From Gammaproteobacteria bacterium (GTDB taxonomy: Bacteria > Pseudomonadota > Gammaproteobacteria > CAIRSR01): a stretch of 43,575 bases of DNA. Under the pieces are notes generated by a model. The model ran no database searches. It had not been told where the DNA came from and was given only the letters and a program-made list of their open reading frames with translations. The DNA lies in NCBI GenBank assembly GCA_963575715.1, contig CAUYTW010000022.1, positions 1-43,575 on the forward strand, read 5' to 3'. Below, piece after piece: positions 1 to 43,575 of the stretch. The stretch's first letter is position 1, and each line of letters starts with the position of its first letter. Both the position numbers and the translations under genes were made by a program.

Positions 1-76
1 TTTCTTCTTCCATCTTTCCTTTTTCTTCTTCCATCTTTCCTTTTTCTTCTTCCATCTTTCCTTTTTCTTCTTCCAT
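1..76. repeat. 21-bp tandem repeat inside cusB
   Basis: At least three and a half copies of a 21-bp unit (CTTCTTCCATCTTTCCTTTTT) with period exactly 21 run to the window edge. As 21 is divisible by 3, copy changes keep the cusB frame open. On the minus strand the unit encodes K-M-E-E-E-K-G. The number of copies beyond the edge is unknown. Confidence 0.9.
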
Positions 77-490
77 TTTTACCAAATTCATCCCGCAAAT
101 TGGGCATTTACCTGGATGATCCTGGAGAACAGACGGATCCATTGGACATTGATAGTAGAAAAGAATTTTTTGTTCAGATTTTGTATTCGTCTCCGTTTTT
201 CCTGGTTCTTCTTCCATTTTTACTAAGTGCATTCCGCAGATCGGGCATTCGCCTGGATGATTCTGTATAACCGAAGGATGCATTGGACATTGATAACGGA
301 TTTTCGCTGCTTGTGTAATTTCCAGTAGTGGAGTTTCGTGGATGGTTTGGTTTTTCCACCAAAGACTGGCTGCGACGATTGCCAAGCTAACGATCACTAA
401 AAATAAAAAAATTTTAATTCCGAAGTAACGCCGGGATTTTTGCGGTGCCAGATCAAGTGATGTGGTTGGAGGCATTGAATTATCAATCAT
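1..490 (-). CDS. cusB: CusB-type RND efflux periplasmic adaptor, partial (N-terminal part)
   Basis: Reading the minus strand from the ATG at 490 gives an open frame that runs off the window edge, about 163 codons. A cytoplasmic N-terminus of about 23 residues is followed by one hydrophobic segment (about 24-43). Then come two copies of the heavy-metal-binding domain: YQCPMHPSV...CPICGMHLV and YQCPMDPSV...CPICGMNLV. This domain heads many CusB/CzcB membrane-fusion proteins, which link the inner-membrane RND pump to the outer-membrane channel and hand over Cu(I)/Ag(I). The ATG overlaps the cusC stop codon by 4 nt (ATGA), so the two are translationally coupled. After the second domain the frame enters a run of KMEEEKG heptapeptide repeats. 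The adaptor body (barrel-sandwich and beta-barrel) and probably cusA lie outside the window. The family call is firm; copper over another metal is inferred. Confidence 0.85.
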   Translation of the reverse strand, partial: MIDNSMPPTTSLDLAPQKSRRYFGIKIFLFLVIVSLAIVAASLWWKNQTIHETPLLEITQAAKIRYQCPMHPSVIQNHPGECPICGMHLVKMEEEPGKTETNTKSEQKILFYYQCPMDPSVLQDHPGKCPICGMNLVKMEEEKGKMEEEKGKMEEEKGKMEEE

Positions 491-1752
491 AAATCTTCTC
501 CTACAATTCGTTCTATTTCTGCTAGGCGTACCTGTTCTTCCGTTTGAGCCTTAAATTGATTTTGTTTAGCCTGACGAATCTGACGCTGTGCATCAAGCAA
601 GGTGGAAAAATTCACTTTTCCGGTTTCATAACCAGCCAACGCTGCCTGAAAGGTCAATTCGGATTGAGGTAATAAACTATCAGTAATCAATATTTCTGTT
701 TTGCGTGCGGCGTCAATACCGGCAAGATTTTCCGCAAGATCGGCGATCAATTGATTCATAGTTGATTCTAGCCGCGAGCGCGTAGCGGAAAGCAAGGCTT
801 CCGATTCGCGTTCCTGGGCACGTCGCGGGGATTGCCTTAAAGGAATATTCACTTCGATCATCAATTCCCATTCCTTAATTGCATTTTGGTACTGAATAGG
901 TGAGATGCCTAAAGTAAAATCAGGATAACGGTTTTTGTAGGTAAGTTCACGCTCCTTTTCAGCAGCTTTAATACGGAATTCGTCGGACGACAGTAGCGGA
1001 TTATGGGAGCGGACGCGATCTTCCAGCGTAGTAAAATCCAATTTGGCCGCTAACGGGAGAGTACGCAATTTTTCAGGCTTGGCTAATGACGCAGTGGCGG
1101 GTCGCGCCAGCAGAGCATTCATGCGGATTTCTGCTTGACGACGTTCAGCTTCCAGGGTAAGCAGTTCGTTACGCATTCCAGTCTGCTCGATTTGTGCCCG
1201 AATGATGTCCTGTTGGCTGGCAAGCCCATTGACATAACGCACCTGGGTGATTTTTCCGAGCCAAATCATCAAATCGAGATTTTCTTGAGTCAGACGCTCG
1301 TTATGATAGAGATAATAAAGTTTTGCATAGATGGTTTTGATCTTGGCGGCGATTTCGTTCCAGACCCCTAATGTTTTTTTTCTGGTGCTTTCCGCTGTGA
1401 ATTCGGCTACCTCACGTTTCAACTGACGCTTCCCGAACCACGGCACGTCCTGTGTTAACAGATAACGGGTACTGCCGACCTGATTGGGAGCAAGGGTAGG
1501 GTTTTTTTCGCCCATGCGGGTGAGATCGCGCAATTCGGTACGGAATTTAGGATCGGGCAGGATACCCGCCGGTACGATGCGTTCGGTAGCGGCCTCGGCA
1601 TCGTAACGCGCAATAGCGAATTCTGAATTTCTTTCTCGCGCGAAAGCGAGAAGGCTTTCCACGTCATCCCCGAGTAGAGGCTCCTGCGCTTGCGCTGTCA
1701 AGCACAAAAACCCCGTAACGGCAACGAACAAGAAATGTTTTAACGGTTTCAT
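487..1752 (-). CDS. cusC: CusC/TolC-family outer-membrane efflux protein
   Basis: A 421-residue protein with a cleavable signal peptide (MKPLKHFLFVAVTGFLCLTA, cleavage probably after AQA). The body is long amphipathic helices in two repeats, as in outer-membrane efflux proteins of the TolC fold (two OEP domains, about 30-215 and 240-415). Motifs typical of CusC-like members include SQQDIIRAQ near 180 and the second-repeat version GKVNFSTLLDAQRQIRQA near 375. The length is normal. It would form the trimeric outer-membrane exit duct for the RND pump whose adaptor follows with a 4-nt overlap. An IS605-like palindromic element lies about 85 bp upstream, so the promoter probably lies in or beyond it. 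Confidence 0.88.
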   Translation of the reverse strand: MKPLKHFLFVAVTGFLCLTAQAQEPLLGDDVESLLAFARERNSEFAIARYDAEAATERIVPAGILPDPKFRTELRDLTRMGEKNPTLAPNQVGSTRYLLTQDVPWFGKRQLKREVAEFTAESTRKKTLGVWNEIAAKIKTIYAKLYYLYHNERLTQENLDLMIWLGKITQVRYVNGLASQQDIIRAQIEQTGMRNELLTLEAERRQAEIRMNALLARPATASLAKPEKLRTLPLAAKLDFTTLEDRVRSHNPLLSSDEFRIKAAEKERELTYKNRYPDFTLGISPIQYQNAIKEWELMIEVNIPLRQSPRRAQERESEALLSATRSRLESTMNQLIADLAENLAGIDAARKTEILITDSLLPQSELTFQAALAGYETGKVNFSTLLDAQRQIRQAKQNQFKAQTEEQVRLAEIERIVGEDL

Positions 1753-1836
1753 TGAAGCGAGCCAAGAAATGTGAACGCCCGCGACGATGTAAGCCTTACG
1801 CAGCGAAGCAGTGCGGTCAGCGGTAGAAGTTGGTTG

Positions 1837-1971
1837 TCATCAGTGTCTCCAAGAAACCTCGCCCTTCAAGGCGGGGAGGAAAGGAGACGGTTTTACAACC
1901 GTTCGTTAAAAACGCCGATCAATCTCAGACTTGTTTTCACAAGCCACGCGCTTTAGGGCGGGGTGATTGAC
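1837..1971 (-). mobile_element. Short IS200/IS605-like palindromic element (PATE-like), between cusC and manC
   Basis: On the minus strand the segment starts with a left-end-like palindrome (GTCAATCACC, then a GC-rich stem, then GGCTTGTGAA). It ends with a right-end-like palindrome (a CCTTGAAGG core followed by GAGGTTTCTTGGAGACACTG, then ATGA). Between them is a perfect 6-bp hairpin, ACGGTT-ttac-AACCGT (1887-1902). There is no transposase. This layout is that of non-autonomous elements moved by TnpA of the IS200/IS605 group. The same pair of ends, in the same order, bounds 36711-37116. Assignment is by end resemblance only. Confidence 0.5.
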
Positions 1972-1985
1972 GAATTAGCACTATC

Positions 1986-3449
1986 TCAATCTTGGCTGCG
2001 TCCGTAGGAATCATCGAAACGGACTATGTCGTCCTCGCCAAGATAACTTCCAGATTGGACTTCGATAATTTCGAGGGGGAGCTTTCCAGGATTTTCCAGA
2101 CGATGACGTACACCCAGTGGTATATAGGTAGATTGATTTTCAGTGAGAAGAAAAATTTGATCTTCCTGAGTAACTCGCGCAGTACCCTTGACCACTACCC
2201 AATGCTCCGCACGATGATGGTGCATCTGAAGTGACAGTTTTGCGCCAGGATTCACCACAATGCGCTTGACCTGGAAACGCTCGCCACGGTCTATTCCCTC
2301 GTAGCTTCCCCAAGGCCGATCAACCCGGCGGTGATCGATGCGTTCCGCGCGATTATCCTGCTTGAGCCGGCTGACTACTTCCTTGACATCTTGGGCGCGA
2401 TTTTTATTTGCCACCAGCACTGCGTCGGCAGTTTCAACAACCACCACGTCATCCATGCCCACCGTGGCCACTAAACGATGCTCGGCCAATACAAGTGAAT
2501 TATGGGTATCCAGGCTGATTACGTCTCCGCGAATCACGTTACCCGCTACGTCTTGGGGACTGATTTCCCAGAGCGACGGCCAGGCACCAACGTCCGACCA
2601 GCCAACGGTAAGCGGAATGACCACCGCATCGGTTGCCATGATTTGCTCCCTGCCGGTGACACGTTCCATGACCGCGTAGTCAATGGAATTAGCGGGACAA
2701 GCTGCAAAAAATGTTTTATCGATGAAATGAAAGTGACCATCATGACGCCCCGCCGCGTAAGCGGCACGGCAGGCTTCAACGATGAGCGGCTCGCAATGTT
2801 TCAGCACCCGGAGCCAGACTTGGCTGTTCATCATGAATATGCCGCTGTTCCAGAGATAGGTTCCCGCCGCCAGGTATTCTTGCGCAGTCGCAAAATTTGG
2901 TTTTTCCACGAAACAATCCAAATGATGCGCTTTTTCTTCTGCGACAGGAGCACCCAGTTGAAGATAACCATATCCAGTATGGGGAGAAGTGGGTACGATT
3001 CCAAAGGTCACCAAGCTGCCCCGTGCGGCCAACCTCGCTCCACGCACGACTGCATCCTGAAACGCCGGAAGATTAGTGATGACGTGATCAGCGGGCATAA
3101 CCAGCATCACCGTTCGCTGATCGGTTCGTTCCTCAAGGGCCAGAGCGGCGAGGGTCAACGCCGGTGCCGTGTTGCGTCCCTCGGGTTCGAGTATGACGCG
3201 CCACGGACTATGGCCTATCATCCGCAGCTGCTCCGTCACTAAAAATCGATGTTCCTCGTTGCACACGACCAGGGGCGCAGACAGGGTTCGTTCAGGCGCG
3301 GCAGCTAATCCCTCCAGACGGGTAACCGTCCGCTGCAACAAGCTTTGGTCGCCAGTCAGCGGTAGCATTTGTTTAGGATAGTGTTCCCGGGATAATGGCC
3401 ATAGACGGGTTCCAGCGCCGCCAGAGAGGATTACCGGTTGGATGTGCAT
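1986..3449 (-). CDS. manC: Bifunctional mannose-1-phosphate guanylyltransferase / mannose-6-phosphate isomerase
   Basis: 487 residues, the usual length for AlgA/ManC/CpsB type II phosphomannose isomerases. The N-terminal nucleotidyltransferase domain has GGAGTRLWPLSR (10-21), the conserved FVEKP and YLWNSGIFM. The C-terminal cupin (about 375-480) has RPWGSYEGID and the metal-binding MHHHRAEHW stretch. The enzyme interconverts fructose-6-P and mannose-6-P and makes GDP-mannose from mannose-1-P for exopolysaccharide or lipopolysaccharide. It stands alone: phosphomannomutase and glycosyltransferase genes are not adjacent. Its stop codon lies 14 nt from a left-end-like IS605 palindrome. Confidence 0.95.
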   Translation of the reverse strand: MHIQPVILSGGAGTRLWPLSREHYPKQMLPLTGDQSLLQRTVTRLEGLAAAPERTLSAPLVVCNEEHRFLVTEQLRMIGHSPWRVILEPEGRNTAPALTLAALALEERTDQRTVMLVMPADHVITNLPAFQDAVVRGARLAARGSLVTFGIVPTSPHTGYGYLQLGAPVAEEKAHHLDCFVEKPNFATAQEYLAAGTYLWNSGIFMMNSQVWLRVLKHCEPLIVEACRAAYAAGRHDGHFHFIDKTFFAACPANSIDYAVMERVTGREQIMATDAVVIPLTVGWSDVGAWPSLWEISPQDVAGNVIRGDVISLDTHNSLVLAEHRLVATVGMDDVVVVETADAVLVANKNRAQDVKEVVSRLKQDNRAERIDHRRVDRPWGSYEGIDRGERFQVKRIVVNPGAKLSLQMHHHRAEHWVVVKGTARVTQEDQIFLLTENQSTYIPLGVRHRLENPGKLPLEIIEVQSGSYLGEDDIVRFDDSYGRSQD

Positions 3450-3544
3450 AGGGAAGGTTCACGCATAGTATCTGATTTGTTAATCATTACTTACATTTAT
3501 TAATAAATTCTAAATTAAGGTAATAGTTCAAAAATAGTAACAGT

Positions 3545-3574
3545 TTGACAGTACTGAAATTTTACAGCTATAAT
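3545..3574 (+). promoter_or_regulatory. Consensus sigma-70 promoter without an obvious coding gene
   Basis: Perfect TTGACA (3545-3550) and perfect TATAAT (3569-3574) are separated by 18 nt. No start codon with a sensible frame follows. The next feature is a hairpin-rich segment ending in a strong palindrome at 3650-3693. Confidence 0.6.
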
Positions 3575-3581
3575 TCATTTG

Positions 3582-3697
3582 CTGTTATCGGAAAGGTACG
3601 TGGTTTCTGCAAGCAATCCTTTGCAGAATAAAACCTTTAAGGTACTAAAAAATAAAGAGATTGCATAGCGATAACTAAGCTATTCTCTTTATTTTAT
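3582..3697 (+). ncRNA. Candidate small RNA (promoter plus hairpins)
   Basis: Transcription from the consensus promoter would start near 3582. The transcript would contain a perfect 8-bp hairpin (TTCTGCAA, 8-nt loop, TTGCAGAA, 3605-3628) and end in a long hairpin with a U-rich 3' arm (3650-3697). No open frame is present. The length, about 115 nt, suits a bacterial small RNA. I do not recognise it as a known family. Confidence 0.35.
3650..3693. terminator. Long hairpin with A/U-rich flanks, probably bidirectional terminator
   Basis: Arms AATAAAGAGA-ttg-CATAGC and GCTAT-TCTCTTTATT enclose a loop of about 9 nt. An A tract lies 5' and a T-rich stretch 3', so either strand could terminate here. 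Confidence 0.55.
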
Positions 3698-3890
3698 ACG
3701 CGGTTGTGGAAAGGTAACTTTTCACACACTGGACAAACGGAATTCGGTTCTTGCTTCATCGAGGCTGCCCAAGGGATAGTTTGGTTATCGCCAGTAAGAT
3801 TCCTCATTGACGGGGGAGCCTTACGCGGTTTGCGTCGCAGCCGACAACTCCCCCAGGTCTCATAACCTCTCCACAGGCTTAAGGTTCCGT
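3697..3890 (-). pseudogene. Fossil of a tnpB 3' end (IS200/IS605 or IS1341 type)
   Basis: On the minus strand 3888-3860 reads R-N-L-K-P-V-E-R-L-stop, the signature C-terminal LKPVE of TnpB. A stop codon lies just upstream in the same frame, so the gene body is lost. In another frame the next 150 nt read SMKQEP near the end. That phrase often appears where the overlapping omega-RNA region of such elements is translated. Only the 3' tail survives. The identification rests on these two short motifs. Confidence 0.45.
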
Positions 3891-4206
3891 GGAACTCATG
3901 GTGCATCGTCATTATCAACCAGGCCCATTAAGTGAGTAAATAACCTAAATGAGCACTTGGATATAATAATTTTAGGCAGAGTATCTTTGTGCTTAGATAT
4001 CCATGAATAACCATATTCATGATATCAATTGATTACCGTGCTGCTCTTCTTTGCTACATAAAGACTTGTATCATCGAAGTTGCTTGCTGTCTATGAATGG
4101 CTTTTATGCAAGTTACAGGACAATAATAATTGTTAGGAGTTACATATTTGAATTTTAACTATTTAATTTTGCTAAAAAATTACTAACTTTTGGTTCCAAC
4201 ACCAAA
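3891..4206. other. Non-coding stretch with no recognised feature
   Basis: AT-rich sequence between the tnpB fossil and the hairpin upstream of the chemoreceptor. I see no credible open frame or RNA gene. It probably holds the chemoreceptor promoter, which I could not place. Confidence 0.5.
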
Positions 4207-4263
4207 GGCAGCGTTTCCTCCCTTCCACCCTGCGGGATTGAAGGGCTTCCACGCCGAGGATTT
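4207..4263 (+). promoter_or_regulatory. Palindromic leader hairpin (GGCG/CGCCG family) abutting a start codon
   Basis: A GGC-A-GCGTTTCC arm and a TTCCACGCCG arm enclose a CCCTTC...GAAGGG stem. CGCCG ends at 4256, 7 nt before the ATG at 4264. GAGGA directly after the hairpin can act as ribosome binding site. The same element, with CGCCG ending 7 and 8 nt before the start, precedes the genes at 32765 and 43343. It resembles right ends of IS200/IS605 elements, but its placement suggests a role in translation. Confidence 0.6.
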
Positions 4264-5856
4264 ATGAATATTCAAGCAGCGAATGTAAATTTTTCCTCCT
4301 CCGTTCCGTTGAAAAAATCCGATCAAAGGACAATTTTTCATAGCATTGGAACAAAACTTAACGCCCTCTTCATCGCGATGGTGACGTTGGTGTTCGGTGT
4401 CACGGGAACGATTAATTTTTTTGAAACGAAATCAGTGTTGATGGCACGCCTTGAGGATAAAAATGCTCAAGTCAAAGCACGGCTTCAGGTCAGTGTTTCT
4501 CGGGCTTTGTGGGATTTACAAACCGATGGTGTGGCTGGTCTTCTTCAGGCAGAAATGGCAGATGAAGATTTATTAGCAATTGCTGTAACGGCTCAGGATC
4601 AATTCATCGCGGGTTATCGCCGAGATACGAATGGAAACTTGAATGCACTAAACAAGTCAATCATCCTCGACGGAATATCTCGTGATTTTGATCTTTCCTA
4701 TCTATCGGAAGGAAAGGAACAGCCTGTAGGTAAAGTTACCTTCACCCGCTCACTAGATCGTCTGGTGCAAGAATCACGCGCGGTTTTATGGCAAACTCTG
4801 TTCGAGATTATGATTGCCGACTTTGTGCTAATCGTCGGGCTTTCATTAGGGCTGCGCTTGCTGGTTTTACGTCCAATCGTGCAAACTCAAAAAGCACTGG
4901 ATCAAATCGCCGAGGGCGATGCAGATCTTACCTTTCGGCTTAATGATAAACGTTGTGACGAACTCGGAGCGATGGCAATAAGTTTTAATACTTTCACCGC
5001 CGGATTGCGGGAGATGATTTCTCAAATGCAAGACAGCGCTACTGAATTATTATCCACGGCGCATGAAACAAGCTCCATTACGGAGAAAATTCATCAATCG
5101 CTACGACAGGAAAAATCAGAGACGGTGAAAGTTGCTAATGCCGTAGCCAATTTGGTCAAACAAATTGAAATTATTACCAATCATGCCCGATCTGCTGTCT
5201 CGACCGCAAAGGTTTCCGATAAACAAGCTCGTTTTGGTCAAACTGTTGTCAATGATGGCATTACTATCATGAACGGCTTGCGCCGCGAGATGGAAAAAAG
5301 TATGGAAGTGGTTCAATCGTTGGCTTCGGATGCAGAACAAATTGGTCGAGTAGTCGAAGTAATTCAGGCAATTACCCAACAAACCAATTTATTGGCATTG
5401 AACGCTGCCATTGAAGCTGCGCGCGCAGGCGAAAATGGACGAGGATTTGCGGTGGTAGCCGATGAAGTACGCAAATTGGCCACCCGCACCCAAACTTCTA
5501 CAGAAGATATTCAGGCGATGATTCAACGTCTTCAGGATAGCGTGCGTCAAATAGTGATTGTCATGAAAACCAGTCAAAATCAGGTTAAGTCTGCGGTGGA
5601 TAACGTTGATCACGCAGCGGCGCGCATGACCGAAGTTAGTGAATCGATTCAGTGCATCGCCACCATCAACCATGATATTTCCCTTGCCTCCAATACCCAA
5701 AATAGCGCGGTGATGGGGATCAATACTAGCGTGCGGATGCTCGATCAATTAATGGCGGATACCGAGCAAGGAGCATCGCACAATTTTCAGGCAAGCCAAC
5801 AATTAGCTAATTTGGCCAGCGCGATGAAAACGCTTGTGGAACGCTTCAAGGTATAA
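4264..5856 (+). CDS. Methyl-accepting chemotaxis protein (transmembrane, HAMP)
   Basis: 530 residues. A first membrane segment (about 31-52) is followed by a periplasmic sensor region of about 125 residues with no domain I recognise. The second membrane segment (about 181-201) leads into a HAMP domain (about 203-255). The cytoplasmic signalling domain has the conserved hairpin tip [20 protein letters not shown] and [15 protein letters not shown]. There is no C-terminal CheR-binding pentapeptide (it ends VERFKV). It would pass ligand information to a CheA/CheW array encoded elsewhere. It shares its unusual leader hairpin with the cheY-like gene at 32765. Confidence 0.93.
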
Positions 5857-5919
5857 TAGCGTTTCCAATTTAACAATAATGATATTATTTTGATTTTCTC
5901 TTCTATTAAAGTAATTCAC

Positions 5920-6120
5920 ATGTCCATAATGCCTAGCGGTTCTTTAAAACTCAACACAACCGAGGTGCCCGCGTCTGCCAAGGAGTTCCTCAACTATTGT
6001 GAAACTGAATATGAACATCGCGCCAGCTCCGAAAACCCATTTGACGAATCTCTGTTTCGCAGCGCAATTGACCTGGTTGTGAATAAACTTCACCATCTGG
6101 AAAATCGAGGGTGCGCATGA
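5920..6120 (+). CDS. Small hypothetical protein coupled to the SMC-like ATPase
   Basis: 66 residues from the ATG at 5920 (an upstream TTG at 5890 would add 10). Its stop overlaps the next start as ATGA (6117-6120), a strong sign that it is real and translated with the ATPase. It is soluble, acidic in the middle (FLNYCETEYEHRASSENPFDES) and predicted mostly helical, with no known motif. A subunit or regulator of the ATPase is the natural guess from the overlap; no function can be read from the sequence. Confidence 0.6.
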   Translation: MSIMPSGSLKLNTTEVPASAKEFLNYCETEYEHRASSENPFDESLFRSAIDLVVNKLHHLENRGCA

Positions 6121-7955
6121 TTATTACCAGTATTCTTGGAGAAAATATATTAAAGTATCTTCATCTCGATCTTACCTATCTTCCCGGAGAAGGAATTATC
6201 GCAATCAGTGGAGAGAATGAATCTGGTAAAAGCACCATCGGTGAAACGATATGTTTTGCCCTGTTTGGACGAACTTTTTCCCTCGAACCAAGATATATTA
6301 AAAAAATTATTCGTTGGGGAGAGTCTCATTGTTCGGTTATCATTACTTTTCGACAAGGCAGCGAACATTATCGCCTTTCGCGTATTATTGATAATCAAGG
6401 TAATCATGGTGCGAAATTATCACGTCTGGATAATGAATTATTAATTGCTAATGGCGTGTCGGCAGTGTCGAGCGCCATCAATGATTTGCTCGGCTATGAT
6501 TTTGATGATTTTATCAACTCTTTTTATCTGGCACAACGTGAAATCATTACACCACATCCAAGAAGCGAAACAGTAAAAATAATGGCTGGTATTGCTCCTT
6601 TGGAGTGCGTGGCTAAAAAATTTGATGTCGAAATCTCGCTGGAAAAGCAAGAACTCGCCAGCGATGAACAAAAAATTAACGAGATTAAATCGGATTTAGC
6701 GGATCTATCTTTCGACAAAGCACAATTACGCATATTACGTAAGCAGTACACTACTAATAATGACATCCTTAGCGAACTTCGCCGAAAATTTAAACGACTA
6801 GAACAGGCAAATCGTCATTATAAAGAAACCCTTCCATTAATCCACGCCAGCCACTCGATTCTGGGTACAACTAAATTTTTGAACAAATTATTATTATTGT
6901 TAACGATTATGGTCAGCGGGGGATGGTTGTTACTTGCACAATTCCCTGAAAATCCCCCGGCAGGCTGGATTGTTGCTTATTTGACGATGGTCATTCCAAA
7001 CTGGACGCAATATCAGATTGAATATTTACAATGGAGTTTATTTGGCATTCTTGGCATGTTCGCATGGTTGTTATTTTTTTTGGTTCTGAATGCTATTTTG
7101 AACAGACGCATCCAACGTCTAGAGGGAGAACGTATCAGTCTGGCGGTGACTTTGCGTAAAATTTATCATAGCGCCAATGTTTATCGTTCCATTGAAATTA
7201 GTCTGGCAGGGCTGGAGCATCCAGCAGATGAAGAGGTTCATCACATTGCGCAACGGATTATTGATAACGCCACCACTTTGCTTGAAATTGAAAGCATCGT
7301 CAATCGTACCCTGACTTGGCTGCATACGCTCTCCAATCAATATGAACAAATGGTATCTAGTCTTGATGCCACGATTATTCGTGAAGAAGAAAAACAACGC
7401 AAAGCGGAACATCTGGACGGTTTAAGCAAAAAACTCGATGCCACTATTAACGAGCATCACCGACGAATTGCAGTACGTCATTTGGCAAATGAATTACTTC
7501 AAGGTGCCTGTGGGCGTGTCGCACAACGTTTTAACCGCGATGTGCGTGATTTGGTCGGTATGACATTACCATTATTTACCGACGGACGTTATCAATATCT
7601 TCGTATCGATAATGATTTGAACGTCAGAATTTTTTCCAAGGAGAAACACGATTTCATGGATCTTGACGAAGTATCGAGTGGCACTCAACGGCAAACTATG
7701 CTTGCCCTCCGACTCACCTTGGCGCGGCATCTGTTGGAACGTACTAAGGGAATGCCGCAATTCCTGTTTCTTGATGAGCTGTTTGCTTTTTTTGATGAAA
7801 GTCGCACGCGGCAATCATTGGAGGTATTACCAAAACTCAATGACAACCTCAAACAGATTTGGGTCGTCGCTCAATCCTTTCGGGAAGAAGTCAAATCAAA
7901 CTTTTCCGCGCATATCGAATGTCTCCGCGACAAACTACATCAGACGAATAGATAA
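6117..7955 (+). CDS. SMC/Rad50-like ATPase with two membrane segments in the coiled coil (YhaN-like architecture)
   Basis: 612 residues from the ATG that overlaps the preceding stop; the GAGG at 6107-6110 is its ribosome site. The N-terminal half-domain has Walker A GENESGKST (32-40) and a Q-loop in FYLAQREI (about 140). A coiled coil (about 175-240) is followed by hydrophobic segments at about 258-275 and 307-328, then a second coiled coil. The C-terminal half has the ABC signature SSGTQRQTMLALRLTLAR and Walker B FLFLDELFAFFDE. Both ATP half-sites look intact. Two membrane spans in the hinge region recall Bacillus YhaN, but no YhaO/SbcD nuclease is adjacent. DNA or membrane-linked repair is inferred from the fold only. 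prmA begins 3 nt later. Confidence 0.8.
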   Translation: MIITSILGENILKYLHLDLTYLPGEGIIAISGENESGKSTIGETICFALFGRTFSLEPRYIKKIIRWGESHCSVIITFRQGSEHYRLSRIIDNQGNHGAKLSRLDNELLIANGVSAVSSAINDLLGYDFDDFINSFYLAQREIITPHPRSETVKIMAGIAPLECVAKKFDVEISLEKQELASDEQKINEIKSDLADLSFDKAQLRILRKQYTTNNDILSELRRKFKRLEQANRHYKETLPLIHASHSILGTTKFLNKLLLLLTIMVSGGWLLLAQFPENPPAGWIVAYLTMVIPNWTQYQIEYLQWSLFGILGMFAWLLFFLVLNAILNRRIQRLEGERISLAVTLRKIYHSANVYRSIEISLAGLEHPADEEVHHIAQRIIDNATTLLEIESIVNRTLTWLHTLSNQYEQMVSSLDATIIREEEKQRKAEHLDGLSKKLDATINEHHRRIAVRHLANELLQGACGRVAQRFNRDVRDLVGMTLPLFTDGRYQYLRIDNDLNVRIFSKEKHDFMDLDEVSSGTQRQTMLALRLTLARHLLERTKGMPQFLFLDELFAFFDESRTRQSLEVLPKLNDNLKQIWVVAQSFREEVKSNFSAHIECLRDKLHQTNR

Positions 7956-7958
7956 TCC

Positions 7959-8930
7959 ATGTCTTGGCTCCAGCTTTGCATAGAAATCGATCCAGACCAC
8001 ACTCCCTTGATTGAATCCTGGCTGGAAGAGGAGGGGGCATTGGCGGTCTCACTGACGGACGGAGCAGACGAAGCTATCTATGAACCTCCACCCGCAACCT
8101 TACCTTTATGGTCACGCACCCAGGTGACAGGATTATTCGCGGACACGACGGACGTTGTGATGGTGGCCGCACGTCTTACGGAAAAAGCAGGACAACAACT
8201 CAATTGGCGTGTCCAATCCGTCGCGGATCGCGATTGGGAACGGGTTTGGCTGGATGATTTTCATCCTTTGTCTTGCGGTTCCCGGCTCTGGATCTGTCCC
8301 TTTGGATCGTCTGTGCCTCACCCCGAGGCGGTAGTCCTTTGGCTGGATCCCGGGCTTGCTTTTGGAACCGGACACCATCCCACTACCGCGCTGTGTCTGG
8401 AATGGTTAGATGCTTCACTCAAGGTCGGCTGCTCGGTGGTGGACTACGGCTGTGGTTCAGGAATTCTAGGGCTTGCGGCTTTGCGCTTGGGAGCAACGCA
8501 GTGCTGGGCGGTCGATCATGACCCACAGGCAATCCGGGCCACCCTTGCCAACGCAGCTAGAAATGGCATTGCTACTTGCCAGGCTGCGGAAATGAATAGC
8601 CACTCGCTCGTCGCGGAACTAATGCCGCCGCTTTGGGCAGGACTTCCAGAACATTTGCCGGCAATCAAGGCTGATTTATTACTGGCCAATATTCTTGCCC
8701 GTCCTCTCGTGGAATTAGCGGTCTATTTCTCAGGTATGATCCAGCCTGGTGGATATATTGTCTTGTCGGGAATTCTCGACCATCAGGAAACAGAAATCAT
8801 CTCGGCCTATCAATCATGGTTCGATTTTCAGCCGGCAGTGGTGCGCATGGGTTGGATATGCTTGGTTGGAATACGGAATCGATCTACTTTAAACAAGCCT
8901 TGCTCTTCAGAAGAGCTGGTGAGTTGTTGA
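7959..8930 (+). CDS. prmA: Ribosomal protein L11 methyltransferase
   Basis: 323 residues. The N-terminal substrate-recognition domain (SWLEEEGALAVSLTDG...) is followed by a class I SAM-dependent methyltransferase. It has VVDYGCGSGILGLAALRLGA as SAM motif I, the preceding LDPGLAFGTGHHPTT typical of PrmA, and DLLLANILARPLVELA as the catalytic-region motif. It trimethylates L11. The C-terminus is about 25 residues longer than the usual end. It starts 3 nt after the ATPase gene, so is probably co-transcribed, and converges on gspF with a 4-nt gap. Confidence 0.95.
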   Translation: MSWLQLCIEIDPDHTPLIESWLEEEGALAVSLTDGADEAIYEPPPATLPLWSRTQVTGLFADTTDVVMVAARLTEKAGQQLNWRVQSVADRDWERVWLDDFHPLSCGSRLWICPFGSSVPHPEAVVLWLDPGLAFGTGHHPTTALCLEWLDASLKVGCSVVDYGCGSGILGLAALRLGATQCWAVDHDPQAIRATLANAARNGIATCQAAEMNSHSLVAELMPPLWAGLPEHLPAIKADLLLANILARPLVELAVYFSGMIQPGGYIVLSGILDHQETEIISAYQSWFDFQPAVVRMGWICLVGIRNRSTLNKPCSSEELVSC

Positions 8931-8934
8931 TGTT

Positions 8935-10149
8935 TTATTTCACAAGTTGGTTGAGTTCAAAAATGGGTAACAGGATTGCGAGTACGATAATTAATACCAA
9001 GCCGCCCATTATCAGGATGAGTAAAGGTTCAAATAATCCGAGCAGGGTGGCGACGTAGGTATCTACTTCTCGTTCTTGAGTCACGGCGGCCCGCTCCAGC
9101 ATTTCCTCCAGACGTCCGCTCGCCTCGCCGGATGCGATGAGATGGACGGTCATGGGTGGAAAATAACCACTGGTTCCTACCGCCTGATGCAAGGCGCTTC
9201 CCTCGCGCACCCGTCGTGCCGCTTCCTCCACTGCAGCACGCATCACCAAATTAGAGAGCACCGCGCCAGCGATGCGTAGCGCGTCCAAGACTGGCACATT
9301 ACTCGCAGCGAGAATACTCAGGGTGCGGGCAAAACGTGAAGTATTCATACCCCGTTCCAAGCGTCCAAATAATGGTAGGCGTAATATCAAGCGATGAAAG
9401 TTTAACCGTGGTCCAGGTCTGCGCAGGAGTATGCGTAATGCCACTCCTGCGGTAATTAGGCCACCAAGAAGAATCATCCACCATTTTTGGAGAAACGAGC
9501 TAACTGCGATCAGAGCGCGGGTAAGCCAGGGAAGCTGTTGACCGGTGCCCTGAAAGACCTGCACAACTTGGGGCACCACATAGACCAGCAATGCCCCGAC
9601 CACCAGCAGCGCGACAACCGTCACCAACGCCGGATAAAGCAAAGCGAGCCAAGTACGCTGCCCAACTGCTTGACGCGATTCAGTGAAGTCTGCTAAACGA
9701 TCCAGTACTGCATCCAGATGCCCGGATTGCTCGCCAGCGGCGATGGTTGCCCGATACAACTCTGGAAAGGCATTGGGAAAATCCGTCAAGGCAGCAGCGA
9801 GGGAATGACCCTCGACCACTCTGGACCGCACTCCAAGGATCATGCTTTTAATGCGGCTTTTTTCGGTTTGTTGCGCCACCGTGCCCAGGGATTCTTCGAC
9901 GGGCAGCCCCGAGCCGACCAGGGTTGCAAGCTGGCGGGTGATTAGTGCCAAATCGCCAGCCGAAATACCACGGCGCACCCGTCCATGTCCAACCACACGT
10001 ACCCCGTGACGATGGACTTCCTCCACAGTTAGCGGGGTGAGTTTTTGTTCCCGTAGTTGCGCGCGCACCGCGCGGGCGGTATCGCCTTCCAACACCCCCT
10101 TCCGGTTATGGCCTTCTGAGTCAAGCGCGGTATATTCAAATGCACCCAT
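8935..10149 (-). CDS. gspF: Type II secretion system inner-membrane platform protein GspF
   Basis: 404 residues, normal for GspF. It begins MGAFEYTALDSEGHNRKGVLEGD, the characteristic start, and has two GspF domains (about 70-190 and 270-395). Three hydrophobic segments are visible: TWLALLYPALVTVVALLVVGALLVYVV, WMILLGGLITAGVALRIL and the C-terminal LLILIMGGLVLIIVLAILLPIF. GspF anchors the GspE ATPase and pseudopilus assembly. No other gsp gene is in the window, so the locus is split. PilC of type IV pili is the relative to exclude; the N-terminal sequence favours GspF. Confidence 0.92.
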   Translation of the reverse strand: MGAFEYTALDSEGHNRKGVLEGDTARAVRAQLREQKLTPLTVEEVHRHGVRVVGHGRVRRGISAGDLALITRQLATLVGSGLPVEESLGTVAQQTEKSRIKSMILGVRSRVVEGHSLAAALTDFPNAFPELYRATIAAGEQSGHLDAVLDRLADFTESRQAVGQRTWLALLYPALVTVVALLVVGALLVYVVPQVVQVFQGTGQQLPWLTRALIAVSSFLQKWWMILLGGLITAGVALRILLRRPGPRLNFHRLILRLPLFGRLERGMNTSRFARTLSILAASNVPVLDALRIAGAVLSNLVMRAAVEEAARRVREGSALHQAVGTSGYFPPMTVHLIASGEASGRLEEMLERAAVTQEREVDTYVATLLGLFEPLLILIMGGLVLIIVLAILLPIFELNQLVK

Positions 10150-10182
10150 TTCACCACCAAAGAATCTAAAGATGATTGACGT

Positions 10183-10343
10183 TAGTTGAATTTGTAACTC
10201 TATACAGGATTGAGTTTTTTTCTGTCATTCTGCGCGGAGGTCGCGTTAGCGACCGGAGTCGCAGAATCTATGTAGATGGATTCTGCGACTCCGCTTCGCT
10301 GCACGCAGAATGACTTCCTAATTTTTCAACTGCGTAACTCCTA
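10183..10343. mobile_element. MITE-like element, copy 1, with 5-bp target duplication GACGT
   Basis: The right end is TTCAACTGCGTAACTCCTA. The left end is the inverted version with an internal 11-bp deletion between two AG dinucleotides (TAG|TTGAA). GACGT flanks both sides (10178-10182 and 10344-10348). The interior is almost wholly palindromic: GGAGTCGCAGAATC (10 nt apart from) GATTCTGCGACTCC, GGTCGCG-ttag-CGACC, and CATTCTGCG...CGCAGAATG. It has no coding capacity. It shares the arm beginning TTGAATTTGTAACTCTATAC with copies 2 and 3. Its terminal TAG, read on the minus strand, is the stop codon of the amidotransferase gene. Confidence 0.85.
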
Positions 10344-12122
10344 GACGTTTACTTGGAGCCACAATTCAAGCGCGGCCAAATGCCAAAGTTTGCTTCCCTG
10401 GATACGGGTCAGGTAGTGCTCTGGAGCTTTGAGCAATTTTTCGACGTAGTCGCGTTGGTAAATACCACGTTCGCGGCATGCGCGGGAATTGAGAAGCTCG
10501 CGCATGAAATCAAGAAACGGTCCACGCACGTATTTTAGTGCCGGAAGGGGAAAATAACCCTTGGGACGGTCAATAACGAGGTCTGGTAATCGTCCACGGG
10601 CAATATTTTTGAGAATATGTTTGCCGGTACCGTTTAGTTTCAATTCGGGGGGCAAGCTGGCAGCGAGTTCTACCACATGCTGATCCAGAAACGGAACCCG
10701 GGCTTCAACCCCCCAGGCCATCGTCATGTTATCCACACGCTTGACCGGATCGTCAACAATAAGCGTGGTGACATCAAGACGTAACACTTGGTCAATGAAG
10801 GTTTCTGCGCCAGGTTCTGCCAGGCGTTGAGCGATATATTCGGCGCTGTAGTCGATACCATGAAAAATGGGGTTGACGGTCTCCAGGTACTCAGCATGAT
10901 CGCGGTCGAAGTAGTGCGCACGAAAGCATTCGAGTGCCGTGCCATCGGTGGCTGCCATGCGTGGATACCAAAAATATCCCCCGAAAACCTCATCAGCTCC
11001 TTGTCCACTTTGCACAACTTTGACTTCCCGCGATACTCGTTCAGCGAGTAAATAAAAAGCCACAGCATCCTGGCCGAACATGGGTTCGGTCATTTGCGCC
11101 ACAGCCTCGGGCAGACGATCCAAGACCTCAGCATTGGGAATGGTGATGCGATGATGAAGGGTCTGAAAACGCGCTGCTACCTGATCGGAATACTCAAATT
11201 CACTCCCGCGTTCCTCGGGAGTATCCTCGAAACCAATGGAAAAAGTAAGCGGGTGCTCCACTCCAGCCTCTGCCAATAATGCCACCAATAAGCTGGAATC
11301 CAATCCCCCGGAAAGCAGCACCCCAACTGGCACGTCCGCAACCACCAACCGACGCTTTACGGCCTGGCGCAGCGCATCATGGATTGCGCTCGTCCATTCC
11401 CGTTCCGAACGTGGCGTGGTGGGACGCTGTGCGTTCAAGGTCCAGTAACGACGCTCATACGTTGTCCCGTCCGCAGTCACGGTGAGGGTATGAGCCGGAG
11501 CGAGCTTGCGGGCACCTGCAAGAATGGTACGTGGCGCTGGAACTACGGCGTGGAGAGAAAAAATATGCTGCAAGGCAATCGGATCGATGGAAGTATCGAC
11601 GCCGCCAGCGGTGAGCAGTGCCTGCATGTTAGAGGCGAAGCGTAAGTAGGCGTTGGAGCGAGTCCAATAAAGGGGTTTAATACCCAACCGATCCCGCGCC
11701 AGGAACAAACGCGGCCCGTCCTCGTTTTTGCGCGCATCCCATAACGCGAAGGCAAACATGCCATGAAATCGTTCCACGCAAGACTCGCCCCAATGGTGAT
11801 AAGCCTTGAGGATGACTTCTGTATCTCCCTGGGAAAAAAAATGATAGCCCTCACCGAGCAATTCCTGGCGTAGTTCTTGATAGTTGTAAATTGCACCGTT
11901 GAAGACTAGTGCAAGTCCTAGCTCCGCGTCTACCATGGGTTGGTTGGCGGCGCTGGAAAGATCGATAACCGCCAAGCGGCGCTGTCCAAGGGCCATGGCA
12001 CCATCAAGCCACATTCCTTCATGATCGGGACCTCGACGGCGCAATGTCTCGATCATTCTTCCCAATGCAAAAAGGTCAGGCCGCGCGCCGTCAAAACGTA
12101 TTTCTCCACAAATTCCGCACAT
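10341..12122 (-). CDS. Asparagine-synthetase-like glutamine amidotransferase, probably of the N-acetylglutaminylglutamine amide type
   Basis: 593 residues. Class II glutamine amidotransferase domain with Cys2 nucleophile (MCGICGE), RRGPDHEGMW and FNGAIYNYQELR. The synthetase domain has the PP-loop LLSGGLDSSLL and QSGQGADEVFGGYFWYPRM. Sequence such as ALQHIFSLHAVVPAPRTILAG and DDPVKRVDNMTMAWGVEARVPFLD matches what I recall of the Pseudomonas enzyme making the osmoprotectant N-acetylglutaminylglutamine amide better than ordinary AsnB. The partner genes (GNAT/ligase fusion, peptidase) are not next to it, so plain asparagine synthetase remains possible. The stop codon is contributed by the MITE at its 3' end. 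Confidence 0.85.
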   Translation of the reverse strand: MCGICGEIRFDGARPDLFALGRMIETLRRRGPDHEGMWLDGAMALGQRRLAVIDLSSAANQPMVDAELGLALVFNGAIYNYQELRQELLGEGYHFFSQGDTEVILKAYHHWGESCVERFHGMFAFALWDARKNEDGPRLFLARDRLGIKPLYWTRSNAYLRFASNMQALLTAGGVDTSIDPIALQHIFSLHAVVPAPRTILAGARKLAPAHTLTVTADGTTYERRYWTLNAQRPTTPRSEREWTSAIHDALRQAVKRRLVVADVPVGVLLSGGLDSSLLVALLAEAGVEHPLTFSIGFEDTPEERGSEFEYSDQVAARFQTLHHRITIPNAEVLDRLPEAVAQMTEPMFGQDAVAFYLLAERVSREVKVVQSGQGADEVFGGYFWYPRMAATDGTALECFRAHYFDRDHAEYLETVNPIFHGIDYSAEYIAQRLAEPGAETFIDQVLRLDVTTLIVDDPVKRVDNMTMAWGVEARVPFLDQHVVELAASLPPELKLNGTGKHILKNIARGRLPDLVIDRPKGYFPLPALKYVRGPFLDFMRELLNSRACRERGIYQRDYVEKLLKAPEHYLTRIQGSKLWHLAALELWLQVNV

Positions 12123-12248
12123 AAAAATAATGCTCTTCTTTATTTTGAGGTCATCATTTGCTTATTTTTATTAAAGAAGTATCATATAATCGCTATTTCA
12201 TTTGTAATCTATATCTCTTTTTTAGATGATAATTAAAGGAGCCTGATT

Positions 12249-12833
12249 ATGTATTTTCGATCCATGCCTTTCATCATCGCCCTAGCTACCTTTGCCACCA
12301 CTGCCGGAGCAGCTACCATGACTTCACCCAAAGTACGTCTTAAAACGAGTGAGGGTCCCATTGTTTTAACACTTGATGTCGAAAAAGCGCCAAAAAGCGT
12401 TGAGAATTTTCTTTCTTACGTTCGCGGTGGCCATTATGATGGAACGATTTTTCATCGCGTAATTAAAAATTTTATGATTCAAGGAGGGGGCTATCGCACG
12501 AATTATGAACAAAAACCAACTCAGCCGCCAATCAAGAATGAAGCGGATAATGGACTATCCAATGATCGTGGAACGATTGCTATGGCCCGCACCTCCGATC
12601 CAGGTTCGGCCACCGCCCAATTCTTTATTAATACCGTAGATAATGGCTTTTTGAATTTTAAAAGTAAGACTCCTCAAGGTTGGGGGTATGCCGTATTTGG
12701 TAAAGTGGCCGAGGGCATGGACGTAGTAGATAAAATCCGTTCCTTGCCTACTGGATCCGGAGGTCCTTTCCCCAGCGATGTACCAAAGACGCCCGTCGTT
12801 ATTGAAAAGGCCACTGTTGTAGAAGAAGAATAA
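12249..12833 (+). CDS. ppiA: Secreted cyclophilin-type peptidyl-prolyl cis-trans isomerase
   Basis: 194 residues with a signal peptide (about 1-21, [16 protein letters not shown]) followed by a single bacterial cyclophilin domain. Visible core motifs are [40 protein letters not shown] and [19 protein letters not shown]. It would catalyse proline isomerisation during periplasmic folding. AAAGGAG at 12235-12241 precedes the ATG by 7 nt. A TATAAT at 12185-12190 is a possible -10 box with only a poor -35. The sirB2-like gene follows closely. PpiA and PpiB differ mainly by the export signal, which is present here. Confidence 0.9.
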
Positions 12834-12850
12834 GTCGATTGTCCGTGGCT

Positions 12851-13228
12851 ATGTACTATAATTTTTTTAAATATCTGCATATTCTCACGATAAACATCAC
12901 TTTTGGTTTTTTCATGGTACGGGGCTATTGGATGATTGTGAATTCCCCGCTGCTAAATCAAGGGTGGGTACGGGTTGTGCCGCATATCAACGATGCGGTT
13001 CTGCTCGCAGCAGCCCTTACCCTGACTTATTTACAGGAATGGCGTCTTTTTACCAGGGATTGGCTGATCGCTAAGTTGGTGGCGGTAGTTATTTACATCG
13101 TCCTTGGCAGTATTGCCCTCCGTCACGGGCGTCCTAAATTAGTGCGCCTAATCGCTTGGTTACTTGCCCTGTTGGTTTTTTGCTACATAATTCTCGTTGC
13201 GGTCAGCAAGGATCCATGGCCATTTTGA
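12851..13228 (+). CDS. SirB2-family integral membrane protein
   Basis: 125 residues from the ATG at 12851; a TTG at 12839 is possible but less likely. Four hydrophobic segments (about 5-23, 42-58, 69-87, 97-116) make up almost the whole protein. The N-terminus YNFFKYLHILTINITFGFFMVRGYW and the ending SKDPWPF fit the SirB/SirB2 family, whose biochemical function is not known to me. It begins 17 nt after the cyclophilin stop and is probably co-transcribed. Confidence 0.75.
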   Translation: MYYNFFKYLHILTINITFGFFMVRGYWMIVNSPLLNQGWVRVVPHINDAVLLAAALTLTYLQEWRLFTRDWLIAKLVAVVIYIVLGSIALRHGRPKLVRLIAWLLALLVFCYIILVAVSKDPWPF

Positions 13229-13261
13229 GATTGCAGGACATTCAACCAAATTCAGCCAACC

Positions 13262-13286
13262 AACTCGCTCCTTAGTGGAGCGAGTT
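13262..13286. terminator. Perfect hairpin between convergent genes
   Basis: AACTCGCTCC-ttagt-GGAGCGAGTT is a perfect 10-bp stem with a 5-nt loop. It lies 34 bp after the SirB2-like stop and 4 bp before the stop of the gene converging from the right. No U tract follows, so intrinsic termination is likely but not certain. Confidence 0.55.
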
Positions 13287-13289
13287 ATA

Positions 13290-14732
13290 CTAAATTGAAT
13301 GACTAATTTCCTGTAATTCATTTAACTTAGCTTCAAGCTTTTTTACTAAATTAGTACGGTGCATAAAATTAGCATAATTTAAATACCAAACCATGATAAA
13401 TGGTAGCGTTGCCAGCACAATAGCTAATGAAATATTATTAAAAGCAATCCATGCTGCAAAATAAATTAAAGAATACATGAGAGCTGATTTGATTCCCTTA
13501 GTTATACTATATAAAAAATATTTATTTTTCTTTTTAACATATTCTGAATTTATTTTCGATTTTTCGTCTTTCAAATATTGTATAATTTTATCTATATGAA
13601 GAATTATATTTTGTTTGAAATTATCAAATAAATGAGGAATTTCCTTTGTCAGAATTATTCCCGCTGTATATACATCCAATAAAGACTTCCTGTCGATTAA
13701 TTCTATAATTCTTTGCATTGCTTGATTAAGTTCATTGAATTCTGAATCTTTCTCTTTTTCCATGAAAAATTCTCTGTTTTCTATTATTGAGTTGCACCTA
13801 GAGATTTTTTCCGATACTTCATTAATTTTATTTGTGACATGTTCATGATGATGAATAATTTCAGTGGATTGCACATCCATCATTTCTTTGTAAACGCCAT
13901 GGATTTCTTCTCTGATATTATTAAAGGCGGGTTCATTTTCAATCTTCAAACTATATCTTATATCAAAATTTAGCAGCTTGACAATTAGTGATATTGTTTT
14001 TTCCTTGTTTGATGATGCTTCAATAATGCTCATTTGATAAAAAAGTTCATAAAGATCCGGTGATAGGATAATGGCCTCTTCTAAACATTGTCGAGCCTCG
14101 TCAAGAAAATTATTTTTATATAAAATATTTGCTTTATGCATCAAAGCAAAACTTGTATAATACGAAGATTTTGGTTTTGCATATTGAATTGCGTTATCAA
14201 GACAATAGATAGATCCATCCAAGTCGATTTTACGAAACATATATATCAGACCGAGACTGATATAAACCGTAAAATCATATTCATTTATTGCCGCCGAGGA
14301 CACAAAATCTTCTTCAGCTTCATCAATAAGGACATCTTCATAATATCTTTCTGCGCGTTTTCTTATTCTTTTTTCTGACACTGATAAATCAGATACAAAG
14401 ATCTTTATAAAATTCTTAAAGCTAGATTTTCTTTTTTCTATTTGCCATACCACTTCCGATATATTAAAATCAAACATGGACTTGAGTCCATGTAAACCTT
14501 CTTTTACGTCATCAGGACTTATTGACAAATAATCAAGTCCGTCAATAAGTCTTTCATGACTGACCACGATTTTATTTGCCAAAGCAGCCCATGATGCGAG
14601 CAAATCTCTTGTACCTTGAGCTATTAAGTTAATTTGAGTTTCAACATCGTTGCCAAATTCAATATTGGAATAATATGGTTTGATTTCTTTTATGGCTTCT
14701 TGATTATCATTCATAGATCTTTGGTCAGGCAT
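13290..14732 (-). CDS. Hypothetical TPR protein with C-terminal membrane hairpin
   Basis: 480 residues, not recognised as a named family. The N-terminal 120 residues are helical (ASWAALANKIVVSHERLIDG). TPR-like helices follow (about 155-235, e.g. YISLGLIYMFRKIDLDGSIYCLDNAIQYA and ANILYKNNFLDEARQCLEEAI). A coiled coil rich in E, K and N comes next (about 285-340). Two hydrophobic segments near 410-450 are separated by a short turn, with a basic cytoplasmic tail. The coding sequence is much richer in A+T than its neighbours, which suggests transfer. The start is the ATG 11 nt after the ABC gene stop; AGGATAA overlapping that stop could serve both. Confidence 0.7.
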   Translation of the reverse strand: MPDQRSMNDNQEAIKEIKPYYSNIEFGNDVETQINLIAQGTRDLLASWAALANKIVVSHERLIDGLDYLSISPDDVKEGLHGLKSMFDFNISEVVWQIEKRKSSFKNFIKIFVSDLSVSEKRIRKRAERYYEDVLIDEAEEDFVSSAAINEYDFTVYISLGLIYMFRKIDLDGSIYCLDNAIQYAKPKSSYYTSFALMHKANILYKNNFLDEARQCLEEAIILSPDLYELFYQMSIIEASSNKEKTISLIVKLLNFDIRYSLKIENEPAFNNIREEIHGVYKEMMDVQSTEIIHHHEHVTNKINEVSEKISRCNSIIENREFFMEKEKDSEFNELNQAMQRIIELIDRKSLLDVYTAGIILTKEIPHLFDNFKQNIILHIDKIIQYLKDEKSKINSEYVKKKNKYFLYSITKGIKSALMYSLIYFAAWIAFNNISLAIVLATLPFIMVWYLNYANFMHRTNLVKKLEAKLNELQEISHSI

Positions 14733-14743
14733 GTCATGGCAAA

Positions 14744-16549
14744 TTATCCTGTTGACTGCAAAATCTTGTGGTGCTCTAGAAACATGTGGCGATGGTGATA
14801 AGCCTCAAGGGTAGAGCGGAAGCCAATGGTTAAAATGGTTGCACCAGGCAACTCTCGCTCCAAAAGACGCATCATCATCTCTTCTTCGGTTGGGTCGAGA
14901 GCATTAGTGGCTTCATCAATAAAAATCCATTTAGGTTTGTGTAATAAAACCCGAGCAAAACCTAGCCGTTGTAATTCGCCGAGCGTTAGCATTTGATCCC
15001 AAGCGCCACCCTCTTCCAGCCGTTGCGCCAGCGACCCAAGTCCAACTCGTTCCAGGACGGCGATCAATGAAACATCGTCAATGCCATGGGAAGGCGTCGG
15101 ATAGCTTACAATCGCACGTAAATTGCCCTTAGGCACATAAGGCTGTTGGGGAAGAAAAAAGATTGCTGCGTCGCAAGGTAGATTCACCTCGCCGTTTCCC
15201 CAAGGCCAAAGCCCTCCGATTACTTTGATCAGCTTCGCTGCAGCTTCGGCGTCACCCGCAATTAATACCCGTTCACCCTGACGCACCTCGGCATTGAAAC
15301 AATTCAAAAGCACGCGTCCATCGGGCATGGCAATACTCAGATTACGAAAAAGCAACGCCGCGCAATCGATCCGGAGCAAGCGAATGCGATTTTCTGAATT
15401 GCCGGCATGGCGTTGAAGATTCATGAGCGCATCATGAAGTCCTAGTACCCGTTCCGCCGAGCTGCGCCATTCCGCTACCCGAGCCGCATTATCCACCGGC
15501 CAGGAAAGTGCTTGAATCACCTGTTGGAAAGCTTGCGAAGTCTGCATTAAAGCTCCCAGAGTAATTACTCCAGTAATATAACGTGGCGCGGCGACCAGTA
15601 AGGGAAACGCACTAGATATTACGGAATAACCGGTACTAAACAACATAACTCTTGTGAGTGCCCAACTTTGGAATTGCCACATCCCTGCAACGCCACGAAA
15701 TAAACTTCCAAAGCGTCGCCGTTCGTTAGGCTCACCATGTAATAACGCTATGGTTTCGGAATTTTCTCGTGCGCGCCCTAATTCAAAACGAAACTTGGCT
15801 TCTGCCTCCTGGCGACGCTTAGTCACCATGACTAACGGTTGCGCCAACCATAAGGCCAGTGATGAAAAAATCGCCGAATACAGGATCGCGATGAAAACTA
15901 AATGCCCAGGAATTATAAAAGAGGCATCAGCAATATTGATTTCCACGGTCCCCGATAGTGACCAAAGGATTTTAGTGAAACCCATCAACAAGAGCAGGCA
16001 ATAAAACAAAGAATGAATCAAATCAATGGCAACCTCGGTAGCATTACGAATATCCTCTGCGATTCTTCCGTCAGGATTTTCATGCTCACCCGGCAAATAT
16101 GTCACCTGATGCTGATGGCCCTCCGACATCCAATTTTTCAGCAGTTGATCAGTTAACCAAGTTCGCCAACCAATTTGAATTTTTCTTTTGAACCACATAT
16201 GACTGGCGGTAATGGTCATGCTGGATACCATAATCGCCATCAGTACTCCCACCTGTTTTAAGAATTCAGCCCAATTCTTATTTTCCAGCGAATTAAAAAA
16301 ATCGGCATTCCATTGATTCTGCCATACTGGCATGAATACCTGAGTAATGGTTAGCACCACTAGCAATGCGGTCCATCCGCGTATTTTCCATTTTTCTCTG
16401 GAGTACCAATAAGGACCCGCCAGCCGGGCAAACCTGACAATGAATTTCAACAAAAGTGCCACATCACCGAACATGTTCGATGAAAGACGAACTTCTGGGG
16501 CAGGTGGCATTTCTGGCGAAGGAGGAACTTCATCATTAATAGTAGTCAT
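14744..16549 (-). CDS. SbmA/BacA/YddA-type ABC permease-ATPase with degenerate nucleotide site
   Basis: 601 residues from the ATG at 16549; an upstream in-frame ATG at 16588 lies inside a palindromic repeat and is disfavoured. The N-terminal membrane domain of the ABC_membrane_2 type has about six spans and includes the family motif WRTWLTDQLLKNWM and PDGRIAEDIRNATE. In the ATPase domain the Walker A region reads IAGDAEAAAKLIKVIGG, with no G-K-S/T. The H-loop reads TIGFRSTL where family members have GHRSTL. The signature (LTLGELQRLGFAR) and Walker B (WIFIDEATNALD) survive. ATP hydrolysis is therefore doubtful. SbmA itself works without ATP, so uptake of peptides or cofactors by another energy source is conceivable. 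Confidence 0.85.
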   Translation of the reverse strand: MTTINDEVPPSPEMPPAPEVRLSSNMFGDVALLLKFIVRFARLAGPYWYSREKWKIRGWTALLVVLTITQVFMPVWQNQWNADFFNSLENKNWAEFLKQVGVLMAIMVSSMTITASHMWFKRKIQIGWRTWLTDQLLKNWMSEGHQHQVTYLPGEHENPDGRIAEDIRNATEVAIDLIHSLFYCLLLLMGFTKILWSLSGTVEINIADASFIIPGHLVFIAILYSAIFSSLALWLAQPLVMVTKRRQEAEAKFRFELGRARENSETIALLHGEPNERRRFGSLFRGVAGMWQFQSWALTRVMLFSTGYSVISSAFPLLVAAPRYITGVITLGALMQTSQAFQQVIQALSWPVDNAARVAEWRSSAERVLGLHDALMNLQRHAGNSENRIRLLRIDCAALLFRNLSIAMPDGRVLLNCFNAEVRQGERVLIAGDAEAAAKLIKVIGGLWPWGNGEVNLPCDAAIFFLPQQPYVPKGNLRAIVSYPTPSHGIDDVSLIAVLERVGLGSLAQRLEEGGAWDQMLTLGELQRLGFARVLLHKPKWIFIDEATNALDPTEEEMMMRLLERELPGATILTIGFRSTLEAYHHRHMFLEHHKILQSTG

Positions 16550-16555
16550 AAGATC

Positions 16556-16594
16556 TATTTCAGAAATGTTTCCGAGAAACCCCAACATTGAGGG
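16556..16594 (-). repeat. Diverged palindromic leader (GGTTTCTCGGAGA family) upstream of the ABC gene
   Basis: The minus strand reads GCCCTCAATGTTGGGGTTTC then TCGGAAACATTTCTGA. This matches the motif upstream of murJ (GAGGTTTCTCAGAGACTCTG then ATGA) and the right end of 1837-1971. It lies 6-10 nt before the preferred ABC start codon. Confidence 0.4.
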
Positions 16595-16635
16595 CAGTTA
16601 AGAAAAAAGTAACGCGAAATAATCAGCAACCTCGC

Positions 16636-17490
16636 CTAACGATGGAATTTTTCCGCAGCTTCCAGGGTATTTTGGAGCAGGGTAGCCACAGTCATAGGCC
16701 CTACGCCACCTGGGACAGGAGTAATCCAGGCCGCCCGTTCGCGGGCGGTTTCAAATTCCACGTCACCTACCAGTCGGCCATTGGGCTGGCGATTGATGCC
16801 AATATCAATGACAACGGCACCAGGCCGGATCCAATCTCCTTTAATTAAACCAGGCTTGCCCACCGCAACCACTAAAATTTCGGCCTGTGCCACATGAGCG
16901 CGCAGATTTCGGGTCGCTATATGGCAGACCGTGACCGTAGCTTCGGCAAGCAGTAGCTCCAGCGCCATCGGACGTCCGACGATATTAGAAGCGCCAACCA
17001 TTACCGCTTCGCTGCCACACGGATCGATCCCGGTCGATTTTAACAAAGTAATTACCCCCCTCGGAGTGCAGGGACGCAGAATTGGCATACCAAGAGCGAG
17101 ACGGCCCACATTGTAAGGGTGAAAACCATCCACATCTTTGTCTGGATGGATGCGTTCAACGATTTGTTCTTGATTGATATGAGACGGTAATGGTTGCTGG
17201 ACCAAAATGCCGTCGACCATTGGGTCATTATTGAGTCGATCAATAAGAGCCAATAAATCTTCCGCTGGAACCTGGGTCGGGAGATCATAAAAAAAGGAAT
17301 TAATTCCAGTCTCCAGGCAGGCGTGACGCTTGTTGCGGACATAGATTTCGGATGCCGGATCCCTGCCAACCAAAAGTACGGCCAGCCCTGGTGCTCGCAG
17401 TCCCGCAGCCAAGCGCTCCTGAACGCGCGTGCGCAGGCTGTCTCGGAGTTGTCCGGCAATGGCCTTGCCATCGATGATTTGCGCGGTCAT
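16636..17490 (-). CDS. folD: Methylenetetrahydrofolate dehydrogenase / methenyltetrahydrofolate cyclohydrolase
   Basis: 284 residues, standard length. Key motifs are [14 protein letters not shown] with the catalytic Lys (YVxxK), [29 protein letters not shown], and the Rossmann NADP site [14 protein letters not shown]. The family usually has GRS where this protein has [18 protein letters not shown] closes the protein. It makes 10-formyl-THF from 5,10-methylene-THF in the cytoplasm. The start overlaps the argF stop by 4 nt, so it is coupled to arginine biosynthesis genes. Confidence 0.96.
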
Positions 17491-18389
17491 TGTAGTAACA
17501 ATTCTAAAAGTGCTTTCTGCGAATGGAGACGATTCTCTGCCTCATCCCAAACCACGCTCCAGGGACCGTCAATCACTTCCGATGCAACTTCTTCGCCACG
17601 GTGAGCGGGCAGACAGTGCATGAATAGCCCGTCCGAGGCGGCAATCGCCATGACATCCACGTCAACCTGATAATTGGCGAAGGCCATGTCGCGGGCTGCA
17701 CGCTCGTTCTCATGACCCATACTCGTCCAGACATCGGTTGCCACCAAGTGGGCACCACGCGCCGCAACCAGGGGATCATGTACCAGCATGGCATGACTGC
17801 CGGCTTCTGACAGCAACTCCGCTGGCGGCCCATAGCCTTGCGGGCAGGCAATGCGTAACTCAAAATCAAAAAGTCGCGCTGCGTGGATGTAGGTATTACA
17901 CATATTATTACCATCTCCAATCCAAGCAACGGTTTTGCCACGAATTGGACCTCGATGTTCCTGAAAAGTCTGGATATCGGCCAATAGCTGGCAGGGATGG
18001 AAACGGTCGGTAAGGGCGTTAATCACCGGCACCCGCGAATAGGCGGCGAAGGTCTCAAGGCGTTCATGGGTAGAGGTACGGATCATCACCGCATCCACCA
18101 TGCCCGATAAAACTTGAGCGGTGTCGGTGATGGGTTCGCCACGCCCGATCTGGGTGTCGTGGGGAGAGAGAAAAATCGCGTTTCCCCCGCATTGGACCAT
18201 GGCGGCTTCAAAGGAAACCCGGGTACGGGTCGATGCCTTCTCGAAGATCATGGCCAGCACCTTGCCCCGAAAAGGTTCGTGAAAAACGCCGGCCCGACGA
18301 AGGGCCTTAAGTTCCGTGGCGCGCGCGAGAAGACGCGCAGCTTCGGTGGAGGTAAGGTCAAGGAGAGTCAGGAAATGGCGCACAACCAT
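17487..18389 (-). CDS. argF: Ornithine carbamoyltransferase (anabolic)
   Basis: 300 residues. Carbamoyl-phosphate site [13 protein letters not shown], the [11 protein letters not shown] motif, ornithine-loop residues near 'ATDVWTSMG' and the active-site [11 protein letters not shown] are all present. It converts ornithine and carbamoyl phosphate to citrulline. It lies 15 nt downstream of argD and overlaps folD by 4 nt, giving an argD-argF-folD operon. The order argD then argF makes consecutive steps of arginine synthesis adjacent. Confidence 0.97.
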
Positions 18390-18404
18390 GTTTCGCGCTC
18401 GTGG

Positions 18405-19595
18405 TTAATCCAGGGATAGCAGGAAATCGCGCACCACTTGAGCGACCACCCGCACGATTTGATCCGCTTCGTCATTGGTCAAGATCAGCGGAGGCAACAG
18501 GCGTACCACAGTATCCTGGGTTACGTTGATGATCACGCCCGCCGCCAGGGCGCGGTTGACTAATTCCTTGCAGGGAGTGTTTAACTCGATGCCAATCATC
18601 AATCCTTTACCTCGTATGGCGACTACTCCCTGAACTCCAGCAAGGGCAGCGCGCAGCCCAACAAGCAAGTATTCTCCCAAGGTCGCAGCACGATCTACCA
18701 GATGTTCGTTTTCAATGGTTTCAAGTACGGCTGCCGCTGCGGCACAGGCGAGAGGGTTGCCGCCAAAGGTGCTGCCATGTATCCCAGGGCCAAACAATGT
18801 CGCCGCCTGACCGCGTGCCAAGCAAGCGCCCATCGGCACGCCATTGGCCAATCCTTTGGCAAGACACATCACATCGGGAATTATCCCTTCGTGCTGGTAG
18901 GCAAACCAGCGCCCCGTTCGCCCCAGCCCACACTGGATCTCGTCCAGCATCATTAGCCATCCCTGTTGGTCGCATAACTCACGGATTTGGCGTAAATAGC
19001 CGGCGTCAGGAATATTGATTCCCCCCTCACCCTGGACAGGCTCGACCAACACCGCCACCACGTCAGCGGCTGATTCATGCTGATGAACGATTCGGACTAA
19101 GGCTTGGATATCATTATAGGGTGCCCGAATAAAGCCTTGGACGAGCGGCGCGAAACCGGCATGGACCTTATGATTGCCGGTCGCCGAAAGGGTCGCCAAA
19201 GTCCGCCCATGAAAACTATTTTCCATCACTACCACCATTGGCACCTCGATATCACGTAGCCGCCCCTGGAGACGAGCGAGTTTGAGCGCGGCTTCCACGG
19301 CCTCTGCACCAGAATTGCAGAAAAATACCCGATCCATTTCGGCAATACGGCATAGATGATAAGAAAGACGCTCCTGAAGCGGAATGCGGAATAAGTTGGA
19401 GGTATGCAGAAGACGTTGGGCTTGATCCCTGATGGCCAGCGTCACGGCGGGGTGTGCGTGGCCCAGGGCGCAAACCGCGATTCCTCCCAGCGCATCCAGG
19501 TATTGTTTGCCGTCTTCATCCCACAGCCACGCGCCTTCTCCATGAGTAAAAGCGATGGGAAGCTGTGTGTAAGTATTCATTAAATGATTGAACAT
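18405..19595 (-). CDS. argD: Acetylornithine aminotransferase
   Basis: 396 residues, class III PLP aminotransferase. Motifs are GIAVCALGHAHP, FFCNSGAEAVEAALKLAR, the FHGRTLATLSATG loop, the MLDEIQCGLGRTGRWFAYQ Asp motif and CLAKGLANGVPMGA with the PLP lysine. GSTFGGNPLACAAA is conserved in ArgD. It converts N-acetylglutamate semialdehyde to N-acetylornithine. GAGAG lies 7 nt before the chosen ATG. It is the first gene of the operon; its promoter must lie in 19596-19915, divergent from pilV. Confidence 0.96.
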   Translation of the reverse strand: MFNHLMNTYTQLPIAFTHGEGAWLWDEDGKQYLDALGGIAVCALGHAHPAVTLAIRDQAQRLLHTSNLFRIPLQERLSYHLCRIAEMDRVFFCNSGAEAVEAALKLARLQGRLRDIEVPMVVVMENSFHGRTLATLSATGNHKVHAGFAPLVQGFIRAPYNDIQALVRIVHQHESAADVVAVLVEPVQGEGGINIPDAGYLRQIRELCDQQGWLMMLDEIQCGLGRTGRWFAYQHEGIIPDVMCLAKGLANGVPMGACLARGQAATLFGPGIHGSTFGGNPLACAAAAAVLETIENEHLVDRAATLGEYLLVGLRAALAGVQGVVAIRGKGLMIGIELNTPCKELVNRALAAGVIINVTQDTVVRLLPPLILTNDEADQIVRVVAQVVRDFLLSLD

Positions 19596-19695
19596 TCATT
19601 TCTCTCTAAAATATTATTCTCACCAGGAAGATGAAAGCCATGGTTGCGCAGGCCATGGACTCCAATCTAACCATTAGTGTAAAGCATTGATATAG

Positions 19696-19737
19696 GTCAA
19701 TCACACCCTCAGCCTTTCGGGAGTTAGAGTTTGTCAG
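19696..19737 (+). repeat. Left-end-like IS200/IS605 palindrome in the argD/pilV divergent region
   Basis: GTCAATCACACCCTC, a short CCTTTCGGG core, and GTTTGTCAG match the left-end-like palindromes at 1934-1971 and 29471-29512 (shared core GTCAATCAC on the same side). No right-end partner is seen nearby. The rest of the 320-bp gap (19596-19915) shows no coding frame; it should hold promoters for both flanking operons. Confidence 0.4.
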
Positions 19738-19915
19738 ATGACTTGTAAGGATAACTGTTTGATTAACATTAGTGAAGGTTGTAACCTTTTGTAAGAATTA
19801 TTTTCAGGATAATTTTATTCCACTACGCTGGCTTGGTTATGACATCCGTGATACTTCTCAAGTCCTATACACTGTTGCTGTTTGTTAAACATCCGAAAAC
19901 GGTTGGTTGATCAGG

Positions 19916-20389
19916 ATGAAAAAACAATTTGGTTTTACCCTGTTGGAAGTGTTAATTGCAATGTTTGTATTGGCAATCGGATTATTAGGATTGGCATCCT
20001 TACAGGTTACCGCGTTGCAATCTAATTTGAATGCCTTATTTTTGTCCCGTGCAACTCATTTAACATACTCCATTATCGAAGCAATGCGTGCTAATCGGCA
20101 AGGTGCTCTGAATAGCGAATATAATGGTGCAATGCCAGACGACGCGCCAAATTGCCTGTATAATGTTGAAATGACGAAAACACCTATCGCTCAAAATGAG
20201 ATCGATGCCTGGCGCAATATGCTCGCCTGTACTTTACCTGAAGGCACGGGTAGCATTGTGAGTGATGGAAGCACCATTACTGTGACCGTGCAGTGGAACG
20301 ACAGCCGTGGAAAAAAAACACCTTCATCAACGGATACCGCAATATCTTCAGAAACTAAACGACAATTGGTAACAATAACTGCGCTATGA
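19916..20389 (+). CDS. pilV: Type IV pilus minor pilin PilV
   Basis: 157 residues from the ATG at 19916 (a TTG three codons upstream is less likely). The class III signal KKQFG|FTLLEVLIAMFVLAIGLLGLASLQ is complete, with Glu5 for pilin assembly and prepilin peptidase cleavage after Gly. The C-terminal part resembles PilV (SRATHLTYSIIEAMRANR). It would sit in the tip-initiation complex with PilW. The stop overlaps the pilW start by 4 nt (ATGA). Confidence 0.9.
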   Translation: MKKQFGFTLLEVLIAMFVLAIGLLGLASLQVTALQSNLNALFLSRATHLTYSIIEAMRANRQGALNSEYNGAMPDDAPNCLYNVEMTKTPIAQNEIDAWRNMLACTLPEGTGSIVSDGSTITVTVQWNDSRGKKTPSSTDTAISSETKRQLVTITAL

Positions 20390-21573
20390 TTCAATATCAA
20401 AAAGGAATCTCACTGACCGAACTGATGGTAGCTTTGGCATTAGGTCTAACACTATCCCTGGCTACTATGATGCTTTTTGTAAACAATAATCAGACCTATC
20501 GTTTTCATGCTGCGCTTTCCCGCATTCAGGAAAATGGACGGTTCGCATTGGAAATATTAACGAATAATATTAGAATGGCAGGTGCCATGGGATGTTCCTC
20601 AGCCACGACCATGGTTAATGTATTAAACAATTGCGGAAAATGGGATCAGAGTGACTGGTGGAAAAATCTTGGTCCAGGATCATTACTTGGATATGATGGT
20701 AGCCAAGATTTTTCTGAATTTAGTTTTAGCAGTGGCAATCGAACCAAAGAGACCGATGCAATAATTTCCCTAGGTAGTGGTGGTGGCTATTTCATAACCG
20801 CATCTTCCCCAACATCTAGCCCTCCCACGTTTACATTGAATCAATCGTCACAATCCAATGGTGAATCGCTCAAGTCCGGGAGCTTGGTTATTGTGTGTAA
20901 TACGCAAAACGCTACGCTGTTTCAAATAACCGCAGTGAATCATTCATCACCATTCACTATCTTACATGCGGCGAGTGCTAATCATTGCTCGGCGAGTGCT
21001 TCCGGCGTTAGTCCTGGAAATTGTACGCAAAATTTATTTCCCGGCAGCGGTCTGACACCTACGGCCTGCATCACGGCACCAGCCACCGCGCCACCCGCTC
21101 CTAGCGTTACCGGAGGGGTACCGGATTCTTATATCCCCGGTCAATCAATATTGGTGGATTATGTACCAACGGCGTTTTATATAAAAAAGAGTGCATCGGG
21201 AGCTACACAATCGTTGTATCAAAAACGTCTCCAGGTTACCAATACAGGTAAAGCCAGTATGATTACTGAAGAATTGGTTGAAGGTGTGGAAAATATGCAA
21301 ATTTTTTATGGAGAAGATAGCAACGGAGACAGGATTATCGATCAATACGTCGACGCAAGCGCTTCGCCAGATTGGAAAAATGTATTAAGTATACGCATTT
21401 TTCTTTTGATTACCAGTCAGGATGAAAATAATCTCGTTGAACAGCCACAAATTTATTTTTTTCCGAATGATACTGGCGATAGCAATATAATTGCGAGAAT
21501 GGTCACCGCCAAGGATAGACGACTATATCAAACTTTTTCGACTACTATTGCTCTTCGTAATCGATTACCTTAA
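20386..21573 (+). CDS. pilW: Type IV pilus assembly protein PilW
   Basis: 395 residues. Prepilin signal YQKG|ISLTELMVALALGLTLSLATMMLFV with Glu5, then the PilW hallmark ALSRIQENGRFALEILTNNIRMAG(A)MGC. The large C-terminal domain has paired cysteines. The length suits PilW. Translation is coupled to pilV by the 4-nt overlap. In most gammaproteobacteria pilX and pilY1 follow, but here the next gene is a PilE-type pilin 29 bp later. Confidence 0.9.
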   Translation: MIQYQKGISLTELMVALALGLTLSLATMMLFVNNNQTYRFHAALSRIQENGRFALEILTNNIRMAGAMGCSSATTMVNVLNNCGKWDQSDWWKNLGPGSLLGYDGSQDFSEFSFSSGNRTKETDAIISLGSGGGYFITASSPTSSPPTFTLNQSSQSNGESLKSGSLVIVCNTQNATLFQITAVNHSSPFTILHAASANHCSASASGVSPGNCTQNLFPGSGLTPTACITAPATAPPAPSVTGGVPDSYIPGQSILVDYVPTAFYIKKSASGATQSLYQKRLQVTNTGKASMITEELVEGVENMQIFYGEDSNGDRIIDQYVDASASPDWKNVLSIRIFLLITSQDENNLVEQPQIYFFPNDTGDSNIIARMVTAKDRRLYQTFSTTIALRNRLP

Positions 21574-21602
21574 TGTTATAAAGAAATACCGAGCACACGC
21601 CC

Positions 21603-22058
21603 ATGAAAAATCGTGGATTCACCTTGATTGAATTATTAATTACCGTCACGGTTGTTGGAGTTTTAATCATGATTGCTTATCCTTCATACCAAAAAAATAT
21701 TTTAAAATCACGACGCACGGATGCAAAAAGTGTATTGTTGCAGGCAGCACACTGGATGGAACGATTTTTTACGGTAAACAACCGTTATGATCAAAACTTA
21801 AAAGGGATCTTAGTGACGGATGAAACTCAATTTAAAAAATCTGGATTGACGCAATCACCTATTGATGGACAAATAAAATATTATAATATTACCTTATCTG
21901 CTTCAGATTTAACTAGGAATAGTTTTATTTTGCACGCTATACCAATTGATATAACAAGCCAGAGCAAGGATCCATGCAAAACTTTAACCTTAAATCAGGC
22001 GGGAGTAAAAGGAGTTATAGGCGGAGCGACCATGAATGCGGAAGAATGTTGGCGTTGA
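21603..22058 (+). CDS. pilE: PilE-type minor pilin
   Basis: 151 residues. Prepilin cleavage site KNRG|FTLIELLITVTVVGVLIMIAYPSYQ, then KSRRTDAKSVLLQAAHWMERFFTVNNRYD, the motif of the PilE/ComP group that closes pilV-pilW-pilX-pilY1-pilE clusters. The C-terminal cysteine pair (PCKTL...EECW) would form the D-region disulfide. The next gene begins 3 nt after the stop. Confidence 0.88.
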   Translation: MKNRGFTLIELLITVTVVGVLIMIAYPSYQKNILKSRRTDAKSVLLQAAHWMERFFTVNNRYDQNLKGILVTDETQFKKSGLTQSPIDGQIKYYNITLSASDLTRNSFILHAIPIDITSQSKDPCKTLTLNQAGVKGVIGGATMNAEECWR

Positions 22059-22061
22059 CGT

Positions 22062-22604
22062 ATGACACGTTATCTATCAATACAAAAAAAAATTGGTTTT
22101 ACCTCTCTTGAAATGATGGTGACAGTCTCAGTATTGGCAATTCTGTTAGCAATTGGTGTGCCTTCATTTCAATCAATTATCCGTAATGCACGAATTGTCA
22201 CGCATACCAATGATTTTTTAATTTCACTTGTTTTTGCGCGTAACGAAGCGATTAAAAGAGGTCGGCGTGTTGTGGCATGCAAAAGTAAAAATAATATTTG
22301 TCAGACTGATTCGTCTGGTTGGGAACAGGGCTGGATAATATTCGTCGATTTTGATAATAATTCTGTTTTAGACACGAATGATATTTTATTACGTGCTCAT
22401 GGTCCGTTAACTGGTGGTGATACCCTTACCGGCAATTTGAATGTCAAAAATTATATAGCTTATTCTTCTGATGGAGGAACTAGACTGGATACTGGCGCTT
22501 TTCAGGCGGGGACGCTTGTTTTCAATTTATGTTCAAGTGGCAAACGAAATGCCATTGTAATTAGCAATACAGGGCGGGCGCGTATTATGAAAGAATCGTG
22601 TTAA
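22062..22604 (+). CDS. fimT: FimT/GspH-family minor pseudopilin
   Basis: 180 residues. The leader MTRYLSIQKKIG precedes FTSLEMMVTVSVLAILLAIGVPSF, with Glu5 kept. VTHTNDFLISLVFARNEAIKRGRRVVAC is the GspH/FimT signature, as is GWEQGWIIFVDFDNNSVLD. C-terminal cysteines (LCSSG, ESC) are typical. FimT usually leads these clusters; here it is last. It could bind DNA or prime pilus assembly, which is inference from the family. Confidence 0.86.
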   Translation: MTRYLSIQKKIGFTSLEMMVTVSVLAILLAIGVPSFQSIIRNARIVTHTNDFLISLVFARNEAIKRGRRVVACKSKNNICQTDSSGWEQGWIIFVDFDNNSVLDTNDILLRAHGPLTGGDTLTGNLNVKNYIAYSSDGGTRLDTGAFQAGTLVFNLCSSGKRNAIVISNTGRARIMKESC

Positions 22605-22671
22605 TTAATTATTTTAAATACGGATTTATGTTCACGGGATTATATTTTCAATCAATATTCATATTAGGCTT

Positions 22672-24120
22672 ATGTCGATGTTGCAAATTCATAATAGTTT
22701 AACTAATCATAAAGAATCCTTCACGTCTATCACGCCAGGAGAAGTGCGTTTATATGTATGTGGAATGACAGTATACGATTATTGTCATATCGGCCATGCG
22801 CGGGTGATGGTGGTTTTCGATGTAGTGGTTCGTTATTTACGTAATCGTGGTTTCGCCGTTACTTACGTGCGTAATATTACTGATATTGATGACAAAATTA
22901 TTCACCGTGCTGCTGAAAATAGCGAAGATATTTCTACGCTCACTGCGCGTTTTATCACTGCTATGCGCCAGGACGCACAAAGTCTCGGAGTACTGCCTCC
23001 CGATCAGGAGCCACGCGCTACCGATTCAATCCCGCTTATGTTGGCAATGATTGGACGGTTGCTTGCTTCTAGACATGCCTATCAAGCGAGTAATGGTGAT
23101 ATTTATTATGATGTGAGTTGTTTTCCAAATTACGGACAACTTTCTGGTAAGCACCCTGAAGAGCTACGTGCTGGGGCAAGGGTCGAAGTAACGGAGGCTA
23201 AAGACGACCCTCTAGATTTTGTGTTATGGAAAGCTGCCAAGCCCAGTGAACCTGCCTGGGACGCGCCCTGGGGCGCAGGGCGTCCTGGCTGGCATATCGA
23301 ATGTTCAGCGATGTCTACAGCTGCTCTGGGTAATCATTTTGACATTCATGGTGGTGGCGCTGATCTTCAATTTCCACATCATGAAAATGAAATTGCTCAA
23401 AGCGAGTCAGCCACGGGCGAGCCTTTCGTCAATTACTGGATGCACAATGGTTTCGTCCGCGTAGATAATGAAAAAATGTCCAAGTCTCTCGGTAATTTTT
23501 TTACTGTGCGTGAAGTTTTAATTCATTATTCACCCGAGGTATTGCGTTTTTTTATCATTTTTTCCCATTATCGTAGCCCGCTTAATTATAGTGATCAAAA
23601 CTTGGATTTAGCGCGGACTGCCTTAACACGACTTTACACGGCATTGCGTGGATTAAACCGAATGGATAATTTTGTGGAAAGTAATTTCACAGCGCGCTTT
23701 CATGCCAGTATGGAAGATGATTTCAATACTCCTCAAGCACTCGCAGTATGTTTTGATCTGGCACGGGAAATTAATCGTATCCGAAATGAAGATAAGAGCC
23801 AAGCCAGTTGTTTAGCTACAGAGTTACGTTACCTAGGAGGCATCCTAGGATTGCTTCAGGATGATCCTGATGTTTTTTTACATGGAGGTATGATTAGCGG
23901 CGTTAATGACGAATTCAAATTAAATTTGAATACCGACAAAGATCAATTTACTTCTGGATCACTTGACTCCACCGCTATTGATGCCGCGATTCTCGCTCGG
24001 CAAACAGCGCGTAAGGCCAAAAATTTTGCAATTTCCGACCGAATTCGTGATGAGCTTAAACAGCAAGGTATACTTTTAGAGGATCGGCACGATGGAGTGA
24101 CTACTTGGTCACGACGGTAA
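22672..24120 (+). CDS. cysS: Cysteinyl-tRNA synthetase
   Basis: 482 residues, class I synthetase. Zinc-binding Cys in [19 protein letters not shown], which also holds the HIGH motif, and [10 protein letters not shown] and [12 protein letters not shown]. The KMSKSLGNF loop is present. The DALR-like C-terminal domain ends [24 protein letters not shown]. Length is normal. Start is the ATG at 22672 with AGG 4 nt upstream; the ATG at 22678 (MLQIHNSLT) is equally plausible by family alignment. An IS element sits 4 bp past the stop. Confidence 0.97.
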
Positions 24121-24124
24121 ATTA

Positions 24125-24925
24125 GGGCCTGTTAACACTAAAATAGGAATAAAAACATGATATTAACCGCGATAATTTTTGAAAAAATTGAAAAGCTATT
24201 ACCACGTCAACGTGGTAATGTGACATATTCCAATTTTTCTGTACTAACCGCGATACTATATGTTTTAGAAAACGGTTGTAAATGGAGAGGTCTCCCAAGA
24301 GAATTTGGGAATTGGCACACGATTTACACGCGCGCCAATCGATGGGCAAAAAGAGGTGTCCTGGATCGCGTCCTTTCTGTATTGAAGGAGGAATTAATTA
24401 AGGAAGTTGAGCATGTATCGTTAGATAGTACAATTATTAAAGTACATCCCGATGGTACCGGTGCGTTAAAAAGTAGTGGTCCACAATCGATCGGTAAAAC
24501 ATGCGGTGGATGGACCACAAAAATTCATATGATTGCGGTCGATGATAAAAAATCACTTGATTTTTCATTATCTTGTGGACAAGCGCACGATGCGCCCGAG
24601 GGAAGAAAACTCCTCGAACAATTAAACACAGAAAAGCTGGAAGGAATTTCAGTAATCATGGATAGAGCCTATGAGGACGATAAAACAAGGAAGTTAGTAT
24701 CTGATCTTGGAATGGAACCTGTAGTTCCTCCAAAAAAGAACAGAAAGATAAAATGGAAATACAACAAAAAAACGTATAAAAAAAGAAATGAAGTTGAACG
24801 ATTATTCAGGAGATTAAAAAGATTCAGAAGGATTTTTACAAGATTCGATAAATTAGATGTCATGTTTAATTTCTTTATCACTTTTGGCCTAATTTTAGAT
24901 ATGTTCAGTTAGTGTTAACAGGCCC
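24125..24925 (+). mobile_element. IS5-family insertion sequence (IS427-like group), complete
   Basis: About 801 bp. Near-perfect inverted ends (GGGCCTGTTAACACTAA at the left, TTAGTGTTAACAGGCCC at the right) are flanked by TA on each side (24123-24124, 24926-24927), a 2-bp target duplication. One intact transposase gene fills the element. It landed between the cysS stop and aroA without breaking either gene but separates them by about 840 bp. The group is assigned from size, TA target and transposase type. Confidence 0.9.
24157..24912 (+). CDS. IS5-family DDE transposase
   Basis: 251 residues in one frame, whereas IS427-group transposases are often split in two frames. N-terminal DUF4096-like domain (ILYVLENGCKWRGLPREFGNWHTIYTRANRW). 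DDE residues are visible as LDSTIIKVHPDG, VIMDRAYEDDKTR and RNEVERLFRRLKRFRRIFTRFDK. No frameshift or stop interrupts it, so it may be active. The A+T-rich, Lys-rich tail (KNRKIKWKYNKKTYKKRNE) contrasts with host genes and fits recent arrival. Confidence 0.95.
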   Translation: MILTAIIFEKIEKLLPRQRGNVTYSNFSVLTAILYVLENGCKWRGLPREFGNWHTIYTRANRWAKRGVLDRVLSVLKEELIKEVEHVSLDSTIIKVHPDGTGALKSSGPQSIGKTCGGWTTKIHMIAVDDKKSLDFSLSCGQAHDAPEGRKLLEQLNTEKLEGISVIMDRAYEDDKTRKLVSDLGMEPVVPPKKNRKIKWKYNKKTYKKRNEVERLFRRLKRFRRIFTRFDKLDVMFNFFITFGLILDMFS

Positions 24926-24961
24926 TAATCAATTAACCAATAATGTAAAATAGTTAATAAC

Positions 24962-26275
24962 ATGACAATCGTATTCGATGTAATCGGTGGTAAACCTTTT
25001 GAAGGACGGTTACGGGTTCCAGGAGATAAGTCTATTTCCCATCGTTCGATTATGCTGGGTGCCTTGGCTAATGGAGTCACTGAGGTATATGGATTTCTAG
25101 AGGGTGAGGACAGTCTAGCAACATTACGTGCCTTCCGGGCAATGGGGGTTGCCATTGATGGGCCAAATCAAGGCCGACTAATCATTCAGGGCGTCGGTTT
25201 GTATGGCTTGCAACCGTCATCGGAACCTTTAGATTTAGGGAATGCTGGGACCGCGATGCGATTAATGACAGGATTATTGGCAGGACAATTCTTTGATTCG
25301 GTGTTGGTAGGTGATGATTCACTGTCACGACGTCCAATGCATCGTGTAATTGAACCATTGAATCGTATGGGTGCGCTGATCGAATCCACTTTCGCGGGTA
25401 CAGCACCTTTACGAATTCATGGCGGACGACATCTACGTGGTATTAATTACCTCTTACCAATGGCCAGCGCTCAAGTGAAATCAGCACTGTTGCTCGCCGG
25501 CTTATATGCGGCGGGACGTACCACGATTACTGAGCTCGCTATTAGTCGAGACCACACTGAGCGGATGCTGTCCCGCTTCGGTTATCCAGTGGAACGTCAA
25601 AAATTTCAAGTGAGTCTCGATGGCGGTGGGCTGTTGCGTGCTACTAGTATTAATATTCCTGCCGATCTTTCGTCAGCTGCTTTTTTTCTGGTGGGAGCGA
25701 CGATTACCCCTGGGTCGGATTTAATATTGGAACACGTTGGCATCAATTCTACTCGATCGGGAATTTTGAATATTCTCAACGCCATGGGTGCTAATATCCA
25801 GATCATGAACGAACAAGTAATAGGCGGTGAAACAGTGGCTAATTTACGAGTTCGTTACGCACCATTGCATGGCATTACTATTCCCGAACAATGGGTGCCG
25901 CTTGCTATAGATGAATTTCCGATTTTATTTATCGCCGCTGCTTGTTCAGAAGGCGTGACTGTACTTACCAATGCCGCCGAATTACGTGTCAAGGAAAGTG
26001 ATCGAATTCAATCCATGGCTCATGGGCTATGCACTCTTGGAATCGACGCGATGCCAACTCGAGAAGGAATGATAATTCGTGGTGGACAATTCCATGGTGG
26101 AGAAATCGATAGTTACGGTGATCACCGCATTGCTATGGCTTTTACTATGGCCGCGCTCCGTTCTCAAGGATCGATTCGCATCCGTGACTGCGCTAATATC
26201 GATACTTCTTTTCCAAATTTTGTTGGATTAGCTCGTGCTTCCGGGATGGATATTGCTGTTACTCAATTTAATTAA
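24962..26275 (+). CDS. aroA: 3-phosphoshikimate 1-carboxyvinyltransferase (EPSP synthase)
   Basis: 437 residues. Motifs are LRVPGDKSISHRSIMLGALANG (shikimate-phosphate and PEP binding), DLGNAGTAMRLMTGLLAGQ, GDDSLSRRPMHRVIEPL, QVKSALLLAGLYA, and the C-terminal ELRVKESDRIQSMAHGL and GDHRIAMAFTMAAL. It joins PEP to shikimate-3-phosphate for aromatic amino acid synthesis. LDLGNAGTAMR, rather than the LGNAGTAMRPL of the E. coli type, points to class II. Its promoter may now be partly supplied by the IS lying 37 bp upstream. Confidence 0.96.
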   Translation: MTIVFDVIGGKPFEGRLRVPGDKSISHRSIMLGALANGVTEVYGFLEGEDSLATLRAFRAMGVAIDGPNQGRLIIQGVGLYGLQPSSEPLDLGNAGTAMRLMTGLLAGQFFDSVLVGDDSLSRRPMHRVIEPLNRMGALIESTFAGTAPLRIHGGRHLRGINYLLPMASAQVKSALLLAGLYAAGRTTITELAISRDHTERMLSRFGYPVERQKFQVSLDGGGLLRATSINIPADLSSAAFFLVGATITPGSDLILEHVGINSTRSGILNILNAMGANIQIMNEQVIGGETVANLRVRYAPLHGITIPEQWVPLAIDEFPILFIAAACSEGVTVLTNAAELRVKESDRIQSMAHGLCTLGIDAMPTREGMIIRGGQFHGGEIDSYGDHRIAMAFTMAALRSQGSIRIRDCANIDTSFPNFVGLARASGMDIAVTQFN

Positions 26276-26476
26276 TTGAAACGATTATAATTTAAGATAT
26301 TCAACGCGAGCCAAAGCAGGTAAGCGACTACGATGATTTAAGCGATTGCAAAACGCAGAAAAGCAAAGTAGTTGGCAATAGATGTTAGTTGTCTACTTTG
26401 TATTTGTGGTTTCGATTTATGAGAATATCCGAGATGACGACCGACTCAGCATTAGTGGCGAATTCAAATATAAAAC

Positions 26477-26498
26477 TCTCGACCCCGAAGGGTCGAGA
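26477..26498. terminator. Terminator-like hairpin downstream of the oxidase genes
   Basis: TCTCGACCC-cgaa-GGGTCGAGA is a perfect 9-bp stem closed by a tetraloop, 24 bp beyond the subunit IV stop. It can serve the minus-strand oxidase genes and the plus-strand aroA. A second palindrome, CAAAGTAG...CTACTTTG (26364-26400), lies closer to aroA. Confidence 0.6.
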
Positions 26499-26521
26499 AT
26501 GAATGAAATGAGAAATCTGAT

Positions 26522-26911
26522 TCAATGATGTACGGTTGAGTTATTTTCGGTGTGACCTGCTGGATGACCTTCATGTTCCTTCATGATCCGTAACGTATCC
26601 GTAGTAGTCCAATTTTTACCCGAAGGATGACCATTGTCAGATACAGTTCCGAAATAAAGCATTGCCAAGGCCAACAACATTGAAAACAGAAGATAATATA
26701 TATACTTCTTTTCTCCTTTGAGATGCATGAAATAGGCACCTACCAGGATGGCTTGAATAGTCGCTATGCCAAAGGCGGTAATTAGAACCAATGGCCGATA
26801 GTTACTCAGTTGTGATACGGTGATACTAATTATGAACAAAGCCAATACTGCTACCCAAACGTTAATGTAGTGGCTTACTGGATGTGGTTGTGAATGAACG
26901 ACGTTGCTCAT
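26522..26911 (-). CDS. Cytochrome c oxidase subunit IV (prokaryotic type)
   Basis: 129 residues from the ATG at 26911, with AAGGA 8 nt upstream; a longer frame exists but overlaps the subunit III gene. Three membrane segments (about 17-35, 43-62, 71-90) are visible, with ILVGAYFMHLKGEKK, the conserved motif of COX4_pro/CyoD-type small subunits. The hydrophilic, His-rich C-terminus (KEHEGHPAGHTENNSTVHH) is longer than usual. It lies 14 nt after subunit III in one operon. The role is assembly or stability of a heme-copper oxidase. Confidence 0.8.
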   Translation of the reverse strand: MSNVVHSQPHPVSHYINVWVAVLALFIISITVSQLSNYRPLVLITAFGIATIQAILVGAYFMHLKGEKKYIYYLLFSMLLALAMLYFGTVSDNGHPSGKNWTTTDTLRIMKEHEGHPAGHTENNSTVHH

Positions 26912-26925
26912 TATTAAATCCTTCT

Positions 26926-27516
26926 TTATTTTGCGATATAGAGTAATGGGAACAAGAATATCCAGACTACTTCCACAAAGCACCAGTAAATTCCGACAAT
27001 CTCAACTCGGTGTAGGTTTAATCCTTTTTTAACATCCATGGAAATAATCCCCATGGCTACCATTCCTGCGATTACATGCAGACCGTGGATACCCGCCGCT
27101 GTATAATAAAATGACCAAAAATTGTTAGTAGTAATGGTAAAACCGTGGGAAATTTCATTTGACCATTCTATGGATTTAACTATCAGGAACACTAATCCAC
27201 CCAGAATCGCCCCCCACAAATAAGAAAAAGCCTTTTCGTGAAGTTTGGCCTCTGCTGCCTGATGCGCAAGTACCGCTGCAAGGCTTGATGTCAACAAGGC
27301 GAAGGTATTAATCGAGCCAGCAATCACGTTGGTGTGCTCGGCATATTCTGCCCAGTGATCAAACATCACCCGGCGCATAATATAAATAACCAGAAGACCA
27401 CCAAAAATGACGATTTCAGAAGCCAGCAGCATCCACATTGCGAGTCTGGCAGTCGGTATCCCCGTAGCGCTGCGTCTAGTAGCTACGGGAATGGAGGAAG
27501 TCACAGTACTGCTCAT
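26926..27516 (-). CDS. Cytochrome c oxidase subunit III
   Basis: 196 residues with five hydrophobic segments, the short COX3 form. Motifs are ARLAMWMLLASEIVIFGGLLVIYI, AGSINTFALLTSSLAAVLAHQA, FYYTAAGIHGLHVIAGMVAMGI with the conserved His, and IVGIYWCFVEVVWIFLFPLLYI. AAGGAG precedes the ATG at normal spacing. Subunits I and II are not upstream or downstream in the window, so the core oxidase is elsewhere or this pair serves another heme-copper oxidase. It is the first gene of a two-gene operon. Confidence 0.88.
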   Translation of the reverse strand: MSSTVTSSIPVATRRSATGIPTARLAMWMLLASEIVIFGGLLVIYIMRRVMFDHWAEYAEHTNVIAGSINTFALLTSSLAAVLAHQAAEAKLHEKAFSYLWGAILGGLVFLIVKSIEWSNEISHGFTITTNNFWSFYYTAAGIHGLHVIAGMVAMGIISMDVKKGLNLHRVEIVGIYWCFVEVVWIFLFPLLYIAK

Positions 27517-27839
27517 CTTTCAATCTCCTTGCTAGGAATGCGTATAAAATGGCGGGGTGTTTCAAGTCTAGGTTAGGTTAGTTTACCCTTTTCCTTGTGT
27601 AATAGTCTAGTAAAGAGATGTACTTCATGCGAATCATTCGATTGTATATCTTTGTAAATAATTGTCATAAATTATTCCAAAATTGATGTATTCTAAAGTG
27701 ATGTATTGACAAATAAAATTTATATTAAATCAATAAACTATTTTTATGAAGTTTGAATTTTGTATAATTTTATTTTTAATTTATTGATATTCTATAAAAT
27801 TTAATTTTCCATACGCAAATAACTAAATTGAACATCATC
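27517..27839. other. AT-rich divergent regulatory region between coxIII and panB
   Basis: About 320 bp without a credible gene. The half next to panB is over 75% A+T. TTGACA at 27706-27711 is a candidate -35 box reading toward panB, but no good -10 sits at 16-18 nt (nearest ATCAAT). No hairpin of note was found. Confidence 0.4.
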
Positions 27840-28634
27840 ATGAAAACTATAAACATCTCTGTTTTGCATCAAATGAAATCATCAGGCGAAAAGATTGCAT
27901 GTCTTACTGCTTATGACGCCAGTTTTGCTACCTTACTTGAAGATGCAGGAGTAGACGTATTGTTGGTTGGGGATTCATTGGGAATGGTATTTCAAGGCCA
28001 GACAAGTACCCTGCCTGTGACAATAGATGCCATGGTCTATCACACTACTTGTGTTGCTCGCGGAGTACAACGTGCCTTGCTGATCGCGGATTTGCCTTTT
28101 TTGAGTTACACCAGTCCCGATCGTGCATTGGATAACGCCGGGCGCTTAATGGCCGCGGGAGCAGGAATGATCAAACTCGAAGGAGGATTGAGGATTGTGG
28201 AAACGGTTCGTCGTTTAGGGCAATGGGGGATCCCGGTTTGCGCCCATTTAGGACTTTTACCGCAATCAGTCCATAAATTAGGAGGCTATCGCGTCCAGGG
28301 GCGCGATCCTGATCAGGCAACCGAGATTCTTGATCACGCGAAAGCCCTGGAAGAAGCTGGATCCGAATTATTGGTGTTGGAGTGCATACCCGTACCTTTG
28401 GCAAAGCGTATTACTACAGAATTGAAAATTCCCACTATTGGTATTGGTGCTGGCATTTATTGTGATGGTCAGATATTGGTACTTTACGACATGTTGGGAA
28501 TTACTCCAGGAAAACGCCCTCGTTTTTCTCGGGACTTCATCCCCGGCAATAACAGCATCCGCGAATCAGTGGCGACTTTTGTCAGCGAAGTAAAAGCAGG
28601 AACCTTTCCTCAACTGGAGCATAGCTATACTTGA
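27840..28634 (+). CDS. panB: 3-methyl-2-oxobutanoate hydroxymethyltransferase
   Basis: 264 residues from the ATG at 27840; a TTG at 27828 is in frame but lacks support. TIM-barrel enzyme with CLTAYDASFATLLEDAGVDVLLVGDSLGMV (Mg-binding Asp and Ser), AGAGMIKLEGG, PVCAHLGLLPQSVHKLGGYRVQGR, VLECIPVPLAKRIT and IGIGAGIYCDGQILVLYDMLG. It makes ketopantoate for pantothenate and CoA. panC and panD are not adjacent, which is less common for this pathway. Confidence 0.95.
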   Translation: MKTINISVLHQMKSSGEKIACLTAYDASFATLLEDAGVDVLLVGDSLGMVFQGQTSTLPVTIDAMVYHTTCVARGVQRALLIADLPFLSYTSPDRALDNAGRLMAAGAGMIKLEGGLRIVETVRRLGQWGIPVCAHLGLLPQSVHKLGGYRVQGRDPDQATEILDHAKALEEAGSELLVLECIPVPLAKRITTELKIPTIGIGAGIYCDGQILVLYDMLGITPGKRPRFSRDFIPGNNSIRESVATFVSEVKAGTFPQLEHSYT

Positions 28635-28889
28635 ATTGAATTATCAAAATAGAGAGTTTAAATTGCTAAAAAAAATTGGCTTATGCCAATTCCACGGCTT
28701 TCGTCGGTAACAGTTACCTTGACAAGATTAAACGTTGGTAACTATTTCGATGACACGATCAGTTTTCCCTGTCTATCCTGTTTAATCATCGAATTACAGA
28801 ACTTGGAACTGGAGAAGCATTTCAATGTGTGTTTTTTAAACGCTTACGTTTATCGTAGTTCTGTATTTCGATTTGGTTGAGTCTTCGCC

Positions 28890-28907
28890 TTCATGCCGAA
28901 GCATGAA
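28890..28907 (+). terminator. Hairpin in the panB downstream gap
   Basis: TTCATGC-cgaa-GCATGAA is a perfect 7-bp stem with tetraloop. A second, weaker hairpin (GAACT...AGTTC, 28924-28949) ends in seven Ts. Either could end panB transcription. The rest of 28635-28966 has no gene I can support; a 65-codon frame at 28683 lacks a ribosome site and homology. Confidence 0.45.
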
Positions 28908-28966
28908 AGCGATAATAAAAAATGAACTAGCTTATCGATTGCGAAGTTCTTTTTTTAAGCAGGGGC

Positions 28967-29356
28967 TCAACAATTTTTAGCTAACACCAATCCAGCCAAC
29001 ACCACTGCGACTGCAGCAAGAGTGGCATTGTAGAGTAGCAATCCAGCACCGCCTATCGCCATCGCAGCCATAGCGACCTTTTCCATTTGACGCCCATCAC
29101 GCAACACCATCAACACTGCTACAAGTGCCAACGCCAGCGCCAGACCGCCAATAATCTTCCATTCGGTTGCGACGATTAGCGCGGTTCTCGGCGGACACCA
29201 CCATGGCCCATTCACTTCGCAAATTGCACCATTGACATCGGGTTCAATAAATGAATAGCGAAGAACGTAGCCTGTCAAGGAGGTGATCGTTGCTAAAAAA
29301 ATACCACTAGCTGGTTGAACTGCCTTGATTAAAGCAAAAATGCGAGACACCATCAT
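28967..29356 (-). CDS. Small integral membrane protein, unknown function
   Basis: 129 residues from the ATG at 29356, chosen because AAAGGA lies 5 nt upstream; an in-frame start at 29386 would add 10. Three or four hydrophobic segments are visible: IFALIKAVQPASGIFLATITSL, WKIIGGLALALALVAVLMVL, and a C-terminal pair rich in Ala and Gly. A loop between the first and second has two cysteines (AICEVNGPWWCPPRT) and faces one side of the membrane. No family recognised. It lies downstream of aceE on the same strand with a 165-bp gap. Confidence 0.6.
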   Translation of the reverse strand: MMVSRIFALIKAVQPASGIFLATITSLTGYVLRYSFIEPDVNGAICEVNGPWWCPPRTALIVATEWKIIGGLALALALVAVLMVLRDGRQMEKVAMAAMAIGGAGLLLYNATLAAVAVVLAGLVLAKNC

Positions 29357-29470
29357 ATATTCCTTTGACGATAACAGATGAGCCATTAAAAATTTTTGCA
29401 GCTACGCATACTTTACCGTCGCCCGATTGTTTGCACTTAATGCTGGTCAATCTCGCAGCTTGTTAATTTG

Positions 29471-29512
29471 ATTTCACAAGCCTCGTCCTTTCGGGCGGTG
29501 TGATTGACAAAT
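29471..29512 (-). repeat. Left-end-like IS200/IS605 palindrome 13 nt past the aceE stop
   Basis: On the minus strand it reads GTCAATCACACCGCC, a CGAAAGG core, then GAGGCTTGTGAAATC. It matches the palindrome placed 14 nt past the manC stop (1934-1971). No right-end partner follows. It may act as a transcript end for aceE, though no U tract is present. Confidence 0.5.
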
Positions 29513-29521
29513 CTTAATTTT

Positions 29522-32179
29522 TCAAGAACAGGTCGGACTACATTTTTCAGGATTAATATCATAACATCGTATGGCTTCAAGCACGGTGGTGGCGGGAAGT
29601 TTATCCATGTTCATCAATTCATGAAGCGCAGCGATCGCGATATGGTGACGATCCACCTCGAAGAACCGCCGTAATTGGCGACGTGTTCCTGAACGACCAA
29701 AACCATCGGTGCCCAACACGCGATAGGGACGCCGAACCCAGGGACGAATTTGATCGGCAAAAGCCTTCATGTAATCACTGGCCGCGACTACTGGCCCGGC
29801 TTCTTGCCCTGCTAGGCATTGCTCGACATGAGAAACACGCTGCGTTTCTTCGGGATGGAACAAATTCCAACGCTCTATTTCCAGGCCCTCACGGCGCAAT
29901 TCGGTAAAACTGGTGACACTCCAAATGTCGGCACCGATTCCAAAATCAGCGGCGAGCAATTCCGCGCCTGCGATTACCTCGCGCAGGATGGCACCACTGC
30001 CGAGCAATTGAACGCGCCCATGGTTGCCTTGCGTTGAATGCAAGCGGTACATGCCCTTGATAATCCCAGCGTGCGCTCCTTCTGGCATCGTCAGATGAAG
30101 ATAGTTTTCATTCATCACTGTAAGGTAATAAAAGACCTGATCTTGATCCACGTACATCCGCCGCAGCCCATCATGAACAATTACCGCCAGTTCGTAAGCA
30201 AAAGTCGGATCATAGGAAATGCAATTAGGAATGGTGGCGGCAAGCAAATGACTATGGCCATCGTTGTGTTGGAGTCCCTCACCAGCGAGGGTGGTGCGTC
30301 CGGCAGTGCCTCCGACTAGAAATCCGCGCGTCCGTAAATCTCCCGCCGCCCAAGCGAGGTCGCCGGTGCGCTGGAAGCCAAACATCGAATAAAAAAAGTA
30401 AAAAGGGATCATCGGAACGCCGTGGTTGCTGTAAGCAGTGCCCGCCGCGATCCAGGAGGAAATAGCTCCGGCCTCATTGATCCCCTCCTCAAGAATTTGA
30501 CCACTTTTGTCTTCGCGGTAATAGAGAAGCTGATCTGAATCCATCGGCTCATACAGCTGCCCCACCGAAGAATAAATACCCACCTGGCGGAATAAGCCCT
30601 CCATGCCGAAGGTGCGCGCCTCGTCCGGGACAATCGGCACGAGGTAGCGGCCGATTTGTTTATCCTTGATGAGCGTAACGAGAATCCGCACCATGACCAT
30701 GGTTGTCGACATCTCACGTTCAGTAGCGCTTTTAAGGATCGGTTCGAAAGTTGTGACTTCGGGAATCGGCAATAATTTTCCATCAGCCCGTCGCGCTGGC
30801 AGATAGCCACCAAGGGCAGCGCGGCGCTCGTGGAGATAACGAATTTCGGGGCTGTCATCGGCTGGACGGAAGAAAGGCGCGTCAGCGATACGGTCGTCAG
30901 GAATCGGGATATTGAAACGGTCACGGAACGCTTTGAGCGCCCGATCACCCATCTTCTTGGCTTGATGGGTAATATTTTGTCCCTCGCCCGCCTCGCCCAT
31001 GCCATAGCCCTTGACGGTCTTGGCTAGAATCACGCTTGGCTGCCCTGGGTGATGGATCGCAGCGTGGTAGGCGGCATAGACCTTGAAGGGGTCATGGCCA
31101 CCACGATTGAGGCGCCAAATATCCTCGTCGGTAAGATTGGCTACTAAATCACGCAACTCATGATATTTTCCGAAGAAATGCTCGCGGGTATAGGCGCCGC
31201 CTTTAGCCTTGTAGGCTTGATATTCGCCATCCACGCATTCTTCCATACGCTTGAGAAGTAATCCCTTGGTATCCTTGGCAAAGAGTGGATCCCAATACGA
31301 TCCCCAGATGACCTTGATGACATTCCAGCCCGCGCCCCGAAAGTGGGCTTCCAGTTCCTGAATGATTTTGCTGTTGCCACGCACTGGTCCGTCGAGGCGT
31401 TGCAGATTACAGTTAATCACAAAGATCAAATTATCCAACCGTTCGCGTGCGGCCAATGAAATCGCGCCGAGGGTCTCAGGCTCATCAGTCTCGCCATCGC
31501 CGACAAAACACCAAACCTTACGGCCCTTAGTATCGAGAATGCCGCGATCATCGAGATAACGCATGAATCGTGCCTGATAGATGGCCTGGAGTGGTCCAAG
31601 TCCCATGGATACGGTAGGAAATTGCCAAAATTCGGGCATCAACCACGGATGCGGATAGGAAGACAAACCACCAGGCGTGGTCTCTTGACGGAAACGTTTT
31701 AATTGTTCCTCGCTAATGCGTCCTTCCAAAAAAGCGCGGGCATAGATGCCTGGAGCCGAATGGCCCTGGATAAAAACCAAATCGCCGCCGTGATCGGCAG
31801 TGGGCGCATGGAAGAAGTGATTAAACCCAATATCGTAAAGGGTCGCGGCGGAGGCGAAACTTGCAATATGACCACCGAGTTCGGCGACGTCCTTATTGGC
31901 TTGCACCACCATCGCCATGGCGTTCCAGCGAATCAAGGAACGGATGCGTCGCTCCAGGGCGTAATCACCAGGGCGACGTGGTTCTTGACTCGGCGGAATG
32001 GTGTTGATGTAGGCGGTATTGGCGCTGTAGGGCAGATAGGCCCCAGAGCGTCGCGCCTTCTCTACCAGGCGCTCTAGTAAATAATGGGCGCGTTCTGGCC
32101 CTGCCACCGCCAATACACTATTCAAGGATTCCAACCATTCACGGGTTTCTTCTGGATCAAAATCAGGTACCACAGACAT
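29522..32179 (-). CDS. aceE: Pyruvate dehydrogenase E1 component, homodimeric type
   Basis: 885 residues from the ATG at 32179 (E. coli AceE is 887), chosen because GGAGAG lies 8 nt upstream and the product begins like AceE (MSVVPDFDPEETREWLESLNSVL). Starts at 32194 and 32239 are in frame. Thiamine diphosphate motif GDGETDEPETLGAISLAARERLDNLIFVINCNLQRLDGP is complete. GGHIASFASAATLYDIGFNHFF and the transketolase-like central domain with FYFFYSMFGFQRTGDLAWAAGD are conserved. It decarboxylates pyruvate and acetylates E2. aceF and lpd are not adjacent downstream. Confidence 0.97.
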   Translation of the reverse strand: MSVVPDFDPEETREWLESLNSVLAVAGPERAHYLLERLVEKARRSGAYLPYSANTAYINTIPPSQEPRRPGDYALERRIRSLIRWNAMAMVVQANKDVAELGGHIASFASAATLYDIGFNHFFHAPTADHGGDLVFIQGHSAPGIYARAFLEGRISEEQLKRFRQETTPGGLSSYPHPWLMPEFWQFPTVSMGLGPLQAIYQARFMRYLDDRGILDTKGRKVWCFVGDGETDEPETLGAISLAARERLDNLIFVINCNLQRLDGPVRGNSKIIQELEAHFRGAGWNVIKVIWGSYWDPLFAKDTKGLLLKRMEECVDGEYQAYKAKGGAYTREHFFGKYHELRDLVANLTDEDIWRLNRGGHDPFKVYAAYHAAIHHPGQPSVILAKTVKGYGMGEAGEGQNITHQAKKMGDRALKAFRDRFNIPIPDDRIADAPFFRPADDSPEIRYLHERRAALGGYLPARRADGKLLPIPEVTTFEPILKSATEREMSTTMVMVRILVTLIKDKQIGRYLVPIVPDEARTFGMEGLFRQVGIYSSVGQLYEPMDSDQLLYYREDKSGQILEEGINEAGAISSWIAAGTAYSNHGVPMIPFYFFYSMFGFQRTGDLAWAAGDLRTRGFLVGGTAGRTTLAGEGLQHNDGHSHLLAATIPNCISYDPTFAYELAVIVHDGLRRMYVDQDQVFYYLTVMNENYLHLTMPEGAHAGIIKGMYRLHSTQGNHGRVQLLGSGAILREVIAGAELLAADFGIGADIWSVTSFTELRREGLEIERWNLFHPEETQRVSHVEQCLAGQEAGPVVAASDYMKAFADQIRPWVRRPYRVLGTDGFGRSGTRRQLRRFFEVDRHHIAIAALHELMNMDKLPATTVLEAIRCYDINPEKCSPTCS

Positions 32180-32194
32180 GCGGGGGCTCTCCAT

Positions 32195-32232
32195 TTGACA
32201 CTCCCACGAATAAATTGGTGGGATTCTTGATG
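32195..32232 (-). promoter_or_regulatory. IS605-right-end-like hairpin abutting aceE
   Basis: The minus strand has GAATCCCAC...GTGGGAGTGTCAA with a 6-bp stem (32202-32223) and a 10-nt loop. GAATCCC-stem-GGGAG-GTCAA is a form I associate with right ends of tnpB-type elements. It ends directly at an in-frame ATG (32194) and 15 nt before the preferred start. Its GGGAG could serve as a ribosome site for the upstream ATG. Confidence 0.5.
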
Positions 32233-32235
32233 ACA

Positions 32236-32714
32236 CCATGAATTCCAGAATGAACGATGTTTGACATCTACCAGGGAAGGCTCAACCAAAATGGAGGCCA
32301 TATCAAGCAACTTTGGTCAATGTCAATGGCACTACTACGTTACCGTCCGTAGAATGATGCACCGGAACCATTTAATTCAAGGCTGCCATAGCTTTTTAAA
32401 CACGCACAAGGTTTTACGCCCGAGACTTCCCCGGCAACCGCATACCTTAACTTGTTAAAAAGCACTAAAATTTTAACATGAATGCTGCGCATGACGAAAA
32501 TCAAAAAATATTTGAACGCGATTCATCCAACGGCTAAACCCAGCGGCTCTCTCGCTATTTTCTGTAATAGAAGCGGAAGTTTCTAGCTAATCAATTTTAT
32601 TTGATATGATTAAGAGTTACGCGGTTGAACTTTAATTGTTTGATTCAGATGGAAGGTTGACAGCCGGGAAAGACCGGCAACTTCAACTTCAACTTCAATA
32701 AAAAAACAGGAGGA
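32236..32714. other. Gap upstream of cheY: fragments of repeats, no gene
   Basis: No credible open frame. It holds a diverged MITE end (32611-32632) and a small palindrome AGCCGG-gaaag-ACCGGC near 32660-32678, of the same type as 37013-37030. AGGAGG at 32708-32713 lies about 50 nt upstream of the cheY start, on the far side of the leader hairpin. Promoters for cheY and aceE are expected here. Confidence 0.45.
32611..32632 (+). repeat. Diverged remnant of a MITE end
   Basis: TAAGAGTTACGCGGTTGAAC differs at two positions from TAGGAGTTACGCAGTTGAAC, the end of MITE copy 2. The second end is missing. Confidence 0.6.
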
Positions 32715-32764
32715 CGGCGCTTCCTCTCCATGGCTGAAGCCAGGGGTTTCCGCGCCGAATTTGG
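32715..32764 (+). promoter_or_regulatory. Palindromic leader hairpin (GGCG/CGCCG family) abutting cheY
   Basis: CGGCGC (32715-32720) pairs with GCGCCG (32752-32757), with an inner TGGC-tgaa-GCCA stem. The hairpin ends 7 nt before the ATG at 32765, the same distance as at 4264. No Shine-Dalgarno sequence lies between hairpin and start; AGGAGG is on its 5' side and would be brought near the start if the hairpin folds. Confidence 0.65.
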
Positions 32765-33136
32765 ATGAAAACTATTCATCTGGTTGATGATTCACCCACT
32801 ATCTTAATGAGTCTCCACGATATCCTGACCAAAGCTGGCTTCAAAGTCGAGCAATCGAAAAACGGCCAGGAGGCTCTAATTCGCTTCAAAGGTGGCGTTA
32901 AACCCGACCTGATTATTACCGACGTCAATATGCCCGGCATGAGCGGCATTGAACTTGTCAAGGAAGTCCGCAAACTACCTGCTTTTCGCTTCGTGCCAAT
33001 ATTGGTGTTGACTACCGAGTCCCAGCAGACCAAACGCAGCGAGGGTAAGGCCGCTGGTGCCACCGGTTGGTTGGTCAAACCAGTTGCGGGCAGTGATCTG
33101 GTCAACGCCGTCAAACAGGTGCTGCCGGGGGCCTGA
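32765..33136 (+). CDS. cheY: CheY-like single-domain response regulator
   Basis: 123 residues, one receiver domain. Acidic pocket D8/D9, phospho-acceptor D53 in [12 protein letters not shown], switch Thr in LVLTTES (83-84) and Lys105 in WLVKPV are all present. It has no output domain, so it would act by protein contact, as CheY does on the flagellar or twitching motor. Its stop overlaps the next start (TGATG). The leader hairpin is shared with the chemoreceptor gene at 4264. Confidence 0.9.
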
Positions 33137-34404
33137 TGTCTGCAATTAATTCTCCAACGGTTGAGAATTTCGCCGAAACTGGCTTCCAGCAACTGCAATA
33201 CGTTCATCGCCATGTGCGTAATTTGCTGATTATCGTAATGCTGGCCATGACGCCCATTCATTGGTGGATAATGCCGGAACTCATTCAGCGTGCTTCTCAA
33301 ATTACGGGATTTTCCGATAGAGTCCTGTCCACTTTTTTTAACTCGTTAGCACCTATTTCAATATTATTTATTCTTTGGTTTTTTCAGCGGACACTGGGTG
33401 GCCGAGTTCAAAACCAAATAACCCGCAGCTTTTACCATTGTCTAAGGCGTATCAGCCTGCTGGAATCAAATAGTCAGGAAGCGGCGGAAATTTTAACCGC
33501 TAGTATTGGACTCGATAAATACTTGCAAGTCCAGATGAAACTGGTCAACGAAGAAACCGAGCGTTCCGCCACCGGAATTATTCAACGAATTCGAGAACTC
33601 GACCAACTGGCCAGTAAATTAGTCGCTTATTTAACGCACGCTGATAATGATACCTTGGATATTCAGCATGAAATCACTAAAAGCACGACATTTATTCATC
33701 GTATCGGTTCCTTTTTGGAACATCTTCCTAAGCAACTGCTGGCAGAACGCAACAATATAATTAAGATTGTCGAGCAGATTGACGAGATGGGAAAAATGGT
33801 GTCGCTGATTAAATCGATCAGCAGCCAGACTAATTTGCTGGCGCTCAATGCGGCTATTGAGGCAGCGCGCGCTGGTGAGGCTGGCCGAGGATTCGCTGTA
33901 GTCGCCAACGAAGTGCGTAATCTTGCTAACCGATCGACAGAAGCCGCCGATTTAATCGAAAAAAGCATAAAAAAAGCCAATGATACTGTGCGCGAAAACT
34001 TCACGGATAATCTCGATCAGGGTACCCAGCGGGAAATTGAGGAAGCATCGGGCCTAAGCGAAATTATTGACAAATTATGGAACAACCACGAGGACATGAA
34101 GCAATATTACAAAACTCTGCTTACCGTGATTACTCAATACAATACCAATCTGGCAAATCAGATCGTTGAGACTCTTGGCAACATCCAGTACCAGGATGTA
34201 GTGCGTCAGCGCATGGATCGCATGATGAACACATTAATTCAACGTGATGAAATTTGGCACCAGGCGGCTGACGAGTTTCTCCAATATGATGGAGAGCCGG
34301 TTGGCCTGGCCGGTCAACTCAAGACCCTGGAGGCTAGTTATCTGGAAAAGGAAAATAATCACGCCAACCTTGAATCCGGCCCACCCCGGATTGAATTTTT
34401 TTAG
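33136..34404 (+). CDS. Methyl-accepting chemotaxis-like protein without periplasmic sensor
   Basis: 422 residues. Two hydrophobic segments (about 29-44 and 71-83) are joined by a 26-residue loop, so there is no external ligand domain. A long helical region follows, then the signalling tip [43 protein letters not shown]. The distal part ([15 protein letters not shown]) is a form seen in receptors lacking HAMP domains. It starts within the cheY stop codon, so the pair is co-translated. A cytoplasmic or membrane-state signal is the likely input. Confidence 0.88.
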
Positions 34405-34492
34405 CTCATTACAGAAAATAGCGAGAGAGCTGCTAATTTTTTAATTTGCAATCAAGTGTACCAAGTGTTAAGGTTTATGCGCTCTTTGACAT

Positions 34493-34634
34493 TAGGAGTT
34501 ACGCAGTTGAACTTGTCACTCTTAAATAAGTATAAATGGATTCTGCGACTATGGTCGCTAACGCGACCTCCGCGCAGAATGACAGAAAAAACTCAATCCT
34601 GTATAGAGTTACAAATTCAACTGCGTAACTCCTA
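34493..34634. mobile_element. MITE-like element, copy 2, with 5-bp target duplication GACAT
   Basis: 142 bp with perfect 19-bp inverted ends TAGGAGTTACGCAGTTGAA. GACAT flanks both sides (34488-34492, 34635-34639). The interior matches copy 1 in inverse orientation over most of its length and contains GGTCGC-taac-GCGACC. No coding frame. It separates the chemoreceptor-like gene from the STAS gene. Confidence 0.9.
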
Positions 34635-34664
34635 GACATAATAAAATTTGAAGCAGAATCCGTC

Positions 34665-35510
34665 ATGCCTACTTTTGATTTTTCCAGTCTCTCATTGTTT
34701 ATCGTCACCTATCGAGAAGAAATCCTCCAGCGTTGGATGCGGCAGGTAATGATCCACTGGCGGCGCTACGGAATTAGCGAGGCCGAGTTACGCCAACAAA
34801 CCGTTCGGCTCTTGGAAGCCATTCGTGCTGCCTTCGCAGAGGGTACTGCGTGGGAAGCGACACCGGGCCAGACCGTGGTGACACTTCTGCATGCCTTGTC
34901 CGCAGAACGTGCAAAGGCGAGTTACAGCCCCACCGACACCGCGCTTTATATTTTCAGTCTCAAGTCTGTTCTGCGGGAACTCCTGGAGGAGCAGACTGAG
35001 ATGTCACTTTTAGCTTTTAGCCAGGTTCTGGGGCAGATCGACCGTGTGATCGATCGTCTTGTCATGATCAGCTTCGACGCCTACACCGAGAGCCGCGAGC
35101 GGATTATCGCCCAGCAAAGTCTGGCACTGTTGGAACTTTCGACACCGGTGGTACGTTTATGGGATCGAATTTTGTTGCTGCCCCTGGTCGGGGTGATTGA
35201 TACCGAGCGTGCGCGTCAGATTACTGAACGCCTGCTTGAGGCCATCGCGCTCTATGAGGCGACGGTGGCAATTCTTGACGTGACGGGTGTTCCGATAATG
35301 GATACCAGCGTTGCCGGACATCTGATAAAAACTGTGGCAGCGGCTCGGATGCTGGGCGCCCAGATTGTGATGACCGGCATCAGTCCCGAAGGTGCTCAGA
35401 CGCTCGTCAAACTTGGAATTAATTTTCAAGATGTAATTACCCGCGCCACACTTCGGGCCGGTGTGGCCGAAGGGCTGCGAATGCTTAATAAACGTGTAAC
35501 AACGTTATAA
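34665..35510 (+). CDS. RsbR-like protein: helical N-terminal domain plus STAS domain
   Basis: 281 residues. The N-terminal 150 residues are all-helical and resemble the RsbRD N-terminal domain (IVTYREEILQRWMRQVMIHW...LLEAIRAAF). A STAS domain follows (about 155-275: LELSTPVVRLWDRILLLPLVGVIDTERARQITERLL, DVTGVPIMDTSVAGHLIKTVAAARMLGAQIVMTGI). Residues Thr/Ser in MDTS are where stressosome RsbR is phosphorylated. rsbS and rsbT are not adjacent. Possible partner of the converging kinase; its stop abuts the kinase stop with no spacer. Confidence 0.82.
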   Translation: MPTFDFSSLSLFIVTYREEILQRWMRQVMIHWRRYGISEAELRQQTVRLLEAIRAAFAEGTAWEATPGQTVVTLLHALSAERAKASYSPTDTALYIFSLKSVLRELLEEQTEMSLLAFSQVLGQIDRVIDRLVMISFDAYTESRERIIAQQSLALLELSTPVVRLWDRILLLPLVGVIDTERARQITERLLEAIALYEATVAILDVTGVPIMDTSVAGHLIKTVAAARMLGAQIVMTGISPEGAQTLVKLGINFQDVITRATLRAGVAEGLRMLNKRVTTL

Positions 35511-36632
35511 TTAATCAATGGATTTTGCCTTGGGTAAACGGACCACGATGACGATTTCGTTTGCAGCGGCGGGTTCCAAACTAATCCGCCCCCCCTGCGC
35601 TTCAGTTATTAACCGAGCAGAGTAAGTACCTAACCCAGTACCAGCGCTTTTACCAAAGGTGACATACTTTTCAAAAAAGCGCTCCCGAATTTGCTCGGGA
35701 ATTGCTCCTTGATTGCAAACTTCTATCGCATTCATTGCTTCTTCGCTTCTGAAACGGATTGTCACAATTCCTCTCTGCGGAGACGCCTCAATGGCATTTT
35801 TTACCAAATTGGAAAAAATTGAAAAACAGAGCAATTCTTCACCCCAGATAATAAATTTTTCACCGCTATTGATGACATGCGCGTTTAAGTAAATCTCGAA
35901 AATCAATTGTTTTTCTTTGATCAGCCGCTCTAAATCACTGCCAATTTCATGTAAAATGGCTACCATATCGACTTCCTTGGGAACTAGGGTGAAAGTTCCT
36001 TGTTCCATACGCAATAACTCCAGAGACAAATTAATCATATGAAGGGATCGGAATCCCTGGCGGCGAATGATCCGTAAGTATTCAAGATGATGAGAAGGAA
36101 TGTCGTTAGCCATTAACAAAAAATCGGAAAATCCGATAATACCGTTAAGCGGCGATTTCATATCGTGGCGTGTGATACCCTCTACCTGTTTACGTAATTC
36201 TTCCGCCTCCTGAAGCGCCTGATTTTGCTTTTTTAGCTGCAACAGGCTTGACTGCAATGTTAGATGGTTTTTAACCCTAGCCTTGACGACCGCAGGACTA
36301 AATGGCTTAGAAATATAATCTACCGCCCCTAAATCTAATCCCGTCTTTTCGCTTTCCGGATCGCAAACACCCGTAATAAAAATCACAGGAATATCTTGTG
36401 TCGTTTTATTCGCTTTTAAGCGCCTGCATACCTCAAAACCGTCCATTTCCGGCATAAGGATATCCAATAAAATCAGATCAACCGGTTTGGCGAGTATCAC
36501 ATCCAGGGCATTCTGGCCATTAGTAGCAATAAAAAGTTTATAATCATCCGACAAGATAGAGAGTAAAATTTTGATGTTGGCGGGCACGTCATCAACAATC
36601 ATAATTCTTGGCTTATTTTCTGTTTTTATCAT
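35511..36632 (-). CDS. Receiver domain-histidine kinase fusion
   Basis: 373 residues. N-terminal receiver domain (D14/D15, D57 in LILLDILMPEMDG, K109 in YISKPF). A coiled linker (about 125-150) leads to a HisKA-type helix with His156 in ITRHDMKSPLNGIIGF. The HATPase domain has N-box FSNLVKNAIEAS and G-box GKSAGTGLGTYSARLI. There is no membrane segment, so it is cytoplasmic and controlled through its own receiver or partners. GAGG lies 8 nt upstream of the ATG. No cognate output regulator is next to it. Confidence 0.9.
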   Translation of the reverse strand: MIKTENKPRIMIVDDVPANIKILLSILSDDYKLFIATNGQNALDVILAKPVDLILLDILMPEMDGFEVCRRLKANKTTQDIPVIFITGVCDPESEKTGLDLGAVDYISKPFSPAVVKARVKNHLTLQSSLLQLKKQNQALQEAEELRKQVEGITRHDMKSPLNGIIGFSDFLLMANDIPSHHLEYLRIIRRQGFRSLHMINLSLELLRMEQGTFTLVPKEVDMVAILHEIGSDLERLIKEKQLIFEIYLNAHVINSGEKFIIWGEELLCFSIFSNLVKNAIEASPQRGIVTIRFRSEEAMNAIEVCNQGAIPEQIRERFFEKYVTFGKSAGTGLGTYSARLITEAQGGRISLEPAAANEIVIVVRLPKAKSID

Positions 36633-36710
36633 ATCAAGTCCTCATGGTTATCCAAAATTTAATATTTTGGATTTTTGAGTGAACGGAGACCATAAACTCC
36701 CGCCAACCTT

Positions 36711-37116
36711 CTAAATCACCCCAAGGCTAAAACCGGGGGCTTTAATTGAATAAAGCCTGATTTACCAGCCTAAATCTAAAACATCGGACTACGTTGCAAC
36801 GAAGCACAAGATTCACCTACGAATGCTTCCTCAGTTCGTAGCTCTGAAAGCGGCGGATGCAGACAACCTTAGGGGTAGGACGAAACGGTTTGTCGCAAGG
36901 TTCAAAATCTTGTCCTGCGCGAAGTCGCAGGAATCGAACTGAAGCTGCGTTGCAACTTTGGCGAGTGGAGCGAAGTCGAAAGGCATCCGTCACTAAGCCC
37001 GTAAGGGCTGACAGCCGGCAAAGACCGGCTTTTTTGACTGACAGTTTTTCCCGCTAAAACCGTTTTTTTTCATACCTGCCCGATTAAAGCCGGGGGTATC
37101 TCGGAGACAATGATGA
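36711..37116 (+). mobile_element. 406-bp IS200/IS605-like non-autonomous element with structured interior
   Basis: The left end has CTAAATCACCCCAAGGCTAA and CCGGGGGCTTTAATTGAA. The right end has CCCGATTAAAGCCGGGGGTA then TCTCGGAGACAATGATGA. These are the same end types, in the same order, as 1837-1971. The interior has no protein gene I recognise but is rich in perfect hairpins: TCCTGCG-cgaagt-CGCAGGA (36913-36932), AGCCC-gtaa-GGGCT (36996-37009), and a terminator at 37013. It could be a guide-RNA (omega-RNA) region left after loss of tnpB, or another structured RNA. It fills most of the 592-bp gap 36633-37224. Confidence 0.5.
37013..37035 (+). terminator. Intrinsic terminator inside the 406-bp element
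   Basis: AGCCGG-caaaga-CCGGCT followed by TTTTT, preceded directly by the AGCCC/GGGCT hairpin. It suggests that the interior of the element is transcribed on the plus strand and ends here. Confidence 0.65.
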
Positions 37117-37224
37117 ATTCCATAATCCTTACGCGCCAGCTTTACCACGTTTCCCAATGAAAATTCAAACAATTTTTTATTTTTTTATATCCATGGCTAA
37201 CTAAATCCATTGTTTATTCTGTCG

Positions 37225-38565
37225 CTAAACGGCGTCCAGTCGATCCTGGATTAATGTCGCATTTTCCAGTACACGATCTACTGCGTTGATAAAATCGTCA
37301 AGGTCAGTGGGAGTTAAGGGTTCTCGCACCAGCGGACAGAGCAATAACTCATGTTCGTGCATTCGCTCGGCAACCGGACACAAGCCGGGCGCGTAGCTTA
37401 CCGTAGGCGCACGTTCGAAAGGAAAGTGACCACGGGCGAAAGCACGCCGCTCTTGATACATACGACTCAGGTAAAGCGGTCGGACATACCCTGCAAGCAA
37501 TCCGGTCGCTTCAAAATTTTGCGGCACGGGTAATTCAGCGTTCACCGCGCGTGTGAACAATGTCCGTGATAGACCGACCTGGCACGCCGCGTAACGGATG
37601 GGATAAACATACCAGGCGTGTGAGCAGTTGCTTGCGACTACTGGCGGCATGATGCCCGGACGACCAGCAAGTCGCTTGGTAAGGTGATTGGCCAGCGCCT
37701 GGCGATGAGCCAGTAAGCGGTCAAGACGTTGCAACTGGACAACGCCAATCGCTGCTTGCACCTCGGTGAGTCGATAATTACCACCGAAGGAACTCCAGTC
37801 CGCGAGCGCGGTTGATCCAGCGGCGGAACACGACTCCAATGGCCAGTCTTCCGGTAAATTTTCACCATGATTGCGAATGAGCCGGAGGCGTTGCGCCACG
37901 GCGTCATCCTGGGTTACCAACATCCCTCCCTCGCCGGTATGAATATGCTTGTGATAATTCAGGCTGAATCCGCCACAATCACCAATCGCTCCGACGGGTT
38001 GACCGTGATAAAACACACCAGGCGCTTGCGCGGCGTCTTCGACCACGGCGATGCCCCGTGGCCTAGCTATCGCCAACAGGCTGTCCATGTCAGCCGGATG
38101 GCCAAAGAGATGCACTGCCACGATGGCGCGAGTACGTGGTGAGATACATGCTGCAACCGAGATGGGGTCCAGACAAAAGGTCACGGGATCAATGTCGGCG
38201 AAAACGGGTATCGCTCCCCAAAATAAGGCGCAGGTAGCAGACGCCGACATGGTGAATGGAGAACAAATAACCTCGTCTCCCGGACTGATCCCTACGGCTC
38301 CTAGCGCCGCGACTAGGCCCGAAGTCCAGGAGTTAACGCTAATTGAATGACGAAAATGATACTTATCTGCCCAAGCCGCCTCAAAAGCGCGAACTTGTGG
38401 CCCTCCTAGAAAGTTCTCACCACGAGCACCAATAAAGCCCGAAAGACAATCGGAATCTATTACCGCGATGGCGGCATCGCGCTCCTCGGAACCCATGGTG
38501 CGGCGAGGTGGAAAGGGTATGCTGCGTAGCGGTACACCGCCTAGAATTGCGGGTAATGATCTCAT
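37225..38565 (-). CDS. DegT/DnrJ/EryC1/StrS-family sugar aminotransferase
   Basis: 446 residues, a little long for the family. PLP-fold motifs are SWTSGLVAALGAVGISPGDEVICSPFT, VVEDAAQAPGVFYHGQPVGAIGDCGGFS and the PLP-lysine segment LNYHKHIHTGEGGMLVT. FGGNYRLTEVQAAIGVVQL is the conserved substrate-side motif. Such enzymes transaminate keto-sugar nucleotides for lipopolysaccharide or glycan synthesis. The lysine context HKHIHTGEGG, with His-rich flanks, is found in only some members. The start overlaps the murJ stop by 4 nt, tying it to envelope synthesis. Confidence 0.88.
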   Translation of the reverse strand: MRSLPAILGGVPLRSIPFPPRRTMGSEERDAAIAVIDSDCLSGFIGARGENFLGGPQVRAFEAAWADKYHFRHSISVNSWTSGLVAALGAVGISPGDEVICSPFTMSASATCALFWGAIPVFADIDPVTFCLDPISVAACISPRTRAIVAVHLFGHPADMDSLLAIARPRGIAVVEDAAQAPGVFYHGQPVGAIGDCGGFSLNYHKHIHTGEGGMLVTQDDAVAQRLRLIRNHGENLPEDWPLESCSAAGSTALADWSSFGGNYRLTEVQAAIGVVQLQRLDRLLAHRQALANHLTKRLAGRPGIMPPVVASNCSHAWYVYPIRYAACQVGLSRTLFTRAVNAELPVPQNFEATGLLAGYVRPLYLSRMYQERRAFARGHFPFERAPTVSYAPGLCPVAERMHEHELLLCPLVREPLTPTDLDDFINAVDRVLENATLIQDRLDAV

Positions 38566-40154
38566 GTTTTGGTAATACCTGCGGTTTTTGGTTGACGCGT
38601 GCTGGTGGCAAGGTGATCACGGCCCACCAATACCGCCCGCACGTTGATTCCAAGCACAGCGAGCGCACCGAGGTAGGCACCACCTCCGCAGACGATCCAG
38701 AACATCAAGTTCAAGGCGCGGGTACTCACTTTCCAGGTGATCCAAGATTCCAAATCTCCCGCACCCCACCACAACACCGCCCCCATGACCAGGTTGGCCA
38801 ACATTGTCCGAGCGAAAAAATCCCGCCAGCCGGGGAGCGGATGATACGCCTTGGCCTGACGCAGTTTTCGATACAGCAAGCTCGCGTTGAGATAGGCCGA
38901 TGCAGTGGTGGCGAGCGCCAATCCGGCGTGAGCAAGAGGAAAAACCAAAATTACATTGCAGACCATGTTGGAGAGCATGGCGGTGATGCCAATGCGTACC
39001 GGAGTACGCGTATCCTGACGAGCGTAAAAACCGGGCACCAAAACCTTGATGAGAATAAACGCCGGCAGGCCCAAAGCGAAAGCCATCAAACTGCGAGTCG
39101 CCATCTGGGTGTCGGTAGTTACGAATTCTCCATATTGAAACAAAGTTGCCAGCAGTGGACCGCCTAGCAAAGCGAGTCCTAAACCGGCGGGAATTCCAAT
39201 CAATACTACCAGTCGCAATGCCCAATCAAGGGTGCGGATAAAACCTTCGCTATCATGGGCGGCATTATCCGTTGAAAGTTTCGGGAGAATCACCGTGGCG
39301 ATGGCGATCCCGAATACACCCAAGGGAAATTCTAGCAGGCGGTCAGAATAGTAAAGCCAGGAGACACTGCCCGATACCAAAAAGGAGGCGATGATAGTAT
39401 CGAAAAGTAAATTAATTTGAGCTACCGATGAACCAAATAGAGTCGGTCCCATTAACCTGAGAATTCGTCGTACCCCGGTGGCGCTGAAATTAATTTGAGG
39501 GCGGACCAGCAGACCTAAGTGAAAAATCGGTGGAAGCTGTACGATAAGTTGGAGTATTCCCCCCAACAATACCCCCCAAGCGAGTCCAGTCACCGGATGT
39601 TCCAAATAGGTAGAAAAAACCAGCGCACCGGCAATCATTGCCAGATTGAGGAATACTGGAGTAAAGGCGGGCACTCCGAAGCGACCATAGGTATTGAGCA
39701 CCCCACCGGCAAGCGCTGCTAAGGAAATGAAAGTCAAATACGGAAAGGTAATGCGGAGCATTTCGACGGTCAGCGCATAACGCATGGGTTCGCTGCTAAA
39801 CCCCGGCGCGAATAGCATCACCAATAGTGGCGCGGCAAGAACGCCGATTACGGTTACCAGGATGACAACCAACCCGAGAGTTCCCTCGACCTGACTCACC
39901 AAGGCGCGTACTTCATCGTGACCATGGAGGGTCTTATGCTCGGACAGAACCGGCACGAAAGCTTGTGAAAAAGATCCTTCTGCGAACAGGCGTCGCAGGA
40001 AATTAGGGATGCGAAACGCAACAAAAAAAGCATCCGCGCCATTGCCCGCGCCAAAATAGCGGGCGATGACCATGTCGCGCAGGAAACCCACGATCCGCGA
40101 AATCAAGGTCATGCCGCCAACAGTGAAGGTGGACTGGAGAAGTCGCTTGCTCAT
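38562..40154 (-). CDS. murJ: Lipid II flippase MurJ (MviN)
   Basis: 530 residues with about 14 hydrophobic segments. Family motifs ISRIVGFLRDMVIARYFGAGNGADAFFVAFRIPNFLRRLFAEGSFSQAFVPVL at the N-terminus (including the essential Arg residues) and LPKLS are present. It moves lipid II across the inner membrane for peptidoglycan synthesis. The start codon lies within the tail of a palindromic leader (motif ending CTGATGA). The DegT gene follows with ATGA overlap; the usual neighbour ribF is not seen. Confidence 0.96.
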   Translation of the reverse strand: MSKRLLQSTFTVGGMTLISRIVGFLRDMVIARYFGAGNGADAFFVAFRIPNFLRRLFAEGSFSQAFVPVLSEHKTLHGHDEVRALVSQVEGTLGLVVILVTVIGVLAAPLLVMLFAPGFSSEPMRYALTVEMLRITFPYLTFISLAALAGGVLNTYGRFGVPAFTPVFLNLAMIAGALVFSTYLEHPVTGLAWGVLLGGILQLIVQLPPIFHLGLLVRPQINFSATGVRRILRLMGPTLFGSSVAQINLLFDTIIASFLVSGSVSWLYYSDRLLEFPLGVFGIAIATVILPKLSTDNAAHDSEGFIRTLDWALRLVVLIGIPAGLGLALLGGPLLATLFQYGEFVTTDTQMATRSLMAFALGLPAFILIKVLVPGFYARQDTRTPVRIGITAMLSNMVCNVILVFPLAHAGLALATTASAYLNASLLYRKLRQAKAYHPLPGWRDFFARTMLANLVMGAVLWWGAGDLESWITWKVSTRALNLMFWIVCGGGAYLGALAVLGINVRAVLVGRDHLATSTRQPKTAGITKT

Positions 40155-40190
40155 CAGAGTCTCTGAGAAACCTCGCCTTTGAGGGAGATT
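40155..40190 (-). promoter_or_regulatory. Palindromic leader (GGTTTCTCGGAGA family) directly at the murJ start
   Basis: The minus strand reads CTCCCTCAAAGGCGAG, GTTTCTCAGAGACTCTG, then the murJ ATGA. The tail matches the right ends of the elements at 1837 and 36711, where CTGATGA or AATGATGA also follows. Here the ATG of the repeat is used as the gene start. The stem is short (CCTC/GAGG). Confidence 0.5.
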
Positions 40191-40227
40191 GGAGTCCGCC
40201 GCTAATGCTCGGTCGCCTGGCTTCCTA

Positions 40228-41013
40228 TTATCCCATTCGATTGATCAGTGCCATACGCACGCCGTCCCAAAAATTCAAACGGGATTCAATCGCCCTGCGA
40301 GCGGCGGCTTCCGCCTCAACAAATTTTAATTGATCTCCACCGATGAGTTCATTCACCATCCGCAGCGACAACGGCGCGTGAGAAGTCTCGTCAAGATGAA
40401 TGTGACGCTCCAGGTAATAATGAAAAATAGGAGCTTCCTTGGCAGTAATTCCCATTTTATCTAGCAGCGAACGAAACATAGTGGGAATAATATGTTCGCG
40501 GCCAAAAGCAAAGGCTGCTGCCACTACATGAGATTTTCCTTCCTTAATGAAAGCAAATGTCGATTCCATGAAAACCCGTGCGGCGGGGGGAACGATATTC
40601 AATGCCAGCGCGGCGTCAATGCCTTGTTGTGCGGCGATAGCGGAAAAGCGCGACGCAGCGTAAGGATTGCCTCCAATCTCGCGCATCGCGTCAAGGTAAA
40701 GCTCGAAATGACTTGCATAGGAGGGATTACCATTGGCATCGGGCAAAGCTTCATCGGATTCCTCGCCGAGCACAATTTGATTGATGAAGAATCTCACCGA
40801 AGAACTGCCGCGCGCTGTCCAGGGTACACTCGTCGGTGCGATCTGGTGTTGAAGATATTTTAGCAACGACATGAAATCCCATACTGAATAGACATGATGC
40901 GCCATGAATAAACGCAAATCGTCTATGGTCTGGACCGTCGCATACAATGGATGATTATTCAATTGCTCGCTTAAAGAATGAATAATAGAGATGTCAATAT
41001 TTTTACACTGCAT
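40228..41013 (-). CDS. DUF3050 / heme-oxygenase-like-fold protein
   Basis: 261 residues from the ATG at 41013; a TTG at 41040 is in frame but less likely. All-helical with spaced acidic and His residues like heme-oxygenase-like di-iron proteins: FMAHHVYSVWDFMSLLKYLQ, LGEESDEALPD, SHFELYLDAM, FAFGREHIIPTMF and YYLERHIHLDETSHAPLSLRMV. These match what I know of DUF3050 members. The pattern His...Glu...His plus EExxE suggests a bound metal pair. No pathway context; enzyme activity is unknown. Confidence 0.72.
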   Translation of the reverse strand: MQCKNIDISIIHSLSEQLNNHPLYATVQTIDDLRLFMAHHVYSVWDFMSLLKYLQHQIAPTSVPWTARGSSSVRFFINQIVLGEESDEALPDANGNPSYASHFELYLDAMREIGGNPYAASRFSAIAAQQGIDAALALNIVPPAARVFMESTFAFIKEGKSHVVAAAFAFGREHIIPTMFRSLLDKMGITAKEAPIFHYYLERHIHLDETSHAPLSLRMVNELIGGDQLKFVEAEAAARRAIESRLNFWDGVRMALINRMG

Positions 41014-41109
41014 AAAATAACTCGTCGTGGTTGGATGCAAATCAAGTATCGAAGATAACAGCGAATTGCAGTGTCAATAATTAACTCAAGTTGCTACCTA
41101 CTTGTCTTT

Positions 41110-41147
41110 CTCTCATCTTCTTCCGGGAGAAGGGCAGGGAGTGAGAG
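41110..41147. terminator. Weak hairpin downstream of corA
   Basis: CTCTCA (41110-41115) pairs with TGAGAG (41142-41147) around a GC-rich loop with TTCTTCC-ggg-AGAA. No U tract. It lies directly after the corA stop. Confidence 0.35.
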
Positions 41148-41149
41148 AA

Positions 41150-42097
41150 TTAAAGCCAGCCTTTGTACTTGAAATACAAATAGGGAGTTACTCCCGCAAC
41201 TACCATGAGCAGGAGGGAAAAAAAATAGCCATACTGTAAATGAAGATCTGGCATGAATTCAAAATTCATTCCCCAGATGCTAGCCAATAGGGTTGGTGGC
41301 AGAAACACCACAGCGGCAATCGAAAAAATTTTGATCACTCGATTTTGTTCAATGTTAATCATTCCCATCGTTGTATCCATCAAAAAATTTATCTTGTCGA
41401 AGAGAAATGAAGTATGCGCGATGAGTGCTTCGATATCGCGCATCATCGCACGCACATGTTCGCGTTGTTCTTCATTCAGCGTGGTGCGCCGTCCGAGGTA
41501 GGATAGTATCCGTTGGTTATCCATGAGAATTAAGCGTGCCTTGCCGTTTATATCCTCGGAAACCGCAAGCTGGGAAATGGCATCGGTCATCCCTATTTCT
41601 GTCGGACTCAGCACCAGGTGAGCCAGAGTATCCAGGGAAGCATAGGTATCTTCCAGAGCATCTGCCATGACTTCGACCTTGGTGTCCAACAGTTCTAACA
41701 TGATGCCAAGGGCATCGACGGCAAGTCCCATCTGACGGCGAGCACGCATCCGAAAGGCGCGAAAAACCGACAGATCTTCCGCGCGACGGGTAAAAATTCG
41801 TCCTTGATGAAGAGTGAAAGTGACGGGAATAATATGATGACCGGAGTCGTTGTTATAAAGAAAAAATGAGGTAATATGAATTCCTTGATTATCCTCATAA
41901 AAACGCGCGCTTTCTTCAATGTCGTTTTCATCATCAGGATCGGGCAGGCGTTGATTATAAACTTGTCCAACCCAGTCCAATTCGCGTTCGGTGGGTTCAC
42001 GCAAATCTATCCACAAAGCATCTTTTTTTAGATCCTCGATACTACGCACCTTGTAATGTTCAAGGCATCCATTTTGCATTATAAAAATGGTTAACAT
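41150..42097 (-). CDS. corA: CorA-family magnesium/cobalt channel
   Basis: 315 residues, the CorA length. The cytoplasmic N-terminal domain is mixed alpha/beta, followed by the long stalk helix (about 150-260). Two C-terminal membrane segments include the signature IWGMNFEFMPDL (GMN motif, then the acidic loop ..MPDL) and end YLYFKYKGWL with the usual basic tail. It forms a pentameric Mg2+ uptake channel. It stands alone between the DUF3050 gene and the aminotransferase gene, on the same strand with gaps of about 60-140 bp. Confidence 0.95.
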   Translation of the reverse strand: MLTIFIMQNGCLEHYKVRSIEDLKKDALWIDLREPTERELDWVGQVYNQRLPDPDDENDIEESARFYEDNQGIHITSFFLYNNDSGHHIIPVTFTLHQGRIFTRRAEDLSVFRAFRMRARRQMGLAVDALGIMLELLDTKVEVMADALEDTYASLDTLAHLVLSPTEIGMTDAISQLAVSEDINGKARLILMDNQRILSYLGRRTTLNEEQREHVRAMMRDIEALIAHTSFLFDKINFLMDTTMGMINIEQNRVIKIFSIAAVVFLPPTLLASIWGMNFEFMPDLHLQYGYFFSLLLMVVAGVTPYLYFKYKGWL

Positions 42098-42161
42098 GGA
42101 TTTAATTCAACTCAAGTTGCCTTGTCCAAGGATGCTGTTACTTTATGGTTGATAAACCGGG

Positions 42162-43343
42162 TCATCTAGCGAAAATCGCTGCCATGCGATTCAAGGCGAT
42201 TTCCAGGTTGTTCATGCTGGTAGCGAATGACAGCCGAATATAACCCGGAGCGCCGAAAGCGGCTCCAGGCACCACGGCCACTCCTGCGTGTTCAATAAGA
42301 TATTCCGCAAGCTCAATATCGTCTTCAACGCCGGGGAGGGTCGCAATCGCAGCGCGCATGTCGGGAAAGGCATAAAAAGTGCCATCACCAGGCAGACAAC
42401 GCACTCCGGTCATACGGTTGAGCGCCGCCACCAGGTAATCATGACGCTCCCGAAACGCAGTCACCATGGGCTTGATGCGGTCCAATCCCCCTTCAAGAGC
42501 GGCTTCGGCGGCTACTTGCGCAATCGAGGTCGGATTGGAGGTACTCTGTGACTGAAGATTAGCCATGGCTGCAACGAGGGGCGCCGGACCCGCGCAATAG
42601 CCAATCCGCCACCCAGTCATGGCATAGGTTTTGGAAACGCCGTTCAGAACTACGGTACGGTCATAAAGGTCTGGACAGACATTGAGGATGTTGCGGAACG
42701 GCTCATTACTCCAGCGGATATGTTCATACATATCGTCGCTGGCGATTAGCACCTCGGGATAACGGCGCAACACCTCGCCCAGTGCCGCCAGCTCTGCTGG
42801 TGTATAGCCTGCACCAGTGGGATTAGAAGGACTGTTGATGACAAACAGGCGGGTGCGAGCGGTGATGGCCGCTTCAAGTTGGTCGGGTGTAATTTTGAAA
42901 CCTTGCTCAATGCTCGCAGGTACAATCACCGGCACGCCATCGGCAAGCAGCACCATATCGGGATAGGAAACCCAATAAGGCGCGGGAATGATGACCTCAT
43001 CGCCTGAATCCAGAAAAGCCTGTGCGAGGTTGAAAAAGCTCTGTTTTCCTCCCACAGATACGATGACCTGGGCGGGAGTGTAATTTAGATTATTTTCCTG
43101 AGAAAATTTCTTGACAATGGCGCGTTTCAGCGACGGCGTGCCATCGACCGCTGTGTACTTGGTGAATCCACGACGAATCGCATCAATAGCAGCTTCTTTG
43201 ATGTGATCGGGCGTGTCGAAATCAGGCTCGCCAGCTCCTAAACCAACAACGTCACGGCCCGCTGACTTGAGCGCGGCAGCACGAGCGGTCATCATCAAAG
43301 TGGGGGAAGGTTTAATACGCTGTATACGTTGAGAGAGTTTCAC
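42162..43343 (-). CDS. aspC: Aspartate aminotransferase (class I, subgroup Ib)
   Basis: 393 residues from the GTG at 43343 (VKLSQRIQRIKPSPTLMMTARAAAL), matching the usual start of the family; a longer frame from 43430 runs through a palindromic repeat and is unlikely. GLGAGEPDFDTPDHIKEAAI, SVGGKQSFFNLAQAFLDSGDEV, FVINSPSNPTGAGY, ASDDMYEHIRW and SKTYAMTGWRIGYCAGP (PLP lysine) are conserved. It transfers amino groups between aspartate/oxaloacetate and glutamate/2-oxoglutarate. No Shine-Dalgarno precedes the GTG, only the CGCCG-family hairpin. Confidence 0.92.
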   Translation of the reverse strand: MKLSQRIQRIKPSPTLMMTARAAALKSAGRDVVGLGAGEPDFDTPDHIKEAAIDAIRRGFTKYTAVDGTPSLKRAIVKKFSQENNLNYTPAQVIVSVGGKQSFFNLAQAFLDSGDEVIIPAPYWVSYPDMVLLADGVPVIVPASIEQGFKITPDQLEAAITARTRLFVINSPSNPTGAGYTPAELAALGEVLRRYPEVLIASDDMYEHIRWSNEPFRNILNVCPDLYDRTVVLNGVSKTYAMTGWRIGYCAGPAPLVAAMANLQSQSTSNPTSIAQVAAEAALEGGLDRIKPMVTAFRERHDYLVAALNRMTGVRCLPGDGTFYAFPDMRAAIATLPGVEDDIELAEYLIEHAGVAVVPGAAFGAPGYIRLSFATSMNNLEIALNRMAAIFAR

Positions 43344-43397
43344 GAAATTTACGGCGTGTGGAAACCCTCGATCCTGAAGGATCGGGGGGAAACGCCA
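43344..43397 (-). promoter_or_regulatory. Palindromic leader hairpin (GGCG/CGCCG family) abutting aspC
   Basis: On the minus strand GGCGT...ACGCCG encloses GATCC-ttca-GGATC. CGCCG ends 8 nt before the GTG start. It is the third copy of the leader found at 4207 and 32715. Confidence 0.6.
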
Positions 43398-43430
43398 TCC
43401 TCCTTTGTGGTGGGCTTGACTAAATAACAA

Positions 43431-43522
43431 TATGAGTTACGGAGTTTAATTTGTAACTCTATAACAGGATTGATTTTTTTCTGTCATTCTGCGCGCAGCG
43501 TAGTCGCAAAATTCATCTACTT
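43431..43522. mobile_element. MITE-like element, copy 3, truncated
   Basis: The left end TATGAGTTACGGAGTTTAAT is diverged from TAGGAGTTACGCAGTTGAA. The interior TTTGTAACTCTATAACAGGA then CTGTCATTCTGCGCG matches copy 1. It is cut at 43522 where a second end begins. Confidence 0.75.
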
Positions 43523-43575
43523 TAGGAGTTACGCAGTTGAAAAATAGGAAGTCATTCTGCGCGCAGCGAAGCGGA
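43523..43575. mobile_element. MITE-like element, copy 4, start only
   Basis: It begins with a perfect TAGGAGTTACGCAGTTGAA, then AAAATAGGAAGTCATTCTGC, the reverse complement of the right arm of copy 1. It runs out of the window. It appears inserted into, or abutting, copy 3. Confidence 0.75.

Follow-up and report, generated by a model that had tools for sequence, protein, structure and literature searches.

The closest described systems are the OMEGA elements of the HEARO/IscB-IsrB kind (RF02033), and Weinberg et al. reportedly noted already in 2009 that HEARO is inserted next to RTGA. The non-autonomous derivatives of IS200/IS605 transposons, such as REP/REPIN and PATE-type MITEs, are small gene-less copies with subterminal hairpins, a fixed short target at one end and no visible target duplication. 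IsrB orthologues recognise an NTGA TAM (PMC9581776). In the leaders of T4 genes 38 and 25, the Shine-Dalgarno (SD) sequence lies too far from the AUG, and an intervening hairpin shortens the distance (PMC3014915). Furthermore, IStrons are IS605 elements with a group I intron (PMC4227781).

The elements studied here share with HEARO/IscB-IsrB the omega-RNA, the presence of IscB/IsrB ORFs in the genome and an NTGA-type motif adjoining the element. However, there are more than 100 mostly gene-less copies with several types of right end (RE), most of the ATGA copies lie on start codons, and decayed copies keep the RE only. They also resemble REP/REPIN and PATE-type MITEs in the features given above, but they differ in having an omega-RNA, in taking RTGA as the target on their right side and in being concentrated at start codons, where those derivatives are dispersed over extragenic sites. 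As in the T4 leaders, the SD is distant along the sequence and a hairpin lies between; here, in contrast, a mobile element delivers the arrangement, as predicted from sequence, to many genes. IStrons and the present elements have in common RNA features that could help the host gene to tolerate an insertion, but there is no splicing here, and the proposed tolerance would come from a replaced ribosome-binding site. The kind of element is thus already known; the majority placement on start codons and an RE with ribosome-binding signals appear to be new, as we found no report of either in the part of the literature that was covered.

The three hairpins of the window

In the window (the whole stretch of 43,575 nucleotides analysed here), hairpins precede the genes for a chemoreceptor (start at 4264), cheY (32765) and aspartate aminotransferase (43343, minus strand), and we found that they are the REs of one family. 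The sequence-only reading had already placed all three correctly and had given the right spacings: from the last CGCCG to the start codon there are 7 nt at the chemoreceptor gene (aggattt, 4257-4263; ATG), 7 nt at cheY (aatttgg, 32758-32764; ATG) and 8 nt at the aminotransferase gene (taaatttc, 43351-43344, minus; GTG). It missed that all three start codons are part of an RTGA (ATGA at the chemoreceptor gene and cheY, GTGA at the aminotransferase gene), and it overlooked that at cheY and the aminotransferase gene the hairpin is immediately preceded by a strong SD, AGGAGG.

At the chemoreceptor gene, a family C RE occupies 4200..4263 (+), with an outer stem (4211-4214/4251-4254), internal loops, an inner stem and the 7-nt tail AGGATTT; a GAGG lies in the tail region just upstream of the start. 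The ATGA target (4264..4267, +) is the start of ORF 4264-5856, in whose first 300 aa a HAMP domain was found. At cheY, the AGGAGG (32708..32713, +) is separated from the hairpin by 2 nt and from the ATG by about 50 nt of sequence. The family A RE follows at 32716..32764 (+; hairpin 32716-32756, tail ending AATTTGG), and the ATGA target (32765..32768, +) is the start of ORF 32765-33136 with a Response_reg domain. At the aminotransferase gene, all features are on the minus strand: AGGAGG at 43399..43404, an A/C-like RE at 43344..43397 (hairpin 43352-43397, 8-nt tail TAAATTTC) and the GTGA target at 43340..43343, which holds the GTG start.

The HEARO search detected no omega-RNA at any of the three copies, and we read it as decayed. 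At cheY, all that is left of it is the 20-nt GACAGCCGGGAAAGACCGGC (32659..32678, +), a stem sequence that in intact copies lies on the omega-RNA's 3′ side; there is no HEARO match there. The putative family membership of the three copies therefore rests on their REs. An Rfam scan of the window found no known cis-regulatory RNA at the three hairpin sites.

The inner stems had been described as different in sequence and still paired. Conservation is indeed seen in the outer stem and a TTCC/TTTCC internal loop, whereas many copies have a degenerate inner stem, and only one of nine consensus pairs of the hairpin showed a two-sided change, that is, little covariation. In addition, the folding energies of the three window hairpins were ordinary (z = 0.19, -1.36 and -1.66), so that one copy alone is not significant.

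The window contains further relics of the family. A near-complete non-autonomous element (36711..37112, +) includes a HEARO omega-RNA (36711-36976) and a D-like RE, followed by an ATGA at 37113 that is no gene start; it runs against the orientation of the neighbouring genes. Meanwhile, a 131-bp mini-element (1841..1971, -) between manC-like and TolC-like genes has the left end GTCAATCACCCC and the D-type RE GGAGACACTG, its omega-RNA core is deleted, and the ATGA after its RE is not a gene start either. A degenerate HEARO match at 28707..28971 (-) scored 48.6 bits, under the family cut-off. There are also other short repeats, with GAGTTACGCAGTTGAA-like and CGCTGCGCGCAGAATGAC motifs at 43496-43575 and 32616-32635; these motifs recur near element copies in the window and on other contigs and may be further small repeat families. 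Besides, ORF 24157-24912 (+), between cysS-like and aroA-like genes, reads by eye as an IS5-type DDE transposase.

The element family and its insertion sites

A search of the 3.7-Mb genome with the pattern TTCC-gap-GGNTTCCRCGC gave 68 matches (about 66 real by eye) vs 3 for the reversed-pattern control, and the family that the sequence-only reading had proposed to look for is thus real. The stricter motif CNCGCCG found the aminotransferase copy only. In addition, there were 129 HEARO matches (Rfam RF02033) in the genome, with omega-RNA matches above the gathering score. The architecture was derived by aligning 111 HEARO matches with their 3′ flanks, plus the hairpins with their flanks. From 5′ to 3′, the order is a left end (GTCAA/GTAAATCACCCC), an omega-RNA of about 220-270 nt, a ACAGCCGGGAAAGACCGGC stem, a spacer, the RE hairpin, a fixed tail and RTGA. 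The left end is sharp, the flanks beyond it being unrelated between copies, and many copies have their RE on the HEARO strand, 110-170 nt further downstream.

The RE tail is fixed, 7-11 nt long, and ATGA or GTGA comes directly after it in 130 of the 138 tabulated copies. Thus, the constant spacing of 7-8 nt in the window is the element's own tail. Five RE types were told apart by their tails: CGCCGAATTTGG in type A, CGCCGGAAATGCTGG in type B, CGCCGAGGATTT in type C and GGAGACAMTG or GGGGACATTG in type D, each followed by ATGA, and GCGGGCATTTG in type E, followed by GTGA. Among the window sites, cheY has type A, the chemoreceptor gene type C and the aminotransferase gene an A/C-like RE with GTGA.

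Most copies are gene-less and consist of the omega-RNA only or have decayed to the RE; we found neither iscB nor tnpA within any copy of types A-D in the genome. On contig C62, the omega-RNA and an E-type RE with its GTGA flank an IscB/IsrB-like 323-aa ORF of the RRXRR type, which possibly serves the gene-less E-type copies in trans. In this element (L032 1501-2790), the ORF shows no HNH motif by eye and ends 5 nt before the RE and GTGA. On contig C351, HEARO, an HNH-containing IscB and the Y1 transposase TnpA occur together. Near this element, an A-type RE (L044 ~2949 (-), with L142) adjoins the start of a gene resembling short-chain dehydrogenases; the element's own RE (TGGCGATTCATCCCC..CTCGCCA) shares the layout of that A-type RE but has a different tail. 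Y1_Tnp had three matches above the cut-off in the genome; one is that adjoining HEARO and iscB on C351, and none is inside an A-E-type copy. The link to tnpA or tnpB that the sequence-only reading had considered is not required; most copies are non-autonomous.

Related genomes contain empty sites. In the sister species G001, cheY has no element and a normal leader, TTGGAGGAAAATGCC, then ATGAAG; the aminotransferase gene has the empty site GGCGTGGAC, then GTGAGA, so that both genomes start this gene at the same GTGA. Between accB and accC of the genome studied here, a complete element stands between a short spacer with the end gcatcg and ATGATAAAAAAA, whereas in G003, which has no HEARO matches, the spacer ending gacatcg runs directly into ATGATAAAAAAA. 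The comparison with element-free G003 indicates that the insertion at accB-accC was exact, with no visible duplication or deletion. These alignments show that the element is an insertion and not an ancestral leader. Furthermore, types A and B are nearly absent from G001-G003, and therefore their spread should be recent on the genus scale. A phylum-wide search found HEARO in 3 of 398 genomes, including the genome studied here.

Subterminal hairpins, a short one-sided target and the lack of target-site duplication were all found, from both ends and the accC empty site. We identify the hairpins, by sequence comparison, as REs of mobile elements that are of the HEARO/IscB type, belong to the IS200/IS605 superfamily and are in most cases non-autonomous. 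The earlier suggestion of an IS200/IS605-type end preferring sites upstream of start codons was essentially right, with RTGA at the right end as a target that coincides with start codons.

Placement on start codons

Coding ORFs were called by a dicodon gene model for which long ORFs were the training set. The start codon of a coding ORF was found at 70 of the 113 ATGA-flanked copies (62%) vs 147 of 1044 other non-coding ATGAs (14%; p ~1e-27), the remaining 43 copies being at non-start positions; a random placement relative to starts, which would have spoken against the sequence-only reading, is therefore not what is seen. The enrichment was robust to five cut-offs (35-62% vs 5-15%). The share of copies on starts varied among the types: 33/43 for A, 9/17 for B, 10/13 for C, 18/40 for D and 1/14 for E. 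Family E is not enriched, and GTGA, its target, less often serves as a start (null 4.9%). Two related genomes point the same way: starts were found at 13 of 28 intact D-type copies in G001 and at 5 of 5 readable copies in G002, both counted by eye and set against the null of the genome studied here.

The genes downstream have no common function, and essential or core genes are among them. They include parE/gyrB, aroB, serC, galU, YqeY, the ribosomal protein L19 gene (rplS), thiC, fliG, lysyl-tRNA synthetase, dut, nadB, cysM, aroK, pheT, accC (biotin carboxylase), gltA, glgA and tadA. These names are the author's reading of Pfam matches, and several of the domains begin at residue 1-4. A D-type RE also lies at the start codon of a caspase-domain (Peptidase_C14) gene (L061 2224-3123, +). 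An element at a start RTGA separates the native ribosome-binding region from the start codon.

Shine-Dalgarno signals and the origin of the placement

Most RE types contain an SD-like sequence. In nearly all A and B copies, the outer stem is preceded at 1-2 nt by a near-perfect AGGAGG and followed after 8-11 nt by the start, so that the effective distance from SD to start would be short, about 10 nt, if the hairpin folds. In types C and D the motif, GAGG or GGAG, is inside the tail, and type E is without an SD-like motif. The predicted anti-SD pairing had a median of -10.3 kcal/mol 5′ of the A/B hairpin, about -6.5 in the D tail and about +0.4 5′ of the E hairpin. In A and B copies, the AGGAGG diverged by 6.7% at starts vs 11.4% elsewhere, and the inner stem by 15.5% vs 8.1% (interaction p = 0.04). 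This pattern is suggestive of selection on the SD at start copies, and purifying selection is weakly supported. We also considered omega-RNA loss as a sign of selective RE retention at starts. The pooled test was significant (Fisher p = 3e-4), but the effect vanished after stratification by family (CMH z -1.35, not significant), and thus it is not used as evidence.

We propose that the elements insert with their fixed right tail against RTGA, as shown by the family alignment and the empty sites. RTGA is the start codon of many genes, and start-codon copies make up more than half of the ATGA-flanked copies. Such copies would persist since the RE would work as a leader: in families A and B, the folded hairpin would bring the 5′ AGGAGG near the start, and in families C and D, the GGAG/GAGG of the tail would supply the SD. 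Characterised OMEGA nucleases suggest by analogy that the left flank may act as guide and RTGA as TAM, and IscB/IsrB in trans could cut the empty site, which would favour retention of the element. As a whole, HEARO/IscB ends that abut RTGA, with start-codon copies persisting as leaders, are very probably the best explanation. The element end may thus serve as a portable translation leader whose hairpin bridges SD and start. The stronger proposal is plausible but tentative, namely that the RE of a start-targeting element evolved into a portable ribosome-binding site, that it can displace the native leaders of dozens of core genes with the host surviving, and that these genes now depend on transposon-derived leaders.

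The placement could also result from the target site and survivorship. The elements would then insert at any RTGA, start-codon copies would be harder to lose because a deletion would remove the gene start, and hairpin and SD would have no role in translation. This is possible, if somewhat doubtful. RTGA is indeed the target, the roughly twofold divergence of the inner stems at starts fits a greater age of these copies, and the parE copy has lost its SD. However, the divergence of the SD does not track the higher divergence of the start copies, and the near-identical copies of G001 are already enriched at starts. Furthermore, the split of the native ribosome-binding site from the start should be costly for rplS, accC and pheT unless the element substitutes for it. 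The enrichment in G001 would also fit a transposase that actively prefers start codons, for example via single-stranded DNA at translation-initiation or transcription regions, and even among the copies away from starts, most point in the direction of the next gene (48:15 vs 750:653 for control RTGAs). Nevertheless, the copies of family E, which are among the best conserved, show no enrichment, and to our knowledge no mechanism for such a preference exists in IS200/IS605 elements. We regard an active preference as unlikely.

A domesticated cis-regulatory RNA, either a riboswitch or a translational regulator, over a regulon including chemotaxis genes is very improbable. The conserved outer stem and internal loop, the fixed distance to start codons and the SD beside or within the hairpin would suit it. 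However, 43 ATGA copies are at non-start RTGAs, covariation is little, the same sequence is the end of an element with its omega-RNA attached, and families A and B are nearly absent from the sister species. The sequence-only reading had raised the idea of an RNA in control of several genes, two of them for chemotaxis; this is not supported, since the genes downstream are functionally unrelated, and from their functions we reject a chemotaxis regulon.

Returning to start-codon copies as leaders, our results link the TAM of IscB-type OMEGA elements to start codons. Native ribosome-binding regions of core genes have been replaced wholesale by transposon ends, as judged by position alone. Caution is also needed with "conserved leader hairpins" close to starts, which can be transposon ends. 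If the leader function is true, this transposon makes insertion at the worst place of a gene harmless, an outcome comparable to that of the self-splicing IStrons.
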